From contig NZ_JAHDTF010000013.1 in NCBI RefSeq assembly GCF_018531465.1, forward strand, positions 1 through 64,000: a stretch of 64,000 nucleotides of DNA, read 5' to 3'. This stretch comes from Sphaerisporangium fuscum. Lineage in GTDB: Bacteria; Actinomycetota; Actinomycetes; Streptosporangiales; Streptosporangiaceae. The notes below the pieces were generated by a model. The model worked only from the letters and a program-made list of their open reading frames with translations. It made no database searches and was not told where the DNA came from. Below are positions 1-64,000 of the stretch, one piece after another. The position numbers and the translations under genes were made by a program. Numbering within the stretch: position 1 is the stretch's first letter; every line of letters begins with the position of its first letter.

Positions 1-1073
1 GCGTCCGCGAGGCCGCCGAGGCCGGGGAGGCGATCTTCGGCAACACCGACACCTGGCTGCTGTGGAACCTCACCGGCGGCACCGACGGCGGCGTCCACGT
101 CACCGACCCCACCAACGCCAGCCGCACCATGCTCATGAACCTGGAGACCCTCGACTGGGACGACGAACTGCTGTCGTTCTTCGGCATCCCCCGGGCCATG
201 CTGCCGCAGATCCGCCCCTCCTCCAACCCCGCCTCCTACGGGGTGACCCGCGCCGACGGCCCGCTCGGCGGAGAGGTCGCCCTGACCGGTGACCTCGGCG
301 ACCAGCAGGCCGCCACCGTCGGCCAGGTCTGCTTCTCCCCCGGCGAGGCCAAGAACACCTACGGCACCGGCAACTTCCTGCTGCTCAACACCGGCACCGA
401 ACTGGTCCGCTCCAAGCACGGCCTGCTCACCACCGTGGGCTACCAGTTCGGCGACGACAAGCCGGTCTACGCCCTGGAGGGCTCCATCGCGGTCACCGGA
501 TCGGCCGTCCAGTGGCTGCGCGACCAGCTCGGCATCATCTCCGGCGCCTCCCAGAGCGAGTCACTCGCCCGCCAGGTCGAGGACAACGGCGGCGTCTACT
601 TCGTCCCGGCCTTCTCCGGCCTGTTCGCCCCCTACTGGCGCTCCGACGCGCGCGGCGCCATCGTCGGGCTGTCCCGCTACAACACCAACGCCCACCTGGC
701 GCGGGCCACCCTGGAATCGATCTGCTACCAGACCCGCGACGTCGTCGAGGCGATGCAGAACGACTCCGGCGTGGTGCTGGACGTGCTGCGCGTGGACGGC
801 GGCGTGACCGCCAACGACCTGTGCATGCAGATCCAGGCCGACATCCTCGGCGTCCCGGTCTCCAAGCCCGTCGTCGCCGAGACCACCGCCCTCGGCGCCG
901 CCTACGCCGCCGGCCTGGCGGTCGGCTTCTGGAAGTCCACCGACGAGCTCAAGCGCAACTGGAACGAGGACAAGCGGTGGCAGCCGCAGTGGTCCCAGGA
1001 GCAGCGCGAGACCGGCTACGCCGGCTGGAAGAAGGCGGTCACCCGCACCCTCGACTGGGTCGAGGTCGACTGA
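1..1073 (+). CDS. glpK: Glycerol kinase, C-terminal part (5' end outside window)
   Basis: Phosphorylates glycerol to sn-glycerol 3-phosphate in the cytoplasm. The open frame enters from the left edge (first full codon at base 3), so only about 356 residues are visible. The FGGY-kinase signatures are clear: [14 protein letters not shown] near the edge, [12 protein letters not shown], the GDQQAA segment, [10 protein letters not shown], and the DGGVTAND / [13 protein letters not shown] region of the second actin-like lobe. Internal ATGs near base 129 are not starts, because the conserved sequence continues upstream of them. glpD follows 78 bp downstream on the same strand, so the pair forms a glycerol catabolic unit, with a strong hairpin between the two genes that could attenuate readthrough. 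Confidence 0.96.
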
Positions 1074-1084
1074 TCAACCCACGA

Positions 1085-1117
1085 CCGGGGCCGCGCCGCT
1101 CGGCGGCGCGGCCCCGG
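1085..1117 (+). terminator. GC-rich hairpin between glpK and glpD
   Basis: Perfect 14-bp arms (1085-1098 and 1104-1117) enclose a 5-nt loop directly after the glpK stop. There is no T tract, which is usual for high-GC actinobacterial terminators. It lies before the glpD ribosome site, so it may be a partial terminator or an mRNA-stabilising element rather than an absolute stop. Confidence 0.6.
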
Positions 1118-1151
1118 CCTCCGATGTTGTTCGAATGAGGAGCCCGGAACT

Positions 1152-2867
1152 GTGAATGCTGTACCGATGGGGCCGTCGTACCGCGCGGCGAGCCTGCGAA
1201 GGATGGCCGACGGTGAGTTCGACGTGCTGGTCGTCGGCGGCGGAGTGGTGGGCGCCGGAGCGGCGCTCGACGCGGTGTCGCGCGGCCTGTCGGTCGCGCT
1301 GGTGGAGGCCCGCGACTGGGCGGCCGGTACCTCCAGCCGGTCCAGCAAGCTGATCCACGGCGGCCTGCGTTACCTCGAACAGCTCGACTTCAAGCTGGTC
1401 AGGGAGGCGCTGAAGGAACGCGCCCTGCTGCTGACCCGGCTCGCGCCCCACCTGGTGCGCCCCGTGCCGTTCCTGTTCCCGCTCAAGCACCGGGTGTGGG
1501 AGCGGTTCTACGTGGGCGCCGGTGTGACGCTGTACGACGTGCTCGACGGCAAGCGGGTGCTGCCGCGCCACCGCCAGCTGAGCCGCCGCCGCGCGCTCGC
1601 CGTCGCCCCGGGCCTGCGCCCGGAGGCGCTGGTCGGCGCCGTGCAGTACTTCGACGCGCGGGTCGACGACGCGCGCTTCACCATGACGCTGGCCCGCACC
1701 GCCGCGCAGTACGGCGCCGCCGTCGCGACCGGGGCCCGGGTGACGGCGCTGGTCCGCGACGGGGAGCGCGTGACCGGGGCCAAGGTGCTCGATCTGGAGA
1801 GCGGCGAGGAGATCGTCGTCCGTGCCCGCCAGGTGATCAACGCGACCGGCGTGTGGACCGAGGAGACCCGGCGGATGACGGGCGCCGAGGGCGGCCTGAC
1901 CGTCCGGGCGTCCAAGGGCGTGCACATCACGGTGCCGCGTGACCGGATCACCCTCAACACCGGCCTCATCCTCCGCACCGAGAAGAGCGTGCTCTTCGTC
2001 ATCCCGTGGGGCCGGCACTGGATCATCGGCACCACCGACACCGACTGGTCGCTCAGCAAGGCCCACCCGGTGGCCACCCAGGCCGACATCGACTACCTGC
2101 TCGACCACGTCAACGAGGTGCTGAGCACGCCGATCGGCCGCGACGACATCGAAGGGGTGTACGCGGGGCTGCGTCCCCTGCTGGCCGGGGACGCCTCCGA
2201 CACCGCCAAGCTGTCGCGCGAGCACACCGTCGCACGGCCGGCGCCGGGCCTGGTGGTGGTGGCGGGCGGCAAGTACACCACCTACCGGGTGATGGCCAAG
2301 GACGCGGTGGACGTGGCGGCGCGGGAGCTCTCCGGGGGCGTTCCCGCGTCGGTCACCGACCGCCTGCCCCTTCTCGGCGCGGAGGGGTACGAGGCGCTGT
2401 GGAACCGCCGTGCCCACCTGGCCGCCCGGGCCGGCCTGGACGTCGCCCGCGTGGAGCGCCTGCTGCGCCGCTACGGCTCGGCCGTGGAGGACCTGCTGCA
2501 GATGATCGAGGCGGACTCCTCCCTCGGCCTTCCGCTGGCGGGGGCCGGCGACTACCTGCGGGCGGAGGTGGTGTACGCGGCCTCGCACGAGGGGGCGCGG
2601 CGCCTTGAGGACGTCCTGGCCCGCCGCACGAGGATCGCGATCGAGGAACGCGACCGGGGCCTCGCGGCGGCGCCCGAGGTGGCAGCGCTCATGGCGCCGG
2701 TCCTCGGCTGGGACGAGCGGGACGTGCTGCGTGAGACCGAGGAGTACGCCGGCCTGGTCCAGGCCGAACTGGCGGCCGAGCACCAGCCCGACGACCTGTC
2801 CGCCGACGCCACCCGCGCCGGGCTGGCCACCCGTGACACCGGCACCGCCCACGCGGAGGCCTGCTGA
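1152..2867 (+). CDS. glpD: Aerobic glycerol-3-phosphate dehydrogenase (FAD)
   Basis: Oxidises sn-glycerol 3-phosphate to dihydroxyacetone phosphate and passes electrons to the quinone pool from the inner face of the membrane. 571 residues, normal for GlpD. The FAD-binding dinucleotide motif GGGVVGAGAALDAVSRGL lies near residue 30, followed by the family hallmarks GTSSRSSKLIHGGLRYLEQ, the IIGTTDTDW segment and the GGKYTTYR motif. The GTG start at 1152 is preceded by an AGGAG about 9 nt upstream. It follows glpK and acts on its product. Oddity: its last 316 bp are overlapped on the opposite strand by the GH59 reading frame, which has no stop codon before entering glpD. Confidence 0.95.
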   Translation: MNAVPMGPSYRAASLRRMADGEFDVLVVGGGVVGAGAALDAVSRGLSVALVEARDWAAGTSSRSSKLIHGGLRYLEQLDFKLVREALKERALLLTRLAPHLVRPVPFLFPLKHRVWERFYVGAGVTLYDVLDGKRVLPRHRQLSRRRALAVAPGLRPEALVGAVQYFDARVDDARFTMTLARTAAQYGAAVATGARVTALVRDGERVTGAKVLDLESGEEIVVRARQVINATGVWTEETRRMTGAEGGLTVRASKGVHITVPRDRITLNTGLILRTEKSVLFVIPWGRHWIIGTTDTDWSLSKAHPVATQADIDYLLDHVNEVLSTPIGRDDIEGVYAGLRPLLAGDASDTAKLSREHTVARPAPGLVVVAGGKYTTYRVMAKDAVDVAARELSGGVPASVTDRLPLLGAEGYEALWNRRAHLAARAGLDVARVERLLRRYGSAVEDLLQMIEADSSLGLPLAGAGDYLRAEVVYAASHEGARRLEDVLARRTRIAIEERDRGLAAAPEVAALMAPVLGWDERDVLRETEEYAGLVQAELAAEHQPDDLSADATRAGLATRDTGTAHAEAC

Positions 2868-5329
2868 CCCGCGGCGGTCCATGACCCCGTACGTCGTCCC
2901 GCCGTGGGCGCCGGCACGAGCGTCCACCTCTCGCCGGGGGCGCCGGACGCCGGCGCCTGGACGACGGGCGCGTCGTCGTCCAGGGAGCCGCCGCGCACGC
3001 CGGCCACGTCGCCGCTGTCGCGGTTGGTGATGGTGTAGGCGCCGTCGCCGGTGGGCGTGAAGCGCCACTGCTGGCGCTCCGCGCGCGTGTCGGGACGCGC
3101 GTGGAGCGGGGCGCCCGCCGCGCGTGACGACGCGGTGAGGGCCCTGCCGCCGGTGACGAGTTCGAGGTAGCCGGTGCCGTGCCCCTCCAGCTTCCACCGC
3201 TGGCCGGCGGCTCCGGTGCCGGTCGCCTGGACGAGCCCGTCGCCCGACACCGTGAGGACCTTGCCGCTGCCGGCGTTGACCAGCGTGTAGGCGGTGCCCG
3301 TGGTGGCGTCCCGGCCGGGGGTCACCGTCAGGTCGTCGAACCGCGCGTTGAGCCACCCGGCTCCCGGCGTTCGCGTGCCGCCGTCGCCGACGCCCACCGC
3401 CAGCCCGGCCGGTCCCGCCGTGTAGGCGGTGTCGCGGGCGGTCCCGGCCGTCCGGCCGTCGATCGCGGCCGTGATGGCGTCGTCCTGGAAGGTGAGCGCC
3501 AGGCGGTGCCAGCTTCGCGTGCCGAGGGCGGCGACCCGCCCGGAGGCGAGGGTCGTGAGGCCGCCGGTGGTGTCGCCGCGCACGATCGACCACTCGCCGG
3601 TGCCGGTCACCCGCAGGTAGTAGGCGTCGATGTGGCCGACCTCCCAGTAGTCGCGCCCGCCGTACCTCCCGAGCAGCTCCGCCGAACCGGCCCCCTCCAG
3701 CATCACGTCGGCGCCGATCGTGTAGTTGGCCCAGATGGCGTCGCCGATCAGGCTGTACGGCGTCGCGTCGTTGTCGTGCCACACGATCGGCTTCACCGGC
3801 GACATCTGCCGTACGCACCGGCCGGCCCGCCCGGCGCCGCAGGGCGTGACCTCGAACGCGCCGTGCTGCGGGGCGAGGTAGGCGGGGATGGAGCCGGGCC
3901 GTGAGCCGTCGAAGTCGTCGGAGTAGGGCAGGCCGAAGGAAGCGGGCGGCCCGGAGACGGCGTCTCCCCTGCCCTGGCCGGTGGTCGTCGTCAGCGTGTA
4001 GACGCGGCCCGGCTTCAACGTCACCGAGAAGCTCCCGCCGTGGGGCGTCACGTCGGCCACGTGGGCGAGGTCCCCCGCGGGGTCGGTGGACGCCAGGTCG
4101 GTGGACCAGAGGTGCACCGTGCCGGTGGACAGCCCGCCCGTGACGGTGAACGTCGCGGTCTGATCGGCCCTGGCTCGGGTGGTCTCGATCACCGTGCTGT
4201 AGTCGCGCCCGTCCGGCGACTTCAGCGTGACGTAGCTGCCGTTGACGCGATCGCCGCCGAGCAGGCCGCTCGCGCCGTCGAGGTAGGTCCAGCCCGGCCG
4301 GGTGAACTGGGTGGTCTGGGCGGTCACCCACACCTGCTTGCCCACGGCGAAGCGCCCGGACCACGGCTGGTCGTCGACGATCAGCGCGGTCGTCGGGAAC
4401 GGCAGGCCGGGCGGCGTCGCCGCGACCAGGGGCCAGTTGATGAAGGAGGTCATCCGCCCGTCGACGTACCCGAGGTTGACCGCCCGCGCCATCGCCGCCG
4501 CGCCGGCGTCGTGGTCCTGTGAGCCGTTCTCGCTGGCCCAGATCGGCTTGCCGGCGGTCCTGGCGGCCTCGGGCGTGTGACAGGTGTGGGCGTTGCCCCC
4601 GTCGCCGCCCTCGCAGGGATAGTGGGCGCCGACGACGTCCACCGCGGCGGCGAACGCGGGGTCGGCGGCGAGGGCGCCGGCCACGTCCCACCCGGAGTCG
4701 GCGGCGACGACCTTGGTGGCGTGGCCGCCTGCCCGCAGGGCCGCGTGCAGCTTCTTGTACCAGGAGGCGTCGAAGCCGTTCTCGTTCCACCCGCCGATGT
4801 AGTCGACGCGCAGGTGGTGCCGTTCGGCGCAGCCGAGCCACTTCATGAGGTAGCCGATCATGTCGTCGCTCCAGAAACGGCCGCGCCCGATCCAGCCGGG
4901 CGCGCCCCAGGACAGCGCCGCCAGCTTGATCGCGGGGTTGCGGCGCTTGGCCTCCTCCATGAGCCACCACTCGTAGCCGCGGTCGCAGTCGAGGTCGCCC
5001 GCGGTGTGCATGTGGCTGGGCTCGGCGCCGTCGGTGGAGTTCATGTCCCCGCCGATCTCCACCTTCAGCAGCTGGAGCGCGGCGCCGTAGCCCGGTTCGA
5101 ACAGGTAGTCGAGGATCCGGCCGCGCTGCGGTTCGGGGTAGTCGAGCAGCAGCCGGGAGTTGCCGCCGCCTCCGCTGACGGCGCCGATGCCGTCGAAGGT
5201 CCGGCCGCTCCCGGCGCCGTCGACGGTGACGGTCGTGGTCGTGGGCGCGGCGCCGGGGACGGGGACGGCGGACAGGGAGAACAGGAGCGCGAGCAGGACC
5301 GGCAGCGGGCCGGAGCGGTTGTCGGACAT
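2552..5329 (-). CDS. Secreted GH59 galactocerebrosidase-like enzyme with ricin-type domain, overrunning into glpD
   Basis: 925 residues from the ATG at 5329 (a GTG one codon upstream at 5332 is possible). A signal peptide (LPVLLALLFSLSAVPVPGAA) is followed by a catalytic domain very like animal galactosylceramidase: RTFDGIGAVSGGGGNSRLL, LDYLFEPGYGA, VEIGGDMNSTDGAEPSHMH, GYEWWLMEEAKRRNP. The expected acid/base Glu is E183 (GGWNENGF) and the nucleophile E267 (WASENG). A lectin-like beta-sandwich follows, then a ricin-type beta-trefoil with QRW/ERW repeats. Likely role: removal of beta-galactosyl groups from glycolipids or glycans outside the cell. Oddity: the trefoil should end near ERWTLVPAPT (about base 2910), but no stop occurs in any of the three frames there, so the frame continues about 100 low-complexity residues antisense to glpD. 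Function by homology; tail reality uncertain. Confidence 0.83.
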   Translation of the reverse strand: MSDNRSGPLPVLLALLFSLSAVPVPGAAPTTTTVTVDGAGSGRTFDGIGAVSGGGGNSRLLLDYPEPQRGRILDYLFEPGYGAALQLLKVEIGGDMNSTDGAEPSHMHTAGDLDCDRGYEWWLMEEAKRRNPAIKLAALSWGAPGWIGRGRFWSDDMIGYLMKWLGCAERHHLRVDYIGGWNENGFDASWYKKLHAALRAGGHATKVVAADSGWDVAGALAADPAFAAAVDVVGAHYPCEGGDGGNAHTCHTPEAARTAGKPIWASENGSQDHDAGAAAMARAVNLGYVDGRMTSFINWPLVAATPPGLPFPTTALIVDDQPWSGRFAVGKQVWVTAQTTQFTRPGWTYLDGASGLLGGDRVNGSYVTLKSPDGRDYSTVIETTRARADQTATFTVTGGLSTGTVHLWSTDLASTDPAGDLAHVADVTPHGGSFSVTLKPGRVYTLTTTTGQGRGDAVSGPPASFGLPYSDDFDGSRPGSIPAYLAPQHGAFEVTPCGAGRAGRCVRQMSPVKPIVWHDNDATPYSLIGDAIWANYTIGADVMLEGAGSAELLGRYGGRDYWEVGHIDAYYLRVTGTGEWSIVRGDTTGGLTTLASGRVAALGTRSWHRLALTFQDDAITAAIDGRTAGTARDTAYTAGPAGLAVGVGDGGTRTPGAGWLNARFDDLTVTPGRDATTGTAYTLVNAGSGKVLTVSGDGLVQATGTGAAGQRWKLEGHGTGYLELVTGGRALTASSRAAGAPLHARPDTRAERQQWRFTPTGDGAYTITNRDSGDVAGVRGGSLDDDAPVVQAPASGAPGERWTLVPAPTAGRRTGSWTAAGQQASAWAVPVSRVASPARVASADRSSGWCSAASSAWTRPAYSSVSRSTSRSSQPRTGAMSAATSGAAARPRSRSSIAILVRRARTSSRRRAPSCEAAYTTSARR

Positions 5330-5341
5330 CACTCACCTACA

Positions 5342-5376
5342 GGTCAGGGCGGCGAGGTGGTCCGGCCGCCCTGACC
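5342..5376 (-). terminator. Hairpin terminator upstream of the GH59 gene
   Basis: 12-bp perfect arms (5342-5353 and 5365-5376) with an 11-nt loop, located after the stop of the gene ending at 5410 and before the GH59 start at 5329. It most likely ends transcription of the upstream gene. Confidence 0.6.
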
Positions 5377-5409
5377 CGTTCGTCCCCCTCGGGGGCCATG
5401 GTGACGCGC

Positions 5410-6978
5410 TCAGGCCTTGTACGACTTGGCGATCTTGGCGAGCAGGTGCTCGAGCGTGTCGTAGGAGGGGGTGTCGACCACGTCGATGAGGTTCGCCGGG
5501 ACGGGCACCTTGTGGGCGGCGGCGACCTTGGCGAACCGGGAGGGGTCGCCGGAGCGGAACCCGTGCTCGGCGGCGAGGCGCTGCAGGTCCGGGTCGGTCG
5601 ACAGCAGGCGGCCGACGCGGTCGCCGCCGGGGGTGAACGGCACCAGCGTGTGCCTGGACAGCACGGTCGGCGACGGGTACATCAGCACCATGCCCGGCTT
5701 GACGCGTCCCCGCGCGGCGGCCTCCACGAACTGGGCCTCGTAGATCCAGACCAGCGGCGTGGGGCCCATGCCGACCGAGAGGTACTCCTCGAACGGCCCC
5801 TCGCTGGTGTTGTCGGTGTAGCCCTGACCGAGGAACAGCCGGGACAGCGCCGGCAGCACGTTCCGCTCGGCGTCGCCGCCCTGCACGATGCTGTGGCCGT
5901 TGGCCACGTAGCTCGCCACCGCCAGGTACATGGCCGCGGAGTTCGAGGTGCGCGGGTCGGTGGTGGAGACCAGGACGTTCTTGCGGACGGGATAGGCGGA
6001 GTGGCCCTCGAGCTGGTCCCACCGCACGCCGCGCGCGACCAGCTCGAGGTAGCGGGCGAAGTCGAAGCCCTGGACGGCCCTGCCCTTCTTCCCGGCGCCC
6101 ATCTCCTTGACCACCCCCGCTCTGGCCAGCAGCTTCGCGATCGGCTTGAAGGTCGCGACCGCCATGGGCGAGGAGAACGGCGTGTACTTCGCGCTGACCT
6201 TCTTCTCCCGCTGGATGCGGTCGGCCGCGGGGGCGCTGGAGGGGAACGCGAAGTCGTACCGGCCGAGATCGACGGAGGTGGCGATCTGCCGCGAGCCCGC
6301 CGGGTCGACCTCGACCTTCAGGCCGTTGGCGGCGAACACCTTGACCACCTCGGGGTCCTCGAAGAACGCCTGCTTCTCCGAGCCGATCACCCCGCGCACG
6401 GTGACCAGTGAGGACGGCGTCCGCGCCGCGGCCGCGGGTGAGGCCGCCGTACCGGACGAGGACCGCGAGGTGGCGGCCGGGGCCGCCGGGGCGGACGGGA
6501 TCCCGCCCGCCGCCGTGGGCGAGGCCGGGTCGTCCCCACCGGTGGTGATGACGACCACCGCGCCGACGACCACGACGGCCGCCGCCAGAACCGCGGAAAC
6601 GACCTTCTTGTTCCGGTCCAGCAGTTCCTTAACATTCGATGATCGGAAGATTTCCGAATAGTGACGCCCGCCTGAATTCAAAGTGTCGCGAGTCGTCGAC
6701 GGCCGGGCATCGGACGTGGCGTCGGCGATTTCCGGAGCGGACCCCTGGGGCTCCACCTCAATATTCGTCCCAGCCGCCTCCGGACCCAATTCGCGCCGGA
6801 CCATGCGTTCGACGAAGATGGGAACGAAGTCCCTGATGGGGAAGCCGTCGAAGCGACTGTGGACGTCCCCCACCACGGTGTGCACCCGGTCGGCGGAATA
6901 GGCGTCGGTGAAGGTCTCGACCAGGCGATCGGTCACCTGACGCATCGCCTGTTCTTCGCGCACGGTATCGAGACTCAA
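5410..6978 (-). CDS. Membrane-anchored protein: N-terminal helical domain, TM helix, extracellular substrate-binding-like domain
   Basis: About 522 residues. The first ~65 residues (VTDRLVETFTDAYSADRVHTVV...) resemble the small three-helix dimerisation domain found in other actinobacterial proteins. One transmembrane helix (VVSAVLAAAVVVVGAVVVITTG) follows, then an Ala/Pro/Ser linker and a ~330-residue outer domain with type-II periplasmic binding-protein character (VKVFAANGLKVEVDPAGSRQ, FAFPSSAPAADRI, STTDPRTSNSAAMYLAV). I chose the TTG at 6978 because AGGAGA sits 6 nt upstream; the ATG at 7008 in the same frame has no ribosome site. The fold suggests a surface ligand sensor or adaptor rather than an ABC component, since no permease or ATPase is nearby. 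Ligand unknown. Confidence 0.7.
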   Translation of the reverse strand: MSLDTVREEQAMRQVTDRLVETFTDAYSADRVHTVVGDVHSRFDGFPIRDFVPIFVERMVRRELGPEAAGTNIEVEPQGSAPEIADATSDARPSTTRDTLNSGGRHYSEIFRSSNVKELLDRNKKVVSAVLAAAVVVVGAVVVITTGGDDPASPTAAGGIPSAPAAPAATSRSSSGTAASPAAAARTPSSLVTVRGVIGSEKQAFFEDPEVVKVFAANGLKVEVDPAGSRQIATSVDLGRYDFAFPSSAPAADRIQREKKVSAKYTPFSSPMAVATFKPIAKLLARAGVVKEMGAGKKGRAVQGFDFARYLELVARGVRWDQLEGHSAYPVRKNVLVSTTDPRTSNSAAMYLAVASYVANGHSIVQGGDAERNVLPALSRLFLGQGYTDNTSEGPFEEYLSVGMGPTPLVWIYEAQFVEAAARGRVKPGMVLMYPSPTVLSRHTLVPFTPGGDRVGRLLSTDPDLQRLAAEHGFRSGDPSRFAKVAAAHKVPVPANLIDVVDTPSYDTLEHLLAKIAKSYKA

Positions 6979-7172
6979 TGCGTATCTCCTCGGCGTGACA
7001 GCAGCCATATCGACGGCGGGACACCAAGATCCATCCGCGCCGCGCCAACCCTACCGGTTTACGGTCGCGCCGATAAAACGAATAGGTATTCCGAATGCCG
7101 CCGCGCACACCATTCAGCGCCGCATTAGGGCCCTTGCACACCTTTTGCGAGCTATAGGGCGATATACCGGGC

Positions 7173-7718
7173 TCAGGGCTGCGGAGTCAGGGAGATGCCC
7201 TCGGCGTCGTCGATCTCGAAGTACGACGGGTATTCGGTGTGGCCGGCCAGGCGCAGCGTGCGGGCGAGCCAGCGGCGCTGGGCGTGACGGGTGACGCCCA
7301 CGGCGTTGTTGTAGAAGCGGCGGGAGTAGATCACCTTCGTCACCGCGGTGTCGAGCTCCTCCACCAGCTCCTTGCCTCCCGGGGCCTCGGCCAGGCGCTC
7401 GCGGAAGCGTTCCTGGTCCATCACGGCCCGCAGGGTGCGCGACAGGTCGCTCTCGGCGTGCTCACGCTCATCGAGCCCGGCCGTACGCGCCTCGTGCGCG
7501 GCCGCGGCGAGCACGAGGCTGGTGGCCGGGTCGAGGATGCGGGAGGAGGCGAGGTCCATGGCGACGGCGGCGCGGCGGACGAGCGCGGCGTCGAGGGCCT
7601 CCCGGGCGAGTTCGAGGCGGATGTGCAGCCGGTCGAGCCGCCCGGCCCGCCAGGAGATGTAGACGGCGGTGAGCACGACGACCACGCCGACCACCAGGAT
7701 GATCGTGACAGTGCTCAC
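7173..7718 (-). CDS. Small conserved membrane-anchored protein next to pimA
   Basis: 181 residues from a GTG start at 7718. An N-terminal helix (VTIILVVGVVVVLTAVYISW) anchors a cytoplasmic, mostly helical domain rich in Arg/Glu/Ala (RLDRLHIRLELAREALDAALVRRAA) and ending in a conserved-looking RRWLARTLRLAGHTEYPSYF segment. The topology and helical repeats recall LemA-type proteins, but I cannot assign the family with confidence. It is 96 bp downstream of pimA on the same strand and is probably co-transcribed with the PIM genes. No function is assigned. Confidence 0.72.
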   Translation of the reverse strand: MSTVTIILVVGVVVVLTAVYISWRAGRLDRLHIRLELAREALDAALVRRAAVAMDLASSRILDPATSLVLAAAAHEARTAGLDEREHAESDLSRTLRAVMDQERFRERLAEAPGGKELVEELDTAVTKVIYSRRFYNNAVGVTRHAQRRWLARTLRLAGHTEYPSYFEIDDAEGISLTPQP

Positions 7719-7814
7719 GAACTCTCGCTTTCGTCACAGAGGCGGCGCCCGGTGACCGGCCCGCCCTCGCGAACGCTCACCGGGCCCCGCCGTCGTACCG
7801 GTGCTCGCGGCCGC

Positions 7815-8993
7815 TCACAGGGCCTCGGCCTCGTAGGCCGGCTCGGCCTGCCGGGACCGGCCGTTGTGCTCCTCCTCCACACCGCCGGCCGCGGTGGCGG
7901 TCACCGTCTCGTACACCCGGACGACGTCGCGGGCCACGGTCGACCAGTCGTACTTGCGGACGGCTACCCGGGCCTCGTCGGAGAGCTTGGCGCGGCGCTC
8001 GGGATCGTCGAGGAGGGCCACGGCCTCACGGGCCAGGGAGGCGGGGTCTCCGGTGGTGAACAGCGCCCCCGCCTGGCCCTCGCCGAGGACGCGGCGGAAG
8101 GCCGGGATGTCGCTGGCCAGCACGGCGGCGCCCGCCGACATCGCCTCGGTCAGCACGATGCCGAAACTCTCACCGTGGGTGTTGGGAGCGCAGTAGACGT
8201 CGACGGAGTGGTAGGCGCGGACCTTGTCCTCCTCGCTCACCATGCCGAGGATGCCGACGCGGTCGCGCAGCGCGGCCGGGACCTTGGCGAGCACGTCGCC
8301 GGCGTCGCCCGGGCCCGCGATGAGCAGCCGCAGGCCCGGACGCTCGGGAGCGATGATCGAGAACGCCTCCAGCAGCACCGAGAGGCCCTTGCGCGGCTCG
8401 TCCATGCGGCCGAGGAAGCCGATCACGCCGCCGTCGGGCCCCCAGCCGGGCAGCGGCTCGGCCTCGGCGTACCGGCTGACGGTGACGCCGTTCGGGATGA
8501 GGACGGCGTCGCCGCCGAGGTGCTCCACCAGGGTCTTGCGGGCGGCGTCGGACACGGCGATACGGCCGGTGATCTTCTCCAGGGCGGTGTGGAGCACGGG
8601 CGCCGAGACCGAGACGGCGCGCGAGCGCTGGTAGGAGGCGTGGAAGGTGGCGACGATCGGGCCGCGCGCCGCCCACACGGCCAGCAGTCCGACCGAGGGC
8701 ACCGCCGGCTCGTGCACGTGGAGCACGTCGAAGCGGCCCTCGCGCAGCCACTTGCGCACCCGGCCGGCCGACAGGAAGCCGAAGGCCAGGCGGGCCACCG
8801 AACCGTTGTAGGGGACGGGCATCGCGCGCCCGGCCGAGGTCACGTAGAAGGGCAGGGGCGCGTCGTCGGACGCGGGGGCCATCACCGAGACGTGGTGGCC
8901 GTCGGCGATCAGCGCTTCGGCGAGGTCGCGCACGTGCGCCATGACGCCGCCGGGGACGTCCCAGGTGTAGGGGCAGACCATGCCCACCCTCAT
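7815..8993 (-). CDS. pimA: Phosphatidylinositol alpha-mannosyltransferase (GT4)
   Basis: Transfers the first mannose from GDP-mannose to phosphatidylinositol on the inner leaflet, starting PIM synthesis. 392 residues, the usual length. N-terminal GT-B half: MRVGMVCPYTWDVPGGV, LAEALIADGHHVSVM, FDVLHVHEPAVPSV, FHASYQRSR. C-terminal nucleotide-sugar half: GFLGRMDEPRKGL, LLIAGPGD, and the GESFGIVLTEAMSAGAAVLASD motif typical of GT4 (E-x7-E). It is the third gene of the minus-strand run pgsA-patA-pimA; its start lies 7 bp after the patA stop, so translation is probably coupled. Confidence 0.95.
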   Translation of the reverse strand: MRVGMVCPYTWDVPGGVMAHVRDLAEALIADGHHVSVMAPASDDAPLPFYVTSAGRAMPVPYNGSVARLAFGFLSAGRVRKWLREGRFDVLHVHEPAVPSVGLLAVWAARGPIVATFHASYQRSRAVSVSAPVLHTALEKITGRIAVSDAARKTLVEHLGGDAVLIPNGVTVSRYAEAEPLPGWGPDGGVIGFLGRMDEPRKGLSVLLEAFSIIAPERPGLRLLIAGPGDAGDVLAKVPAALRDRVGILGMVSEEDKVRAYHSVDVYCAPNTHGESFGIVLTEAMSAGAAVLASDIPAFRRVLGEGQAGALFTTGDPASLAREAVALLDDPERRAKLSDEARVAVRKYDWSTVARDVVRVYETVTATAAGGVEEEHNGRSRQAEPAYEAEAL

Positions 8994-9000
8994 GGCGTGC

Positions 9001-9903
9001 TCACCGGGGTTCCAGGTCGTCGAGCCAGAGTCGCTGCAGCATGTGCCAGTCCTCGGGGTGTCGGGAGATGCCTTCCTGGAAGACGCGCGCCATGCTCTGG
9101 GTCATGATGGCGACCTTCTCCTGGCGGGTGCCCTCGGCGGGGACGGGGATCTCCTCGTGGATGTGCACCCCCCAGCCGTCGCCCTCGAACCACAGGCTGG
9201 CGGGATGCAGGGCGGCGCCGGTCTGCAGGGCGAGGAGCGCGGGGCCGGCCACCATGCGGGTCCTGCCGTTGAAGAAGTCGACCTCGATCCCCTTCTCGGT
9301 CAGGTCGCGCTCGGCCGGCAGGCACACCGCCCGGCCGGCCCGGAGCCGCTGCGCGAGGGTGCCGAAGGCGTGGGCGGTGCCGCCTCCTCTGGCGGTGAGC
9401 GGCAGCACCTCCATGCCGAGGCTCTGACGGAAGGCGACGAACCGTTCGTACAGCGACTCGGGCTTCAGCCGCTCCATCACCGTGGTGAACGGATACCCCT
9501 TGTGGATCAGCCAGGCGCCGGCGAGGTCCCAGTTGCCCATGTGGGGCAGGGCGAACACGACGCCCCTGCCGCCGTCGAGGGTGGCGAAGGCCCGCTCCGC
9601 CCCGATGTCGCGCACGCCGGCGAGGACGCGTTCCCTGCCGATCACGGGCAGGCGCAGCGCCTCCAGCCAGTAGCGGAAGTAGGAGCGCAGCCCGGCCTTG
9701 CTGAGGTCGCGGATCGACGGATCCGAGACGTCCTTGCCCGTCACGCGGGCGAGGTTGGATTCCAGGCGCCGCACGAGCTTGCCGTGGCGCCGCCACATCA
9801 GGTCGGCGATGAGGCGGAAGGCCCACGCGGCCACCGGCTCGGGCAGCTTGGGCACCAGCACCCAGCCGAGGTGGAACGCCCAGACGACGAGCCGATCGGC
9901 CAC
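9001..9903 (-). CDS. patA: PIM acyltransferase (HtrB/LpxL-type)
   Basis: Acylates the mannose of phosphatidylinositol mannoside. About 300 residues from the GTG at 9903, which has a GGGGG-type ribosome site upstream and gives the family length; the open frame runs much further upstream but only as antisense to pgsA. Seen: RLESNLARVTG, YFRYWLEALRL, the acyltransferase block PHMGNWDLAGAW (in place of the H-x4-D motif, here H...D spaced by GNW), FVAFRQSLGMEVLPLT, LPAERDLTEKGIEVDFFNGRTRM, and the terminal PEDWHMLQRLWLDDL. It sits between pgsA (61 bp upstream) and pimA (7 bp downstream), which makes the PIM assignment stronger than the sequence alone would. Confidence 0.9.
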   Translation of the reverse strand: MADRLVVWAFHLGWVLVPKLPEPVAAWAFRLIADLMWRRHGKLVRRLESNLARVTGKDVSDPSIRDLSKAGLRSYFRYWLEALRLPVIGRERVLAGVRDIGAERAFATLDGGRGVVFALPHMGNWDLAGAWLIHKGYPFTTVMERLKPESLYERFVAFRQSLGMEVLPLTARGGGTAHAFGTLAQRLRAGRAVCLPAERDLTEKGIEVDFFNGRTRMVAGPALLALQTGAALHPASLWFEGDGWGVHIHEEIPVPAEGTRQEKVAIMTQSMARVFQEGISRHPEDWHMLQRLWLDDLEPR

Positions 9904-9964
9904 GCGAGGTTCACCCCCTAGGAGTCGGTGAGAAGATCTTCCGTCGATGCGTCGGGTCGTACGT

Positions 9965-10564
9965 TCATGTTGGCACTGTCTGGCGGTAAACGTGCAGAAT
10001 CCGCTGCCCGGCGGTGAACGCGCTGGCCGCGGCGAGCAGCCACAGCCCCACGGCCAGCACGTACGGCACGCCGAGCCCCGACAGGCCCGCGGCGACCAGG
10101 ACGACCAGCAGGCGCTCGCCGCGCTCGGCCAGGCCCACGTCGCAGGTGAGGCCGAGCCCCTCGGCGCGCGCCTTGGCGTACGACACCACCGCCCCCGCGA
10201 CCAGGCAGAACAGCGCGACGGCGGCCAGCACCCGCTCACCGGTGGACATGAACCACAGGATCAGCCCCGAGAAGATCGCGGCGTCGCCGACGCGGTCGAG
10301 GGTGGAGTCGAGGAAGGCGCCCCAGGTGCTGCCGTTGCCGAGCATGCGGGCCAGGACGCCGTCGAGCAGGTCGGCGAGCACGAAGACCGTGATGACGATC
10401 GTGCCGAGGAACAGCCGGCCGCTGGGGTAGAAGCCGAGCGCCCCCACGGCGACGCCGAGCGTGCCGACGGCGGTGATGACGTTCGGGCTGATGCCGCGGC
10501 GGGCCAGCGCCCGGCCGAGCGGGGTCAGCACACGGGTGACGGCGGGGCGCAGGCTCTTCAACAT
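9965..10564 (-). CDS. pgsA: Phosphatidylinositol (phosphate) synthase, CDP-alcohol phosphatidyltransferase
   Basis: Joins CDP-diacylglycerol to inositol (phosphate) in the membrane, supplying the acceptor used by PimA. 199 residues from the ATG at 10564, fitting the family. The metal-binding CDP-OH-P motif D-x2-D-G-x2-A-R-x8-G-x3-D-x3-D is intact in DLLDGVLARML...GAFLDSTLDRVGD. Five or six hydrophobic helices are visible (VITAVGTLGVAVGALGFY, LFLGTIVITVFVLADLL, LAAVALFCLVAGAVVSYA, LLVVLVAAGLSGLGVPYVLA). It starts the pgsA-patA-pimA run. In many actinobacteria HIT and thrS lie immediately upstream; here they are at 28.4-31.0 kb. Confidence 0.93.
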   Translation of the reverse strand: MLKSLRPAVTRVLTPLGRALARRGISPNVITAVGTLGVAVGALGFYPSGRLFLGTIVITVFVLADLLDGVLARMLGNGSTWGAFLDSTLDRVGDAAIFSGLILWFMSTGERVLAAVALFCLVAGAVVSYAKARAEGLGLTCDVGLAERGERLLVVLVAAGLSGLGVPYVLAVGLWLLAAASAFTAGQRILHVYRQTVPT

Positions 10565-10871
10565 CGCGGTCCGATCGTAGGCCACCCGGGGACCCGGGTT
10601 CGAACGGAGCCTCCCAGGTGAGCCGCCTGCCGCTGAATGGCACGCCGGAGCACGGGGAAGGGAAAAGGTGACAACACGAGAGGGAAACCGGCGGGCGAAC
10701 ACCTGGACAAGTCCAGATGTCGATTCGTGAGCACTTTTGCCTGTCCCCTCTTGTGATCCGCGCCACAGAGGTAAAGGGTGGTGTGCACCGCGCTCTCTCG
10801 GGGCGGCGGGCGCGGCGGCGGACGATGTGGCCGCGCGCGGCCGCATCTCACGGCGAAACGCGGGAGGCGAC
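10565..10871. promoter_or_regulatory. Divergent intergenic region pgsA / EF-G2 gene, with a CRP-like palindrome
   Basis: 307 bp with no plausible gene. It must carry outward promoters for pgsA (minus) and the EF-G-like gene (plus). At 10752-10767 lies TGTGATCCGCGCCACA, close to the CRP-type TGTGA-N6-TCACA pattern and about 105 bp before the EF-G2 start. The factor that would bind is not known from this window. Confidence 0.35.
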
Positions 10872-13031
10872 GTGCCGGAGAAGACCACGGGCCACACATC
10901 GGGAGCCGCGGGCAGAGCACCCTCGGCCGACCGGCCGGATGCGGTGCGCAATGTCGTGCTGGTCGGCCATTCCGGATCCGGGAAGACGACGCTCGTCGAG
11001 GCCCTGCTGGCCACGACGGGCACCATCCAGCGCATGGGCCGGGTGGAGGACGGCTCCACGGTCAGCGACTTCGACGAGGTGGAGGTGCGCCAGCAGCGCT
11101 CGGTCAACCTCGCCGTCGCGCCGGTGACGCACAACGACATCAAGATCAACCTGCTCGACACCCCGGGGTACGCCGACTTCGTGGGCGACCTGCGGGCGGG
11201 TCTGCGGGCGGCCGACGCCGCCCTGTTCGTGGTGTCCGCGGCCGAGGGCGTCGACGGGCTGACGCGCATGATCTGGGAGGAGTGCGCCGCCGTCGGCATG
11301 CCCCGGGCGGTCGTCATCACCAAGATCGACCATCAGCGCGCCGACTTCGACGACGTCGTCGCCACCTGCCAGGACACCTTCGGCGACGGCGTCGCCCCGC
11401 TCTACCTGCCCGTCGTCACCAACGGGCACGTCAACGGGCTCATCGGCCTGCTGACGCAGAAGTTCTTCAACTACGCCACCGGCTCCCGCACCGAGAACGA
11501 ACCGGGGCCGAGCTACCAGGACCAGATCGACGCCTACCGCGGCACGCTGATCGAAGGGATCATCCAGGAGAGCGAGGACGAGTCCCTCATGGACCGTTAC
11601 CTCTCCGGCGAGGAGATCGACACCAAGGTGTTGATCGAGGACCTCGAGAAGGCCGTGGCCCGGGGCGGCTTCTACCCGGTCCTCGCCACCTGCGCGGCGC
11701 CCGGCGCCGGCCCCGCCGTCGGCATGCTGGAGCTCCTGGAGGTGATCACCCAGGGCTTCCCGTCCCCGGTGGAGCACCCGCTGCCGGAGATCACCACGAT
11801 CGACGGCAAGCCCGTGGACGGCCTCACGTGCGCCCCCGACGGGCCGCTGGTCGCCGAGGTCGTCAAGACCACCAGCGACCCCTACGTCGGCCGCATCAGC
11901 CTGGTGCGGGTCTTCTCGGGGACGCTGCGCCCCGACATGGTCGTCCACGTGTCCGGCCACGGCATGGCCGAGCGCGGGCACGAGGACCACGACGTGGACG
12001 AGCGCATCGGCGCCCTGTCCTCTCCGCTCGGCAAGACGCAGCGCACCGCCACCAAGTGCATCGCCGGAGACATCTGCGCGGTCGCCAAGCTGGGCCGGGC
12101 CGAGACGGGTGACACCCTCTCCGACAAGGACCACCCCCTGCTGGTGACGTCGTGGACGATGCCCGACCCGCTGCTGCCCGTGGCGATCCGCGCGAAGTCC
12201 AAGGCCGACGAGGACAAGCTGTCGCAGGCCCTCGCCCGCCTGGTCGCCGAGGATCCGACGCTGCGCCTGGAGAACAACGCCGAGACCCGGCAGCTCGTGC
12301 TGTGGTGCATGGGCGAGGCCCACGCCGACGTCCTGCTCGACCACCTGGCCAAGCGCCACGGCGTGGAGGTCGAGCGGATCGACCTGCGGGTGCCGCTGCG
12401 CGAGACCTTCAGCGGCAAGGCCCAGGGCATGGGCCGCAACGTGAAGCAGACCGGCGGGCACGGGCAGTACGCCATCTGCCACGTCGAGGTGGAGCCGCTG
12501 GAGTCGGGCGGCGGGTTCGAGTTCGTCGACAAGATCGTCGGCGGGGTGGTGCCGAGGCAGTTCATCCCCTCGGTCGAGAAGGGCGTGCGCGCCCAGATGG
12601 AGCGCGGCGTCCTCGCCGGCTACCCCGTCGTCGACATCCGCGTCACGCTGTACGACGGCAAGGCGCACTCGGTCGACTCCTCCGACATGGCCTTCCAGAT
12701 CGCCGGGCAGCTGGCGCTCAAGGAGGCCGCGGCGAAGGTGCCCGCCCTGCTGCTGGAGCCCGTGGACGAGGTCTCGGTCCTGGTGGAGGACGAGCACGTG
12801 GGCGCGGTGATGTCCGACCTGTCCTCCCGCCGGGGCCGCGTCATCGGCACCGAGGCCGTCGGCACCGGCCGCACCCTGGTGAGGGCCGAGGTGCCCGAGC
12901 TCGAGATCACCCGTTACGCCATCGACCTGAGGTCGATGTCCCACGGCACCGGCACCTTCCAGCGAAGCTTCCTGCGCTACGAGCCCCTGCCGTCCCACCT
13001 GGCGGAGAAGATGAGATCCGCCTCCGACTAG
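10872..13031 (+). CDS. EF-G-like translational GTPase (EF-G2 type)
   Basis: 719 residues from the GTG at 10872, which has GGGAGG 5 nt upstream; the frame continues upstream without homology. GTPase motifs: G1 GHSGSGKTT, G3 DTPGYADFVGDL, G4 ITKID. Domains II-V follow: SDPYVGRISLVRVFSGTL (II), LARLVAEDPTLRLENN (III), GKAQGMGRNVKQTGGHGQYA and KGVRAQMERGVLAGYPVVDIRVTLYDGKAHSVDSSD (IV), LLLEPVDEVSV...SSRRGRVIGTE (V). The domain IV loop and the absence of rps/tuf neighbours mark this as the accessory EF-G2 lineage, not the housekeeping fusA. In mycobacteria this paralogue lacks translocase activity; its role here is unknown. Confidence 0.9.
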   Translation: MPEKTTGHTSGAAGRAPSADRPDAVRNVVLVGHSGSGKTTLVEALLATTGTIQRMGRVEDGSTVSDFDEVEVRQQRSVNLAVAPVTHNDIKINLLDTPGYADFVGDLRAGLRAADAALFVVSAAEGVDGLTRMIWEECAAVGMPRAVVITKIDHQRADFDDVVATCQDTFGDGVAPLYLPVVTNGHVNGLIGLLTQKFFNYATGSRTENEPGPSYQDQIDAYRGTLIEGIIQESEDESLMDRYLSGEEIDTKVLIEDLEKAVARGGFYPVLATCAAPGAGPAVGMLELLEVITQGFPSPVEHPLPEITTIDGKPVDGLTCAPDGPLVAEVVKTTSDPYVGRISLVRVFSGTLRPDMVVHVSGHGMAERGHEDHDVDERIGALSSPLGKTQRTATKCIAGDICAVAKLGRAETGDTLSDKDHPLLVTSWTMPDPLLPVAIRAKSKADEDKLSQALARLVAEDPTLRLENNAETRQLVLWCMGEAHADVLLDHLAKRHGVEVERIDLRVPLRETFSGKAQGMGRNVKQTGGHGQYAICHVEVEPLESGGGFEFVDKIVGGVVPRQFIPSVEKGVRAQMERGVLAGYPVVDIRVTLYDGKAHSVDSSDMAFQIAGQLALKEAAAKVPALLLEPVDEVSVLVEDEHVGAVMSDLSSRRGRVIGTEAVGTGRTLVRAEVPELEITRYAIDLRSMSHGTGTFQRSFLRYEPLPSHLAEKMRSASD

Positions 13032-13045
13032 CGGCCCGCCCCCTT

Positions 13046-13091
13046 CCCGGCGCCGGTCCCCGCACGTCAGCTGCTCGTGACCGGCGCCGGG
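13046..13091 (+). terminator. Hairpin after the EF-G2 gene
   Basis: 13-bp perfect arms (13046-13058, 13079-13091) with a 20-nt loop, 14 bp after the EF-G2 stop. No T tract; a GC-rich terminator is the simplest reading. Confidence 0.55.
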
Positions 13092-13438
13092 TCGGCGGGG
13101 ACCCGTTACGGCGAAGCCGGCGCCACCGTACGGCGGGGACCTCGGGGGCCGCCGGCGGAAGGCTGTCCCGGTGCAGGACGGCGGACGCCGCGGAGCTTCG
13201 GGTAAGACACTTGTCACCATCCGGCGTGGCGGGCCCGTGGCATGCCGGCCGGACGCGGAAGCCGCCCGGGTACGGAGACGCAGGTCCCCGAGGTTCTCCG
13301 CCCTTCCCTGGAGGGCCGCCCGGGCGTCCGCGGCTTCGCCGCATCGTTCACTGCGGCTCCATGGGTCATGGCGGTATCACGATCTGATTTCTTTCATCCG
13401 GCCTTACCAGTTCTTTGCCGATGCCAGACTGGTGTCCC
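13092..13438. other. Intergenic region upstream of the GHL10 gene
   Basis: About 350 bp of non-coding sequence. Open frames here are low-complexity shadows. The last 60 bp are less GC-rich than the surroundings and presumably hold the promoter of the downstream gene. No operator or RNA structure was recognised. Confidence 0.4.
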
Positions 13439-15082
13439 ATGCGAAACGGACATCGGCCTCTGCTCGCCGCCACCACCATCGCGGCGGTCACCACCGGCGT
13501 CGCCTATCTGTTCGGCCCGGGTGGCGTGCGGGCCGAGAAGGCGGACAGCGAGACCAAGCCCGCGACGCCGGCCGCCACGAGCCGCCGTACCCCCGCCCCC
13601 AAGGCGACGAGCCACCGCACCACGGCGGCCTCCGCGTCGGCCTCGCCGGTGTGCGCGGTGAACCCCAAGTACCCCAAGCGCCAGCTCCGGGGCGTGTGGA
13701 TCGCCACCGTGCACAACGTCGACTGGCCCTCCGAGACCGGCCTGGACCCCGCGCGGCAGCAGGCGGAATACGTGCGCATCCTCGACAACGCGGTCAAGCG
13801 GCACCTCAACGCCGTCTTCGTGCAGGTCCGCCCGGCCTCCGACGCGATCTACCGCTCGCCGTACGAGCCGTGGTCGCAGTGGCTGACCGGCACCGCCGGG
13901 AAGGACCCCGGCTGGGAGCCGCTCCCCTTCCTGATCGCCGAGGCGCACAAGCGGGGCCTGGAGTTCCACGCGTGGTTCAATCCCTATCGCGCCGCCGACA
14001 AGGACGACGTGAACGCGCTGCCCGAGAACCACCCGGCCCGTCAGCACCCCGGGTGGACGGTGAAGTACCAGGGGAAGCTGTACTACAACCCCGGCCTGCC
14101 CGAGGTCCGCGCCTACACCGTCAAGGTCATCGACGACGTCGTGCAGCGGTACGACATCGACGGCGTGCACTTCGACGACTACTTCTACCCCTATCCGGGC
14201 AACGGCGCGAAGTTCTCCGACAAGGCCGCCTTCGCCAAGTACGGAAAGGGCATGTCGCTGGCCGCCTGGCGCCGGGACAACGTGAACAAGCTCGTCGCCG
14301 AGGTGGGCGAGGCCGTCCACGCCACCAAGCCGTACGTCAAGTTCGGCATCAGCCCGTTCGGGATCTGGCGCAACAAGTCCGACGACCCGTCCGGCTCCGA
14401 CACCAAGGGCCTGTCGGCCTACGACGCGATCTACGCCGACGCCCGTGCCTGGATCAAGGCCCGTTCGGTCGACTACGTCATGCCGCAGCTCTACTGGCCG
14501 CGCGGGTTCTCCGCCGCCGACTACGCCAAGCTCGTGCCCTGGTGGGCGAACGAGGTCAAGGGCACCGGGGTGCACCTGTACATCGGCCAGGCGCTGTACC
14601 GGGTCGGCACCAAGGACGACGCGGCGTGGACCAAGGCGGGCGAGCTGCCGTCCCACCTGACCCTCGGCCGCAAGTATCCCGAGGTCGGGGGGGACGTCTA
14701 CTTCAGCGCGGCCGACCTCGGCAGGAACCCGCTCCACGTGCTCGACGCGATCGTCAAGGACCACTATCCGCGTCCGGCGCTGACGCCGCTGATGAAGGAG
14801 CGCGGCGGCGCCGCCCCCGCCGCCCCGCAGGCCGTGCGCCGCACCGGGGGCACGCTGCAGTGGAAGGCCTCCCCCGGCGCCCGCTCCTACGCGGTGTACC
14901 GGGTGGCGGAGGCCAAGCCCGGCGACTGCGCGACCGCGGACGCCCGCAACCTCCTCGCCGTCGTCCCCGCGAGCGGCGCCGCCGACGAGTCGTACGCCGC
15001 CCGCACGGACGGCACCTACCTGGTCACCGCCCTCGACCGCCTCGGCAACGAGAGCGCCGCCACCGTCGCGACCCTCACCTAG
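13439..15082 (+). CDS. Secreted glycosyl-hydrolase-like 10 (GHL10/DUF187) protein
   Basis: 547 residues. The N-terminus (PLLAATTIAAVTTGVAYLF...GGVRA) is a signal peptide or anchor, followed by a Thr/Ala/Pro linker. From about residue 75 the GHL10 TIM barrel is clear: KYPKRQLRGVWIATVHNVDWP, LNAVFVQVRPASDAIYRS, AHKRGLEFHAWFNPYR, WTVKYQGKLYYNPGLPEVR, YDIDGVHFDDYFYPYP, FGISPFGIWRN, VDYVMPQLYWPRG. A C-terminal fibronectin-III-like domain follows (LQWKASPGARSYAVYRV). Such proteins act on cell-wall or environmental glycans; the substrate is not established. ATG 13439 gives the best signal peptide; ATG 13415 is an in-frame alternative. It converges with, and overlaps by 8 bp, the next gene. Confidence 0.85.
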   Translation: MRNGHRPLLAATTIAAVTTGVAYLFGPGGVRAEKADSETKPATPAATSRRTPAPKATSHRTTAASASASPVCAVNPKYPKRQLRGVWIATVHNVDWPSETGLDPARQQAEYVRILDNAVKRHLNAVFVQVRPASDAIYRSPYEPWSQWLTGTAGKDPGWEPLPFLIAEAHKRGLEFHAWFNPYRAADKDDVNALPENHPARQHPGWTVKYQGKLYYNPGLPEVRAYTVKVIDDVVQRYDIDGVHFDDYFYPYPGNGAKFSDKAAFAKYGKGMSLAAWRRDNVNKLVAEVGEAVHATKPYVKFGISPFGIWRNKSDDPSGSDTKGLSAYDAIYADARAWIKARSVDYVMPQLYWPRGFSAADYAKLVPWWANEVKGTGVHLYIGQALYRVGTKDDAAWTKAGELPSHLTLGRKYPEVGGDVYFSAADLGRNPLHVLDAIVKDHYPRPALTPLMKERGGAAPAAPQAVRRTGGTLQWKASPGARSYAVYRVAEAKPGDCATADARNLLAVVPASGAADESYAARTDGTYLVTALDRLGNESAATVATLT

Positions 15083-15821
15083 AGGCGAGCCGGTCGGCGG
15101 CGTGGGCGGCGGCCGCCGCGGCGAAGGCCCGCACGATCGGGTGCGGGCGCGCCCCGTCGCCGGCCAGTTCGGGCTGGAACAGGGTGCACAGGAAGAACGG
15201 GTGCTCCGCCAGCTCCGCGATGCGCGCCTGGCCATCGTCGTCGAACCCGGTGAACGACATGCCGTGCTCGCGCAGCAGGCCCAGGTAGGACTGGTTGAGG
15301 CCGTAGGAGCAGTGGTAGCGCTCCATCCTGCGGTCGGCCCCGAGCACCTTCTCGGCCAGCGACCCGGCGGTGACGCGGACCGGCGCCTCGTGGCCGACCA
15401 GCGAGCAGGCCAGCGGCATGATCAGCATGCCGTCGGCGTCGTCGTCCAGGGCGGCGTTCTCGGCGTGGAGGGCGCCCCGCATGCCGCACACGTCGCGGGC
15501 GTACTCCAGCAGGGCGTGCTGGAAGCCCGCGCAGGTGCCGAGGAACGGGACCCGGCCCTCCCGCGCCGCCCGTACCGCGGCGAGGGCGCCCGCCTCGCTG
15601 GCGTACGGGCTGCCGGGCACCAGCCAGACGCCGTCGAACCCGTCCAGCGCCCCGTCCTGCCCGGCGTCCTCGGTGGGGATCCAGTACACGTCCAGCTCCA
15701 GCAGGTCGCGCTCGCGCAGCGCGTCCAGCAGGACGGGGATGCGCCCGTGGGCGCGCACGTGCGGGGAACGGTCGCCGACCAGGGCGAGGCGGGCGGCGAA
15801 GGCCGAGGCGGTGGAAGGCAT
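15075..15821 (-). CDS. CTP-synthase C-terminal-like glutamine amidotransferase, catalytic His missing
   Basis: 248 residues from the ATG at 15821, with AGGAG 7 nt upstream. It matches only the class-I amidotransferase half of CTP synthase: LALVGDRSPHVRAH at the N-terminus, FDGVWLVPGSPYAS, and the nucleophile elbow GTCAGFQHALLEYAR with Cys97. In CTP synthase the triad is completed by His and Glu in an HPE motif; here the sequence is FQPEL, with Gln216 replacing the His and Glu218 kept. This fits the little-studied family named CTP synthase C-terminal region-related (seleno)protein rather than PyrG. No synthetase domain is nearby. Activity and substrate unknown; loss of ordinary glutaminase activity is an inference. 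Confidence 0.8.
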   Translation of the reverse strand: MPSTASAFAARLALVGDRSPHVRAHGRIPVLLDALRERDLLELDVYWIPTEDAGQDGALDGFDGVWLVPGSPYASEAGALAAVRAAREGRVPFLGTCAGFQHALLEYARDVCGMRGALHAENAALDDDADGMLIMPLACSLVGHEAPVRVTAGSLAEKVLGADRRMERYHCSYGLNQSYLGLLREHGMSFTGFDDDGQARIAELAEHPFFLCTLFQPELAGDGARPHPIVRAFAAAAAAHAADRLASR

Positions 15822-16192
15822 GACGAGGCTCCTGACAGCGGGAAGGGGATCGACCGGCATGACCATCCTTGGCCGCCGAGGGCCTTGAGCGCCAACGATG
15901 ATTCCCGGTCGGCCGATAAGCGATCCTGATGGAATGCGGACCCCCGGTGCCGCCGGTGTGCGACGATGTCGGCTGTACTCCCCGCGGAGCGCTCCGGGCG
16001 TCCCGTCCGGAGTCGGCGCACCGCTTTAGATCTTGCTAGGGTGCGCGCGGGCCCACGTCTCGGGGACGTTCACGGCCGGCCACCGGCGACCTCGAATTCC
16101 CGGACGGGTTCGACGTGATTTCCTGGACCGCGTGGCCGCCCTTCCCGTACGGTGCCAAGGATTTGCCGGGAGAAGGTTGTGGGAGGTCGTCG
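15822..16192. other. Divergent intergenic region
   Basis: 371 bp between the amidotransferase (minus) and the polytopic membrane protein (plus). It must hold two outward promoters; I could not pick convincing -35/-10 pairs and saw no palindrome of note. Confidence 0.35.
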
Positions 16193-18337
16193 GTGAGGCG
16201 GGCGCTCGGCGCGTTGGTGATCCTGTTGGGCCTGGTGACGGCCCCTGCCGCCGCATGGGCGGACACGCCGCTGAGGCGGGAGGCGAACGCCGCCGGGCAG
16301 GTCGCCCTGATCGGTGTGCCCGGCCTGCACTGGGACGACGTGAGCGCGGCCGGCACGCCCAACCTGTGGCGGCTGGCCGGCCAGAGCGCGATCGGCTCGC
16401 TCTCGGTGCGCACCGTCGGCCGTACGACCTGCCCCTACGACGGATGGCTGACCGTCTCCGCCGGGGTGCGCACCGCCGTCGGCTCCAAGTGCGGCCCGCC
16501 GCCCGCCGTCGAGCAGCGGCCGGACGGCAAGGGGCTCATCCCCGACTTCGACTGGCTGTGGACGGTGCGGGACGCGACGTACGCGGGCACGCTCGGCACC
16601 GCCGTCCACTCCGCCGGCCAGTGCACGATGGCCGTCGGCCCCGGCGCGGCGCTCGCGCTGGCCGACCGCACCGGCACCGTCGACCGGTACGTCCCCTCCC
16701 CCGACAAGGTCGCCGACTGGTCGGCCTGCCGGGTGGTCGCGGTCGACGTCGACGACCTCATCCGTCCCTACATCGAGGGCGAACGGCTGTCCGAGGCGCC
16801 CGACAAGCTCTCCCCCGAGCAGCGCAGGGCCGCGGTGAAGGCGGCCGACGCCAAGGTCGGCGCCGTCACCGCCGCGCTGGCGCCCGGCACCGCGATCGCG
16901 CTCGCCGGCCTGTCCGACCACGGCGCCGACCCGCGCCTGCGGGTCGCGATGTGGCGGGCCCCGGGCACGGCGGGCCGCTTCCTCGGCGCCATGTCCACCC
17001 ACCGCGACGACATGGTGATCCTGCCCGACGTCACCGCCACGCTGCTCCAGCAGGCCGGCGTGGCCGTCCCGGCGACGGTCATCGGCGTGACGTGGGACGC
17101 GAGCCGCCCGACCGCCCTGGCCGACGGCGTGACGGCCCTGCGGCACGCCGACGTCGCCGGGCAGACGATCCGCGGCCTGGGCGGGGTGTTCTTCACCAGC
17201 GTCGCCGTGCTCCAGGTGCTGTTCTACGTGATCGCGTTCCTGCTGCTGCGCCGGCGTCGCGCCCTCGGCGGGGTACGCCTGGCCGCGCTCGCCCTGGGCT
17301 CGCTGCCCGTCTCCACCTACCTGGTCAACCTCACCCCCTGGGACCGCTCGCCCGTGCCCGTGCTCACGCTGCTCGGAGGGGTCGTGGCCGGCGCGGCGGC
17401 GCTGACCGCGCTGGCCTTCGCCGTCCCGGCCCTGTGGGCGCGCCTGCGGGGCCGCGCGGAGGGCGGCACCGTCCTCGGCCCGCCCACGGTGATCGCCGGC
17501 GTGACGGCGGCCGTCCTGGTCGCCGACCTGCTGACCGGCACGCGACTGCAGTTCAACAGCCTCATGGGCTACACCGGCGTGGTCGGCGCCCGCTACAGCG
17601 GGCTCGGCAACATCCCCTTCGCGCTCCTCGCCACCTCGGTGCTGCTGCTCACCACCGCGGTCGCCGACGGCCTGGTCCGGGCCGGTCACCGCAAGGTGGC
17701 GGTCGCCCTGGTGGCGGGCCTCGGCGGCTTCGCGATGCTGCTGGACGGCTGGCCGGGGGTGGGCAGCGACTTCGGCGGCGTGATCGCGTTCGTGCCCGGC
17801 ATCGCGGTCACGGCCCTGCTGGTGGCGGGCAAGCGCGTGTCGATCGTGAAGCTGGGGGCCTTCTGCGTGGCGGGCGGCGTGCTGGTCATGGGCATCGCCT
17901 ACCTCGACTACCTGCGCCCGACGGCCTCCCAGAGCCACCTCGGGCGGTTCGTCGGCCAGGTGGTCGACGGCACCTTCTGGCCGGTGATCAACCGCAAGCT
18001 CGGGGCGATGCTGAGCACGCTGCTGTCGCCGAACCTCATGCCGATCGTGATCGCGGCGTTCGCGTTCCTGGTCTTCGCCCTGCTGCGCCCGGGAACGGCG
18101 AGCGCGGGCGTGCTGCCCGTGGCGTTCGAGCGGGCGCCGATGCTGCGCGCGGGCCTCATCGGCGCCCTGGTCAGCGGCGTGGTCGGCATGCTGGTGAACG
18201 ACTCGGGGGCCGCGGTGCTGTCGATGGCCCTGGCCCTGGCCGTGCCGCTGGTGCTGTCGGCGGGCATCCGCGCCCTCACGCCCGGCTCCCCTGAGGGAAC
18301 GGCTCCCGTGCTCCGTCCCCTCGCGACGGAGGCGTGA
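16193..18337 (+). CDS. Polytopic membrane protein with extracytoplasmic alkaline-phosphatase-like domain
   Basis: 714 residues from the GTG at 16193 (GGGAGG 6 nt upstream). A signal/anchor helix (LGALVILLGLVTAPAAAWA) is followed by a ~330-residue domain reminiscent of the alkaline-phosphatase superfamily (VALIGVPGLHWDDV, a TPNLWRLAGQSAIGSLSVRT segment, VGRTTCPYDGWLTVSAGVR, IALAGLSDHGADPRLRV). The C-terminal half has roughly ten hydrophobic helices (VLFYVIAFLLLRRR, VLTLLGGVVAGAAALTALA, IAFVPGIAVTALLVAG, ALALAVPLVLSAGI). Similar membrane proteins occur widely in actinomycetes without known function; envelope metabolism is a guess. Whether the metal ligands of true phosphatases are present cannot be settled here. 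Confidence 0.75.
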   Translation: MRRALGALVILLGLVTAPAAAWADTPLRREANAAGQVALIGVPGLHWDDVSAAGTPNLWRLAGQSAIGSLSVRTVGRTTCPYDGWLTVSAGVRTAVGSKCGPPPAVEQRPDGKGLIPDFDWLWTVRDATYAGTLGTAVHSAGQCTMAVGPGAALALADRTGTVDRYVPSPDKVADWSACRVVAVDVDDLIRPYIEGERLSEAPDKLSPEQRRAAVKAADAKVGAVTAALAPGTAIALAGLSDHGADPRLRVAMWRAPGTAGRFLGAMSTHRDDMVILPDVTATLLQQAGVAVPATVIGVTWDASRPTALADGVTALRHADVAGQTIRGLGGVFFTSVAVLQVLFYVIAFLLLRRRRALGGVRLAALALGSLPVSTYLVNLTPWDRSPVPVLTLLGGVVAGAAALTALAFAVPALWARLRGRAEGGTVLGPPTVIAGVTAAVLVADLLTGTRLQFNSLMGYTGVVGARYSGLGNIPFALLATSVLLLTTAVADGLVRAGHRKVAVALVAGLGGFAMLLDGWPGVGSDFGGVIAFVPGIAVTALLVAGKRVSIVKLGAFCVAGGVLVMGIAYLDYLRPTASQSHLGRFVGQVVDGTFWPVINRKLGAMLSTLLSPNLMPIVIAAFAFLVFALLRPGTASAGVLPVAFERAPMLRAGLIGALVSGVVGMLVNDSGAAVLSMALALAVPLVLSAGIRALTPGSPEGTAPVLRPLATEA

Positions 18338-18352
18338 AGGCGCGGCCGCCCT

Positions 18353-18370
18353 GCCGGGCCTGAGCCCGGC
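18353..18370. terminator. Short hairpin between convergent genes
   Basis: GCCGGGC / GCCCGGC arms with a CTGA loop in the 36-bp gap between the membrane-protein stop and the alpha-glucosidase stop; probably serves both strands. Confidence 0.45.
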
Positions 18371-18373
18371 GGC

Positions 18374-19906
18374 TCAGACGAGCCAGGCGGCGGTGTCCGG
18401 CGGGAGGTCGTGCCCGTCGACGGAGCCGCTGGTGAGGAGGATCTCCTCGTGCGCCGGCAGCCGTACCGGCTCCTCGCCGAGGTTGACGACGCAGGTCAGG
18501 CCGGAGTCGCGGGTGAACGCCAGCACCCGCGGCCCGAGGTCGAGCCAGGTGAGGGCACCGTCGCCGAGCCGCTCGCGGCGCAGACGCAGAGCGGTGCGGT
18601 AGAGGTTGAGCATCGAGCCGAGGTCGCCGGACTGGGCCTCGACGGTGAGCTTGCGCCAGTCCTCCGGCTGGGGCAGCCACGTCGGCTGCCCGCCGAAGCC
18701 GAACGGCGGATCCTCTCCCGACCACGGCATCGGCACCCGGCAGCCGTCCCGGCCGGGGACGGTGTGGCCCGAGCGGTGCCACATCGGGTCCTGGCGCAGC
18801 TCGTCCGGGATGTCCTCCACCTCGGGCAGGCCGAGCTCCTCGCCCTGGTAGATGTAGACGCCGCCCGGCAGTGCCATCGCCAGCAGCGCGGCGGCGCGGG
18901 CCCGGCGGTAGCCGAGTTCCAGGTCCGACGGCACGCCGTCCCTGCGGTCACCGTGGTCCCAGGAGGTGTCCTCCCTGCCGTACCTGGTGACGACGCGGGC
19001 GACGTCGTGGTTGGACAGCACCCACGTGGGCGGGGCGCCGAGCGGCGCGTGGGTCGCGAGCGTCTGCTCGATCGAGTGGCGCAGCGCCGCCGGGTCCCAC
19101 GGGCAGGCCAGGAAGTCGAAGTTGAAGGCGGTGTGCAGCTCGTCGGGGCGCAGGTAGCGGGCGAAGCGCTCCTGGTCGGGGAACCACACCTCGCCGATGA
19201 ACATCCGGTCGTCGTACTCCTCCGACAGCCGGCGCCAGCTCCGGTAGATGTCGTGCACCTCGGGCCGGTCGGTGTACCCGTCGGGGTCGCCGCCGTCGAA
19301 GTCCTTCACCAGCACGGCGGCCGAGTCGATGCGGATGCCGTCGACGCCCCGGTCGAACCAGAAGCGCAGCACTTCGTGGAAGTACTCGTGCACCTCGGGG
19401 TTGGTCCAGTTGAAGTCGGGCTGTTCGGGGGCGAACAGGTGCAGATACCACTGCCCGTCGGGGACCTGCGTCCACGCCGGGCCGCCGAAGATGGACTTCC
19501 AGTCGCCCGGCTCGTCGCGGAACCAGAACCGCTGCCGCTCGGGGGAGCCCGGCCCGGCGGCGAGTGCCTGCCGGAACCATTCGCTCTGGTCGGAGGTGTG
19601 GTTCGGCACCACGTCGATGATGACCCGGATGCCGAGCTCGTGGGCCTCCTCGATGAACCTCTCCGCCTCGTGGAGGCTGCCGAAGGCCGGGTCGATGCCG
19701 CGGTAGTCGGCCACGTCGTACCCGCCGTCCGCCATGGGCGACGGATACCAGGGATTGAGCCAGATGGCGTCGATCCCGAGGTCCGCCAGGTAGGGCAGGC
19801 GCGCACGGAGTCCGGCCAGATCTCCGGTGCCGTCGCCGTTGCCGTCGGCGAAGCTCCGCAGGTAGACCTGGTAGATCGCGGCTCCCCGCCACCACGTTTC
19901 GGGCAT
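18374..19906 (-). CDS. GH13 alpha-glucosidase
   Basis: 510 residues. Hydrolyses alpha-glucosidic linkages of imported oligosaccharides; no signal peptide, so cytoplasmic. GH13 regions are intact: AIYQVYLRSFADGNGDGTGDL, region I DVVPNHTS, region II GIRIDSAAV (nucleophile Asp194), region III FIGEVWFPD (acid/base Glu239), region IV LSNHDVARV (transition-state Asp). The open (beta/alpha)8 barrel is followed by the small C-terminal beta domain. ATG 19906 has AAGGAG 11 nt upstream; a GTG three codons earlier is too close to that site. It is the last gene behind the two permeases (gap 34 bp), so it probably digests what the importer brings in. Confidence 0.92.
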   Translation of the reverse strand: MPETWWRGAAIYQVYLRSFADGNGDGTGDLAGLRARLPYLADLGIDAIWLNPWYPSPMADGGYDVADYRGIDPAFGSLHEAERFIEEAHELGIRVIIDVVPNHTSDQSEWFRQALAAGPGSPERQRFWFRDEPGDWKSIFGGPAWTQVPDGQWYLHLFAPEQPDFNWTNPEVHEYFHEVLRFWFDRGVDGIRIDSAAVLVKDFDGGDPDGYTDRPEVHDIYRSWRRLSEEYDDRMFIGEVWFPDQERFARYLRPDELHTAFNFDFLACPWDPAALRHSIEQTLATHAPLGAPPTWVLSNHDVARVVTRYGREDTSWDHGDRRDGVPSDLELGYRRARAAALLAMALPGGVYIYQGEELGLPEVEDIPDELRQDPMWHRSGHTVPGRDGCRVPMPWSGEDPPFGFGGQPTWLPQPEDWRKLTVEAQSGDLGSMLNLYRTALRLRRERLGDGALTWLDLGPRVLAFTRDSGLTCVVNLGEEPVRLPAHEEILLTSGSVDGHDLPPDTAAWLV

Positions 19907-19940
19907 CCTGGACACTACTCCTTGCCGTCGATAGAGGTTG

Positions 19941-20912
19941 TCAGCCCTTGAGGCTGCCGGCGGTGAGGCCCGCCATGATGTGCCGCTGGAACAGGAAGAA
20001 GACGACGATCGTCGGAATGCTGGCGATCACCAGCGAGGCGATCAGCACGTTCTGCGGCATCTGCCGCGAGAGCGAGGCGATGCCGATGCTGATCGACATC
20101 TTGTCGCTGTCCGGCAGTACGAGCAGCGGCCAGACGAAGTCCCGCCAGACGTTGACCACGGTGAGGATGGAGACCACGCCGAGGATCGGACGGGAGACCG
20201 GCACCACCACCGACCACAGGATGCGGCCGGGGCCGGCGCCGTCGATCTCGGCCGCCTCCAGGAGTTCCCTGGGGATGGAGTCGAAGAAGCGCTTGAGCAG
20301 GAAGATGTTGAACCCGTTGGCCGCGGCGGGCAGCCAGATCGCCCAGGGCGTGTTCAGCAGGTCCCAGCCGAGCAGCGGCAGTTCCTTCACGGTCAGGTAC
20401 GCCGGAAGCATGATCACCATCGGCGGGATCATCAGTGTGGCGAGCATCAGCGCCAGCACGACCTTGCCGAGGGCCGGCCGCAGCTTCGACAGCGCGTAGG
20501 CGGCGGCCACGTCGAAGGTGAGCGTGAACAGCCACGCTCCCCCGGCGTACAGGGCCGTGTTGCCCAGGAGCCGCTGGAGGTCCATCAGCTCCCACGCCTC
20601 GGCGAAGGCCTCGAAGCCGAAGTGCGAGGGGAGAAAGGTCGGCGGGATCTGGACGAGTTCCTCGGTGCTCTTCATCGCCCCGGTGACCATCCAGTACAGC
20701 GGGAAGACGAACACCGCGGTGAAGAGGGCGACCACCACGACCAGCACGGTCCAGTAGATGGCCCGTCCGTGCCGGGTGTTGAGCTGGTGGGGCGAGACGA
20801 CGGTGCGGAACTCGCTGGAGATCGGCTTGCGGGGGCGGCGCCTCCCGCGCGCGCCGCTCCGGGCCCCGGACGTCTCGGCGGAGCGCTTCGGGGCGACGGT
20901 GAGGTTGGACAT
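19941..20912 (-). CDS. Carbohydrate ABC transporter permease (MalG type)
   Basis: 323 residues, six predicted helices after a ~50-residue Arg-rich cytoplasmic N-terminus. The EAA loop that contacts the ATPase is present as ELLEAAEIDGAGPGRILWSVVVP. Final segment HIMAGLTAGSLKG is the usual MalG-type ending. It lies 10 bp after the MalF-type partner and together they form the membrane channel for the lipoprotein-bound sugar. No ATPase gene is in the cluster; a shared MsiK-type ATPase encoded elsewhere is the usual arrangement in actinomycetes. Confidence 0.92.
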   Translation of the reverse strand: MSNLTVAPKRSAETSGARSGARGRRRPRKPISSEFRTVVSPHQLNTRHGRAIYWTVLVVVVALFTAVFVFPLYWMVTGAMKSTEELVQIPPTFLPSHFGFEAFAEAWELMDLQRLLGNTALYAGGAWLFTLTFDVAAAYALSKLRPALGKVVLALMLATLMIPPMVIMLPAYLTVKELPLLGWDLLNTPWAIWLPAAANGFNIFLLKRFFDSIPRELLEAAEIDGAGPGRILWSVVVPVSRPILGVVSILTVVNVWRDFVWPLLVLPDSDKMSISIGIASLSRQMPQNVLIASLVIASIPTIVVFFLFQRHIMAGLTAGSLKG

Positions 20913-20922
20913 CTGCGGCCCT

Positions 20923-21837
20923 CTACTTGGTGTTGTCGCGCGAGACGCGCAGGTAGACGGCGGAGAAGATCATCAGAACGATCATGAGCATCACGCCGAG
21001 GGCGTTGCCGCCGTTGATGTTGCCGAAATTGAACGCGTACTGGTACATGAGGTAGACCACGCTGACCGTCGAGTTCTCCGGCCCGCCCCCGGTGAGCAGG
21101 AACGGCTCGATGAAGACCTGCATGGTGGCGACGATCTGCAGCAGCAGCATCACCAGCAGGATCAGCCTGGTCTGCGGGATCGTGATGTGCCGGATCCGCT
21201 TGAGGATCCCCGCCCCGTCCAGCTCCGCCGCCTCGTACAGCTCGCTCGGGATCGTCTGCAGCGCGGCCAGGTAGATCAGCGTGCCGCTGCCCATGTTCAT
21301 CCAGGTGGACACGATCACCAGCGAGAACAGCGCCGTGCTGGAGGAGTTCAGCCAGTCCAGCGTCGGCAGGTGCAGAAAGCCGAGGACCTGGTTGAACAGG
21401 CCCGCGTCCGGGTCGTAGAACCACTGGAACAGCAGGACGCCGACGGCCGGGGGCAGCATGACCGGCAGGTAGACCACGAACCTGAGGTACGCCCGCGCGT
21501 GCCGCAGCTCGTTCAGCACGATCGCGGTGACGAACGGCACGCCGTACCCGAAGATCAGCGCGAGCACCGTGAACATCACCGTGTTCCGCCAGGCGGGGCC
21601 GAACGCCGGGTCCTGGACGACCGTGACGAAGTTCTCCAGCCCCACCCACACCGGCGCGTCGACGAAATTGGTCCGCTGGAAGCTGAGGATGATCTCCCGG
21701 ATCATCGGATACCAGGAGAAGAAGGCGAAGCAGATCAGCGCTCCGCACAGGAACCCGTAGGCGGTGATGTTGCGCCTGATGCCGCGCCCCCGCCGGCTCG
21801 GGGACCGGACCGGCCTTCGCGCGCTCATTGTGGTCAT
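20923..21837 (-). CDS. Carbohydrate ABC transporter permease (MalF type)
   Basis: 304 residues from the ATG at 21837. Six helices; EAA loop ELYEAAELDGAGILKRIRHITIP; the conserved FIEPFLLTGGGPENSTVSVVYLMYQ segment is typical of MalF/LacF proteins of the CUT1 family. It pairs with the MalG-type permease 10 bp downstream and follows the lipoprotein gene, whose stop is 66 bp upstream. Confidence 0.92.
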   Translation of the reverse strand: MTTMSARRPVRSPSRRGRGIRRNITAYGFLCGALICFAFFSWYPMIREIILSFQRTNFVDAPVWVGLENFVTVVQDPAFGPAWRNTVMFTVLALIFGYGVPFVTAIVLNELRHARAYLRFVVYLPVMLPPAVGVLLFQWFYDPDAGLFNQVLGFLHLPTLDWLNSSSTALFSLVIVSTWMNMGSGTLIYLAALQTIPSELYEAAELDGAGILKRIRHITIPQTRLILLVMLLLQIVATMQVFIEPFLLTGGGPENSTVSVVYLMYQYAFNFGNINGGNALGVMLMIVLMIFSAVYLRVSRDNTK

Positions 21838-21903
21838 CGGTGTCGTCTTCCGATCTCAAGGTGAAACGGCCGGGGCGCCTGCCACGCCCCGGCCGGGGGA
21901 TGC

Positions 21904-23289
21904 TCAGCCCTTCTTGGCCAGCAGGGCGTTGACCTTCGCCTCGGCGTCGGAGAGCAGCTGGTCGATGTTGGCGTCCTGCCTGGTCAGGACCGCCGACATC
22001 GGGGTGTCGAGGACCGCGTAGATCTCCTGTGCGTACGGCCCGGGCTCGGCCTTCGGCGGGATGCCCTTGGAGCCGTCCACCCACTGCTGGAACTGCGAGG
22101 TGTCGATGTTGGCGTTGGCCTTGCGCAGCTCGGTGACGGCCTGCGCGGAGGGGCTGTCCGGCTTGAACAGGTCGGGGTACGGCTGGCCGACGGTCATGTT
22201 GGCCGCCTTGTTCCGCGCGTAGTCGAACTGGCCCTTACCGGGGGTGAGGAACTTGTAGTCGATCCACTTCAGGCCGGCCTTGATCTGCTCCGGGGTGGCC
22301 TTCGGGTTGATCATGTAGCCGGCGCCGCCGTTGAACAGGGCCTTGGCCTCGGGCAGGGCGGCGACGGCGTAGTTCTCGAACTTGGCCTGGAAGTCGTTGC
22401 GCAGGCTGATCAGCACGTCGGGGGCGCCGAGCATCATGCCCATCTTGCCGCCGGCCATGTCCTTCATCAGCTGGGCCCATTCGGTGTGGAGCCGGGAGCC
22501 GGTGCTGTTGTCGACCCAGCGCATGTCGTGCAGGTTCTGCAGCACGGCCTTGCCCTCGGGGCTGTTGAAGGCGGCCTTCTTGCCGTCGGGGGTGAGCACC
22601 GAGCCGCCCCGGCCGTACAGGGACGCCGTGAAGTGCCACCCGCCGACGTTGTTGGCGCTGTACTCGCCGAAGCCGACGTACCCGGCGCCGAGCGCGGAGA
22701 TCTTCTTGGCGGCCTCGCGCACCTCGGCCCAGGTCTTGGGCGGGTTGTTCGGGTCGAGCCCGGCCTTGGTGAAGACGTCCTTGTTGTAGACCAGGCCCAT
22801 GCCGTAGCCGTCGGTCGGCAGGCCGTAGACCTTGCCGTCCTTCTTGAAGATGTCGACGGCGCTGTTGTAGTCGCCGTAGGTCTTGATCGTGTCGAGGTAG
22901 GGCGTGATGTCGGCCGCCTGGCCGCTGGCGATGAGGCGCTCGACGTTGGGGAAGTTGACGTAGAACACCGTCTCCAGCTGGCCGCCCGCGAGCTTGGCCT
23001 CGAAGGTGCGCGGGTCGTAGCAGGGGAAGGCGTCGGTCGCCTTGCTGATCGTGATGTTCGGGTTGAGCTTCTGGAACGCCGCCAGGTCCTCTTCGAAGGT
23101 GGCGCGCTCCACCTTGTTGGTCCTGGGCGGCTCGCAGTTCACCGTGATCGAGACCGGCCCGTCACCGGCGGGAGCGGCCGTGCCCTGCGAGCCCTTGGCA
23201 TCGGGGGTCTTATCAGCGTCCGCGCCGCAGCCGGCGGCGGCGAGCGCGAGTCCTGCGCTGAGCAGGATCATCATCTTCCGGGATTTCAT
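21904..23289 (-). CDS. Sugar-binding lipoprotein of the ABC importer
   Basis: 461 residues from the ATG at 23289, with a strong AGGAGGAG just upstream; the frame reads further upstream without meaning. A lipoprotein signal peptide ends in the lipobox LAAAGCG. Mature domain is a CUT1-type solute-binding protein: ATFEEDLAAFQKLNPNI, ETVFYVNFPNVERLIASGQAADITPYL, KDGKVYGLPTDGYGMGLVYNKDVF, GGKMGMMLGAPDVLISLRNDF. It captures the oligosaccharide outside the cell and feeds the MalFG-type permeases. The neighbourhood (GH13 alpha-glucosidase, GH87 alpha-1,3-glucanase) suggests alpha-glucan oligosaccharides; the exact ligand is inferred. Confidence 0.92.
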   Translation of the reverse strand: MKSRKMMILLSAGLALAAAGCGADADKTPDAKGSQGTAAPAGDGPVSITVNCEPPRTNKVERATFEEDLAAFQKLNPNITISKATDAFPCYDPRTFEAKLAGGQLETVFYVNFPNVERLIASGQAADITPYLDTIKTYGDYNSAVDIFKKDGKVYGLPTDGYGMGLVYNKDVFTKAGLDPNNPPKTWAEVREAAKKISALGAGYVGFGEYSANNVGGWHFTASLYGRGGSVLTPDGKKAAFNSPEGKAVLQNLHDMRWVDNSTGSRLHTEWAQLMKDMAGGKMGMMLGAPDVLISLRNDFQAKFENYAVAALPEAKALFNGGAGYMINPKATPEQIKAGLKWIDYKFLTPGKGQFDYARNKAANMTVGQPYPDLFKPDSPSAQAVTELRKANANIDTSQFQQWVDGSKGIPPKAEPGPYAQEIYAVLDTPMSAVLTRQDANIDQLLSDAEAKVNALLAKKG

Positions 23290-23609
23290 TTGCTCCTCCT
23301 GGCCAGGTTTCGCGGCCGTTTCGCCGAGCGACGCGCAAGGAACATATAAACCAGGACAGAGCACAGCAAGAGATCGACGAGGATGATGCAAAAAAGTGAC
23401 AGAGGATCGTCGGCAGGGTGACGCGTGCCGTACGAGGGCGCGGCGAGCACCGTGAGCGCGCGGGCGGAAGAAAGAGGCGGTGCTTCCGAGTGACGAGGGA
23501 AGCGCGCCGGCTCAACAGGCGCCCAGCCGTGAGCTCAGCGGCGGCTCCCGGGGACCGGAAGCCGCCCGGGAGCGGGCCGCCCGGGAGCGGCCGCTCCGGA
23601 AAGCACTGA
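23290..23609 (-). promoter_or_regulatory. Promoter region of the alpha-glucan importer operon
   Basis: 320 bp without a gene between the LacI regulator and the lipoprotein. The 60 bp at 23340-23400 are much more AT-rich than the rest and carry a TTTATATG stretch (minus strand, around 23343-23350) that could be a -10. Nearby minus-strand CTCTTGCTG (23364-23372) and TTTTGCATC (about 23384-23392) resemble the TTGC-centred repeats seen upstream of the regulator gene. Confidence 0.45.
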
Positions 23610-24713
23610 TCAGCCGCCCACCGGGGACCGCTCGGCAAGGTCCTCGCCGGGAACCTGCTCGCCCGAGAGCCCGCGCGCGCGGACCGGGCCCGTCGAGCCG
23701 CGGACGACGAGCTCGGGCTCGAACAGCAGCTCCTCCGCCGTGACCGCCGCGCCGTCGATCTGGTTGACCAGTAAAGTCACGGCGGTGCGGCCGATGGCCT
23801 CCAGCGGCTGGCGCACGGTGGTCAGCGGCGGGTGGGTGCAGTTCATGAACGCCGAGTCGTCGAAGCCGACCACCGAGACGTCCTCGGGCACCGCCAGGCC
23901 CAGCCGCCGCACCGCCCGGATCGCCCCCAGGGCCAGCACGTCGCTGGCGCAGATGATGGCGGTCACCCCCTTCTTGACGAGCCTGGTCGTCACCGCCTGC
24001 CCCCCCTCGAGCGCGAACAGGCTGCGCTCGACCGCCCAGGGCTCGACCGTCAGCCCGGCCCGGGCCGCCTCGGCCCGGAAGGCCTCCAGCTTGCGGTTGG
24101 ACGGCACGTGGTCGGCGGGGCCGAGGACCATGCCGACGCGCTCGTGGCCGAGCGACAGCAGGTGGCCGAAGGCCTGCTCCACCGCGACCTCGTCGTCGGT
24201 GGACACCCGCGGGAAGTTCAGCCCCTCGGTCGCGGCGTTCACCAGGACCACGGGCAGCCGCAGTTCGAGCAGCCGGTGGTAGTGGTCGTGCGGCGCGTCG
24301 TCCTCGGCGTAGTGGCCGCCGGCGAACACCACGCCGGAGACCTGCTGCTCCAGCAGCATCTCGATGTAGTCGGACTCCGAGAGCCCGCCGGCGGTGCGGG
24401 TGCACAGGACGGGGGTGAAGCCGCGCTGGGCCAGGGCGCCGCCGACGACCTCGGCCAGCGCGGGGAAGATCGGGTTGGCCAGCTCGGGCAGCACCAGCCC
24501 GACCAGGCGTGCCCGCTCGCCGCGCAGCTGTGTGGGGCGCTCGTATCCGAGGACGTCGAGGGCGGTCAGCACCGCGGCCCGGGTGGCCTCGGAAACCCCG
24601 GGCTTGCCGTTCAGCACGCGGCTGACGGTGGCTTCGCTCACGCCGACCTTCTTGGCGACCTCGGCGAGCCGCCGTGTGGTGGAACGGCCGGTGGCCGCCA
24701 GGTTCTCTGTCAC
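23610..24713 (-). CDS. LacI-family repressor of the alpha-glucan locus
   Basis: 367 residues from the GTG at 24713. N-terminal helix-turn-helix RRLAEVAKKVGVSEATVSRVLNGKPGVSEATR with hinge helix LTALDVLGYERP, then the periplasmic-binding-like sensor core (LVGLVLPELANPIFPALAE, SGVVFAGGHY, AIICASDVLALGAIRA, VPEDVSVVGFDDSAFMN, PPLTTVRQPLEAIG). It sits between the importer operon (320 bp downstream) and the divergent GH87 gene, the classic place for a MalR-type regulator that releases its operators when a maltose- or nigerose-like inducer enters. The inducer is inferred. Confidence 0.92.
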   Translation of the reverse strand: MTENLAATGRSTTRRLAEVAKKVGVSEATVSRVLNGKPGVSEATRAAVLTALDVLGYERPTQLRGERARLVGLVLPELANPIFPALAEVVGGALAQRGFTPVLCTRTAGGLSESDYIEMLLEQQVSGVVFAGGHYAEDDAPHDHYHRLLELRLPVVLVNAATEGLNFPRVSTDDEVAVEQAFGHLLSLGHERVGMVLGPADHVPSNRKLEAFRAEAARAGLTVEPWAVERSLFALEGGQAVTTRLVKKGVTAIICASDVLALGAIRAVRRLGLAVPEDVSVVGFDDSAFMNCTHPPLTTVRQPLEAIGRTAVTLLVNQIDGAAVTAEELLFEPELVVRGSTGPVRARGLSGEQVPGEDLAERSPVGG

Positions 24714-24918
24714 GTTGCAAGCATATTGTCAAAGTCCCGCAAGTGTTTGCAGAGCCGGACGGCGACCGTGTCGAGGACGCCTCACGTCCCGCCCGGACAA
24801 CCGGCGTGACAGAGTCGTTATCTTTCATAGAGTCATCGAAACATTGCAGACATCTGGTCGTCATCTTAAGGTGTGGGCACCTCGAGCTCCCTCTCCTCCC
24901 CCCACAGATGGGACCGCG
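24714..24918. promoter_or_regulatory. Divergent control region with TTGC-type operator half-sites
   Basis: Between the LacI gene (minus) and the GH87 gene (plus). The palindrome GCAA-GTGT-TTGC is at 24739-24750; further copies of the half-site are GTTGCAAG at 24714-24721 and ATTGCAGA at 24843-24850. CTTGCAG-like repeats are known operators of MalR in Streptomyces, so this is a reasonable binding region for the adjacent LacI protein. Confidence 0.5.
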
Positions 24919-27900
24919 ATGAGACCAACGCAGATGGCGTTACGGCTGCTCTCCGTGACGCTCGCGACCATGCTGGCCGTCACGGGACTGACGGCCGCAC
25001 CCGCCTCCGCCTCCGGCCCCGCCCCCGCCCCGGGCGGAACGACGGGCACCGCCAAGCGCGCCACGGCCGCCGCCGTCGGCACCGTCAACCTCGCGGCCGG
25101 CAGACCGGTCACCGCCGGCAGCACCAACAACGGCTACCCGGCCTCCAACGCCACCGACGGCAACCAGGCCAGCTACTGGGAGAGCGCCAACAACTCCTTC
25201 CCCCAGTGGATCCAGGTCGACCTCGGCTCCACCGCCACCGGCGTCGGCCGGGTCGTGCTGAAACTGCCCACCGGCTGGGAGCGGCGCACACAGACCCTGT
25301 CCATCCAGGGAAGCACCGACGGATCCACCTTCTCGACGCTCTCCGGCTCCGCCGGGCGGGTGTTCGACCCGGGCGTGGCCAACACCGTCACCGTCGACTT
25401 CACCGCCACGAGCACCCGCTACGTCCGGGTGAACATCACGGCCAACACCGGGTGGCCCGCCGGCCAGGTCTCCGAACTGGAGGTGTACGGCGACGACCCC
25501 GGTTCGGGACCTGATCCCGGGACCAACCTCGCCCTCGGCAAGGAGGTCGCCGAATCCGGCCACGTGTACACCTTCGCCGCCGCCAACGCCGTCGACGGCG
25601 ACCTCAACACCTACTGGGAGGCCAACTCCGGGGCGTTCCCCAACACCCTGACGGTGAAGCTGGGCGCGAACGTCGCCACCTCCCAGGTCACGCTCAAGCT
25701 GAACCCCTCCGGCGCCTGGGGCACCCGCACCCAGAACATCGAGATCCAGGGCCGCGAGCAGAGCTCCTCGTCGTACACCACCCTGAAGCCGGCCGCCGAC
25801 TACACCTTCGACCCGGCCACCGGCAACAGCGTGAACATCCCCGTCTTCGCCTCGGTCGCCGACATGCGGCTGAAGTTCAACTCCAACACCGGCGCGCCCG
25901 GCGGCCAGGTGGCCGAGTTCCAGGTGTTCGGCACCGCCGCCCCGAACCCCGACCTCGTCGTCACCGCCGCGTCCTGGACGCCCGCCTCCCCCGTCGAGAC
26001 CGACGCGATCACCCTGTCGGCGACGGTGAAGAACCAGGGCAACGCCGGCTCCGCCGCCAGCAAGGTCGGCCTGTACCTGGGTGACACCAAGGTCGGCACC
26101 GCCGACGTCGGCGCGCTGGCGGCCGGGGCGTCGGCCACCGTGTCGGCGAACATCGGGCCGCGCGCCGCCGGCACCTACCAGGTCACCGCCAAGGCCGACG
26201 AGGCCGGCACCGTCGTCGAGCGGAACGAGTCCAACAACTCCTTCACCGCCCCCGGCTCCCTGACCGTCCGGCCGGTGGACAGCTCCGACCTCGTCCCCGT
26301 GCCCGCCTGGAGCCCCGGCAACCCGGCCGGCGGCGCGAACGTCACCTTCACCGTCGCGCTCAGGAACCAGGGCAACGTGGCCTCCGCGAGCGGCGCCCAC
26401 GCCATCACCCTGACGGTGCTGAACGACAGCGGCGGCACCGTCAAGACACTGACCGGCACCTACAACGGCGCCATCGCCGCCGGCGCCACCACCTCCCCCG
26501 TCAGCCTCGGCACCTGGACCGCCGCCAACGGCCGATACACCGTGCGGGCCGTGGTCGCCGACGACGGCAACGAACTGCCCGTCAAGCGGGCCAACAACAC
26601 CCTCGACCAGTCACTGTTCGTCGGCCGCGGCGCCAACATGCCGTACGACCACTACGAGGCCGAGGACGCCGTCACCGGCGGCGGCGCGGCGGTCGTCGGC
26701 CCCAGCCGCGACATCGGCACCCTGGCCGGCGAGGCCTCGGGCCGCAGGGCGGTCACGCTGAACGGTACCGGCGCCTACGTGGAGTTCACCACCAAGGCCG
26801 CCACCAACACCCTGGTCACCCGCTTCTCGATCCCCGACGCGCCGGGCGGCGGCGGCATCACCTCCACGGTGAACGTCTACGTCAACGGCCAGTTCCACAA
26901 GACGCTCAACCTGACCTCCAAGTACATGTGGCTGTACGGCGCGGAGGCGAGCCCCAACAACTCGCCCGGAAACGGCTCCCCGCGGCACATCTACGACGAG
27001 GCCAACCTCATGCTCAACCAGAGCTACCCGGCCGGCACGAAGATCAGGCTGCAGAAGGACGCCGCCAACTCCAGCACCTACGCGATCGACTTCGTCGACA
27101 CCGAGCAGGTGGCCCCGGTCGCCAACCCCGACCCCGCCAAGTACGTCGTACCGGCCGGCTTCGGCCAGCAGGACGTCGCGGCGGCCCTCGACAAGGCCCG
27201 GATGGAGGCCGGGTGGACCGGCGTCTACCTGCCCGCGGGTGACTACCAGGTCTCCTCGAAGTTCAACGTCTACGGCAAGGCCGTCAAGGTCGTCGGCGCC
27301 GGTCCCTGGTACACCAGGTTCTACGCCCCGTCCGGCCAGGAGAACACCGACATCGGCTTCGAGGTGAACTCCAGCGCCAACGGCTCGTCCTTCTCCGGGT
27401 TCGCGGTCTTCGGCAACTACACCCAGCGCAACGACGGCCCCGGCAAGGTGTTCAACCTGACCGGCGTCCGCAACATCACCATCGACGACCTCTGGATCGA
27501 GCACCAGATGTGCATGGTGTGGGCGACGAACGTCAGCAACGTGACGGTGACCGACAGCCGCATCCGCGACCTGTTCGCCGACGGCATCAACTTCACCAAC
27601 AACAGCAGGAACAACACCGTGCGCAACGTCGAGGCGCGCTCGACCGGGGACGACTCGTTCGCCCTGTTCAACGCGGTCGACATCGCCCAGGGCGACGTGA
27701 CCGGGAACGTCTTCGAGAACCTCTCGGTCATGACCCCCTGGCGGGCCGCCGGCATCGCGGTCTACGGCGGGTACGACAACGTGTTCCGCAACATCTACAT
27801 CGCCGACACGCTCACCTACTCGGGGGTGACGATCAGCTCGCTCGACTTCGGCTACCCCTTCCGGGGCTTCGGCACCACGCCGACGAGGTTCGAGAACATC

Positions 27901-28296
27901 TCGATCGTCAGGTCCGGCGGCCACTTCTGGGGCCAGCAGACCTTCCCGGGCATGTGGCTCTTCTCGGCCTCCAAGGAGTTCCGCGGCATCCGGATCAGCG
28001 ACGTGGACATCGTCGACCCGACCTACTCCGGGATCATGTTCCAGACGAAGTACAGCAGCAACCAGCCGGAGAACCCGATCACGGACACCGTTCTCACCAA
28101 CGTCACCATCTCGGGCGCCCGCAGGAGCGGTGACGCCTTCGACGCCAAGTCCGGCTTCGGGATCTGGGTGAACGAGATGCCCGAACAGGGCCAGGGACCG
28201 GCCGTCGGCTCGGCGACCTTCACCAACCTGACCCTGACCAACAACTACCAGGACATCAAGAACACCACCACGACCTTCACCATCAACCGCAACTAG
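24919..28296 (+). CDS. Secreted multidomain GH87 alpha-1,3-glucanase / mycodextranase
   Basis: 1125 residues from the ATG at 24919. Order: signal peptide (1-33); two discoidin/F5-F8-type C carbohydrate-binding domains (about 55-194 and 202-339, each with NATDGNQASYWES/NAVDGDLNTYWEA signatures); two CARDB-like spacer domains (344-450, 455-570; PDLVVTAASW, NQGNAGSAASKVGLY); a CBM35-like domain (575-732; DHYEAEDA); and a C-terminal right-handed parallel beta-helix (738-1125) of GH87 type. Acidic residues D888 (FADGINF) and D911/D912 (TGDDSFALF) fit the catalytic Asp cluster of GH87. It would cut fungal or bacterial alpha-1,3(-1,4)-glucan (mutan, nigeran) outside the cell; fragments then enter by the importer encoded across the regulator. 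Confidence 0.88.
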   Translation: MRPTQMALRLLSVTLATMLAVTGLTAAPASASGPAPAPGGTTGTAKRATAAAVGTVNLAAGRPVTAGSTNNGYPASNATDGNQASYWESANNSFPQWIQVDLGSTATGVGRVVLKLPTGWERRTQTLSIQGSTDGSTFSTLSGSAGRVFDPGVANTVTVDFTATSTRYVRVNITANTGWPAGQVSELEVYGDDPGSGPDPGTNLALGKEVAESGHVYTFAAANAVDGDLNTYWEANSGAFPNTLTVKLGANVATSQVTLKLNPSGAWGTRTQNIEIQGREQSSSSYTTLKPAADYTFDPATGNSVNIPVFASVADMRLKFNSNTGAPGGQVAEFQVFGTAAPNPDLVVTAASWTPASPVETDAITLSATVKNQGNAGSAASKVGLYLGDTKVGTADVGALAAGASATVSANIGPRAAGTYQVTAKADEAGTVVERNESNNSFTAPGSLTVRPVDSSDLVPVPAWSPGNPAGGANVTFTVALRNQGNVASASGAHAITLTVLNDSGGTVKTLTGTYNGAIAAGATTSPVSLGTWTAANGRYTVRAVVADDGNELPVKRANNTLDQSLFVGRGANMPYDHYEAEDAVTGGGAAVVGPSRDIGTLAGEASGRRAVTLNGTGAYVEFTTKAATNTLVTRFSIPDAPGGGGITSTVNVYVNGQFHKTLNLTSKYMWLYGAEASPNNSPGNGSPRHIYDEANLMLNQSYPAGTKIRLQKDAANSSTYAIDFVDTEQVAPVANPDPAKYVVPAGFGQQDVAAALDKARMEAGWTGVYLPAGDYQVSSKFNVYGKAVKVVGAGPWYTRFYAPSGQENTDIGFEVNSSANGSSFSGFAVFGNYTQRNDGPGKVFNLTGVRNITIDDLWIEHQMCMVWATNVSNVTVTDSRIRDLFADGINFTNNSRNNTVRNVEARSTGDDSFALFNAVDIAQGDVTGNVFENLSVMTPWRAAGIAVYGGYDNVFRNIYIADTLTYSGVTISSLDFGYPFRGFGTTPTRFENISIVRSGGHFWGQQTFPGMWLFSASKEFRGIRISDVDIVDPTYSGIMFQTKYSSNQPENPITDTVLTNVTISGARRSGDAFDAKSGFGIWVNEMPEQGQGPAVGSATFTNLTLTNNYQDIKNTTTTFTINRN

Positions 28297-28302
28297 GACG
28301 TC

Positions 28303-28384
28303 GTGCCCGGCGGGTGGAGGACGCCCCTCGCCGGGCACGGCCGCTCGCACCCCGGTGGCGTGGGCACCCCACGCCACCGGGGTG
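28303..28384. terminator. Two consecutive hairpins between convergent GH87 and HIT genes
   Basis: First hairpin: 10-bp arms 28303-28312 / 28329-28338. Second: perfect 16-bp arms 28348-28363 / 28369-28384 with a 5-nt loop. Their position in a tail-to-tail gap fits a bidirectional terminator pair. Confidence 0.7.
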
Positions 28385-28390
28385 CTGACG

Positions 28391-28936
28391 TCAGGAGGCG
28401 GGCCAGGCGTCCGCGAGGAGCTCGCGGGTGTCCTGCAGCAGCTGCGGCAGCACCTTGGTGTGGCCCACCACCGGCATGAAGTTGGTGTCGCCTCCCCAGC
28501 GGGGCACGATGTGCTGGTGCAGGTGCGCGGCGATGCCCGCCCCGGCGACGTGGCCGAGGTTCATGCCGACGTTGAACCCCTGCGCGCCGCTCGCCTTGCG
28601 CAGCGACACGATCGCGCGCTTGGTGAAGTCGGCCAGCTCCACCGTCTCGGCCTCGTCCAGGTCGGTGTAGTCGGCGACGTGACGGTACGGGCAGACCATC
28701 AGGTGGCCGGAGTTGTACGGGTACAGGTTGAGCACGGCGAAGACCGAGGAGCCCCGGGCCACGATCAGCCCGTCCTGATCGCTCATCTTGGGGATCTCGC
28801 AGAACGGGCACCCGTCACCCGGGCCCGACCCCGTCGGCTTGTTCTCCCCCTTGATGTACGCCATGCGATGCGGGGTCCATAGACGCTGGAAGTTGTCTGG
28901 CTCTCCGGCACCGGGCTGCTCAATCGACTCCTGCAT
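28391..28936 (-). CDS. HIT-family hydrolase / Ap4A phosphorylase-like protein
   Basis: 181 residues from the ATG at 28936 (an ATG four codons upstream is also possible; neither has a clear ribosome site). Conserved start WTPHRMAYIKGE, a CPFCEIP zinc-type Cys pair, NLYPYNSGHLMVCPYRHVADY, GFNVGMNLGHVAGAGI and the histidine triad HLHQHIVPRWGGDTNFMPV. This is the actinobacterial HIT protein normally encoded between thrS and pgsA; the mycobacterial orthologue handles diadenosine tetraphosphate. thrS lies 121 bp upstream on the same strand. Confidence 0.9.
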   Translation of the reverse strand: MQESIEQPGAGEPDNFQRLWTPHRMAYIKGENKPTGSGPGDGCPFCEIPKMSDQDGLIVARGSSVFAVLNLYPYNSGHLMVCPYRHVADYTDLDEAETVELADFTKRAIVSLRKASGAQGFNVGMNLGHVAGAGIAAHLHQHIVPRWGGDTNFMPVVGHTKVLPQLLQDTRELLADAWPAS

Positions 28937-29057
28937 GCCTTGCAGCATAGGACGGGCCGCGTGCTTCCCGCCCCCCGGGCACCGCCCCAGACGGGGGAAG
29001 GCCGGTCCCCGCGCCTCACGGGAACCGGCCTCCACGCACGGGCCGGGGCGCCGCCCC

Positions 29058-31025
29058 TCAGACCTGGACGCGCCGCTCGACGGCGTCGACGATCTCGGCG
29101 ATGGCCTCGTCGACCGGGACGCCGTTCTTCTGCTCGCCGCTGCGGTAGCGGAACGACACCGCGCCGGCCGCGATGTCGTCGTCGCCCGCCAGCAGCATGA
29201 ACGGCACCTTGGACTTCTGCGCGTTACGGATCTTCTTCTGCATGCGGTCGGAGGAGGCGTCGACCTCCACCCGGATGCCTCGCTCACGCAGCCTCTTGGC
29301 GACGTCGGCGAGGTAGGGCACGTGGGTCTCGCCGATCGGGATGCCGACCACCTGCACGGGCGCGAGCCACGGAGGGAACGCGCCGGCGTAGTGCTCGACC
29401 AGGACGCCGAAGAACCGCTCGATCGACCCGAACAGCGCCCGGTGGATCATGACGGGCCGCTGCCTGGCGCCGTCGGAGGCCTGGTATTCGAGCTCGAAGC
29501 GCTGCGGCAGGTTGAAGTCGAGCTGGATGGTGGACATCTGCCAGGAGCGGCCGATGGCGTCGCGCGCCTGCACCGAGATCTTCGGGCCGTAGAACGCCGC
29601 GCCGCCGGGGTCGAGCACCAGCTCGAGGTTCTCGGACTCGGCGACCTCGCGCAGCGTCTGGGTGGCCTCCTCCCAGTCCTCGTCGGTGCCGACGAACTTC
29701 ACCGGGTCCTTGGTGGACAGCTCCAGGTAGAAGTCGTTGAGGCCGTAGTCGCGCAGCAGGTCGAGCACGAAGCGCAGCAGCGAGGTCAGCTCGTCGCGCA
29801 TCTGCTCGCGGGTGCAGTAGATGTGCGCGTCGTCCTGGGTGAGGCCGCGGACGCGGGTCAGGCCGTGGACCACGCCGGACTTCTCGTAGCGGTACACCGT
29901 GCCGAACTCGAACAGCCGCAGCGGCAGCTCGCGGTAGGACCGCCCGCGCGCCCTGAAGATCAGGTTGTGCATCGGGCAGTTCATGGGCTTGAGGTAGTAG
30001 CGGGCGCCCTCGAGCTCCATGGGCGGGAACATGCCGTCGGCGTACCAGTCGAGGTGGCCGGAGATCTTGTAGAGGTTCTCCTTGGTGATGTGCGGGGTGT
30101 TGACGAAGGAGTACCCCGCCTCCTCGTGCCGCTTGCGGGAGTAGTCCTCCATCAGCTTGCGGATCACGCCGCCCTTGGGGTGGAAGACCGGCAGGCCCGA
30201 GCCGAGCTCGTCGGGGAAGGAGAACAGGTCGAGCTCGGCGCCCAGCTTGCGGTGGTCGCGCTTCTCGGCCTCCTCCAGCATGTGGAGGTACTCGTCCTGC
30301 TTCTCGCGGGACTCCCAGGCGGTGCCGTAGATGCGCTGGAGCTGGGGGTTCTTCTCGCTGCCCCGCCAGTAGGCGCCGCCGGAGCGCATCAGCTTGAACG
30401 CGGGGATCACGCGGGTCGAGGGCAGGTGGGGACCCCGGCAGAGGTCCTTCCAGCACAGCTCGCCCGACTTGGGGTCGAGGTTGTCGTAGATGGTGAGCTG
30501 GCCACCGCCCACCTCGACGCTCTCCTCGTCGGCGGCGCCGCCCTTGAGCCCGATGAGCTCCAGCTTGTACGGCTCGGCGGCGAGCTCCTCGCGGGCGTCG
30601 TCGTCGGAGACCGGGCGCCGCTGGAACAGCTGCCCCTGCTTGACGATCTCGCGCATGCGCTTCTCGACGCGCTTGAGGTCGTCGGGGGTGAAGGGATCCT
30701 TGACGTCGAAGTCGTAGTAGAAGCCGTTCTCGACCGGCGGGCCGATGCCGAGCCTGGCCTCGGGGAAGATCTCCTGGACGGCCTGCGCCATCACGTGGGC
30801 GGTGGAGTGGCGCAGGATGGCCCGGCCCTCCTCGCTGTCGATCGCGACCGGCTCGACGACGTCGCCGTCGGCGACCGCGGCCGCGAGGTCGCGCAGCTCG
30901 CCGTTGATCCTGGCGGCGATCACCGTGCGGCCGTCCGCCTCGAGCGCCTCACCCGCCGTCGTGCCGCCCGCCACCACACGCTCGGCTCCGGCGAGGGTGA
31001 TGCGTATTTCGAGGGCGGCAGACAC
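29058..31025 (-). CDS. thrS: Threonyl-tRNA synthetase
   Basis: Charges tRNA-Thr. 655 residues from a GTG at 31025 with GGAG 6 nt upstream. Domains in order: TGS-like N-terminus; editing domain with [10 protein letters not shown] and the [16 protein letters not shown] segment; class II core with [10 protein letters not shown], the [38 protein letters not shown] motif-2 region, and [24 protein letters not shown] (motif 3); C-terminal anticodon-binding domain ending in [15 protein letters not shown]. All elements of an active enzyme are visible. No T-box leader could be recognised in the 51 bp upstream. Confidence 0.97.
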
Positions 31026-31076
31026 GATTGCTCCAAGGATCTGGTGGATTCGGTTTCTTCGCTGTCCTGCCCGATG

Positions 31077-32378
31077 CTACCGGGAACCGTCGGCGAATAT
31101 CGCCGTCACCCGGAGCGGGACGCCGGGGCCGGGATCGGTGACGGTGGTGGTGCCGCGATCGTGCCGCACGGCGATCCGGCGCCCGCCGACCGGTATGCCG
31201 GAGACCTCCAGCCGGTCGATGCCGGGCGGCAGCGCGGGTTCCACGGTCACCTCGCCGGAGGGGGCGTCGGGACGGACGCCGAGCAGCCCCTCGACGACCT
31301 GGCCGACCAGGGTGAAGGCGACCTCCGGATAGTCGCCGTTGCGGCCTCCGGCGACGTGCGGCAGGTCGCGCGCGGCGAAGATCTCGCGCATCCACTTCCA
31401 GGCGGTCGCGGGGCGGCCGTTCCGGAAGAAGAGGTCGGGGAGGTAGGTGAGCGCCTCGATGTTCGGGGGCCTGCCGGGGCCGGAGGCCTGCGCGTCGACG
31501 TAGTCCAGGTACGCCTCGTTGCGGGGGCCGGCGGGCATGATGCCCTTGAGCGGCATGAAGAAGCTGTTCTCCTGTCCCCACCCGGTGACCGGGTCGCCGC
31601 CGGTGGTGTACCCCCGGATCTGCCCGGCGCCGTACCCGCCCCAGAAGCGGGCGAAGTGGTCGCGCAGCCGCCGGGCCGCCCGGTTGTACGGTTCGCCGTC
31701 CTCGCCGCGGGCCCGCGCGAGCGCGGCCATGGCCAGGTAGGCGCGGTACTGGGCCGCGATGCCGTCCCCGGCTTCGGCCAGGGGTTCGCCGTCCAGCTCG
31801 TTGTAGGTGGCGGTGCCCTGGAAGATGCCCCCGCCGGTCCCCCGGGCCACGGGGCCGCCCCCGCCGTGGAGCTCGACGAACTCGCCGGTGGCGTGGCGGT
31901 AGAACGCCCACAGGACGGGGTCCTCGACGTAGGAGCGGTCGCCCGTCCACCGGTAGGCGGCCTCGGCGGCCTCGACCAGCTCGAAGACGGCCGGGACCTC
32001 CCTGACGAAGTCGTCCGGCCCCCGGTAGTCGAGGGACAGGTACGACCCGTCGAAGTTGAACGCCCAGACGGGGTGGTAGCCGTGGTCCTTCGTCGCCGAG
32101 GCGGCGAAGCACTTGAGCATCGTCAGGTTGGCCTCGTCGAGGCCGAGCAGGTGGGCGGCGGGGAGCTGGTGGACGAAGTCGCGGGAGTAGAAGCCGCTGC
32201 GGTGGGCGTACCCGGCCCAGTAGGACGGCAGGTAGACCCCTTCTCCCGTGCCCTCCGGGCGGGTCTCGTCGGCGTCGACCGGGCCCCGGGTCCCGCCCGG
32301 GTGGGCCCAGCGCAGCGCCCGCCGCGTGGCCCACTCGAACATCTCGACGACCTCGGGGCATGACGAACTGATCTCCAT
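31077..32378 (-). CDS. Six-hairpin (alpha/alpha)6 glycoside hydrolase, family uncertain
   Basis: 433 residues from the ATG at 32378. Helical-toroid character with conserved aromatic/acid patches: YLPSYWAGYAHRSGFYSRDFVHQL, KDHGYHPVWAFNFDGSYLSLDY, GIFQGTATYNELDGEPLAEAGDG, GWGQENSFFMPLKG, and a C-terminal beta-rich part (GEVTVEPALPPGIDRLEVSGIPVGG) like that of GH65/GH78-type enzymes. It may belong with MGH1-like hydrolases, but I cannot fix the family. No signal peptide, so cytoplasmic. It follows the LacI gene by 47 bp, and a degenerate copy of the operon operator overlaps its start codon, suggesting it belongs to the alpha-galactoside regulon. Confidence 0.7.
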   Translation of the reverse strand: MEISSSCPEVVEMFEWATRRALRWAHPGGTRGPVDADETRPEGTGEGVYLPSYWAGYAHRSGFYSRDFVHQLPAAHLLGLDEANLTMLKCFAASATKDHGYHPVWAFNFDGSYLSLDYRGPDDFVREVPAVFELVEAAEAAYRWTGDRSYVEDPVLWAFYRHATGEFVELHGGGGPVARGTGGGIFQGTATYNELDGEPLAEAGDGIAAQYRAYLAMAALARARGEDGEPYNRAARRLRDHFARFWGGYGAGQIRGYTTGGDPVTGWGQENSFFMPLKGIMPAGPRNEAYLDYVDAQASGPGRPPNIEALTYLPDLFFRNGRPATAWKWMREIFAARDLPHVAGGRNGDYPEVAFTLVGQVVEGLLGVRPDAPSGEVTVEPALPPGIDRLEVSGIPVGGRRIAVRHDRGTTTVTDPGPGVPLRVTAIFADGSR

Positions 32379-32389
32379 GGACGTTCCAA
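32377..32389 (-). promoter_or_regulatory. Putative third LacI operator overlapping a start codon
   Basis: On the minus strand TTGGAACGTCCAT matches 11 of 13 positions of the head-operator core TTTGAACGTTCAT and ends on the start codon of the glycosidase gene. Degenerate, so only suggestive. Confidence 0.35.
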
Positions 32390-32425
32390 TCGGTAGGCGT
32401 GGCGCCCGCCGGGCCGCGGGACCGG

Positions 32426-33451
32426 TCAGGCGCGCGCGGGGGGCACGCTCTGCCGCAGGACCGGCTCGGCCGGGATCAGCAGGCCGGCCTCGGGGGCGGC
32501 GCCGTCCTCGACGATCTGCAGGAGGCGGCTGACCAGGGCGTCGGCGATGCGCCGCAGCGGGAGCCGCACCGTCGTGAGCGGCGGCTGGAGCAGGGTGGTG
32601 TAGGGCATGTCGTTGAACCCGGTGACGGCGAGGTCCTCGCCGATGGTCAGGCCCTCCGCCTGGGCCGCGGCGTAGACGCCGGGGGCCAGCCAGTCGTCGA
32701 CCATGACCAGCGCCGTGGGGCGCGGCCGGCGGCTCAGCAGGCCCTGGGCCACGGCCATCACCTGTTCCGGGTCGTCGACGACGGCTTCCCGGCCGGTCAG
32801 GCGGTGGCGCCGCACTCCGGCGCGGAAGCCCTCCATGCGGTGCGTCAGCCACGGGATGTCGGCGGACATGCCGAGGAACGCCAGCCGCCGGTGCCCGCGC
32901 GCGGCGAGCAGGCCGACCAGGTCGATCATCGCCTGGACCGAGTCGACGTCCACCCAGGCCTGCGGCACTCCCGGTGCCGTGCGGCCGAACACCACGAAGG
33001 GGAAGCGCTCCCGGGCGAGGTAGTCGACCCGGGGGTCGTCGCGGAGCACGTCGGACAGCAGGAAGGCGTCGGCGATGCGGGCGGCGATGACCTCCTCCAG
33101 CGCCTGCGCCTGTCCCTGGCCGGCGCGGGGCCGTACCAGCAGGATGCGGTAGCCGGCCTCGCCGGACGCCGTGACCAGGGCCTCCAGGAAGCCGCTCATC
33201 AGGGCGTTGGGGTTGGCCGGGTCGGTCTCCGGGGTGGTGTAGGCGATGACCCGCCGGGTGCCGGAGCGCAGGCTGCGGGCCGACTGGTCGGGGCGGTAGC
33301 CCATCTCCTCGATGAGCGCCGTCACCCGCTCCAGGGTCTCGGCCCGCAGCCGGTGCGGGGCGTTGAGCGCGTTGGAGACCGTCTGGCGGGACACACCGGC
33401 CGCGCGGGCGACGTCCTCGATGCTGACCCCGCGGGGCCGGTGCGCCGCCAC
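32426..33451 (-). CDS. LacI-family regulator of the alpha-galactoside operon
   Basis: 341 residues from the GTG at 33451. Helix-turn-helix VSIEDVARAAGVSRQTVSNALNAPHRLRAETLERV, hinge helix IEEMGYRPDQSARSLRSG, then the ligand core (VIAYTTPETDPANPNALMSGFLEAL, ADAFLLSD, FPFVVFGRTAPG, LTIGEDLAVTGFNDMPY, QPPLTTVRLPLRRIADALV). It begins 3 bp after the GH36 stop inside the operon it probably controls, giving feedback control: the repressor is made with its targets. The TGAACGTTCA palindromes at the operon head are the natural candidates for its sites. Confidence 0.9.
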   Translation of the reverse strand: MAAHRPRGVSIEDVARAAGVSRQTVSNALNAPHRLRAETLERVTALIEEMGYRPDQSARSLRSGTRRVIAYTTPETDPANPNALMSGFLEALVTASGEAGYRILLVRPRAGQGQAQALEEVIAARIADAFLLSDVLRDDPRVDYLARERFPFVVFGRTAPGVPQAWVDVDSVQAMIDLVGLLAARGHRRLAFLGMSADIPWLTHRMEGFRAGVRRHRLTGREAVVDDPEQVMAVAQGLLSRRPRPTALVMVDDWLAPGVYAAAQAEGLTIGEDLAVTGFNDMPYTTLLQPPLTTVRLPLRRIADALVSRLLQIVEDGAAPEAGLLIPAEPVLRQSVPPARA

Positions 33452-33454
33452 CGG

Positions 33455-35185
33455 TCAGCCCTCCCCGGTGCGGCGGCGCAGCCGCAGCAGCCCGCCCGTC
33501 GGGACCGTGACCACCTGGGCCCCGGCCGGCAGGTGGAGCCCGGTCGTGGACAGCAGGGTGCCGCGGCAGTCGTGCACGGTCGCCTCGGCGTGCCGTTCCG
33601 TCTCGCCGAGCAGGACGACCCGGGAGTCGGGGGCGGCGTTGGCGACCAGCAGTTCCGTCCAGCCCTCGGCTGGGACGTCGACCGGCAGCGACGCGTAGCG
33701 GGCGATGACCATGGTCTGCTCATCGTAGGCCCGCACGAGCGGGTATCCGTGCTCGGGCTGTTCGGGCCGCAGGGTGCCCAGTTGCAGCGTCTCCAGGTGG
33801 TCCCGGAAGATCCCCAGCCAGAACCTGATCACCGCCAGCCGCCCCGGCGTCTGCGCGGACAGGTCGACCGAGATCTGCGGCACCGAGAACAGCGCGTTGA
33901 TCAGGTGCACGGCGACCTGCTCGTCCGGCTCGGAGGGATGCCACATGATCATGTCGGCGTGCACGGCGCGCGGTCCCGAGATCAGGCGCAGGTCGATCGT
34001 GCGCTGCCGGTTCTCCTGCGGGCTCAGCGGGCAGTCCGTGGCGCGGATCATGTTCCCGTACGGCCACAGGCCGGGGCTGGTGTACGGCTGCCGGTACTCC
34101 ACCAGGAGACCCGGCCGGGTACGGCGCAGCCGCAGGTCCAGCTCGTGGAGCAGCCGCCGGACGCCCTCGTCCACCTCCTGGCAGTCGGCGCCGGGACCCG
34201 GGGCGGGGTCGCCGCCGGGGGTGGCGAACTGGTCCACGAAGTCGATCTTCAGGCCGTCCGTCCCCCATGTCTCCACCGCCTGGGACAGCCGGTCGAGGAG
34301 GAACGCGCGGACCTCGGGGTGGCGCGGGTCGAGCACCGCGGCGTCCATGTGGTCGAGGTAGCGCAGGAACCTGCCCTCGAACCGCTCGAACGCCGCGTTG
34401 TCCTTACCGATGAACGGGATCGCGTACCACAGCAGGTAGGCCATGCCGAGGTCGCGCACCCGCGCCACGTGTGCCGCCATGTCGGGGAACGCCGCCGGGT
34501 TCGGCTCCCAGTCGCCGCAGAAGGCGTACCCCCGTGACCGGTCGGCCGTCTGCCAGCCGTCGTCCACGATGATCGTGTCGCAGCCCAGCTCCTTCGCCAG
34601 CCGCGCCTGCGTCTCGACCGGCTCCTCGCCGACCTCCTGGTGCATGCCGTACCACGTCGAGTACACCGGCAGCCGCGCCTGGCGCGGAGTGGCGGGCGGC
34701 CGTGCCGTCTCCTCCCACCACGCGGCGACGTCGCCCAGCGCCGCGGCGAAGTGCCGGTCGGACAGGTCGATGCGGAGGCGCGGCGCCCGGCCCCGGACGG
34801 TGAGGGCGAACTCGCCGGTCTCCTCGATCACGCCTCCGGTGATGGACACCTGGTCGTGGACCTCGGCCAGGGCCACCGTGCACACGTTGACGCCGCCGGA
34901 CCCGACCAGGGACGCCACCGGCGAGCCGCTGGTCAGCCGGGAGGTGGCCGGCAGGTTCCAGATGGGCGGCACCCAGACGGTGCCGCTGTGCGGCGTCCAG
35001 AACGCGGCGGTCGCGACGCACGGCAGGCGCCACTGCGCCGCGGTGGCGCCGGGCGCGTCGATCACCCAGGCCCGGTCTCCCACCTGGGTGACCGTGACGT
35101 CCGAGCCGCCGTCGACCGCCACCTCGACGCCCCCGACGCGCACCGTGACCGTCTCGGCCAGCGCGTGCGGCTGCCAGATCTGCAT
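33455..35185 (-). CDS. Cytoplasmic clan-D glycosidase, probable alpha-galactosidase (GH36-like)
   Basis: 576 residues from the ATG at 35185 (AAGGGAT upstream). An N-terminal beta-sandwich (~170 residues) precedes the TIM barrel: LPVYSTWYGMHQEV, ELGCDTIIVDDGWQT, GYAFCGDWEPNPAAFPD, LGMAYLLWYAIPFIG. Nucleophile Asp315 lies in LKIDFVDQF and the likely acid/base Asp384 in MIRATDCPLS. The sequence departs from the classic KWDMN motif (it reads KIDFV), so this is a divergent GH36/GH31-clan enzyme; alpha-galactosidase is the best reading, but a related alpha-linkage is possible. It starts 2 bp after the permease stop, so it is translationally coupled to the importer. Confidence 0.8.
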   Translation of the reverse strand: MQIWQPHALAETVTVRVGGVEVAVDGGSDVTVTQVGDRAWVIDAPGATAAQWRLPCVATAAFWTPHSGTVWVPPIWNLPATSRLTSGSPVASLVGSGGVNVCTVALAEVHDQVSITGGVIEETGEFALTVRGRAPRLRIDLSDRHFAAALGDVAAWWEETARPPATPRQARLPVYSTWYGMHQEVGEEPVETQARLAKELGCDTIIVDDGWQTADRSRGYAFCGDWEPNPAAFPDMAAHVARVRDLGMAYLLWYAIPFIGKDNAAFERFEGRFLRYLDHMDAAVLDPRHPEVRAFLLDRLSQAVETWGTDGLKIDFVDQFATPGGDPAPGPGADCQEVDEGVRRLLHELDLRLRRTRPGLLVEYRQPYTSPGLWPYGNMIRATDCPLSPQENRQRTIDLRLISGPRAVHADMIMWHPSEPDEQVAVHLINALFSVPQISVDLSAQTPGRLAVIRFWLGIFRDHLETLQLGTLRPEQPEHGYPLVRAYDEQTMVIARYASLPVDVPAEGWTELLVANAAPDSRVVLLGETERHAEATVHDCRGTLLSTTGLHLPAGAQVVTVPTGGLLRLRRRTGEG

Positions 35186-35187
35186 GT

Positions 35188-36009
35188 CTATCCCTTCGTG
35201 GCACCGGCCAGCAGGCCGGAGATGAACTGCTTCTGCAGGACGAGAAACAGGACGATCATGGGGAGCGACGAGATCGCCGTCCCGACCATGACCTGGCCGA
35301 AGTCGGTCCGGGCCGTCGCCTGCAGCGAGGCCAGGGCGACCGGCAGGGTGTACATCTCGGGCGTGCGCAGGGCGATCAGCGGCCACAGGAAGTCGTTCCA
35401 GGCGCCGAGGAAGAGGAAGACCGCCAGCGCCGCGAGGACCGGTCGCATGACCGGCACCACGACCCGCCACAGCACCCGCAGCTCGCCGGCGCCGTCCACG
35501 CGGGCGGCGTCGAGCAGCTCGTCCGGCACCGCGAGCAGCGACTGCCGCATCAGGAACACGCCGAACGGCACCGACAGGCCGGGGAGGATGAGCGCGGGGA
35601 AGCTGTCGATCAGCCCGATGTCGTTCATCAGCTCGAACACCGGGATGATCGTGACGCCGCCGGGGATGACCAGCGTCGACAGGAGCAGGACGAAGAACGC
35701 GTCGCGTCCCCGGAAGGTGAACTTCGCGAAGGCGTACCCGGCCAGGAGCGAGATCACCAGGGCGCCCGCCGTCTGGACCACCGCGACGAACAGCGTGTTG
35801 CCCAGCACGTGGAGCAGCCCGATCGACTCCTCCAGCTTCCCGATGTTCTCCAGGAGCCGGTCGCCGGGGTAGAACTTCGGCGTCGCGGAGAAGATGTCGG
35901 AGTTGGCGTGGGTGGCCGCCATGGCCATCCAGTAGAACGGCCCGACGCACACCCCGAACACCGCGGCCAGCGCGAACGTCAGCGGCCAGCCTCTGATCAG
36001 CCGTCTCAT
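35188..36009 (-). CDS. Carbohydrate ABC transporter permease (MalG type)
   Basis: 273 residues from the ATG at 36009, preceded by GGAGGAAGGAA. Six helices; EAA loop ELLDAARVDGAGELRVLWRVVVP; ending QFISGLLAGATKG. It overlaps the MalF-type gene by 4 bp (ATGA), giving coupled translation. The long upstream frame is only a shadow of the partner gene. Confidence 0.92.
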   Translation of the reverse strand: MRRLIRGWPLTFALAAVFGVCVGPFYWMAMAATHANSDIFSATPKFYPGDRLLENIGKLEESIGLLHVLGNTLFVAVVQTAGALVISLLAGYAFAKFTFRGRDAFFVLLLSTLVIPGGVTIIPVFELMNDIGLIDSFPALILPGLSVPFGVFLMRQSLLAVPDELLDAARVDGAGELRVLWRVVVPVMRPVLAALAVFLFLGAWNDFLWPLIALRTPEMYTLPVALASLQATARTDFGQVMVGTAISSLPMIVLFLVLQKQFISGLLAGATKG

Positions 36010-36923
36010 TTCCTTCCTCCGCTCAGCTTGATCTGCAGGAGGCCGAATCCGGCGACCATCAGCGTGAGCGCGTAAGCGATCGCGGCGGCGTAGCCGAAGT
36101 CGAAGTAGCGGAAGCCGTTCTGGTACAGGTAGAGGGAGATCGTCAGTGTGGTGTTCTCCGGTCCCCCGCCGGTCAGCACGAACGGCTCGTCGAAGAGCTG
36201 CAGCGTGCCGATGGTCGACAGCACCACCGTCAGCAGCAGGATCGGGCGCAGCTGCGGGATCGTGATCGACCGGAACCGGCGCAGCGCCCCGGCCCCGTCC
36301 ACCATGGCGGCCTCGTAGAGGTCCTTGGAGATGCTCTGCAGGCCGGCGAGATAGATCACCGCGTTGTAGCCGGTGTAGTGCCAGGTGAGGGCGATGACGA
36401 TGGAGATGCGCGCCCAGAAGGGGCTGCCGAGCCAGTCGACGCGCGGCGCGCCGAGGAAGCCGAGCAGCCAGTTGAGCAGGCCGGAGTCCCTGCTCAGGAT
36501 CACCGAGAACATCACGCCGTAGGCGACCAGCCCGGTCAGGGACGGCAGGAAGACGCCGAGCCGCCACACCGCGCGCAGCCGCACGTAGGCCGAGTTGAGC
36601 CCGAGGGCGAGCAGGAGCGCGAGGAAGAGCATGATCGGAACCTGGACCACGAGGATCAGGGCGGTGTTCCACAGCGAGGTCCAGAACAGCGGGTCGTCGG
36701 CCAGCCGGACGTAGTTGCGCAGGCCGACGAAGCTGCGGGCGGCGCCCGCGCCGGTGGTGAGGCTGATGTACGCCGCGGCGAGGATCGGATACGCCTTGAA
36801 GGCCAGGAATCCGAGCAGCGCGGGCGCGATCAGGATGTAGGGGACGTTCCTCTTGGTGAGGATGGGACGCCGCGTGCCGGGGGCGTGCCCGAGCGCGGTC
36901 TCCTCGGTCAGCGTGGCCGTCAT
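36006..36923 (-). CDS. Carbohydrate ABC transporter permease (MalF type)
   Basis: 305 residues from the ATG at 36923. Six helices, EAA loop DLYEAAMVDGAGALRRFRSITIP and the LFDEPFVLTGGGPENTTLTISLYLYQ segment of CUT1 permeases. It overlaps the lipoprotein gene by 4 bp upstream and the MalG-type gene by 4 bp downstream. No dedicated ATPase is present in the operon. Confidence 0.92.
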   Translation of the reverse strand: MTATLTEETALGHAPGTRRPILTKRNVPYILIAPALLGFLAFKAYPILAAAYISLTTGAGAARSFVGLRNYVRLADDPLFWTSLWNTALILVVQVPIMLFLALLLALGLNSAYVRLRAVWRLGVFLPSLTGLVAYGVMFSVILSRDSGLLNWLLGFLGAPRVDWLGSPFWARISIVIALTWHYTGYNAVIYLAGLQSISKDLYEAAMVDGAGALRRFRSITIPQLRPILLLTVVLSTIGTLQLFDEPFVLTGGGPENTTLTISLYLYQNGFRYFDFGYAAAIAYALTLMVAGFGLLQIKLSGGRK

Positions 36924-38233
36924 CCCGCCGCGAGCTTCCTGTTGGTCTGCTGGGCGAGGAGGCGGGCCGCCTGGGACAGCGCGCCCGCCGGGTCGGCGCC
37001 CTTGGTGAGGACCTGGGTCTGCGCGTCACTGGCGATCTTGAGGGCGCGGGCGTAGTCGCTGGAGTAGTAGGTGGCGTCGGCGCCCTCGCCGAGGGAGTCG
37101 GTGAAGGTCTTCAGGGCGGGCTGGCCACCGTAGTAGGGGTTCGGGGCGGAGTACATCGGGTCGGCGTACGCGGCGGTCAGCGCCGGGAAGACGCCGCCCT
37201 GCCTGAACACCTTGTTGACCACCTCGGGGCGGGTCAGCGCGTACTCCACGAACTTGAACGCCTCGGCCTTGTGCGGGCTGCTCCCCGAGACGCTGAGGTA
37301 GGTGGAGTTGACGATCGCCGCCCGCTTCCCGCCCACGGCGAAGGCGGGCGGCGACATGACCCGCCACAGGCCCTTCTGCTCGGGACGCATCTCCGGGATG
37401 TAGCTCACCGCCCAGGCCGGCCAGGGCAGCACCGCCAGCCTGCCGGCGCCGATGAGCTTCTTCGAGGTGCCCTCGCCGGAGGTGTCCGCGACGATCCCGG
37501 CGTCGTTCATCTTCTTGATCAGGCCCATGGCCTGGACGGCCGGCGCCGAGCCGAGCGTGACCTCGCCCTCCCGGTCGAAGTAGAAGGCGCCCTGCTGCTG
37601 CAGGAGCATCTGGTAGAAGTCCATGTCGGGGCTGCCCGCCGCCGGCTTGTTCAGGCCGATGAGGAAGGCGCCGGTCTTGGCCTTCAGCGTCTTCCCGGCC
37701 TCGATCAGGTCGTCCCAGGTCTTGATGCCCGCCACGTCGATCCCGGCCTTCTGGAACAGGTCGGAGCGGTAGAAGAGCCCGGCCGGGTTGACCTCCCAGG
37801 GCATGGCGTACACGCCGCCGTCCTTGCCGAGCACGGTGGGCCACAGGCCCTTGGCGAAGGCGTCCTTGTACTTCTCCGCGCCGAGCGTGCGCAGGTCGGC
37901 CAGGCCGCCGGGGAACTTCTCGGTGTAGCTCGGCAGGTAGTCGACGCCGATGTGCAGCACGTCGCCCAGGCCCTTGCCGCCCGCGGCCATGCCGATGGTG
38001 ATCTTCTCCCAGATCGCCGGGTTGCCGATGGCCTGGACGTCGACCTTGATGCCGGGGTTGTCCTTCTCGAAGTCCTTGGCGACGGCGGCCAGGCCGTCGG
38101 AGGCGGGCTTCCAGGTCCAGACGGTGATCTTGACCGGTCCGCCCGCGTCCGGGGCGGAGCCGCCGCAGGCGGCCAGGGGCAGGCAGAGCGCGCCGGCGGA
38201 CGCCAGGGCGAGGAGGCCACGACGACTGATCAT
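36920..38233 (-). CDS. Sugar-binding lipoprotein of the alpha-galactoside operon
   Basis: 437 residues from the ATG at 38233. A lipoprotein signal with an RR pair (MISRRGLLALASAGALC) ends in the lipobox LPLAACG. CUT1 solute-binding fold: ITVWTWKPASDGLAAVAKDFEKDNPGIKV, DVLHIGVDYLPSYTEKFPGGLADL, GGVYAMPWEVNPAGLFYRSDLF, AFKFVEYALTRPEVVNKVF. It overlaps the aminotransferase gene (4 bp) and the permease gene (4 bp). Ligand inferred to be an alpha-galactoside from the GH36 enzyme, but the aminotransferase neighbour leaves room for an amino-sugar or an amino-acid-linked sugar. Confidence 0.9.
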   Translation of the reverse strand: MISRRGLLALASAGALCLPLAACGGSAPDAGGPVKITVWTWKPASDGLAAVAKDFEKDNPGIKVDVQAIGNPAIWEKITIGMAAGGKGLGDVLHIGVDYLPSYTEKFPGGLADLRTLGAEKYKDAFAKGLWPTVLGKDGGVYAMPWEVNPAGLFYRSDLFQKAGIDVAGIKTWDDLIEAGKTLKAKTGAFLIGLNKPAAGSPDMDFYQMLLQQQGAFYFDREGEVTLGSAPAVQAMGLIKKMNDAGIVADTSGEGTSKKLIGAGRLAVLPWPAWAVSYIPEMRPEQKGLWRVMSPPAFAVGGKRAAIVNSTYLSVSGSSPHKAEAFKFVEYALTRPEVVNKVFRQGGVFPALTAAYADPMYSAPNPYYGGQPALKTFTDSLGEGADATYYSSDYARALKIASDAQTQVLTKGADPAGALSQAARLLAQQTNRKLAAG

Positions 38234-39372
38234 GAGACTTTCCCTTCAGGGACATGTGCGCCACTCAGCGCGCGGGCGAGCCGGGTGGCCGTTTCTCGGG
38301 GGGTGGTGGCGTGCGGCGACAGGCGGATCCATCCGCCGCGTAGCGTGGTGACGAGCCCGGCCGCGGTCAGGGCCGCGTGCGCCTCGGCCGGGTCCGCGCC
38401 GGGCAGGCGGAACGAGGCGATCCCGCCCCGCTCCGCCGGGCCGAGCTCCGGGAGCAGCACGTGGGCGCCGGCCGCCCGGACGACCCGCAGCATCTCGTCC
38501 AGCGTTTCGGTGACCCGCCGCCCCACGGCGTCGGGCCCCGCGGCCAGCAGCAGGTCGATCCCCGCGCCGAGGGCGGCCACCGCGGGATGGTCGGGGTTGG
38601 TCATGGTGTGCGCCACGGCGCCGGGCAGCGGCCCGGACTCGATGTCGAAGGCGTCGCGAAGGCCGGACCAGCCGCCGAGCCCGGCGGCGAGGCGGTCTAG
38701 AGCGTGGTCGCGGACCAGCAGCAGGGCCGCGCCCCAGCCGGCGCGCAGCCACTTCTGACCGCCGCACGCCAGCACGTCGGCCGCCTCCACCTCGATCGGC
38801 ACCGCGCCGAGGCCCTGGATCGCGTCCACGATCAGCAGCCGGTCCGGTCCGAGGACCTCCTTCAGGGCGCCGAGCGGGGCCCGGTACCCGGTGAGCGCGT
38901 CGACGGCGCTGACCGTGAGCGCCCTCACCTCGGGGGTGAGATGGGCGGCGAGGACGTCCGGGGTGATCGGCGCCGCGTCGATCCAGCGCACACGCGGCCC
39001 GCCGCGGTCCTGGAAGCGCAGCCAGGGGTGGGTGTTGGCCGGGAACTCGCCACGCGGGACGAGCACGGTCCCGTCGCCGGGCAGCGCCGCCGCCACGGCG
39101 AACAGGCCGTGGCTGGTCGAGGAGACGAACGCCACCTCGTGTCCGGCCGCCTTCAGCAGGGTCGCGGCCGAGGCGGCGGCCTGGGAGGTGGACCGCTCGA
39201 AGCGGGCCAGGGCGGCGCCCCGGCTCAGGTCGGCGGCCTCGGTGAGGGTGGCGGCGACGTCGCGCGAGATCGGTCCGACCCGGGCGAAGTCGAGGTACCC
39301 CGCCGGCTCCTGGAAGCGGCCCAGATAGTCCTCCCAACCAATATGAACGTTCAAATCCTGCAAGCCGCCCAC
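38230..39372 (-). CDS. Class V PLP-dependent aminotransferase heading a sugar-transport operon
   Basis: 380 residues from the GTG at 39372, which has GGAGGA 7 nt upstream; a TTG at 39390 is in frame but poorer. Fold-type I features: VAFVSSTSHGLFAVAAALPGDGTVLVPRGEFPANTHPW, HxxSAVDALTGYRAPL-like segment, LLIVDAIQGLGAVPIEVEAADVLACGGQKWLRAGWG with the Schiff-base Lys in GGQKW, and a C-terminal IASFRLPGADPAEAH domain. The family includes isopenicillin-N epimerase-like and kynureninase-like enzymes, so the reaction cannot be named. Its position as first gene of an operon for a sugar importer and glycosidase is unusual, and an operator lies within its first codons. Confidence 0.85.
   Translation of the reverse strand: MGGLQDLNVHIGWEDYLGRFQEPAGYLDFARVGPISRDVAATLTEAADLSRGAALARFERSTSQAAASAATLLKAAGHEVAFVSSTSHGLFAVAAALPGDGTVLVPRGEFPANTHPWLRFQDRGGPRVRWIDAAPITPDVLAAHLTPEVRALTVSAVDALTGYRAPLGALKEVLGPDRLLIVDAIQGLGAVPIEVEAADVLACGGQKWLRAGWGAALLLVRDHALDRLAAGLGGWSGLRDAFDIESGPLPGAVAHTMTNPDHPAVAALGAGIDLLLAAGPDAVGRRVTETLDEMLRVVRAAGAHVLLPELGPAERGGIASFRLPGADPAEAHAALTAAGLVTTLRGGWIRLSPHATTPRETATRLARALSGAHVPEGKVS
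39339..39356. promoter_or_regulatory. Operator O2 inside the aminotransferase 5' end
   Basis: CAATATGAACGTTCAAAT, with the perfect core palindrome TGAACGTTCA at 39344-39353, within about the first eleven codons of the aminotransferase. Its reverse complement matches O1 over 17 bp. Confidence 0.75.
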
Positions 39373-39425
39373 GTGGGATTCCTCCAGCAAACCGGGGAGT
39401 AGACGCCGAGATTTCGGCGATTTCC

Positions 39426-39443
39426 GTTTGAACGTTCATATTG
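39426..39443. promoter_or_regulatory. Operator O1 upstream of the aminotransferase operon
   Basis: GTTTGAACGTTCATATTG with core TGAACGTTCA at 39429-39438, about 60 bp before the start codon and probably over the -35 region (a possible -10, TCTACT, is at 39398-39403 on the minus strand). Centre-to-centre distance to O2 is 85 bp, about eight helical turns, so looping is geometrically possible. Confidence 0.75.
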
Positions 39444-39525
39444 AGCCTCGCGGCGCCGGCGCGCAAGAGGGTGCCGGGCGGAAAGTTCGGGCCGGCGCCT
39501 CTCCGCCAGTGGACGGCGGCCGCGC

Positions 39526-40140
39526 CTACACCCGGGAGTCGCGGCGGACCGGCTGGAGGCCGAGGGCGGTGAGCTCGGCCCTCGTCCCCCGGAAGACGTT
39601 GCGGTCGATCGAGCCGTGGGCGTACTGATGGATGGCCCAGGAACGCCACGGCGGCGGCACCACCGGGCGCCCCTTGGGGTGGCTCGGCGCGGCGATCCAC
39701 AGGGGATAGTCCTCGAGGCCCCGGCAGTAGCCCTTCCTGGCGAACGACAGGAAGGTGTAGATCAGCGGCCGGATCCCGGTGCACAGCGTGACGACGTGGC
39801 ACCAGCGCCGCGCGAAGGCCGCCACCTCGTGGGGCGGCAGGTGCCCGGAGCGTTCGAGGTCGAGGGCGATCAGGTCGCCCCGCCGCAGACCGCCGGCCGC
39901 GTCGATCACGTCCAGGAAGTGGCGGACCTGGTCCTCCGGATCGGCCTTGGGATGGCCGAAGTGGTAGGCGCCGCAGACCAGCCAGTTCTCCCGCATCGCC
40001 GCCCAGTTGCGGGCGAAGTACTTGTCGGTGAACGCCGTCCCCTCGGTCGCCTTGGCGAACCCGAAGTCGACGCCGTCGTCGGCGTGCCCCGCCCAGTTCA
40101 CGTGGCCCTGCCAGTTGGACACATCTATGCCGTGCAGCAT
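39526..40140 (-). CDS. GH25-type muramidase-like protein
   Basis: 204 residues from the ATG at 40140. The GH25 barrel is recognisable: HGIDVSNWQGHVNW at the N-terminus, FGFAKATEGTAFTDKYFARNW, CGAYHFGHPKADPEDQVRHFL, and LIALDLERSG carrying the Asp-x-Glu catalytic pair, followed by LIYTFLSFARK and WAIHQYAHG-like strands. It would cleave peptidoglycan between N-acetylmuramic acid and N-acetylglucosamine. No signal peptide or wall-binding domain is visible, which leaves its export route open; phage or developmental release are possibilities. It has no coupled neighbours. Confidence 0.85.
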   Translation of the reverse strand: MLHGIDVSNWQGHVNWAGHADDGVDFGFAKATEGTAFTDKYFARNWAAMRENWLVCGAYHFGHPKADPEDQVRHFLDVIDAAGGLRRGDLIALDLERSGHLPPHEVAAFARRWCHVVTLCTGIRPLIYTFLSFARKGYCRGLEDYPLWIAAPSHPKGRPVVPPPWRSWAIHQYAHGSIDRNVFRGTRAELTALGLQPVRRDSRV

Positions 40141-40311
40141 GAGGGTTTCCCGCACTCCCGGTGACTCGCCCCCGGGATCCTAGTAAGCCACCACCCCCGT
40201 CCCCCCGCAGGACATCACCTGGAGTGATTACGGATTGCGTCAAGCAATCACCATGCCGCCGGGGAACGGCCGGGCGGGAACGCGGGAGCCCGGCGCCGAT
40301 AGGGTTGCCGC

Positions 40312-41919
40312 ATGGAGGTCGAGGGTGTGAGAAGGCTGCTGGCCGAGGCAGGGGTGGACGCCCGGCGGTACCACCTCGCGCTGGCGTTGCTGTGCGACGG
40401 CGCCTGGTGGACGCTGGCCGATCTCGTCCGCGGGGCCGCGACCTCCCGTCGCGGGATCGAGGCGCTGCTGCGCGAGGTGGGACCACAGCGCTCCGGCGAC
40501 CGTTTCCGCCTCACTCCCGAGCAGGTGCGGGCCTACCGCCCGCTTTTGGAGGAGTCCGGGCACCCGGGGGAGCCCGCTCTGGCCGACCCCGTGGCGCATC
40601 TGCTGCCCCGGTACGCCGACGTGCTGGAGCGCATGGAGAAGCTGATCGCCGAGGGGCCGCGGGGACGGCAGGCGCTCGACCACGTCGCGGCGACCCCCGA
40701 GACGGTGGTGCGCAGGGCGCTCCTGCTCGGCGGCCGGTTCTGGCTGCCGGGGGCCCGGCTGCTGTGCGTGGGCGACCACGACCTCACCTCGCTCGCGGTG
40801 GCGATGGCCTTTCCGGGCGTCCAGGTCACGGTGGTCGACATCGACGACCGCATCCTGGCCTACATCGACGCCCAGGCCGACGGCCTCGGGCTCGACGTGC
40901 GCACCCGCTGGGCCGACCTGCGCCTCGGGCTGCCCGCGTCGGCCCGCGATCAGGCCGACCTGGCGATCACCGACCCTCCGTACACCCCCGAGGGCGTCGG
41001 GCTGTTCGTGGCCCGGGCCGTCGAGGGGCTGCGCGATCCTGATCGGGGCCGCATCCTGCTGGCGTACGGCGCGGGCGAGCGGACCCCCATGCTGGCGCTC
41101 AAGGTGCAGAACTCCCTGCACGACCTGAACCTCGCCCTTGAGGCGATGTATCCGGACTTCAACCGTTATTTCGGGGCGGAGGCGATCGGCTCGGCGGCCG
41201 ACCTGTACGTCCTGCGACCGACCACCAAGACCCGCCCGGCCGTCGCCGCCAGGGTGGAGCGCTTCAGCACCGCGATCTACACCCACGGCCCGCAGTCGGT
41301 CGAGGCCCTCCAGGGCCTCCCCGGACCCGCCGCGCTCGGCGAGGGCGGCTTCGAGCCCGAGGTGCTCGTGGGCGACTGGCCGAAGGACGCCTTCCCCAAG
41401 CTGCCGAGGACCCGGCTGTCCACCTGGCTCGCCAAGCCGTACGCCGCCTCCCCCTCGCGGGTCGCGCTGGCCGTACCCGCCGGGCTGGAGGCCGCCCTCC
41501 CCCGCCTGCTGCTCGCCACCCGGGCCCGGCACGTGCGGGTCCTGCTCTCCGGCGCCGCCCCCGACCTTCCGGCGCTGCGCGCGGCGCTCCCCGGCGTCTA
41601 CGAGCTCACGCGGACCGGGCACGTCCTCGACGCCGTACGACTGCCGACGCCCGCCGGTGACGACGGACGCCTGTTGCGCGGCATCCTGGACAACGCGCAC
41701 GGCAAGCTCGCCAACACATGGCGGGAAGGCCTGATCAGGGCGAGAGGGCATCTCACCAAGAAGCAGGCGCGGGCCGTCGTCGCCGAGGTCGCCCCCTGGG
41801 CCGGCGACGTCACGGTCCTGGAGCTCCCCGAGCACCGCCTGCGCGCCCTCCCGGCCGCCGTCGCCGCCTCGCTGCGCCTCCCGCCCGCCGAAGCGGGCGA
41901 GACGACCGGACACGGCTGA
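40312..41919 (+). CDS. BpsA-like branched-chain polyamine synthase family protein
   Basis: 535 residues. An N-terminal winged-helix-like region (residues ~1-100) precedes a Rossmann-type aminopropyl/methyl-transferase domain (~130-310): LLCVGDHDLTSLAVAMAF with G154-D-H-D157 where archaeal BpsA has a GDDD motif, VVDIDDRILAYID, and DPPYTPEG with Asp221 at the catalytic position. About 220 extra C-terminal residues follow, longer than archaeal BpsA. Archaeal enzymes add aminopropyl groups to spermidine; whether this actinobacterial form does so, or methylates another substrate, is unknown. It stands alone, 77 bp before the DUF1876 gene. Confidence 0.75.
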   Translation: MEVEGVRRLLAEAGVDARRYHLALALLCDGAWWTLADLVRGAATSRRGIEALLREVGPQRSGDRFRLTPEQVRAYRPLLEESGHPGEPALADPVAHLLPRYADVLERMEKLIAEGPRGRQALDHVAATPETVVRRALLLGGRFWLPGARLLCVGDHDLTSLAVAMAFPGVQVTVVDIDDRILAYIDAQADGLGLDVRTRWADLRLGLPASARDQADLAITDPPYTPEGVGLFVARAVEGLRDPDRGRILLAYGAGERTPMLALKVQNSLHDLNLALEAMYPDFNRYFGAEAIGSAADLYVLRPTTKTRPAVAARVERFSTAIYTHGPQSVEALQGLPGPAALGEGGFEPEVLVGDWPKDAFPKLPRTRLSTWLAKPYAASPSRVALAVPAGLEAALPRLLLATRARHVRVLLSGAAPDLPALRAALPGVYELTRTGHVLDAVRLPTPAGDDGRLLRGILDNAHGKLANTWREGLIRARGHLTKKQARAVVAEVAPWAGDVTVLELPEHRLRALPAAVAASLRLPPAEAGETTGHG

Positions 41920-41995
41920 CCACCGGGGCGGACTACCCCCTCCGGCCGCCATGAGAGATGGTTGGAAAAGGGGGAAACCGGCAGGAGGTGCCGTG

Positions 41996-42262
41996 ATGCA
42001 AGTCAAGCAGTGGACTGTGGAGATCTATATAACCGAGGACGACAACGACGACAACACCGTCGCGCGCGCGATCGTCCAGACTCCTGGCGGAAGGAGGCAC
42101 GAGAGCGTCGGCCACGCCAGGCGCAACCCCATCGACCGTCCCGTTCCGGAGATCGGTGACGAACTGGCCGTCGGCCGGGCGCTGGCCGATCTGGCCGACA
42201 AGCTGACCGGTGACGCGGCCGCGGACGTCGCCCAGTTCGCCGGGCAGAGCAGAAGAGGCTGA
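41996..42262 (+). CDS. DUF1876 protein (Rv1738/Rv2632c-like), dormancy-type
   Basis: 88 residues from the ATG at 41996, with AGGAGG 7 nt upstream; the longer frame has no other support. The family pattern is complete: KQWTVEIYITED at the start, then ARAIVQTPGG, VGHARRNPIDRPVPEIGDELAVGRALADLADKL. In Mycobacterium tuberculosis the DUF1876 protein Rv1738 is strongly induced by DosR and structurally resembles ribosome hibernation factors. The island of Hsp20, DevR, DevS and stress proteins next door makes the same role likely here. An acidic DNDDN insertion near residue 14-20 is unusual. Confidence 0.88.
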   Translation: MQVKQWTVEIYITEDDNDDNTVARAIVQTPGGRRHESVGHARRNPIDRPVPEIGDELAVGRALADLADKLTGDAAADVAQFAGQSRRG

Positions 42263-42281
42263 CACGGCCGGGCCCGCCACC

Positions 42282-42317
42282 GGGGCGAATGTCCCGCCCA
42301 TTCGGGACCTAGGACCT
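42282..42317 (+). promoter_or_regulatory. Tandem DevR-box-like sites upstream of hsp20
   Basis: GGGGCGAATGTCCC (42282-42295) and GGGACCTAGGACCT (42304-42317) follow the DosR pattern GGGAC-N4-GTCCC with few mismatches; centres are 22 bp apart. The downstream box is preceded by TTC, matching the TTS flank. A weak -10 (TCAGAT, 42342-42347) is centred 34 bp after the proximal box. Confidence 0.6.
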
Positions 42318-42381
42318 CTGCACCGGCCCTCGGGCCTGGCATCAGATGGAGGTGAGAGTCAGACCCATCCAGGAGGTTCTC

Positions 42382-42801
42382 ATGTCGATGCCGACGCGAC
42401 GCGAGTCGAGAGGCCTGGCGCTCCCCGACCTGCTCGACTGGCTGGAGGCCCCTTTCATGGGAGCCAGAGCCGGGGAGCGGATGGTCCGCTTCGAGGACAC
42501 CGTCAGGGACGGCCATTACATCGTGCGTGCCGAACTGCCGGGCATCGACCCGGAGAGCGACGTTGAGGTCGTCGTGTCGAACGGCGTGCTGACCATCCGC
42601 GGCGAACGGAAGGAGGAGCGGACCGAACGCCACCGCAGCGAGTTCGTCTACGGGGAGTTCAGCCGCTCCCTGCCGCTGCCGCCCAACGCCGACGAGAAGA
42701 ACGTCAAGGCGGTCTACCGCGACGGCATCCTCGAGGTGGACATCCCGCTGGCGGAGGAGAGGCCGGAGGCGCAGCGCGTGCCGATCGAGAAGCAGGGGTA
42801 G
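42382..42801 (+). CDS. Hsp20 / alpha-crystallin small heat-shock protein
   Basis: 139 residues from the ATG at 42382, with AGGAGG 5 nt upstream. The alpha-crystallin domain spans about residues 35-130 (RFEDTVRDGHYIVRAELPGIDPESDVEVVV, LTIRGERKEERTERHRSEFVYGEFSRSLPLPPNADE, AVYRDGILEVDIPL), with the IPL/IPI tail motif. An ATP-independent holdase in the cytoplasm, corresponding to HspX (Acr) of mycobacteria, the marker protein of the DosR response. It lies between the DUF1876 gene and devR, with DevR-box-like sites before it and a large hairpin after it. Confidence 0.93.
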   Translation: MSMPTRRESRGLALPDLLDWLEAPFMGARAGERMVRFEDTVRDGHYIVRAELPGIDPESDVEVVVSNGVLTIRGERKEERTERHRSEFVYGEFSRSLPLPPNADEKNVKAVYRDGILEVDIPLAEERPEAQRVPIEKQG

Positions 42802-42829
42802 GCAGGGCGCGGGCCCGCGTTTCTCGTCC

Positions 42830-42867
42830 CGCTCCCGGCCAGGGACTTTCGTCCCTGGCCGGGAGCG
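42830..42867 (+). promoter_or_regulatory. 38-bp perfect inverted repeat: hsp20 terminator and DevR box of devR
   Basis: 17-bp perfect arms (42830-42846 and 42851-42867) around a TTTC loop. The centre reads GGGACTTTCGTCCC, an almost ideal DosR box. It lies 28 bp after the hsp20 stop, where a terminator is expected, and its centre is 43.5 bp before the devR start codon, the position at which DevR activates mycobacterial promoters. Confidence 0.7.
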
Positions 42868-42879
42868 TGCGCCGGCGGA

Positions 42880-42892
42880 TAGCGTCTGAGCA
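42880..42892 (+). promoter_or_regulatory. Leaderless devR promoter
   Basis: TAGCGT at 42880-42885 fits the actinobacterial TAnnnT -10 element. Six bases follow, placing the transcription start on the A of the devR ATG (42892). No ribosome site precedes the ATG, as expected for a leaderless message. Confidence 0.6.
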
Positions 42893-43533
42893 TGATCCGC
42901 GTTTTCCTGCTGGACGACCACGAGGTGGTGCGGCGTGGCGTGGCCGCGCTCCTGTCCTCCGAGGACGACATGGAGATCGTCGGGGAGGCCGGCACCGCCG
43001 AGCAGGCGATGGTCCGCATCCCGGCGCTGAAGCCGGACGTCGCCGTGCTGGACGTGCGGCTGCCCGACGGCGACGGCGTCGAGGTGTGCCGGGAGGTCCG
43101 TTCCAGGACGCCCGGCCTGTCCTGCCTGATGCTCACCTCGTTCGCCGACGACGACGCCCTGTTCGACGCCGTGATGGCGGGAGCCGCCGGGTACGTGCTC
43201 AAGCAGATCCACGGTTCCGACCTGGTGGGGGCGGTACGGACGGTGGCGGCGGGCCAGTCGCTGCTGGACCCGGAGACGACCGCGGCGATGCTGCGCCGCC
43301 TGCGCGACCAGGCGTCCAGGAAGGATCCGCTGGCGGCGCTCACCGGCCAGGAGCGCCACATCCTGGAGCTGATCGGCGAGGGCCTGACCAACCGGCAGAT
43401 CGGCGAGCGCCTGTTCCTCGCCGAGAAGACGGTCAAGAACTACGTCTCCAACCTCCTGGCGAAGCTCGACATGCAGCGCCGCACCCAGGCGGCCGCCCTC
43501 GCCGCCCAACTCAAGACCGACCGCCACACCTGA
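42892..43533 (+). CDS. devR: DevR/DosR-type response regulator (NarL family)
   Basis: 213 residues. The receiver domain carries the acidic pair D8-D9, phospho-acceptor D54 (VAVLDVRLPDGDG), T82 and K104, the same numbering as mycobacterial DevR. A linker and a LuxR-type helix-turn-helix follow (DPLAALTGQERHILELIGEGLTNRQIGERLFLAEKTVKNYVSNLLAKL), with the EKTVKNYVS recognition helix nearly identical to that of DosR. It would activate hypoxia/NO genes through GGGAC-N4-GTCCC boxes, including its own promoter. The cognate kinase gene lies convergently 118 bp downstream. Confidence 0.93.
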   Translation: MIRVFLLDDHEVVRRGVAALLSSEDDMEIVGEAGTAEQAMVRIPALKPDVAVLDVRLPDGDGVEVCREVRSRTPGLSCLMLTSFADDDALFDAVMAGAAGYVLKQIHGSDLVGAVRTVAAGQSLLDPETTAAMLRRLRDQASRKDPLAALTGQERHILELIGEGLTNRQIGERLFLAEKTVKNYVSNLLAKLDMQRRTQAAALAAQLKTDRHT

Positions 43534-43651
43534 GCGCCCGGCTCGGGGCCGGCGGTGGCTTGAGGAGGAGGGAGGGTGAGGAACGAGCCCGTACGACGAC
43601 GAAAGCCGCCGCCTCAAAGAGGCCCCGAGCCCGCCGAGCGGAGCGAGGCAG

Positions 43652-45364
43652 TCAAACACAGCGCAGCGGCACGCGCCAGGTGACGCGGGTGCCTCCGCCC
43701 TCGGCGGCCTCGACCGTGAAGGTGCCGCCGAGGCGGGCGGCGCGGTCGGCGAGGTTGCGCAGGCCGCTGCGGCGGCCGCCGCTCGGAGGCGGGCCGACGC
43801 CGTCGTCCTGGGTGACGAGCGTGAGCGTGCCGCTCCGCGCCTCCACCGTGACGTCGACCCTCCCGGCCCGCGCGTGCCGCACGACGTTGGAGAGGGTCTC
43901 CCGCAGCACGGCGAGCAGGTGCTCGCCCAGCTCGGGCGGCACCGTGACGTCGAGGTGGCCCTCCATCCGCAGGCCAGGCATGAAGCCGAGGTGCCCGCGC
44001 GCGTCCTCGACGAGCTCGGCGATCCGGTTGCGGAGGGCCGGCACGGCGTCGTCCGGCGGGGCCTGGAGGGCGAAGATCGTCGAGCGGATCTGCCGGATCG
44101 TCCCGTCGAGCTCGTCGATGGCGTGCTGGAGCCGGGAATGGGCCTCGGGGCGGTCGGCCACCAGGCGGACGCTGCTCATCAGGGTCATGGCCACCGCGAA
44201 CAACCGCTGGATGACCACGTCGTGGAGGTCCTTGGCGATGCGGTCGCGGTCCTCCAGCAGGCCGATGCGCTCGGCGTCCTCGCGGGCCTCGGCGAGTTCC
44301 AGCGCGATGGAGGCCTGGCCGGCGAACGAGTGGAGCATGCGCACGTGCGACTGGCTGAACGGGATGCGGCCGGAACGCTTGCCCAGCGACAGCACCCCGC
44401 GTACGGCGCCGGCGGCGCCCAGGGGCACCGCGACGGCGGGCCCGATCTGCAGGTGGCCGGAGATGACCGCGGGGATCTCCGTCTCGGGCAGGTCGGTCAC
44501 CACGACCGGCTCGCCCCTGGTGAAGGCGCGCCCGGACAGCGAGTCGGCCACCACGACCTCCACCGCCGGGACCTCCTCGGCCGGCACCCCGTCGGCCATG
44601 CTGACGCGCAGCTTCTCGCCCCCGGCGGCCGGCAGCAGGACCACGGCCACGTCGGCGCCGGACATCTCGCGGGCCCGGCGGGCCATCAGGGTCAGCACCT
44701 CGTGCGAGCCCGCCCCCGACAGCAGGGTGGTGGTCACCTCCGACGAGGCCTGCAGCCATACCTCGCGCCTGCGGGTCTCCTCGTACATGCGGGCGTTCTC
44801 GATGGCGACGCCGGCCGCGGTGGCGAGGGCGACGACGATGGCCTCGTCCTCCTCCTCGAAGTCGCCGCCGCCGCGTTTCTCGGTCAGGTAGAGGTTGCCG
44901 AAGACCTCCCCCCGCACCCGGATGGGCACGCCGAGGAACGACCCCATGGGCGGGTGCCCGGGCGGGAAGCCGTACGACTCGGGGTGGTCGGCGATGTGGT
45001 GCAGGCGCAGGGGACGCGGCTCCTTGATGAGCAGGCCGAGAAGGCCGAGGCCGTGCGGCCAGTGCTCGATCCTCGCGATCTCCTCCTCCGACAGCCCGAC
45101 GGGGACGAACTGGACGAGCGTGCTGCCCTCGCCGATGCGGCCGAGGGCGCCGTAGGTGGCGTCGACGAGGGTGGTGGCGGTCTCCACGATCCGGCGCAGG
45201 ACGGTCTCCAGGTCCAGGTCGCTGCCCACCGCGACGACCGCGTCGAGCAGGGCGTGGACGCGGTCGCGGGTCGCAAGGACGGCCTCGAGCCGGACCTGCA
45301 GCTCCGACAGCAGCTCGTCGAGCCGCATCTGCGGCACGAGCGAGCGCGGTGGGACGTCCGCCAT
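43652..45364 (-). CDS. devS: DevS/DosT-type GAF-GAF sensor histidine kinase
   Basis: 570 residues from the ATG at 45364. The N-terminal GAF-A domain opens with LDELLSELQVRLEAVL and contains LIKEPRPLRLHHIADHPESYGFPPGHPPMGSFLGVPIRVR, the stretch that binds haem in mycobacterial DevS/DosT; His137 in GHPPM is the candidate ligand (alignment not verified). GAF-B covers about 190-345. The HisKA_3 domain has DRIAKDLHDVVIQRLF with His381 as phosphorylation site, and the HATPase_c domain has VLRETLSNVVRHARAG and SGLRNLADRAARLGG. It probably senses O2, NO, CO or redox state and phosphorylates DevR. Confidence 0.9.
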   Translation of the reverse strand: MADVPPRSLVPQMRLDELLSELQVRLEAVLATRDRVHALLDAVVAVGSDLDLETVLRRIVETATTLVDATYGALGRIGEGSTLVQFVPVGLSEEEIARIEHWPHGLGLLGLLIKEPRPLRLHHIADHPESYGFPPGHPPMGSFLGVPIRVRGEVFGNLYLTEKRGGGDFEEEDEAIVVALATAAGVAIENARMYEETRRREVWLQASSEVTTTLLSGAGSHEVLTLMARRAREMSGADVAVVLLPAAGGEKLRVSMADGVPAEEVPAVEVVVADSLSGRAFTRGEPVVVTDLPETEIPAVISGHLQIGPAVAVPLGAAGAVRGVLSLGKRSGRIPFSQSHVRMLHSFAGQASIALELAEAREDAERIGLLEDRDRIAKDLHDVVIQRLFAVAMTLMSSVRLVADRPEAHSRLQHAIDELDGTIRQIRSTIFALQAPPDDAVPALRNRIAELVEDARGHLGFMPGLRMEGHLDVTVPPELGEHLLAVLRETLSNVVRHARAGRVDVTVEARSGTLTLVTQDDGVGPPPSGGRRSGLRNLADRAARLGGTFTVEAAEGGGTRVTWRVPLRCV

Positions 45365-45480
45365 ACAGGCAGTCTCCCCTGACCAGGAGCTTTGCAAATC
45401 GGCTCCGCTTCGCTTCTGGACCATTTGCCCGAGGATCGGCCTCCGCTTGACCTTCGTCGGCACCCGATGGTGCCCGGCGG

Positions 45481-46362
45481 TCAGGTCACCGGCTCCAGGC
45501 GCGCGCGGCGCGGCCGGACGATCGCGACCGGGCAGCGGGCGTGGCGCAGGACGCCGTTGCCCACCGACCCGAGCAGCGGCCTGCCGTGGACGCCCTGGGG
45601 GCCCGAGCCGACGACGACGAGGTCGGCGTGCCGCGAGGCGTCGCACAGCGCGGTGACGGGGTGCCCGCGCACGGCCGAGGCCTCCATCGGCACGTCGGGG
45701 TAGCGTTCCCGCCAGGGTTCCAGCCGCCGCCACACCTCGCGCGACTCCTCCGCGAGCGCCTCCTGGGCCGCGCCCGCGTACGCCGTGGCGTCCGGCGCGA
45801 AGGGCGGGGCGGCCGAGGCGTACAGCACGTGGGCCCGCGCCCGGCGCAGCGCGGCCTGCTGGAGGGCGTAGTCGAGGGCGGCCTCCGACACTTCCGAGCC
45901 GTCGAACCCCACGACGACCTCGCCGAAGGCGGTCTCCGGGGGACGCTTGACGACGATGACCGCGCCCTCGGCGCGCCCGGCGACCGAGCACCCCACCGAA
46001 CCGATCACCGAGCCGACGAGGCCGCCGAGGCCCTTGCTGCCGAGGACCAGCTCGTCGGCGCTCTCGGACTCGGTGGTGAGCCGCTCGGCGACCGCGCCCG
46101 TGATCAGTGCGGAGGTCACCTCGACCCCCGGCACCTGCCGCCGCACCCAGTCGGTGGCGGTGGCGAGCGCCCCCTCCCAGTAGGACGACAGCGAGTTGCG
46201 GTTGCGCGGCGTCGGTTTGAACGGGAACTCGTACGACCAGGGCTCGCGCACGTGCACGATCCGCAGGCGTGCGCCCCACCGCGCCGCCTCGTCGGCGGCC
46301 CACTTCACCGCCGCCGCCGCGGAGGGGGAGCCGTCGACCCCGACGACGATCTGTCCTGTCAT
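45481..46362 (-). CDS. Tandem universal stress protein (UspA family)
   Basis: 293 residues from the ATG at 46362. Two Usp domains: QIVVGVDGSPSAAAAVKWAADEAARWGA...ELVLGSKGLGGLVGSVIGSVGCSVAGRAEGAVIVVKR, and EVVVGFDGSEVSEAALDYALQQAALRRA...DLVVVGSGPQGVHGRPLLGSVGNGVLRHARCPVAIVR. The second domain carries an intact G-x2-G-x9-G-(S/N) type ATP-binding loop; the first reads GSKGLGG. Tandem Usps such as Rv2623 are prominent DosR targets in mycobacteria. It follows the CBS-BON gene by 17 bp and probably shares its DevR-boxed promoter. Confidence 0.92.
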   Translation of the reverse strand: MTGQIVVGVDGSPSAAAAVKWAADEAARWGARLRIVHVREPWSYEFPFKPTPRNRNSLSSYWEGALATATDWVRRQVPGVEVTSALITGAVAERLTTESESADELVLGSKGLGGLVGSVIGSVGCSVAGRAEGAVIVVKRPPETAFGEVVVGFDGSEVSEAALDYALQQAALRRARAHVLYASAAPPFAPDATAYAGAAQEALAEESREVWRRLEPWRERYPDVPMEASAVRGHPVTALCDASRHADLVVVGSGPQGVHGRPLLGSVGNGVLRHARCPVAIVRPRRARLEPVT

Positions 46363-46379
46363 GGCGCACCTGCCAAGCT

Positions 46380-47048
46380 CTAGAGGAACATCGGGGGCAC
46401 GGGCACGAGGTCGTCGGTCTCGTACCCGAGCTCGTCGTCGACCTCGATGACGCCGTCGACGGTCTGCACCGACTCGACGACCTGCGCGATCTGGGAGCGC
46501 CGGGGGACCGTGCCGCGCAGCGACACCAGCCCGTGCTCGACCAGGATGGCGAGGGTGGCGGGGTCGACGGCGGCCCGCCAGACGGCGTCCAGCACGTCGG
46601 CGCGCACGTCGGAGGGACGGCGGACGAAGATCTTGAGCAGGTCCGACTGGTGGACCGTGCCGATGATCTTGCCGCTGAGGTCGTCGATCACGGGAAGCTG
46701 CCTGACGCGGTGATCGTGCATGACCCGGGCGGCGTCCCTGACGGGTGTCCTCTCGGTCACCGTGATCGCGGGCGTGGTCATGACCTGGCCGGCGGTGGTC
46801 CCGGTGGCCCTGACGCGCTCCCTGCGGTGCCGCAGGCCCCCGAACACTCCCCCGGCCCCCGGGGCCTCGATCTCCTTCAGCAGCAGGTCGTGCGCCGAGA
46901 CCACCCCGACCGGCCTGCGCTCGGAGTCGACGACGGCCACCGCTTCCACCTTGAACCGCCGCATGGTCTCCACGACGTCGGCGAACGAGGTGTTCTGCGC
47001 CACCGCGATGGCCACCCTGCCCATGACCTCCCCGACATTCATGATCAT
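46380..47048 (-). CDS. CBS-pair and BON domain protein (Hrp1-like)
   Basis: 222 residues from the ATG at 47048 with GGGAGG 5 nt upstream. Two CBS motifs form a Bateman module (MGRVAIAVAQNTSFADVVETMRRFKVEAVAVVDSERRPVGVVSAHDLL and TPAITVTERTPVRDAARVMHDHRVRQLPVIDDLSGKIIGTVHQSDLL), followed by a BON domain (VSLRGTVPRRSQIAQVVESVQTVDGVIEVDDEL). CBS pairs bind adenylates; BON domains associate with membranes. The mycobacterial DosR regulon includes the CBS protein Hrp1. Two DevR-box-like sites lie 63-98 bp upstream. It heads a CBS-usp transcription unit. Confidence 0.9.
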   Translation of the reverse strand: MIMNVGEVMGRVAIAVAQNTSFADVVETMRRFKVEAVAVVDSERRPVGVVSAHDLLLKEIEAPGAGGVFGGLRHRRERVRATGTTAGQVMTTPAITVTERTPVRDAARVMHDHRVRQLPVIDDLSGKIIGTVHQSDLLKIFVRRPSDVRADVLDAVWRAAVDPATLAILVEHGLVSLRGTVPRRSQIAQVVESVQTVDGVIEVDDELGYETDDLVPVPPMFL

Positions 47049-47110
47049 GGCTGCCTCCCTGGACTTCCCGCTGTGGTTCGAGCATCCCGCTCGCGACGCG
47101 GATGCCGTCA

Positions 47111-47146
47111 GCGGCGAAAGTCCCAGGTGGCGGGGACCTTTGACTC
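47111..47146 (-). promoter_or_regulatory. Tandem DevR-box-like sites upstream of the CBS-usp unit
   Basis: Minus-strand GGGACTTTCGCCGC (47124-47111) and the site GGGACCTTTGACTC (plus 47133-47146) have centres 22 bp apart. A -10-like GATGCT (minus, 47086-47081) is centred 34 bp after the proximal box, the same distance as at devR. Confidence 0.6.
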
Positions 47147-47174
47147 GCCTCTCCCGCGCCCGGCGGGCAGGGGC

Positions 47175-47846
47175 TCAGTGGCGGGCCGGGCGGACCAGCC
47201 CCGTCTCGTAGGCGTGGACCGCGGCCTGCGTGCGGTCGCGCAGGCCCAGCTTGACCAGGATGCGGCTCACGTGGGTCTTGACCGTCTGCTCGGCCACCAC
47301 CAGCCGCTCGGCGATCTCGGCGTTCGACAGGCCCTGCGCGATCAGCGACAGCACCTCGGTCTCGCGTTCGGTCAGGTCGCCGACCCGGTCCTTCAGAGGG
47401 GCCCTGAGGGTGCCGGTCACGCGGGAGAACTCGGCGATGAGGCGCTTGGTGATGTTCGGGGCGAGCAGGGCCTCACCGGCCGCAACCACCCGGACGGCGT
47501 GCGCGAGCTCGGCGGCGGAGGCGTCCTTCAGCAGGAACCCGGACGCGCCGGCGCGCAGCGCCTCGTAGACGTACTCGTCGAGGTCGAAGGTCGTCAGGAC
47601 GAGCACCTTCGCGGCGGCGCCGCCGGGTTCGGTGATGCGGCGGGTGGCCTCGATGCCGCCGAGCTCCGGCATCCGGATGTCCATCAGGACGACGTCGGGG
47701 GCGAGCTCGGCGACCTTGGCGACGGCGTCGAGCCCGTTCACGGCCTGCCCGACGACCTCGATGCCGGGCTCGGCGTTCAGCAGCACCGTGAAGCCCTGGC
47801 GGACCAGCATCTGGTCGTCGGCGATCAGCACGCGGATCGTCGTCAC
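47175..47846 (-). CDS. NarL/LuxR-type response regulator
   Basis: 223 residues from the GTG at 47846 with GAGGAGG 4 nt upstream. Receiver domain with D10-D11, phospho-acceptor D56 (VVLMDIRMPELGG) and the LTTFDLDEYVYEALRAGASGFLLKD block typical of regulators paired with HisKA_3 kinases; C-terminal LuxR helix-turn-helix LTERETEVLSLIAQGLSNAEIAERLVVAEQTVKTHVSRILVKLGLRDR. It overlaps the upstream kinase gene by 4 bp. The signal and targets are unknown. It is distinct from the DevRS pair. Confidence 0.93.
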   Translation of the reverse strand: MTTIRVLIADDQMLVRQGFTVLLNAEPGIEVVGQAVNGLDAVAKVAELAPDVVLMDIRMPELGGIEATRRITEPGGAAAKVLVLTTFDLDEYVYEALRAGASGFLLKDASAAELAHAVRVVAAGEALLAPNITKRLIAEFSRVTGTLRAPLKDRVGDLTERETEVLSLIAQGLSNAEIAERLVVAEQTVKTHVSRILVKLGLRDRTQAAVHAYETGLVRPARH

Positions 47847-49219
47847 GCGACCTCCTCGGCACGGTCGGGGGGCGGCTGCGGGGCGGACCCGGTCTCCTGG
47901 ACGGGCCCGGCGGGCGCGGGCAGGACGGCGGTCACCTCGTAGCCGCCGTCCGGGGTGCCTCCCGTAGCCAGGTCGCCGCCCAACATGGTCGTACGCTCCC
48001 GCATGCCGAGCAACCCGTGCCCCGCCCCCTTGGACGGCGGGACGGGACCGGCCGGCGCGGTGTTGACGACCCGGACGGTGAGAGCCTCCGGCCCGTAGGC
48101 GACGCTCACGCGCACGGCCGCGCCGGGGGCGTGCCGCATCACGTTGCTGAGCGCCTCCTGGACGATGCGGAAGGCCGACAGCTCGACTCCGGGGGACAGC
48201 GGGCGCGCCTGGCCGGTGGTCTCTACGGTGACCGTGACCCCGGCGGCGCGCACGTTGGCGACCAGTTCCCCCAGCCGGTCGAGCGTCGGCTGCGGGGCGT
48301 GCCGGACCCCGTCGGCCAGGGCGTCCTCCGAGCGCAGCACGCCGAGGACGCGCCGCAGCTCGGTCAGCGCCTCGACGGCGTTCTGGCGGATGCCCGCCAG
48401 GTTCTCCTTCAGCTCTTCGGACGGGTCGTCGACCAGGTGCGGGGCCACCTGCGCCTGGATCGAGATCACCGACATGTGGTGGGCGACCACGTCGTGCAGC
48501 TCGCGGGCGATGCGGTTGCGCGTCTCCAGCACCGTGCGCCGGGCCCGCTCCTCCGCGGTGATCTCCTCCTGCTCGACGAGCCGGGTACGGGCGACGCGCC
48601 GCCCGCGCAGCGCGGCGCCGACCACGGTCGCCGTCACCGCCACCGGGATGAGGAGGACGGCGTTGGCGGAGTGTCTCTGGTCGATGAACACCACGCAGTA
48701 CAGGGCCGCCAGGACGCTGATCGTCAGCGCCTCGGCGGCGGCCCGCGGGCGCACGCGCAGCGCCAGCAGGAACAGCACCGCGCCCTGGAGCAGGATCCCG
48801 GCGGTCGTCCAGGGGAACGGCACCGGACCCGGCAGGTCGAAGCCGGGCGGCGGCGGGGGGACGCGCTCCACCAGCCACGGGGAATCCGGACCGGCGTCGA
48901 TGACGATCTCCGACAGCTGCGCGCCGACGATCGTGAAGAGGGTCGAGGCCCACCAGGCCAGTACCGGGCGGGACATCGCGACGACGAGCGCCGCCGCATG
49001 CATCGTCGCCAGCAGGCCGTACGCCGGGCTCCGGGGGTGGGTGAGCTGCACCATGACCAGCGCGTACAGCACGACCAGCACGTGCGGCAGCCGGGCCGTC
49101 CACCGCGGCCCGCCCATGCGCGGGAGCGGGTCGGCCGCCAGCGTCCACAGGTCCGTGCGCAGGATGGACAGGGTCCCCCGCCGCCTGTCCCCCTCGCCCC
49201 GTCCGGTCACCGCACTCAC
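47843..49219 (-). CDS. Membrane sensor histidine kinase (HisKA_3)
   Basis: 458 residues from a GTG at 49219. Four or five membrane helices in the first ~210 residues (LPHVLVVLYALVMVQL, LLATMHAAALVVAMS, TTAGILLQGAVLFLLAL, LLIPVAVTATVVGAAL), a short coiled linker, the phospho-acceptor box RNRIARELHDVVAHHMSVISIQ, and a HATPase_c domain (SAFRIVQEALSNVMRHAPGA, GHGLLGMRERTTMLGGDL). It is the partner of the overlapping response regulator. The long Pro-rich extracytoplasmic loop (ERVPPPPPGFDLPGPVPFP) may be part of the sensing surface. Confidence 0.92.
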   Translation of the reverse strand: MSAVTGRGEGDRRRGTLSILRTDLWTLAADPLPRMGGPRWTARLPHVLVVLYALVMVQLTHPRSPAYGLLATMHAAALVVAMSRPVLAWWASTLFTIVGAQLSEIVIDAGPDSPWLVERVPPPPPGFDLPGPVPFPWTTAGILLQGAVLFLLALRVRPRAAAEALTISVLAALYCVVFIDQRHSANAVLLIPVAVTATVVGAALRGRRVARTRLVEQEEITAEERARRTVLETRNRIARELHDVVAHHMSVISIQAQVAPHLVDDPSEELKENLAGIRQNAVEALTELRRVLGVLRSEDALADGVRHAPQPTLDRLGELVANVRAAGVTVTVETTGQARPLSPGVELSAFRIVQEALSNVMRHAPGAAVRVSVAYGPEALTVRVVNTAPAGPVPPSKGAGHGLLGMRERTTMLGGDLATGGTPDGGYEVTAVLPAPAGPVQETGSAPQPPPDRAEEVA

Positions 49220-49382
49220 CCTAACCCGGCCGTCCGCCCGCCACCCCGGCGAGCCGCCGCTCCCGAACCTAGCGGCCGGGCGGCGCGACGGCTTCCCGCG
49301 GGGGAGCCACCCTGCCGGGTGGCTCTGGAGTACTACGGGTATGGGGGCGCCCCCGGACGACCGGCGGCGGGCGGGGCGATCG

Positions 49383-50558
49383 TCAGGCCCAGGGGCGGAA
49401 GACCGCTCGCACGCAGCCGTCCTTCTTGTTCTTGAACATGTCGTAGCCCCTCGGCCCGTCGTCCAGCGACATGGTGTGCGTGGCCAGATGCGCCGCCCTG
49501 AGCTCGCCCTTGTCCATCAGGTCGAGGAGCTTCGGGATGTAGCGGTGGCCGTGCTGCTGGGCCCCCCGGACGGTCAGGCCCTTGTTCATCATGGCGCCGA
49601 GCGGGAACTTGTCGACCAGGCCGGTGAAGACGCCGAGGATGAAGACCGACCCTCCCTTGCGGCAGGCGTAGATCGCCTCGCGGACGGCGATGGGCCGGTC
49701 CTGTTCGAGGCCCATCCGCTGCTTGGCCTTGTCGTACACCTTCTGCGGGCCGGGACTGTCGGCCTCCAGGCCGACGGCCTCGATGCAGACGTCCGGTCCC
49801 CTTCCGCCGGTGCGCTCCTTGAGCTCGGCGACGACGTCGGTCCGGGTGTAGTCGATGGTCTCGGCGCCGACGTGACGCTCGGTCATCGCCATGCGCTCGG
49901 GATAGCGGTCGATCGCGATGACCCGGGCGGCGCCGAGCAGCGTCGACGCCCTGGCGGCCATCTGGCCGACCGCGCCGCACCCCCACACCGCGACGACGTC
50001 TCCGGGCCGCACCCCGCCGAGGTCCGCGCCCATCCAGCCGGTGGGCGCCGAGTCGGAGGCGAACAGGGCGTTCATGTCGTCGACGCCGTGCGGCACGGCG
50101 AAGGCGCCGTAGTCGACGTACGGGACGCGGATGTACTCGGCGTGGCTGCCCCGGTAGCCGCCCATGGCGTGCGAGTAGCCGAAGATGCCGGCGGTGTCGC
50201 CGCCCCAGAGCATGTCGGTGATGCCCGGGGTGGTGTTGCTGTTCTCGCACAGCGACCACATGTCGTGCTCGCAGTGCCAGCAGCGGCCGCAGCCGATGAT
50301 CGAGCACACGACCACCCGGTCGCCCACCTGGTGGCGGCGGACCTCCGAGCCGACCTCGACGATCTCTCCGACGAACTCGTGGCCGATCACGTCGCCCGCG
50401 CGCATCGCCGGGACGTACCCGCCGAGCAGGTGCAGGTCGGAACCGCAGGTGGTGCTCAGGGACACCTTCACGATCGCGTCCTGGGCGTTGATGATCTGAG
50501 GGTCGGGGACCCTCTCCACCGCCAGCTCGTTGACGCCTTCCCAGCACAGTGCCTTCAC
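49383..50558 (-). CDS. Zinc-dependent alcohol dehydrogenase (glutathione-independent formaldehyde dehydrogenase type)
   Basis: 391 residues from the GTG at 50558. Catalytic-zinc ligands are in TTCGSDLH, GHEFVGEIVEVG and the later D/E; the structural-zinc Cys set is CGRCWHCEHDMWSLC. NAD-binding Rossmann motif VWGCGAVGQMAARAS. The insert TTPGITDMLWGGDTAGIFGYSHAMGGYRGSHAEYIRVPY and the QQHGHRYIPKLLDLMDKGEL ending are typical of the long FDH-like MDR branch. It probably oxidises formaldehyde or small alcohols. It overlaps the upstream membrane-protein gene by 4 bp. No DevR box was found before this pair. Confidence 0.9.
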   Translation of the reverse strand: MKALCWEGVNELAVERVPDPQIINAQDAIVKVSLSTTCGSDLHLLGGYVPAMRAGDVIGHEFVGEIVEVGSEVRRHQVGDRVVVCSIIGCGRCWHCEHDMWSLCENSNTTPGITDMLWGGDTAGIFGYSHAMGGYRGSHAEYIRVPYVDYGAFAVPHGVDDMNALFASDSAPTGWMGADLGGVRPGDVVAVWGCGAVGQMAARASTLLGAARVIAIDRYPERMAMTERHVGAETIDYTRTDVVAELKERTGGRGPDVCIEAVGLEADSPGPQKVYDKAKQRMGLEQDRPIAVREAIYACRKGGSVFILGVFTGLVDKFPLGAMMNKGLTVRGAQQHGHRYIPKLLDLMDKGELRAAHLATHTMSLDDGPRGYDMFKNKKDGCVRAVFRPWA

Positions 50559-51025
50559 AGCCGCCCCTCTCCGCCCGCGCGCTGCGCGGTGAGATCCACG
50601 ATCCGTCCGGTGGGGGTGGGTGGCAGCGGCTGCTCCTCGGAGCGCAGCACCTCCCCGGTCTCGATCAGGCACTTGGACTCCCGCAGGGCCCTGCGGACGG
50701 CCTGGCGCGGGTCCTGCCCGCCGAGGCGCGCGAGGACCTCGCCGACGCCGCTCGGCACGGACGCGAGCGGCCTCGCCCCGAGCTCGGTGCCGCGGTCTCC
50801 CGGGGCCTCGCGGACCTGTACCTCGATCGTGTCGCCCAGCCGCGCCAGCGGCTCGGGCAGGCGCCCGTCCGGCACGACCTCCTCCGGCCGGCGGTTGACG
50901 GTGACCATGAGCCACCGGCTCGCCTCGCGCTGGGCTCTCGCCCGGGTGCGGCGCGACGAGAGCCACCGTCTCAGGCCCAGGCCGATGCCTCCCAGCGCGA
51001 TCCCGCACAGAACAGCACGTTTCAT
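50555..51025 (-). CDS. Small membrane-anchored protein coupled to the dehydrogenase
   Basis: 156 residues from the ATG at 51025, with AGGGGGAG upstream. A short hydrophobic N-terminus (KRAVLCGIALGGIGLGLRRWL) is followed by a soluble part: SRWLMVTVNRRPEEVVPDGRLPEPLARLGDTIEVQVREAPGDRGTELGARPL, which has the look of a truncated SRPBCC/polyketide-cyclase-like sheet. Its 4-bp overlap with the dehydrogenase start implies coupled expression. The function is unknown; similar pairs exist in other actinomycetes as far as I recall. Confidence 0.72.
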   Translation of the reverse strand: MKRAVLCGIALGGIGLGLRRWLSSRRTRARAQREASRWLMVTVNRRPEEVVPDGRLPEPLARLGDTIEVQVREAPGDRGTELGARPLASVPSGVGEVLARLGGQDPRQAVRRALRESKCLIETGEVLRSEEQPLPPTPTGRIVDLTAQRAGGEGRL

Positions 51026-52070
51026 TGCCCTCTCCCCCTTGATGGACAACTGCTCGGATCGCTACCCATCACCGCCCAGCGCTACCTCAACCGGACAGCA
51101 CTTGAGGAGGAGTTGACGGGGTCTCACCGCGCCGATGGAGCGGGCGGCGAGCGAAATGACCGGCCGTTCGGAGATCGCCGAGGTCCGCCTCGTTCCGCTC
51201 GACCACGGGGCGAGGGCGTTCGTCCTCCTGCTTATAGGTGAGGAGAAAGGTACGACATACCGCCATAGGGCGCTTACGCAAGGTCACAAAAGGATCGTCC
51301 CGCTTGTCGCGCCACGTCACGGGGCGCCGGCAAAACAGCCGCTCCGGTCATTGTCTTATCGCGGAGCCGGGTAACGGGGTGGATTGGGCGGCGGGCGGGT
51401 GGAGGAATGACCGCCGGCGAGCGGGGGCGCCCGGCCGGGGCACGCGTTTGCCCTGGCCTCCGAAAAGGCGCGGCAATCGGCGTCTCCGTTGGTCATTAGA
51501 TTGCGACGGGCGGTAACGGACCCGGCGAAGACTGAAGATCAGGACCACCGACGATCAGTGATGCCTCTTGATCGGTCGCGAAGATAGTCACCGGCCGGAC
51601 CGCGGCCAGGAGGACACGGCGATTTAACATTGGGCCCGCGGGCCCGCGTGATAGGCGAAGCCGCCGCATCGGCGGGGCGCAAGCCGTTGTGGAGGGGGAT
51701 CACGGCGTCGCGGGCCGGTTATGACGGAAACATCGAAGCCACTGCGGCTCGACGCCGCCCCGTGATTTTCCGGGAAGCCTGCGGCATCGGGCCTGGCGGC
51801 GGACTGACGCACCGGCATCGCGAGGAATAGCGCCCATCGCGACAAATTCGCTGAAGTCAGCACTGAGCCGACCGATGGCGACGCAGCGGCGGCCGGTGCC
51901 GGTTCGGCCGGGAACCCGCAGGTCAGCGTCGACCCGCGGATCGGCGGCCCGCGATGGACGCCGCGCGGGCGGCCGTCGCCAGGAGAGCACGACCGCCTCC
52001 CGTGGGACGTGATCCCCGCGGCGGACGCCGTGCCCGTCCGGTACTAATCGGAGTGCGAGTGGTTAATCAA
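51026..52070. other. About 1 kb without a convincing gene
   Basis: Short open frames on both strands (longest about 96 codons) show no recognisable domains, poor ribosome sites and mutual overlap. Base composition is locally less GC-rich (for example 51225-51300 and 51480-51620). It precedes the dehydrogenase pair on the minus strand and follows lsr2. Lsr2 silences AT-richer DNA, so this could be a silenced or degraded region, but nothing specific can be shown. Confidence 0.5.
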
Positions 52071-52403
52071 TCAGTGGGCCGCTTCGTACTGGGCGACGAT
52101 GTGGGAGGCGATGCGGCCGCGCTCGCTGACGTTCAGCCCGTGCGCCTTGGCCCACGCACGGATCTCGGAGCTTTTGTCGCGGGCGGGACGCTGGGCGGCG
52201 CCGCGCTTGCGGCCCCGGGCGGGCGCGCTCTCGGCACGGCGGGCGCTGGAGACGAAAGGCGAAAGAGCCTCGCGGAGATTCCTGGCGTTTTTGTCGTTCA
52301 GATCGATCTCGTAGCTGGTGCCGTCAATCGCGAAGAACACCGTCTCTTTTGCCTCGCCACCTTCCAGGTCGTCGATGAGAAGGGTCTGGATCTGTGTCGC
52401 CAT
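52071..52403 (-). CDS. lsr2: Lsr2-type nucleoid-associated protein / xenogeneic silencer
   Basis: 110 residues from the ATG at 52403 with AGGAG nearby. The N-terminal dimerisation domain (MATQIQTLLIDDLEGGEAKETVFFAIDGTSYEIDLNDKNARNLREAL) and C-terminal DNA-binding domain (SSEIRAWAKAHGLNVSERGRIASHIVAQYEAAH) with the minor-groove RGR motif are both intact, joined by a basic linker. It binds AT-rich DNA and represses horizontally acquired or developmental genes; actinomycetes often carry two copies. Confidence 0.97.
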   Translation of the reverse strand: MATQIQTLLIDDLEGGEAKETVFFAIDGTSYEIDLNDKNARNLREALSPFVSSARRAESAPARGRKRGAAQRPARDKSSEIRAWAKAHGLNVSERGRIASHIVAQYEAAH

Positions 52404-52754
52404 CTCCCACTCCTTTCACGGGGCTTAGTTTGGCACCTCAAGAATATACCCGGTTTCGGTGGCTTCCCACGCGGGGAACAGTGCGATGCATTGACCGTCT
52501 CTTGACGTAAGTTAGCCGTTTCCGGCGAACCCGGCGTTTAGCGGGTCGCCTGGCCATGCCCAGTGCCCCCGGCGGCTGGGACGAAACCGGTGTTCTGTCT
52601 CACATACCGGTCCCGTCCGGCATACTGCCGACTCCCGTTATTTCGCTAGGTGCCGGGCTTCTTCGCTTAGAACCCGGCGCGGCGCGGCGAAACGGACCGT
52701 ACGCGGGTGGACCGCCTCCGGCGGCCCGCTCAGTGCCCCCACTAGATTGTTGGC
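52404..52754. other. Divergent intergenic region lsr2 / NAD kinase
   Basis: 351 bp holding the promoters of lsr2 (minus) and the NAD kinase gene (plus). The lsr2 side (52430-52520) is AT-richer than average. No palindrome or RNA motif stood out. Confidence 0.4.
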
Positions 52755-53612
52755 ATGGTCAAGACCGTTGGGCTGGTGCTGCACCCGAAACGCGACTCGA
52801 AAGAGGCCATCGACACGATCGTCGAGTGGGCCCGCGCCCGTGACGTGACGGTGCTCGGGCTGCGCGACGAGGTGGGGCGCATCGACTGCAGCGCGGTGGC
52901 GGTCGACCCCGCCGATCTGGTCGACCGCGCCGACCTGCTGGTGAGCCTCGGCGGCGACGGCACGATGCTGCGCACCATGCGCCTCGGAGCCGCCCGCTCG
53001 ACGCCCGTGCTGGGAGTGAACCTCGGCAAGCTGGGGTTCCTCGCCGAGATCGACGTCAGCGAGCTTCCCCCGGCCCTGTCCGCCATCGACAACCACCACT
53101 TCACCGTCGAGCCGCGCATGGCGGTGAAGGCCAAGCTGCCGGACGGCGAGACGGTCACCGCCTTCAACGACATCGCCCTGGCGCGCATCCCGGGCGACCG
53201 GCTCTCGGCCGTGTCGATCTCGGTCGAGGGCCACCCCTTCGTCCGCTACGCCTCCGACGCGGTGATCGTGGCCACCTCCACCGGCTCGACCGCCTACAAC
53301 TTCTCGGCCGGGGGCCCGATCGTCTCGCCGCTGGTCGAGGGGTTCATCGTCGTCCCAGCGGCGGCGCATTCGTCGTTCAACCGGGCTCTGGTGCTCTCGG
53401 CCGACGAGCAGGTGTCGCTGGAGCTGCTCCCGACGAGCGGGCAGCTGGCGATCGAGGTCGACGGCTCGGTGGCCGGGCGTCTCTCGCCGGGCGACCACAT
53501 CGCGGTGAGCGCGGTGCGGGCCGCCGGCCGGGTGGTGCGGCTCGGCGGCACGACGTTCTACGAGCGGGCCCGGCGCAAGCTGCGCGTCAGCGGCAGCGCC
53601 GAGGTCGACTGA
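52755..53612 (+). CDS. nadK: NAD(+) kinase
   Basis: 285 residues. Phosphorylates NAD to NADP. The diacylglycerol-kinase-like fold is marked by LVSLGGDGTMLRTMR (GGDGT motif), VLGVNLGKLGFLAE, AFNDIALAR, the substrate loop YASDAVIVATSTGSTAYNFSAGGPIVSP, and VEVDGSVAGRL-like strands (IEVDGSVAGRLSPGD). Length is normal. It has no coupled neighbours: in many actinobacteria nadK sits with recN and tlyA, which are not visible here, so this may be a second or relocated copy. Confidence 0.92.
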   Translation: MVKTVGLVLHPKRDSKEAIDTIVEWARARDVTVLGLRDEVGRIDCSAVAVDPADLVDRADLLVSLGGDGTMLRTMRLGAARSTPVLGVNLGKLGFLAEIDVSELPPALSAIDNHHFTVEPRMAVKAKLPDGETVTAFNDIALARIPGDRLSAVSISVEGHPFVRYASDAVIVATSTGSTAYNFSAGGPIVSPLVEGFIVVPAAAHSSFNRALVLSADEQVSLELLPTSGQLAIEVDGSVAGRLSPGDHIAVSAVRAAGRVVRLGGTTFYERARRKLRVSGSAEVD

Positions 53613-53627
53613 GGTCCCGCCCGCCGG

Positions 53628-54596
53628 TCAGCGCAGCAGGGCGCGGCGCAGCGCCGCGAGCCGGTCGGCGTTCGCGCGCCGGCTGACCTGGGCGTCCGGT
53701 ACGACGACGTCGAAGCCGTGGAAGGCCCCCGGGTACAGGTGGAACTCGGTGGAGACGCCGGACCGGACGAGCCTGCGGGCGTAGTCGGCGCACTCGTCGC
53801 GGAAGACCTCCAGCTCGCCGACCTCCAGGTAGGCGGGCGGGAGGCCGGACAGGTCGGCCGCCCGGGCGGGCGCGGCGTACGGCGGGACGCCGTCGGTGCC
53901 CGCCGCCTCCCCGAGCAGGGCCTTCCAGGCGAAGAGGTTGGCCGCGCGGTTCCAGGTGACGGCGTCGGTGAACTCCCTGCTGGAGGGGGTGTCGTTGCGG
54001 TCGTCGAGCATGGGGCAGACCAGCAGCTGGAAGGCGACGTCCGGGGCTCCCCGGTCGCGGGCCAGCAGGGCTATGGCGGCGGCCAGCCCTCCCCCGGCGC
54101 TCGCGCCGCCCACCGCCATGCGGCCCGGGTCGATCCCGAACTCGCCGGCGTTCTTGGCGGTCCACACCAGGCCGGCGTAGCAGTCCTCCACGGGCGCGGG
54201 GTGCGGGTGCTCGGGCGCCAGCCGGTAGTCCACCGAGACCGCGACGCACCCCAGCTCCTCGACGTAGCCGCCCAGCCGCGCGTCGTCCATCTCGACGGTG
54301 CCGACCACCATGCCTCCGGGGTGCATCCAGTACAGGCAGGGCAGCGGGCCGCTCCGCCCGGCCGGCCGGTGGACGCGGAGCCTGACGTCGGGGGCGCCGT
54401 CCGGGCCGGGGACGAGGTGGTCCTCGACCACCACTCCGGGACGGTGGACGGGCGGCATGGCGGCGAAGCCGGCCGCCATCCGGCGGCGCAGGCCGGGCAG
54501 GTCGTCCGGTGACAGGCGGGCGAAGTCGACGGGCGGCAGGAAGGCCTTCTCCAGTCCGGCGGCCAGTTCCGGGTCGAGGTCACGGTGGAAGGGCAA
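53628..54596 (-). CDS. HSL-family alpha/beta hydrolase (esterase)
   Basis: About 322 residues from the TTG at 54596, with GAGAGGTGA upstream; in-frame ATGs further up give an unconvincing His/Pro/Arg-rich leader. Hormone-sensitive-lipase features: the oxyanion motif reads HPGGMVVG (HGGG in most members), nucleophile elbow GGASAGGGLAAA (Ser in GASAG, where GDSAG is commoner), acid in LEVGELEVFRDE, and His in GAFHGFD. Probably a cytoplasmic carboxylesterase on small esters. It is convergent with nadK (15-bp gap). Confidence 0.87.
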   Translation of the reverse strand: MPFHRDLDPELAAGLEKAFLPPVDFARLSPDDLPGLRRRMAAGFAAMPPVHRPGVVVEDHLVPGPDGAPDVRLRVHRPAGRSGPLPCLYWMHPGGMVVGTVEMDDARLGGYVEELGCVAVSVDYRLAPEHPHPAPVEDCYAGLVWTAKNAGEFGIDPGRMAVGGASAGGGLAAAIALLARDRGAPDVAFQLLVCPMLDDRNDTPSSREFTDAVTWNRAANLFAWKALLGEAAGTDGVPPYAAPARAADLSGLPPAYLEVGELEVFRDECADYARRLVRSGVSTEFHLYPGAFHGFDVVVPDAQVSRRANADRLAALRRALLR

Positions 54597-54707
54597 CGGT
54601 CGTTCACCTCTCGGACGATGTCGCGGCGGGCACGCCGGGGGGTGGCACATGGAGATCATGCGCCGGTCGCACCCGCCCGGCCACCGCGACATCGCGGTGA
54701 TGACCTG

Positions 54708-55391
54708 TTATTTCCCTCTCGATCGCCCTCGCCGGAGAAGCCTCGCGGCATCGGCCCCGGAGTGCCGGTCGGACCAGGTGAGCCATCCGGCTCCCGCCAC
54801 GGTGACCGCGCCGACCGCCACGAGCAGTCCGGGACGGCGCCTCGCCTCGGCCGACACCCGGCCGGCGACGCCCTTGAGCATCCCGGGGGCCCCTTCACGC
54901 GCCGAGACCGCGGAATGGGCGGCGGCTCCGCGCAACCGCTCGGCGACCTCGGCCGCCTTCTCCTTGGCGGCCGCCTTGGTCTCCACCATCTTCTGCTGGG
55001 CGCGGGCCTTCACGTCGACCTTCTGCGCCAGCGCCTCGACCGTGCGGCCCAGCTCCTCACGGGTGCGGACGATCTCGTCGCGCAGAAGCTCCTCCTCCGA
55101 CGGCCTGTGCCTGCGCGAAGGCGGGGCCTCGGCGCCGCCGTGGGCGGCGGAGACCTGCGGCGGGTGCCCGGCCGCGGCGCGGGCGGGGGTCTCCGACAAC
55201 CCGGCGAGCGGGTCGCCCCTCCCGTGGCTGACGACGGGCTTGACGTACGGCTTCGGCGGCGCGTGGACCTGGGGGACGTTCAGCGAGGGACCGGCGGACT
55301 CCGGTGTGGCCGTGCCGGGCTCCTGCCGGCGCAGGCCCACCTCTCCGGCGGTGGGATGGTACGGGGCGCCAACGGGATCGGTTTCGCTCAT
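54708..55391 (-). CDS. DUF3618 membrane-associated protein
   Basis: 227 residues from the ATG at 55391 with AAGGAGAG upstream. A ~100-residue Pro/Gly/Ala-rich, probably disordered N-terminus leads to the DUF3618 core (EELLRDEIVRTREELGRTVEALAQKVDVKARAQQKMVETKAAAKEKAAEV), a long amphipathic helix, and a C-terminal transmembrane helix (GLLVAVGAVTVAGAGWLTW). It is the usual partner of holin-like DUF1469 proteins and overlaps that gene by 4 bp. Role in the envelope is unknown. Confidence 0.85.
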   Translation of the reverse strand: MSETDPVGAPYHPTAGEVGLRRQEPGTATPESAGPSLNVPQVHAPPKPYVKPVVSHGRGDPLAGLSETPARAAAGHPPQVSAAHGGAEAPPSRRHRPSEEELLRDEIVRTREELGRTVEALAQKVDVKARAQQKMVETKAAAKEKAAEVAERLRGAAAHSAVSAREGAPGMLKGVAGRVSAEARRRPGLLVAVGAVTVAGAGWLTWSDRHSGADAARLLRRGRSRGK

Positions 55392-55807
55392 CGGTGCGCA
55401 CTCTCCTTGAGAACGTCGACGTCTGCCTTGAGGTTGCGGATGGCCTCCTGGGGAAGCGGCGGGGTGGCCCTCGCCACCTGGCCCTTGCCGACCAGGGCGA
55501 GCACGGCGGCGACGATCAGGAGCGCCACGCCCACGATCACGGCCGAGATCCACGCCGGGACGGCGTAGGCGATCAGCATGATCAGTGCGGCGACCAGCGC
55601 ACCGCCGCCGTAGAGGGCGACCACCCCGGCGCCGCCGAACAGCCCGGCCCCGAGACCGGCTCGCTTCCCCTTGCGGGTGAGCTCGATCGTGGCGAGCCGG
55701 ATCTCGTCGCGGACGAGCCGGGAGACGTCCTCCGACAGATGCTTGACCAGTTCGGCGGTCGAGAGGGAGGCGTAGGGGTTGGTCCGGGGTTCCTTGAGGT
55801 CGGTCAT
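55388..55807 (-). CDS. Actinobacterial holin-X-like (phage holin superfamily III) membrane protein
   Basis: 139 residues from the ATG at 55807. Cytoplasmic helix LSTAELVKHLSEDVSRLVRDEIRLATIELTRKGKRAG, then two hydrophobic helices (AGLFGGAGVVALYGGGALVAALIMLIAYAVP and AVIVGVALLIVAAVLALVG), then a charged tail (PLPQEAIRNLKADVDVLK). Despite the family name these are chromosomal envelope proteins, not evidence of a prophage. Translationally coupled to the DUF3618 gene. Confidence 0.88.
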   Translation of the reverse strand: MTDLKEPRTNPYASLSTAELVKHLSEDVSRLVRDEIRLATIELTRKGKRAGLGAGLFGGAGVVALYGGGALVAALIMLIAYAVPAWISAVIVGVALLIVAAVLALVGKGQVARATPPLPQEAIRNLKADVDVLKESAHR

Positions 55808-55853
55808 GGCGTTTCCCCTTTCTTTCACCGGCGCCGGGAGCGGGCGGGACGGG

Positions 55854-56858
55854 TCAGGTGCGGCGGAGCAGGGCGATCACGGCCTGTTCCACGGCGCCGT
55901 GCGTGGCCATCTGCCCGAATTCGGCGTCGGCGCCGAGCAGGGTGAGGGACTTCTCGATCGTGCGCCCCCTGTCGTACGCCTCCACCACGCGCGGGTCGAC
56001 GTAGGAGGCGCGGGCGACGGCCGGGGTGTTGCCCAGGTACTCCGAGACCTCTTTCATGACACGGCTGACGGCTCGTTTCCGGCCGGTGCGGTGGCGGGCG
56101 CGGGCCGAGACCGCGAGCCCCACGGCGGCCAGCACCGTCGCGTGCCAGGTGCGGAAGTCCTTGGCCGAGACCTCGAATTCGAGGGTCTCGCGCAGGTAGC
56201 CGTTGATGTCGGCGCTGCGGACGTCCACCCAGTGGTCGCCTTCCTGGTAGCGGAGCAGATCCCCCTCCTCGCCGGAGCGGTGCAGGGCGGTGATCACCTT
56301 GCAGACGTCCGAGTCGACCATCTCCACCTCCCGCATCTTGCCGCCCTTGGCGGGGTAGACGCACCTCACCTGGCCCTTCTCGCAGACCACGTGCTCCATG
56401 CGCAGGGTGGCGAGCCCGAACGAGTCGTACTCCTCGCCGCCGACGCGGAAGAAGCCGATGTCGAGCATGCGCGCGGCGGCGGCGAGCACCCGCTCACGCT
56501 TCAGGGTGCGCCCGGAGAGGTCCTTGCCGACGCGCTCACGGAAGACGGGGAGGCGCCGTGCCATCTCGCACACGCGGTCGAACTTCGCGCGGTCCTGCTC
56601 CTCTCTCCAGACGTCGTGGTAGCGGTACTGTCTCCGCCCCGCGGAGTCGGTGCCGACCGCCTGGATGTGACCGTCGGCGGTGCGGCAGATCCACACGTCC
56701 CGCCAGGCGGGAGGTATACGCAGGGCCGTGATGCGGCGGAGGACCCGGGAGTTCCTCACCGGACGGCCGTCCGGCCAGTGGTAGCTGAAGCCGCGTCCCC
56801 GGCGCCGGCGTCGGATGCCCGGTTCGGCGGGGTTGCTCTCTCGCAGTTCCACCGTCAC
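55854..56858 (-). CDS. DNA topoisomerase IB (poxvirus-like)
   Basis: 334 residues from a GTG at 56858. The N-terminal segment GRGFSYHWPDGRPVRN...RITALRIPPAWRDVWICRTADGHIQAVGTDSAGRRQYRYHDVW is the bacterial TopIB signature. The catalytic domain has the KGGKMREVEM and KDFRTWHATVLAA blocks and the nucleophile Tyr286 in RASYVDPRVVEAY. It relaxes supercoils by a 3'-phosphotyrosine intermediate. It precedes the holin-like/DUF3618 pair by 46 bp and may be co-transcribed. Confidence 0.93.
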   Translation of the reverse strand: MTVELRESNPAEPGIRRRRRGRGFSYHWPDGRPVRNSRVLRRITALRIPPAWRDVWICRTADGHIQAVGTDSAGRRQYRYHDVWREEQDRAKFDRVCEMARRLPVFRERVGKDLSGRTLKRERVLAAAARMLDIGFFRVGGEEYDSFGLATLRMEHVVCEKGQVRCVYPAKGGKMREVEMVDSDVCKVITALHRSGEEGDLLRYQEGDHWVDVRSADINGYLRETLEFEVSAKDFRTWHATVLAAVGLAVSARARHRTGRKRAVSRVMKEVSEYLGNTPAVARASYVDPRVVEAYDRGRTIEKSLTLLGADAEFGQMATHGAVEQAVIALLRRT

Positions 56859-56979
56859 GCCGATCCCATACCCATGCTGAGAACGGCAAACAGACCATTA
56901 AACGGACTTTTAGTGCGATAGCCGACTTCACGCCACGGGTGTGGCGGGCGCCCCGCCACACCCGGAGGGCGCACTCCGA

Positions 56980-57459
56980 CTACCTCCCGGGTCCGGGCAT
57001 GTGTCCCGGCATGTGTCCGGGCATCTGTCCGCCGTGCATCGGGCCGGGCATGCTGCGGTTGCCCACGGCCATGGCGCCGAGGCCGAGCAGCAGGATCACG
57101 ATCCCGGTGATGACGTTGTTCCAGATCGAACCGGTGGTGTGGGACCGTATGACCCACGGCGAGATGATGGTCCACACGCCGAGGATCGGCGCGATCCAGG
57201 TCAGCCCGTACGTGCGGCCGTACGCCGAGGCGAATCCCAGCGCCAGGGCCGCCAGTGCCAGACCTGTGACCAGGTTGCTCACCGAGAGGCGCGACAGGCC
57301 GTTGAACCCCACCACCCAGGGCGATATCGCGAGGTAGAGCCCTGCGAGAAGCGTCAGCCCATCGATCACCTGCGCGACCATGCTGGAGCCCGCCCGCTCG
57401 TACTTGGCGCGCATCTCGACGATGTCGGGATGCGCCTCCAGGCCGGTCGGTCTAGTCAT
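56980..57459 (-). CDS. SPW-repeat membrane protein
   Basis: 159 residues from the ATG at 57459. Two SPW repeats (LYLAISPWVVGFNG and WTIISPWVIRSH) within four hydrophobic helices (LLAGLYLAISPW, LVTGLALAALALGFA, WIAPILGVWTIIS, VITGIVILLLGLGAMAVG). The cytoplasmic or outer C-terminus contains Met/His/Gly/Pro repeats (MPGHMPGHMPG), a possible metal-binding tail. SPW proteins are common in actinobacteria and have no firm function. Confidence 0.85.
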   Translation of the reverse strand: MTRPTGLEAHPDIVEMRAKYERAGSSMVAQVIDGLTLLAGLYLAISPWVVGFNGLSRLSVSNLVTGLALAALALGFASAYGRTYGLTWIAPILGVWTIISPWVIRSHTTGSIWNNVITGIVILLLGLGAMAVGNRSMPGPMHGGQMPGHMPGHMPGPGR

Positions 57460-57553
57460 GACCTCACCGCCTTCCGACTTCCTTCGCGGAACCGATGTCC
57501 ATTTCGGCCATACCCCTAAGGCGAGCCAGGTCACGGTGAACAGAGCAAAGTTT

Positions 57554-57568
57554 CTCCCTATTAGGGAG
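57554..57568. promoter_or_regulatory. 15-bp palindrome upstream of the SPW gene
   Basis: CTCCCTA-T-TAGGGAG, in an AT-richer stretch 95 bp before the SPW start and 39 bp after the siderophore-interacting protein stop. It could be an operator or a short terminator; no run of T follows on either strand. Confidence 0.4.
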
Positions 57569-57606
57569 GCTAAGCCACTAAATGTCGGATTTCTATGGTC
57601 CGTGGT

Positions 57607-58575
57607 TCAGTCGGTCTCGGCGCGGCCGAGCCGCCAGTAGCCCATGAAAGCCACCGCCGAACGGTCGACGCCGAGCTCACCGACCAGGTGGCGGCGCAGC
57701 CGCTTGACGACGCCCGCCTCCCCGGCGAGCCACGCGTAGAACCCGTCACGGGCACGGGCGGCGGACGCCTGCGGCACTTCCCAGAGGATGGCGGTGTCGA
57801 CGTCGACGTCCTCGACGGCGGCCGGGACGGCTCCCGGCGCAAGGTCGCGGACGGCCTCGTGGACGGCGGCGGTCAGCAGGTCCCCATGAGCGGGCGTCCC
57901 CGTGCCGCTCCCCCGGCGCGGCAGCCAGGTCACCCGCACACCCGGCGCGACGCGGACGGGCCGCACGTCGCCGGGGTCGGGGACCTCCAGGAGGACCTGG
58001 GCGCGCACGCCGTCCGGCAGGGACTCGGCGATGGCGCACACTGCGGGCGCCGCGCACTCGTCCCCCGCGATCAGCAGGCGGCTCGCACCGGCGGGCGGGG
58101 CCCACTCGCGGCCGCCGGCGTCGCCCCGGTGCCGGACGTCGGGGCCGACGACCACGAGCGGGTCGCCCGGCCGGGCCGACAGCGCCCACCGCGAGGCCGG
58201 CCCCTCGACGCCGTGGAGGACGAAGTCGACGTCCAGTTCCCGGCGGTCCTGCCGGACGGCGCGGACGGTGTAGGTGCGGATCGGATTGCGCCGGTGCGCC
58301 GGGAGCTCGCGCCACCGCCGGTACCAGTCGTCCCCCTCGGGGAAGAAGGAGTGGCCGCCGGGGAGCGGAAGCACCAGCTTGATCCGCTGGTCCAGGCCGT
58401 TGTCGGCGAAAAGATGCAGGTCGGGACCGGTGAACGTCACCCTGGCGAAGCTCGGGCCGAGGCTCGCCACCCGGGCCACCCGCACGTGGAAGGCCCGGTA
58501 CGCCGGCACCGGCTCCCCGTCGGCGTCCTGGGTGCCGGGGCGGCCGGGCGGGACCTGCTGGCTGACGACGCTCAT
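57607..58575 (-). CDS. Siderophore-interacting protein (flavin ferric-siderophore reductase)
   Basis: 322 residues from the ATG at 58575. Reduces ferric siderophores in the cytoplasm to release iron. The FAD-binding part shows FARVTFTGPDLHLF, RTYTVRAVRQDRRELDVDFVLHGVEGPASRWA, followed by the NAD(P)H domain LLIAGDECAAPAVCAIAESLP, ILWEVPQASAARARDGFYAWLAGEAGVVKRLRRHL and the C-terminal AFMGYWRLG motif. A DtxR-type iron box lies 34-52 bp upstream, so expression should rise when iron is scarce. No siderophore cluster is in the window. Confidence 0.93.
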   Translation of the reverse strand: MSVVSQQVPPGRPGTQDADGEPVPAYRAFHVRVARVASLGPSFARVTFTGPDLHLFADNGLDQRIKLVLPLPGGHSFFPEGDDWYRRWRELPAHRRNPIRTYTVRAVRQDRRELDVDFVLHGVEGPASRWALSARPGDPLVVVGPDVRHRGDAGGREWAPPAGASRLLIAGDECAAPAVCAIAESLPDGVRAQVLLEVPDPGDVRPVRVAPGVRVTWLPRRGSGTGTPAHGDLLTAAVHEAVRDLAPGAVPAAVEDVDVDTAILWEVPQASAARARDGFYAWLAGEAGVVKRLRRHLVGELGVDRSAVAFMGYWRLGRAETD

Positions 58576-58608
58576 CGGCTGCCTCCACGAGATCGGTACG
58601 GAAGCAAC

Positions 58609-58627
58609 TTAGCTTTGCCTAACCTAA
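58609..58627 (-). promoter_or_regulatory. DtxR/IdeR-type iron box
   Basis: Minus strand TTAGGTTAGGCAAAGCTAA compared with the 19-bp consensus TTAGGTTAGCCTAACCTAA differs at only a few central and right-arm positions. It sits just upstream of the siderophore-interacting protein gene, as expected for iron-dependent repression. Confidence 0.85.
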
Positions 58628-58676
58628 TTTTTCAACCTGGAGACAGCGGAGACCCCAGGCCCCGGTCGCGCGCCGG

Positions 58677-59579
58677 TCAGAGGTCCTTGAGCATTGCGCG
58701 GATCGCGGCGACCGTCTCGGCCGGGCGCTCGGCGTCGACGCACAGCTCGTTCATCACGTCCCAGTACTGCTGGATCTCGGCGGGCTTGTCGGGGTACAGC
58801 GCGCCGCCGAGCTGCTCCAGGTAGACGACGTCGGGAAGCTGCGCGGGCGGCAGCCGCAGGATCGACACCGGCCCGCCCACCGCGGCGTGGCCCCCCGCGC
58901 CGAACGGCATCATCTGGATGGTGACGTTCGGCAGCTCGCTCATGCGGATGAGATGGTCGAGCTGGGCGCGCATGGTGGCCGCGCCCCCGAAGGGCCGCCG
59001 CAGCACCGCCTCGTCGATCACGGCCCACAGCTTCACCGCGCCCGGCCCGGTGAGGATGCGCTGCCGCAGCATCCGCAGGCGGACGCGGCGTTCCAGCTCG
59101 GCGGGGGTCACGCCGCGCCCGACGCCCAGCACCGCCCGCGCGTAGTCCTCGGTCTGCAACAGGCCCGGCACGAACCCCACCTGCCAGGTGCGGATGACGC
59201 TCGCGGCCTGCTCCAGCCCGATGTAGGGCTCGAACCACGGGGGCATGACGTCGCTGTAGGCCTGCCACCAGCCGGGTACACCCGCCTGCTCGGCCATGGA
59301 GAGAAGCATCTCGCGCTCGGCGTTGTCGGTGACGCCGTACAGGGTCAGAAGGTCGGCGACGTCCCTGAGCTTGAAGCCGGTGCGCCCCAGCTCCAGACGG
59401 CAGATCTTGGTGTCGGACGCCCGGATGGCGTAGCCGGCCTTGGCGCGGCTGATGTTCTTGTCCTCGCGCAACCGGCGCAGCCGCGCGCCGACGAGCATCC
59501 GGAAGACCGTGGGACCCGCCTGCCTCCGATCCAGAACGTGGTCGCCTTCCAGATCATCTGTGGTCGAAGTGCCGCTCAT
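58677..59579 (-). CDS. XRE-family regulator with DUF5753 domain
   Basis: 300 residues from the ATG at 59579. N-terminal helix-turn-helix GARLRRLREDKNISRAKAGYAIRASDTKICRLELGRTGFKLRDVADLL, then the DUF5753 ligand-like domain (YIGLEQAASVIRTWQVGFVPGLLQTEDYARAVL, RMLRQRILTGPGAVKLWAVIDEAVLRRPFGG, LPNVTIQMMPFGAGGHAAVGGPVSIL). These regulators usually neighbour a small DUF397 protein; none is seen here. Target genes unknown; the divergent YciI-like gene is one candidate. Confidence 0.92.
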   Translation of the reverse strand: MSGTSTTDDLEGDHVLDRRQAGPTVFRMLVGARLRRLREDKNISRAKAGYAIRASDTKICRLELGRTGFKLRDVADLLTLYGVTDNAEREMLLSMAEQAGVPGWWQAYSDVMPPWFEPYIGLEQAASVIRTWQVGFVPGLLQTEDYARAVLGVGRGVTPAELERRVRLRMLRQRILTGPGAVKLWAVIDEAVLRRPFGGAATMRAQLDHLIRMSELPNVTIQMMPFGAGGHAAVGGPVSILRLPPAQLPDVVYLEQLGGALYPDKPAEIQQYWDVMNELCVDAERPAETVAAIRAMLKDL

Positions 59580-59800
59580 GCTCCCTCTCCGCAGCGGGGA
59601 CCGTCACCGCCTGCCGGTGCCCTCAAGCCTCTCACTTCACCGGGCCCCGGAGTACCGGTATCGGTTGTGTTGGTGATCACTGTCGTGCCTCGGGAAAAAT
59701 TATCCGCCCCCGCTGTCGAGTCGGCCGCCGTCCGTTCGACGCACGGGTGAGACGAGATCGAGGGCCGGGCGGGAGCCCTGCCCGGCAAGGAGGAACGACG

Positions 59801-60187
59801 ATGCGGTTCATGCTGATGATGAAGGGCGACCCCGACTCTGCGGCGGCCGGCGCTCCGCCGCAGGAGCTGCTCGAGGCCATCGCGCGGCACGGCGAGGAGA
59901 TGGCCAAGGCAGGCGTGGTCCTCGACAGCGGCGGCCTGGCCCCGCTCGTGACGGGGGCGCAGATCAAGGTGGCCAAGGGGAGGGTCAGCGTGATCGACGG
60001 GCCCTTCGCCGAGGCCAAGGAGCTGGTCGCCGGGTACGCGATGGTGCGGGTGGGCTCCAAGGAGGAGGCCGTGGAGCTGGCCAGGCGGTTCATGGAGATC
60101 CACAGGGAGCACTGGGCGGGCTGGGAAGGCGAGGCGGAGGTCCGCCAGGTGTTCGGCCCGGAGGACGGCGGCCCCGCTCCCGCCTGA
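59801..60187 (+). CDS. YciI-like (YCII-related, DGPF-domain) protein
   Basis: 128 residues from the ATG at 59801, with AAGGAGGAA upstream. MRFMLMMKGDPDS at the start and the VSVIDGPFAEAKELVAGYAMVRVGSKEEAVELARRFMEIHRE core are typical of the actinobacterial YciI/PhnB-adjacent family (DGPF motif), ferredoxin-like dimers often found beside sigma factors. No sigma factor gene is adjacent here. Enzymatic role unknown. Confidence 0.9.
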   Translation: MRFMLMMKGDPDSAAAGAPPQELLEAIARHGEEMAKAGVVLDSGGLAPLVTGAQIKVAKGRVSVIDGPFAEAKELVAGYAMVRVGSKEEAVELARRFMEIHREHWAGWEGEAEVRQVFGPEDGGPAPA

Positions 60188-60267
60188 GGAGCCCGCGGGC
60201 CCGGAAGGCCCGCCGGCGGCCGTACCGCACGCCGGGGCCGCGTCGGGCGGCCCCGGGTGGTGCGGGG

Positions 60268-62337
60268 TCACGCCTCCCGGACGAGGTGGATCATCGTGCT
60301 GGCGTAGTCGCCCGGCCCCATGCCGAGGGGTATCCCGTGGGTGAGCAGGACGGCCCCGTGGTACTCCCGCCCGCTCGCGATGTCCCGGTAGCGCCCCAGC
60401 GGGTCGAGGCCGCGCAGCGCGAGCGGGGGCTCGGCCTGCGCGAAGCGGCGTGCCGTACGGAAGGCCAGCACGGCCGTCTGCTCGCCGAGCACGTACTGCA
60501 CACCGGTGAGGGAGCCGTGCGCGAGGCGGTACTGCAGACCGTGCTGGACGATCGGGCGGATCCGCTTGTAGTCGGCGACCAGCTCGGCCGCCCGCGCGAG
60601 CTCGCCGTCGGTCCACTTGTCGAGCGAGCCGCCGACACCCAGCACGCCCGCCATGGCGACGTGGAAGCGGAAGTCGAGCGGCAGCTCGCGCCCGGTGATG
60701 GGGTTCGGGCTGTCGGTGACCCAGGCGGCCATCACCCGGGTCGGGTAGAGCTGGGAGAAGCCGTGCTGGATCTCGACGCGGTCGAGGGCGTCGGTGTTGT
60801 CGGAGGTCCACACCTGGTCGGTGCGCGAGAGGATGCCGAGGTCGACCCGGCCGCCACCGCTGCTGCACGACTCGAACCGCGCGTGCGGGTGAGCCTCGCG
60901 CAGCCGGTCGAGGATCGCGTACAGGGCGCGCACGTGGCCGATCCACAGCCGGTCGTGGTCGTCCGATCCCGGCTGCCCCGCCTCGGTGAACGGCCGGTTC
61001 ATGTCCCACTTGACGAAGTCGATCGCGTTCTTGGCGAGCAGTTCGTCCAGGGTGCGGTGCAGGTGCTCGGCGACCTCGGGGCGGGCCAGGTTGAGCACGA
61101 GCTGGTTGCGGTGCTCGGTACGCCGGCGGTGCGGCTGGTGGATCACCCAGTCGGGGTGGGCCCGGTAGAGCTCACTGTCGGGGTTGACCATCTCGGGCTC
61201 CACCCACAGGCCGAACCGCATGCCGAGCTCGTGCACGCGGGCGATGAGCGGCGCCAGGCCCTCGGGGAACCGCGCCGGATTGGGGTACCAGTCGCCGAGG
61301 CCCGCCGCGTCGTGGGTCCGGGCGCCGAACCAGCCGTCGTCCATGACGAACAGCTCGACGCCCATCGCCGCCGCCCGCTCGGCCAGCGCGATCTGCCCGT
61401 CGAGCGACAGGTCGAAGCCCGTGGCCTCCCAGGAGTTGTACAGGACGGGCCTGAGCTCCCCGGGGTGCGGGAGGACGTGCCGGAGCTGGTAGTCGTGCCA
61501 GGCGCGGCTGGCCGCGCCGAACCCGCCTTGGGAGTACATCCCTGCACACACCGGGGTGACCAGCTCGTCCTCCAGGGTGAGGACGACCGGGTCGTGCCCG
61601 AACCCGGCGGACAGGGTGACGCGCCCGGTGGGCAGCCGCTGGGCGGTGAGCCTCCAGCTGCCGCTCCAGGCGAGCGCGCAGGAGTACACCGCGCCGTGCT
61701 CCTCGGTGGCGGTGCCGTCGTCGATCATGGCCCAGGGGTTGGCGTGGTGGCTGGTCACCCCGCGCCTGCTGGTCAGCACGGTCTCGCCGTACGGCAGCTC
61801 CACCCGGGTGAGCTGGGTCTCGGCCCCCCAGCGGCCGTGGACGTGGCCGAGCCGGTAGTCCGCCAGCGGCGGGACGACCCAGGTCGCCGAGTCGGCCCGC
61901 GCCAGCGTCACCGGCTCGCCCGCGTTGCGCAGGACCAGGTGGCGTTCGATCACGTCGCCCCGGAGCCGGTAGTGCGACTCGACGGTGAGGGGGTAGTGCC
62001 GGTCGGCGAAGGTGAGGACCAGGGTGTCCTCGGTGTGGCTCTCACCGGTGAAGGCGAGCTCCAGGTCGCGGGTGCCGTCGGGGAAGCGCACCTGCAAACC
62101 GGCCGCGCCGTAGCGAAGGCCGCCGGCGGCGGCGAGGTCGGCCATGCCTTCGGAGGTGTTCTCGACCGGCCAGAACCCGGGCCGGGGCAGGTCGAGGAGG
62201 GAGGCCGCCTGCTCGGCGGTCAGGCGCGGCCCCCAGTGCAGGACCAGGGGGCGGTCCTCCTCGTCGAGCCACAGGACGTACGAGCCGGTGGGGCCGGACA
62301 GGACCCACAGCCGCAGCTCGGGCTGGTGGACGATCAT
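60268..62337 (-). CDS. Alpha-galactosidase, GH36 (RafA/AgaA type)
   Basis: 689 residues from the ATG at 62337. Hydrolyses terminal alpha-1,6-galactose of melibiose, raffinose or galactomannan fragments; no signal peptide, so cytoplasmic. N-terminal beta-supersandwich, then the GH36 barrel: RPVLYNSWEATGFDL, GVELFVMDDGWFGAR, DWYPNPARFPEGL, LGMRFGLWVEPEMVNPDSELYRAHPDW, nucleophile Asp445 in FVKWDMNRPF, and ESCSSGGGRVDLG followed by acid/base Asp513 in TSDNTDA. The C-terminal beta domain ends MIHLVREA. Unlike the enzyme at 33.5-35.2 kb it has all classic GH36 motifs. No transporter is adjacent. Confidence 0.95.
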   Translation of the reverse strand: MIVHQPELRLWVLSGPTGSYVLWLDEEDRPLVLHWGPRLTAEQAASLLDLPRPGFWPVENTSEGMADLAAAGGLRYGAAGLQVRFPDGTRDLELAFTGESHTEDTLVLTFADRHYPLTVESHYRLRGDVIERHLVLRNAGEPVTLARADSATWVVPPLADYRLGHVHGRWGAETQLTRVELPYGETVLTSRRGVTSHHANPWAMIDDGTATEEHGAVYSCALAWSGSWRLTAQRLPTGRVTLSAGFGHDPVVLTLEDELVTPVCAGMYSQGGFGAASRAWHDYQLRHVLPHPGELRPVLYNSWEATGFDLSLDGQIALAERAAAMGVELFVMDDGWFGARTHDAAGLGDWYPNPARFPEGLAPLIARVHELGMRFGLWVEPEMVNPDSELYRAHPDWVIHQPHRRRTEHRNQLVLNLARPEVAEHLHRTLDELLAKNAIDFVKWDMNRPFTEAGQPGSDDHDRLWIGHVRALYAILDRLREAHPHARFESCSSGGGRVDLGILSRTDQVWTSDNTDALDRVEIQHGFSQLYPTRVMAAWVTDSPNPITGRELPLDFRFHVAMAGVLGVGGSLDKWTDGELARAAELVADYKRIRPIVQHGLQYRLAHGSLTGVQYVLGEQTAVLAFRTARRFAQAEPPLALRGLDPLGRYRDIASGREYHGAVLLTHGIPLGMGPGDYASTMIHLVREA

Positions 62338-63014
62338 GTTGTCCTTTCGTCGGTGCCGGTCCGGGACGGACCTGGACGTGCCGCCGGCGGGCGGCCACCG
62401 GCGTCCTCGGCCCGCGTAAGCCGATCAATGGACAGTCTCGCGGAACACCGCGCCCGTGACGAGAGCCGGCGGCGGCAGAGATCCGATCTCTCGTGACCGT
62501 CGACGGCGGTCTCTGACCGGTGATCGGCTGACCGACAGCCGTCGCACAGGAGGAAAACGGTTGCCGGATGCCCATCCGAACGCTGACGGCGGTTCCCCTC
62601 CCGGTCAGACCGCCCTGTGGGGTCGACGGCACGCGGCGCCCGGGCGGCGAGGCGGGAAAGCGGAGGAAACGCGCGGCCGCCCGGTCCGGCTCGCACCAGT
62701 GAACGTTTCACGCCGCCGGACGGCCGGGCGCCGCGCCCCGTACCCGAACGGCCAGATGAGAAGGCTCCCCTCGCGAACCCGCCGCGCCGAGGACGGACGG
62801 CCCGTTGACGGAGCCGGTCGCGTGGGGTTGGCTCCGCACCACCACCGCAGCGGAGGAATCCCCTGTGACGCGAACCTTTTGTTAGCGCTAACAGCACTCG
62901 TCCGGGCCGCCTCGGCGCCAGGCGCCCCCGGCACACCCGGTCGTCCCGGAAGCCCCGTTCCTCCAGGAGCCGCCCGGTGACGCCGAGGCGTACACGATGA
63001 CGAAGGAGACACAC
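62338..63014. promoter_or_regulatory. 677-bp divergent intergenic region, GH36 / CBM2 gene
   Basis: No convincing gene: the longest plus-strand frame (62456-62980) is Arg/Pro/Gly-rich without a domain. It must hold outward promoters for both flanking genes. Two palindromic sites stand out: GTGAACGTTTCAC at 62699-62711, one base longer than the TGAACGTTCA operator core of the other alpha-galactoside operon, and TGTTAGCGCTAACA at 62880-62893. Confidence 0.5.
62880..62893 (+). promoter_or_regulatory. LacI-type operator upstream of the CBM2 protein gene
   Basis: TGTTAGCGCTAACA is a perfect 14-bp palindrome with the central CG pair typical of LacI-family operators, about 122 bp before the start codon at 63015. 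The regulator gene is not in this window. Confidence 0.65.
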
Positions 63015-64000
63015 ATGCGCTCACCGTGGCGAACGCGCGCCGGCACCTCGCGCCGGCGGCTCGCGGTCTTCCTGCTCCCCCTCCTGCTGGCCGCGGCGAC
63101 CGGGCTGGTGAACGCGACCGGCGCGCAGGCGGCCGTCGCCTGCCGCGTCGCCTATACCGTCGCCTCGCAGTGGAGCAACGGCTTCACCGGCGACGTCACC
63201 ATCAGCAACCTGGGCGACGCCGTGAACGGCTGGCGGCTGAGCTGGGCGTTCGGGGCCGGCCAGCAGATCAGCCAGGCCTGGAACGGCACGTACTCGCAAA
63301 GCGGCGCGGCGGTCACGGTCTCCGACGCCGGGTACAACGCCGCGATCCCGGCCGGGGGCAGCGCGTCCTTCGGGTTCAACGCCTCCTGGAGCGGCTCCAA
63401 CCCGGCGCCGGCCGCCTTCTCGCTCAACGGGGTGCCCTGCACGGGCACTCCCGGCTCCCCCACCCCCACACCCACACCCACACCGACTCCGCCGCCCTCC
63501 GGGGACGCCTGGAATCCGCCGGCCAACCTCGTCACCCCGCTCAACCAGGTGTGGCAGCACGTGGAGTCGACCTATCCCAACCTGTACGGGTTCAGGAACT
63601 ACATCTGGGACCAGATCATGGCGGGGAAGGGCAACATCAACTACTGCGTCCGCTGGGACTCCGGCGCGAGAGTGTCCGCCGCGCTCCGCGACCGTGTCCA
63701 GGCCAACCTGGCCCGGCAGTTCAACAAGTGGATCGACCAGCTCCAGGGGTGGAACGGCTGGCCGTACCCCGACGTCAACGTGAAGGTCGTCGGCTGGGCC
63801 GTACGCGACCGCGGCCTGCTGGAGTGGACGGACAACTCGGTCGACGTCTACGTGGGCGACATCAACGAGAACGCCCCGCAGTGCGCGCCGCCGTGCGGCC
63901 GGTTCTTCCACCAGGACGGCGACTACTCCGGCTGCCCAGGAGGCGCGGCCCACCATTACGACCTGTCGCTGTGGCTCACGGCCGGCATGACCGGAGGCGC
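63015..64000 (+). CDS. Secreted CBM2 carbohydrate-binding protein (3' end outside window)
   Basis: About 328 residues visible, running off the right edge. ATG 63015 has AAGGAG 6 nt upstream. A signal peptide with twin Arg (SRRRLAVFLLPLLLAAATGLVNATGAQA) is followed by a CBM2 domain, about residues 40-140 (CRVAYTVASQWSNGFTGDVTISN, WRLSWAFGAGQQISQAWN, SFGFNASWSGSNPAP), a Pro-Thr repeat linker (63456-63500) and a domain of unknown function (NPPANLVTPLNQVWQHVE, LYGFRNYIWDQIMAG, CVRWDSGARVSAALRD, WPYPDVNVKVVGWAVRDRG, APQCAPPCGRFFHQDG). CBM2 targets cellulose or chitin/xylan. The C-terminal domain recurs with CBMs in actinomycetes as far as I recall, but its activity is not known. Confidence 0.85.
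   Translation, partial: MRSPWRTRAGTSRRRLAVFLLPLLLAAATGLVNATGAQAAVACRVAYTVASQWSNGFTGDVTISNLGDAVNGWRLSWAFGAGQQISQAWNGTYSQSGAAVTVSDAGYNAAIPAGGSASFGFNASWSGSNPAPAAFSLNGVPCTGTPGSPTPTPTPTPTPPPSGDAWNPPANLVTPLNQVWQHVESTYPNLYGFRNYIWDQIMAGKGNINYCVRWDSGARVSAALRDRVQANLARQFNKWIDQLQGWNGWPYPDVNVKVVGWAVRDRGLLEWTDNSVDVYVGDINENAPQCAPPCGRFFHQDGDYSGCPGGAAHHYDLSLWLTAGMTGG

Follow-up and report, generated by a model that had tools for sequence, protein, structure and literature searches.

The gene island at 42.0–47.1 kb of the 64,000-nucleotide stretch of Sphaerisporangium fuscum DNA analysed here (the window) very probably represents an additional DevRS locus of Sphaerisporangium that operates as a real and mostly ordinary DosR-type two-component switch for low oxygen. 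The DosR-type switch with paired boxes is thereby extended to this genus. What appears to be new, judging from sequence comparison, is that the island is a lineage-specific duplicate and that the two copies are decaying alternately. Of the ten genomes that carry both DevRS copies, four show decay of one or the other. These harmless soil bacteria thus offer a natural experiment in which it can be asked what each copy senses, whether both DevR proteins can be served by a single kinase, and how a regulon persists when the address of its regulator changes.

Gene content and the DevRS pair

The six genes that a preliminary description had listed (DUF1876, Hsp20, DevR, DevS, USP and CBS) are all in their places (Table 1), and their identities were borne out by Pfam and solved-structure matches. 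Among the NCBIfam matches listed for eight island and neighbouring proteins, no family passed its cut-off. Each gene had been said to have a counterpart in the mycobacterial DosR regulon, which holds at the level of families; however, the CBS protein carries an extra BON domain and its match to Rv2626c is weak (8e-5). The tandem USP matches M. tuberculosis TB31.7 at 5.2e-25, and the DUF1876 gene, the sole copy in the genome, has Rv2632c (2.6e-11) and Rv1738 (1.1e-10) as solved relatives. The small heat-shock protein, whose start codon was taken as the one at a conserved ribosome-binding site, belongs to the Hsp20 family as proposed, but it could not be confirmed as HspX-like, M. tuberculosis HspX being absent among its 22 solved-structure matches.

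Table 1. Features of the island, with coordinates in the window
Feature	Position	Strand	Remarks
PF08962/DUF1876 protein (Rv2632c-like, Rv1738-like), 88 aa	41996..42262	+	Pfam 1.9e-27
DevR-type box, distal of hsp20 pair, GGGGCGAATGTCCC	42282..42295	+	22 bp to next box
DevR-type box, proximal of hsp20 pair, GGGACCTAGGACCT	42304..42317	+	spacing kept in 7/7 hsp20 genomes
Hsp20 small heat-shock protein, 139 aa	42382..42801	+	PF00011 9.6e-22
17-bp inverted repeat, 4-base loop, devR box central	42830..42867	+	fold energy z -9.17, 0/200 shuffles
DevR box before devR, exact GGGACTTTCGTCCC	42842..42855	+	
-10-like TAGCGT (TANNNT)	42880..42885	+	6 bases upstream of devR ATG
DevR/DosR orthologue, 213 aa	42892..43533	+	M. 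tuberculosis DevR 3c3w 5.7e-80, residues 1-211
DevS/DosT-type sensor kinase, 570 aa	43652..45364	-	GAF, GAF, HisKA_3, HATPase_c
Tandem universal stress protein, 293 aa	45481..46362	-	PF00582 2.7e-46, two stretches
CBS-BON protein, 222 aa, leads CBS-usp-devS run	46380..47048	-	PF00571 1.6e-26, PF04972 4.9e-7
DevR-type box, proximal of CBS pair	47111..47124	-	pair reached by 1/300 shuffles here
DevR-type box, distal of CBS pair	47133..47146	-	22-bp spacing

DevR joins a PF00072 receiver to PF00196 (NarL-type receiver, GerE output), and its nearest solved protein is M. tuberculosis DevR, at 5.7e-80 versus 3e-47 for the runner-up, VraR. The reported conservation of D54, T82 and K104 was confirmed by alignment, which adds K179, K182 and N183; we take the first three to be phosphorylation residues and the last three to be DNA contacts.

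An alignment of the first GAF domain (GAF-A) of DevS with DevS/DosT, suggested earlier as a check on the haem ligand, was carried out. The best matches of this domain, which occupies residues from about 49 to 197, are the DevS/DosT GAF-A domains (2e-49 to 6e-47), and it aligns gap-free to 2w3d and 2vzw with the proximal haem ligand His137 and the distal Tyr159 both present. Gly75, a glycine of the DosT type, occupies the E87/G85 position; the roles of the haem His, the distal Tyr and this position in DosS and DosT are among the matters treated in PMC4082495. The kinase core consists of HisKA_3 and HATPase_c, with DLHD.

Five positions are described at each of which a single change let M. tuberculosis DosS work in M. 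smegmatis (PMC4082495). At these DosS/DosT-discriminating positions the island DevS is in the DosT state at three (Gly, Gly and Asn at DosS E87, D90 and T169), in the DosS state at one and in neither at one. Where DosS has H97 and L118 it carries Gln and Leu, unlike DosT with Glu and Arg, and its Ile residues at 89 and 108 agree with neither protein. Because three of the five positions are in the DosT state, oxygen would be the likeliest signal for DevS.

By analogy with DosT and DosS, the first GAF domain of DevS would carry haem; autophosphorylation would start when O2 is lost or when NO or CO binds, and the phosphate would then pass to Asp54 of DevR. Phosphorylated DevR would bind the 22-bp-spaced pairs that lie before hsp20 and the CBS-usp-devS run, and the single box before devR. 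The predicted output is a chaperone, a USP and the CBS-BON protein, with regulator and sensor both raised.

A doubtful but serious alternative is that this DevR-type regulator acts mainly in development or sporulation, with oxygen a minor or indirect input, a possibility also raised for OsdR of Streptomyces. Its host is an actinomycete with a large genome (10.1 Mb), from a sporulating group, which counts in favour of such a role. Likewise, S. coelicolor osdR mutants are described as sporulating early, with many developmental genes altered (PMC5069765). However, the box-bearing targets in the island are stress genes, and the sensor retains the haem His and the Tyr, although a developmental role is still compatible with both observations.

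DevR-type boxes and promoter regions

Conservation of the boxes was surveyed in nine islands of the genus Sphaerisporangium. The matching palindromes reported earlier are found before hsp20, CBS-usp and devR, but not upstream of DUF1876 (none in the seven genomes having the gene) or devS (none in nine islands). The hsp20 pair (42282/42304) and the CBS pair (47111/47133) are imperfect palindromes, while the 42842 box is exact. The hsp20 pair occurs in all seven genomes, where its score is attained by 0, 0, 1, 1, 3, 15 and 0 of 300 shuffles (0 in S. fuscum). The CBS pair with its 22-bp spacing is the top pair in six of eight genomes (0 to 4 of 300 shuffles), and the single box upstream of devR is present in six of the nine islands and missing from three. 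The devS gene may be served via the CBS-usp-devS run, in which the intergenic gaps are 17 and 116 bp. M. tuberculosis DevR is reported to bind paired sites cooperatively, the start-proximal site overlying the -35 element (PMC3029386).

Raw counts of the box pattern in window and genome are not above controls, the TTT version excepted. With up to two mismatches, GGGAC-N4-GTCCC gives 64 matches in the window versus a shuffle mean of 112.7, and the genome-wide search proposed earlier returned 26 exact matches versus 18 for the reversed control, an excess that does not stand out. The pair pattern GTCCY-N8-GGGACYTW gives 3+3 matches in the genome versus 7+4 in the control; two of its five distinct sites, on contigs C45 and C69, lie within called genes and were treated as chance. 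We therefore rejected any definition of a regulon from box counts alone, since window matches fall below shuffles and genome counts are unremarkable. Exact GGGACTTTNGTCCC, however, occurs only twice in the 10.1-Mb genome, each time within a DevRS locus. The boxes appear credible because of their place, their 22-bp pairing, their conservation and this confinement of GGGACTTTNGTCCC to two DevRS loci.

The chances are about even that the unit consists only of devR, devS, hsp20 and CBS-usp, with DUF1876 a neighbour that has a separate promoter. The absence of a box in all seven genomes favours this arrangement, as does the presence upstream of DUF1876 of another conserved stretch, GAGAGATGG or GCGAGATGG, followed by a G-rich run. 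However, DUF1876 and hsp20 have been lost jointly in two of nine islands (G008, and G002, where a short hsp20 start is left), and Rv1738 is controlled by DosR in M. tuberculosis. DevR-type regulators may also bind off-consensus sites (PMC5069765). An easy over-reading is corrected here: a neighbour of devR, such as DUF1876, need not bear a DevR site.

The 42842 palindrome sits between hsp20 and devR within a perfect 17-bp stem, and these features are what would be expected if it were a hairpin ending the hsp20 transcript and not a DevR site. We consider this very improbable. No T run follows the stem, and the palindrome is not among the sites from a terminator scan of 41900-47300, which found two terminator-like sites (versus a mean of 1.1), both within the end of devS. 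Moreover, G003, G001 and G005 have an exact 14-bp box whose flanking arms fail to pair along the full stem length. A scan of the same interval for sigma-70-type promoters found none (shuffle mean 0.0). TANNNT, a pattern chosen after inspecting the sequences, stands at the same position in all six box-bearing islands, and the -10-like position suggests that the devR transcript may be leaderless.

A damaged DevRS locus on another contig

The preliminary description had the genes condensed in one place, which is correct for regulator, sensor, hsp20, CBS and usp. However, the genome cannot be taken to have the island as its sole DevRS locus, because contig C16 of the same assembly carries a second, damaged one with its own boxes. 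Its devR retains only residues 56-149, in two frames, and its DevS only residues 163-567, the haem domain (GAF-A) being gone. The lesions are separate: devR has lost its 5′ part, changed frame and lost its 3′ part, and devS has lost GAF-A. USP and pyridoxamine-oxidase-like genes persist near intact boxes.

Loci of this pyridoxamine-oxidase type are found in Sphaerisporangium and other genera of Streptosporangiaceae. They resemble the island in having the same DevR and DevS families, but their neighbours are PNPOx-like and USP genes, whereas those of the island are BpsA-like, DUF1876, Hsp20, CBS and ADH genes. The island DevS proteins form one clade (100/100) and the DevS copies of the other locus fall outside it; the C16 remnant groups among those of the latter copies that come from Sphaerisporangium (100/99). 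In the DevR tree the island sequences do not come out as a single clade (2 changes; a single clade in 14% of bootstrap trees, the bootstrap not being settled).

Because the contamination estimate of the assembly (10.1 Mb, 93 contigs) is 6.95%, C16 might come from another strain. It is nevertheless quite unlikely that the two loci are functionally unlinked and that C16 reflects contamination or an assembly fault. The contamination estimate and the number of contigs lend this view some weight, and the assembly does have redundancy, since matches on contigs C17 and C80 score equally. However, devR and devS on C16 bear separate lesions, and a search of the genome found no further intact copy that another strain could have supplied.

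In S. fuscum both devR and devS are complete at the island alone, which therefore probably also serves the box-bearing genes remaining at C16, over which it would have taken control. The reverse damage is seen elsewhere: in three relatives the island kinase is truncated and that of the other locus complete. In these sister species the ATPase domain is missing from the island DevS, and two of them also have Arg in place of the phospho-acceptor His, while the island DevR is complete. We rejected the alternating DevS damage by itself as evidence of complementation, as four damaged copies among ten two-copy genomes would miss one another by chance with a probability of about 0.69 (our own arithmetic; G007 and G009 probably represent one shared event).

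Tentatively, and at somewhat less than even chances, low-oxygen control may have moved in S. fuscum, a genus-specific duplicate having replaced the older DevRS locus, with the reverse in its sisters. Under such a move, devR and devS would stand tail to tail with the sensor under the DevR-driven CBS-usp promoter, and the old locus, deprived of its regulator and of the haem domain of its sensor, would have kept its box-bearing targets under control in trans. A haem-independent signal may still reach the island DevR from the haem-less GAF-B kinase remnant, and in the sister species the island DevR would depend on the other locus.

Relation to known DosR-type systems

The island shares with the M. 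tuberculosis DosRS system the D54/T82/K104 and K179/K182/N183 residues of DevR, a GAF-GAF-HisKA_3-HATPase_c sensor that has both the haem His and the Tyr, boxes of the GGGAC-N4-GTCCC type that are often paired, and nearby genes of the Hsp20, USP, CBS and DUF1876 families. It differs in that devR and devS, with 118 bp between them, are convergent neighbours and not one operon, devS lying in the CBS-usp-devS run, whereas devR-devS of M. tuberculosis form one operon. It also differs in the BON domain of its CBS protein, in its boxless DUF1876 gene, and in the second, decayed locus in the genome.

The contrast drawn earlier with the scattered mycobacterial genes is not special to the island, as a clustered DosR-type regulon has already been published for OsdRK of S. 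coelicolor, where, of the 22 genes SCO0198-SCO0219 surrounding osdRK, 20 are covered by eight predicted sites (PMC5069765). That system, likewise an orthologue of DevRS from an actinomycete, has its regulon clustered, and USPs and boxes lie near its regulator. However, osdR-osdK are described as an operon and not a convergent pair, and their vicinity, so far as that account sets it out, contains nitrate reductase and several USPs without the DUF1876-Hsp20-devR order (PMC5069765). The OsdR consensus published there, AGGGCCGATCGGCCCT, has C at the place where most island boxes show A.

Gene content, regulator and sensor of the island

Family and coordinate checks in the window confirmed all six genes that the preliminary description had assigned to a DosR-type island, and these lie in two facing blocks (see the table). 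devR and devS are convergent and separated by 118 bp, and the CBS, usp and devS genes probably form one operon.

The closest solved match of the island regulator is DevR of Mycobacterium tuberculosis (3c3w; 5.7e-80, residues 1-211), with VraR as the runner-up protein (3e-47). It had been described as a DevR orthologue with D54, T82 and K104 conserved; all three are present, and K179, K182 and N183 likewise. Phosphotransfer to this protein and activation of genes by it are to be expected.

The preliminary description had proposed comparing the first GAF domain (GAF-A) of DevS with M. tuberculosis DevS (DosS) and DosT to look for the haem ligand. The alignments are gapless (2.2e-49 to 6.1e-47; identities of 81/149 and 84/147), and they place His149 (proximal) and Tyr171 (distal) of DosS on His137 and Tyr159 of the window protein. 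A review (PMC4082495) states that in M. smegmatis any single E87G, D90G, H97E, L118R or T169N change was enough for M. tuberculosis DosS to work as DosT does, and that the choice between redox and oxygen sensing may depend on the difference between DosS Glu87 and DosT Gly85, the evidence for which it calls disputed. At those five positions the window DevS carries G, G, Q, L and N, which correspond to three DosT states, one DosS state and one that is neither. Among 36 DevS rows compared, 33 keep the Gly, 33 the haem His and 34 the Tyr. The rows that deviate are the remnant on contig C16 (see below), one from Planotetraspora and, at the Gly and His only, the island copy of G001, another Sphaerisporangium genome. 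Island DevS is predicted to bind haem, with oxygen or NO as its probable signal.

In the DevS orthologue of Planotetraspora thailandica (L125), the alignment puts Arg at the haem His position and His at that of the distal Tyr. Judged by its sequence, this protein is perhaps a sensor without haem.

A published account (PMC5069765) describes OsdRK of S. coelicolor, a case in which the regulon of a DevR orthologue is clustered; OsdR binds M. tuberculosis DevR sites, and low oxygen and an NO donor are reported to induce osdR and many surrounding genes. Searches of an open library of papers for the DosR regulon in Streptosporang- taxa or for Sphaerisporangium dormancy returned nothing on the island. 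The convergent devR/devS layout, the sensor placed behind CBS-usp and a decayed second locus are details of this lineage.

Features of the island, the second DevRS locus and related sites (C, contigs of the host genome; L, extracted stretches; G, genomes)
Feature	Location	Strand	Remark
DUF1876 (PF08962), hsp20, devR	island	+	
CBS-BON, usp, devS	island	-	facing DUF1876-hsp20-devR; intergenic gaps 17 and 116 bp
Gene with polyamine synthase domain	window 40312-41919		
Second NarL-type two-component pair	window 47175-49210		
Second DevRS locus	C16:99600-105100 (L002 11660-17036)		around the C16:100938 site; L002 spans C16:88000-107999
Exact boxes	L002 12939 and 17014		near USP and PNPOx genes of the C16 locus
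One-mismatch box	L002 15109		near USP and PNPOx genes of the C16 locus
Exact box	C12:237447 (L006 about 3048)		possible further target
Exact box	C23:118029 (L141 3030)		possible further target
Island devS orthologues lacking the ATPase domain	L050 (G001), L057 (G009), L059 (G007)		

DevR-type boxes conserved among islands

Counts of DevR-type boxes on their own prove nothing when the window and genome are set against controls, and we therefore compared the upstream regions of nine islands, the one in the window plus those of eight of the ten other Sphaerisporangium genomes. The claim that the island carries matching palindromes stands in part: sites precede hsp20, CBS and devR, but upstream scans revealed none comparable before DUF1876 (seven genomes) or devS (nine). 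Scans upstream of usp and of the neighbouring ADH gene (nine genomes each) likewise revealed no comparable site, the lowest pair count being 27 of 300 shuffles.

Upstream of hsp20, two boxes 22 bp apart form the best 22-bp pair in all seven genomes that have the gene, with 0, 0, 1, 1, 3, 15 and 0 of 300 shuffles reaching the score. A pair near -90/-68 is the best upstream of CBS in six of eight genomes (0 to 4 of 300 shuffles). In G001 the half-pairs are spaced one base wider (108 of 300 shuffles at 22 bp), and in G008 the pair exists, but a tandem repeat is what the scoring picked. The hsp20 and CBS pairs fit the pattern of M. tuberculosis DevR, which works through at least two sites set close together, of which the one nearer the start overlaps -35 (PMC3029386).

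A single box lies at about -42 of devR in six of the nine islands. It is exact in the host (G000), G003, G001 and G005 (0, 0, 1 and 0 of 300 shuffles, respectively), has one mismatch in G008 (18 of 300) and G006 (9 of 300), and is absent from G009, G007 and G002. The host box sits within a 17-bp inverted repeat (z -9.17); in G003, G001 and G005 the box persists although this long stem is missing, and thus the conserved part is the box, not the hairpin. In all six islands with the box, a TANNNT hexamer, a pattern chosen post hoc once the sequences had been viewed, begins at -12, and the devR transcript may therefore start at the ATG.

Before DUF1876, all seven genomes with that gene share a conserved stretch of about GAGAGATGG (two of them have GCGAGATGG) and, after it, a G-rich run. 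This stretch, upstream of 41996 and in the relatives, is unlike a DevR box and is perhaps a promoter of another kind.

A decayed second locus and the history of the island

A genome search with GGGACTTTNGTCCC at up to one mismatch gave 6+5 matches versus 3+3 for the control. Exact sites number two, the devR box of the island and C16:100938, the latter within a second DevRS locus that comprises a PNPOx-like gene, devR fragments, two USP genes, devS and another PNPOx-like gene. What can be recognised of its devR is residues 56-120 and, in another frame, residues 121-149; both the start bearing Asp54 and the DNA-binding end are missing. Its devS, which lacks the haem site, begins at residue 163 and keeps GAF-B, HisKA_3 and HATPase_c. 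Because these copies are damaged and the next best DevR-like and DevS-like matches reach only 40% and 38% identity, the island is the only locus of the assembly with both devR and devS complete. Besides the boxes near its USP and PNPOx genes, the C16 locus has another two with one mismatch within the devS remnant, and we infer that island DevR controls genes there.

The genome holds 26 exact boxes, of which the surroundings of seven were inspected. Those on C12 and C23 lie upstream of called genes by no more than about 150 bp, away from both DevRS loci.

The genus sample comprised all 11 genomes returned, the host included. DevR matches with at least 83% identity total 19: eight genomes have two apiece, and G000, G004 and G010 have one. 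Island-type DevS occurs in ten of the 11 (absent from G010), full length in seven and without its ATPase domain in G001, G007 and G009, all three of which retain full-length island DevR. The phospho-acceptor His motif DLHD reads DLRD in G007 and G009; in G001, GAF-A is also missing its haem part. Ten of the 11 genomes have a full-length second-locus DevS, and only the host copy is damaged. No genome of the sample has both copies damaged, an outcome that chance alone yields about 0.69 of the time.

In DevS trees the nine islands form one clade (100/100), and second-locus copies are intermixed with those of other genera. The DevR tree leaves the island grouping unsettled (two changes, with a single island clade in 14% of bootstrap replicates). 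Outside the genus, DUF1876 was found around devR in none of 22 stretches, which cover 23 of the 37 devR matches there, and one such genome (G021) has CBS, Hsp20, USP, devR and devS all together without DUF1876. Near devS, DUF1876 occurs in four of 49 named loci, three Sphaerisporangium islands and Thermocatellispora. We read the island as a duplicate with a single origin or arrival, in the genus or close to it.

A gene encoding the C-terminal domain of branched-chain polyamine synthase (PF01861, 3.5e-32), a family known from thermophiles, adjoins eight of nine islands. The second NarL-type pair directly adjoins the CBS promoter and has a relative (50% and 40% identity) at the same place in just one other island, that of G003.

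The window is positions 1-64000 of contig C1. In the host assembly (10.1-Mb genome, 93 contigs, completeness 100, contamination 6.95), kinase and regulator matches score equally on contigs C17 and C80, a sign of a duplicated assembly stretch that may be the source of part of the 6.95% contamination.
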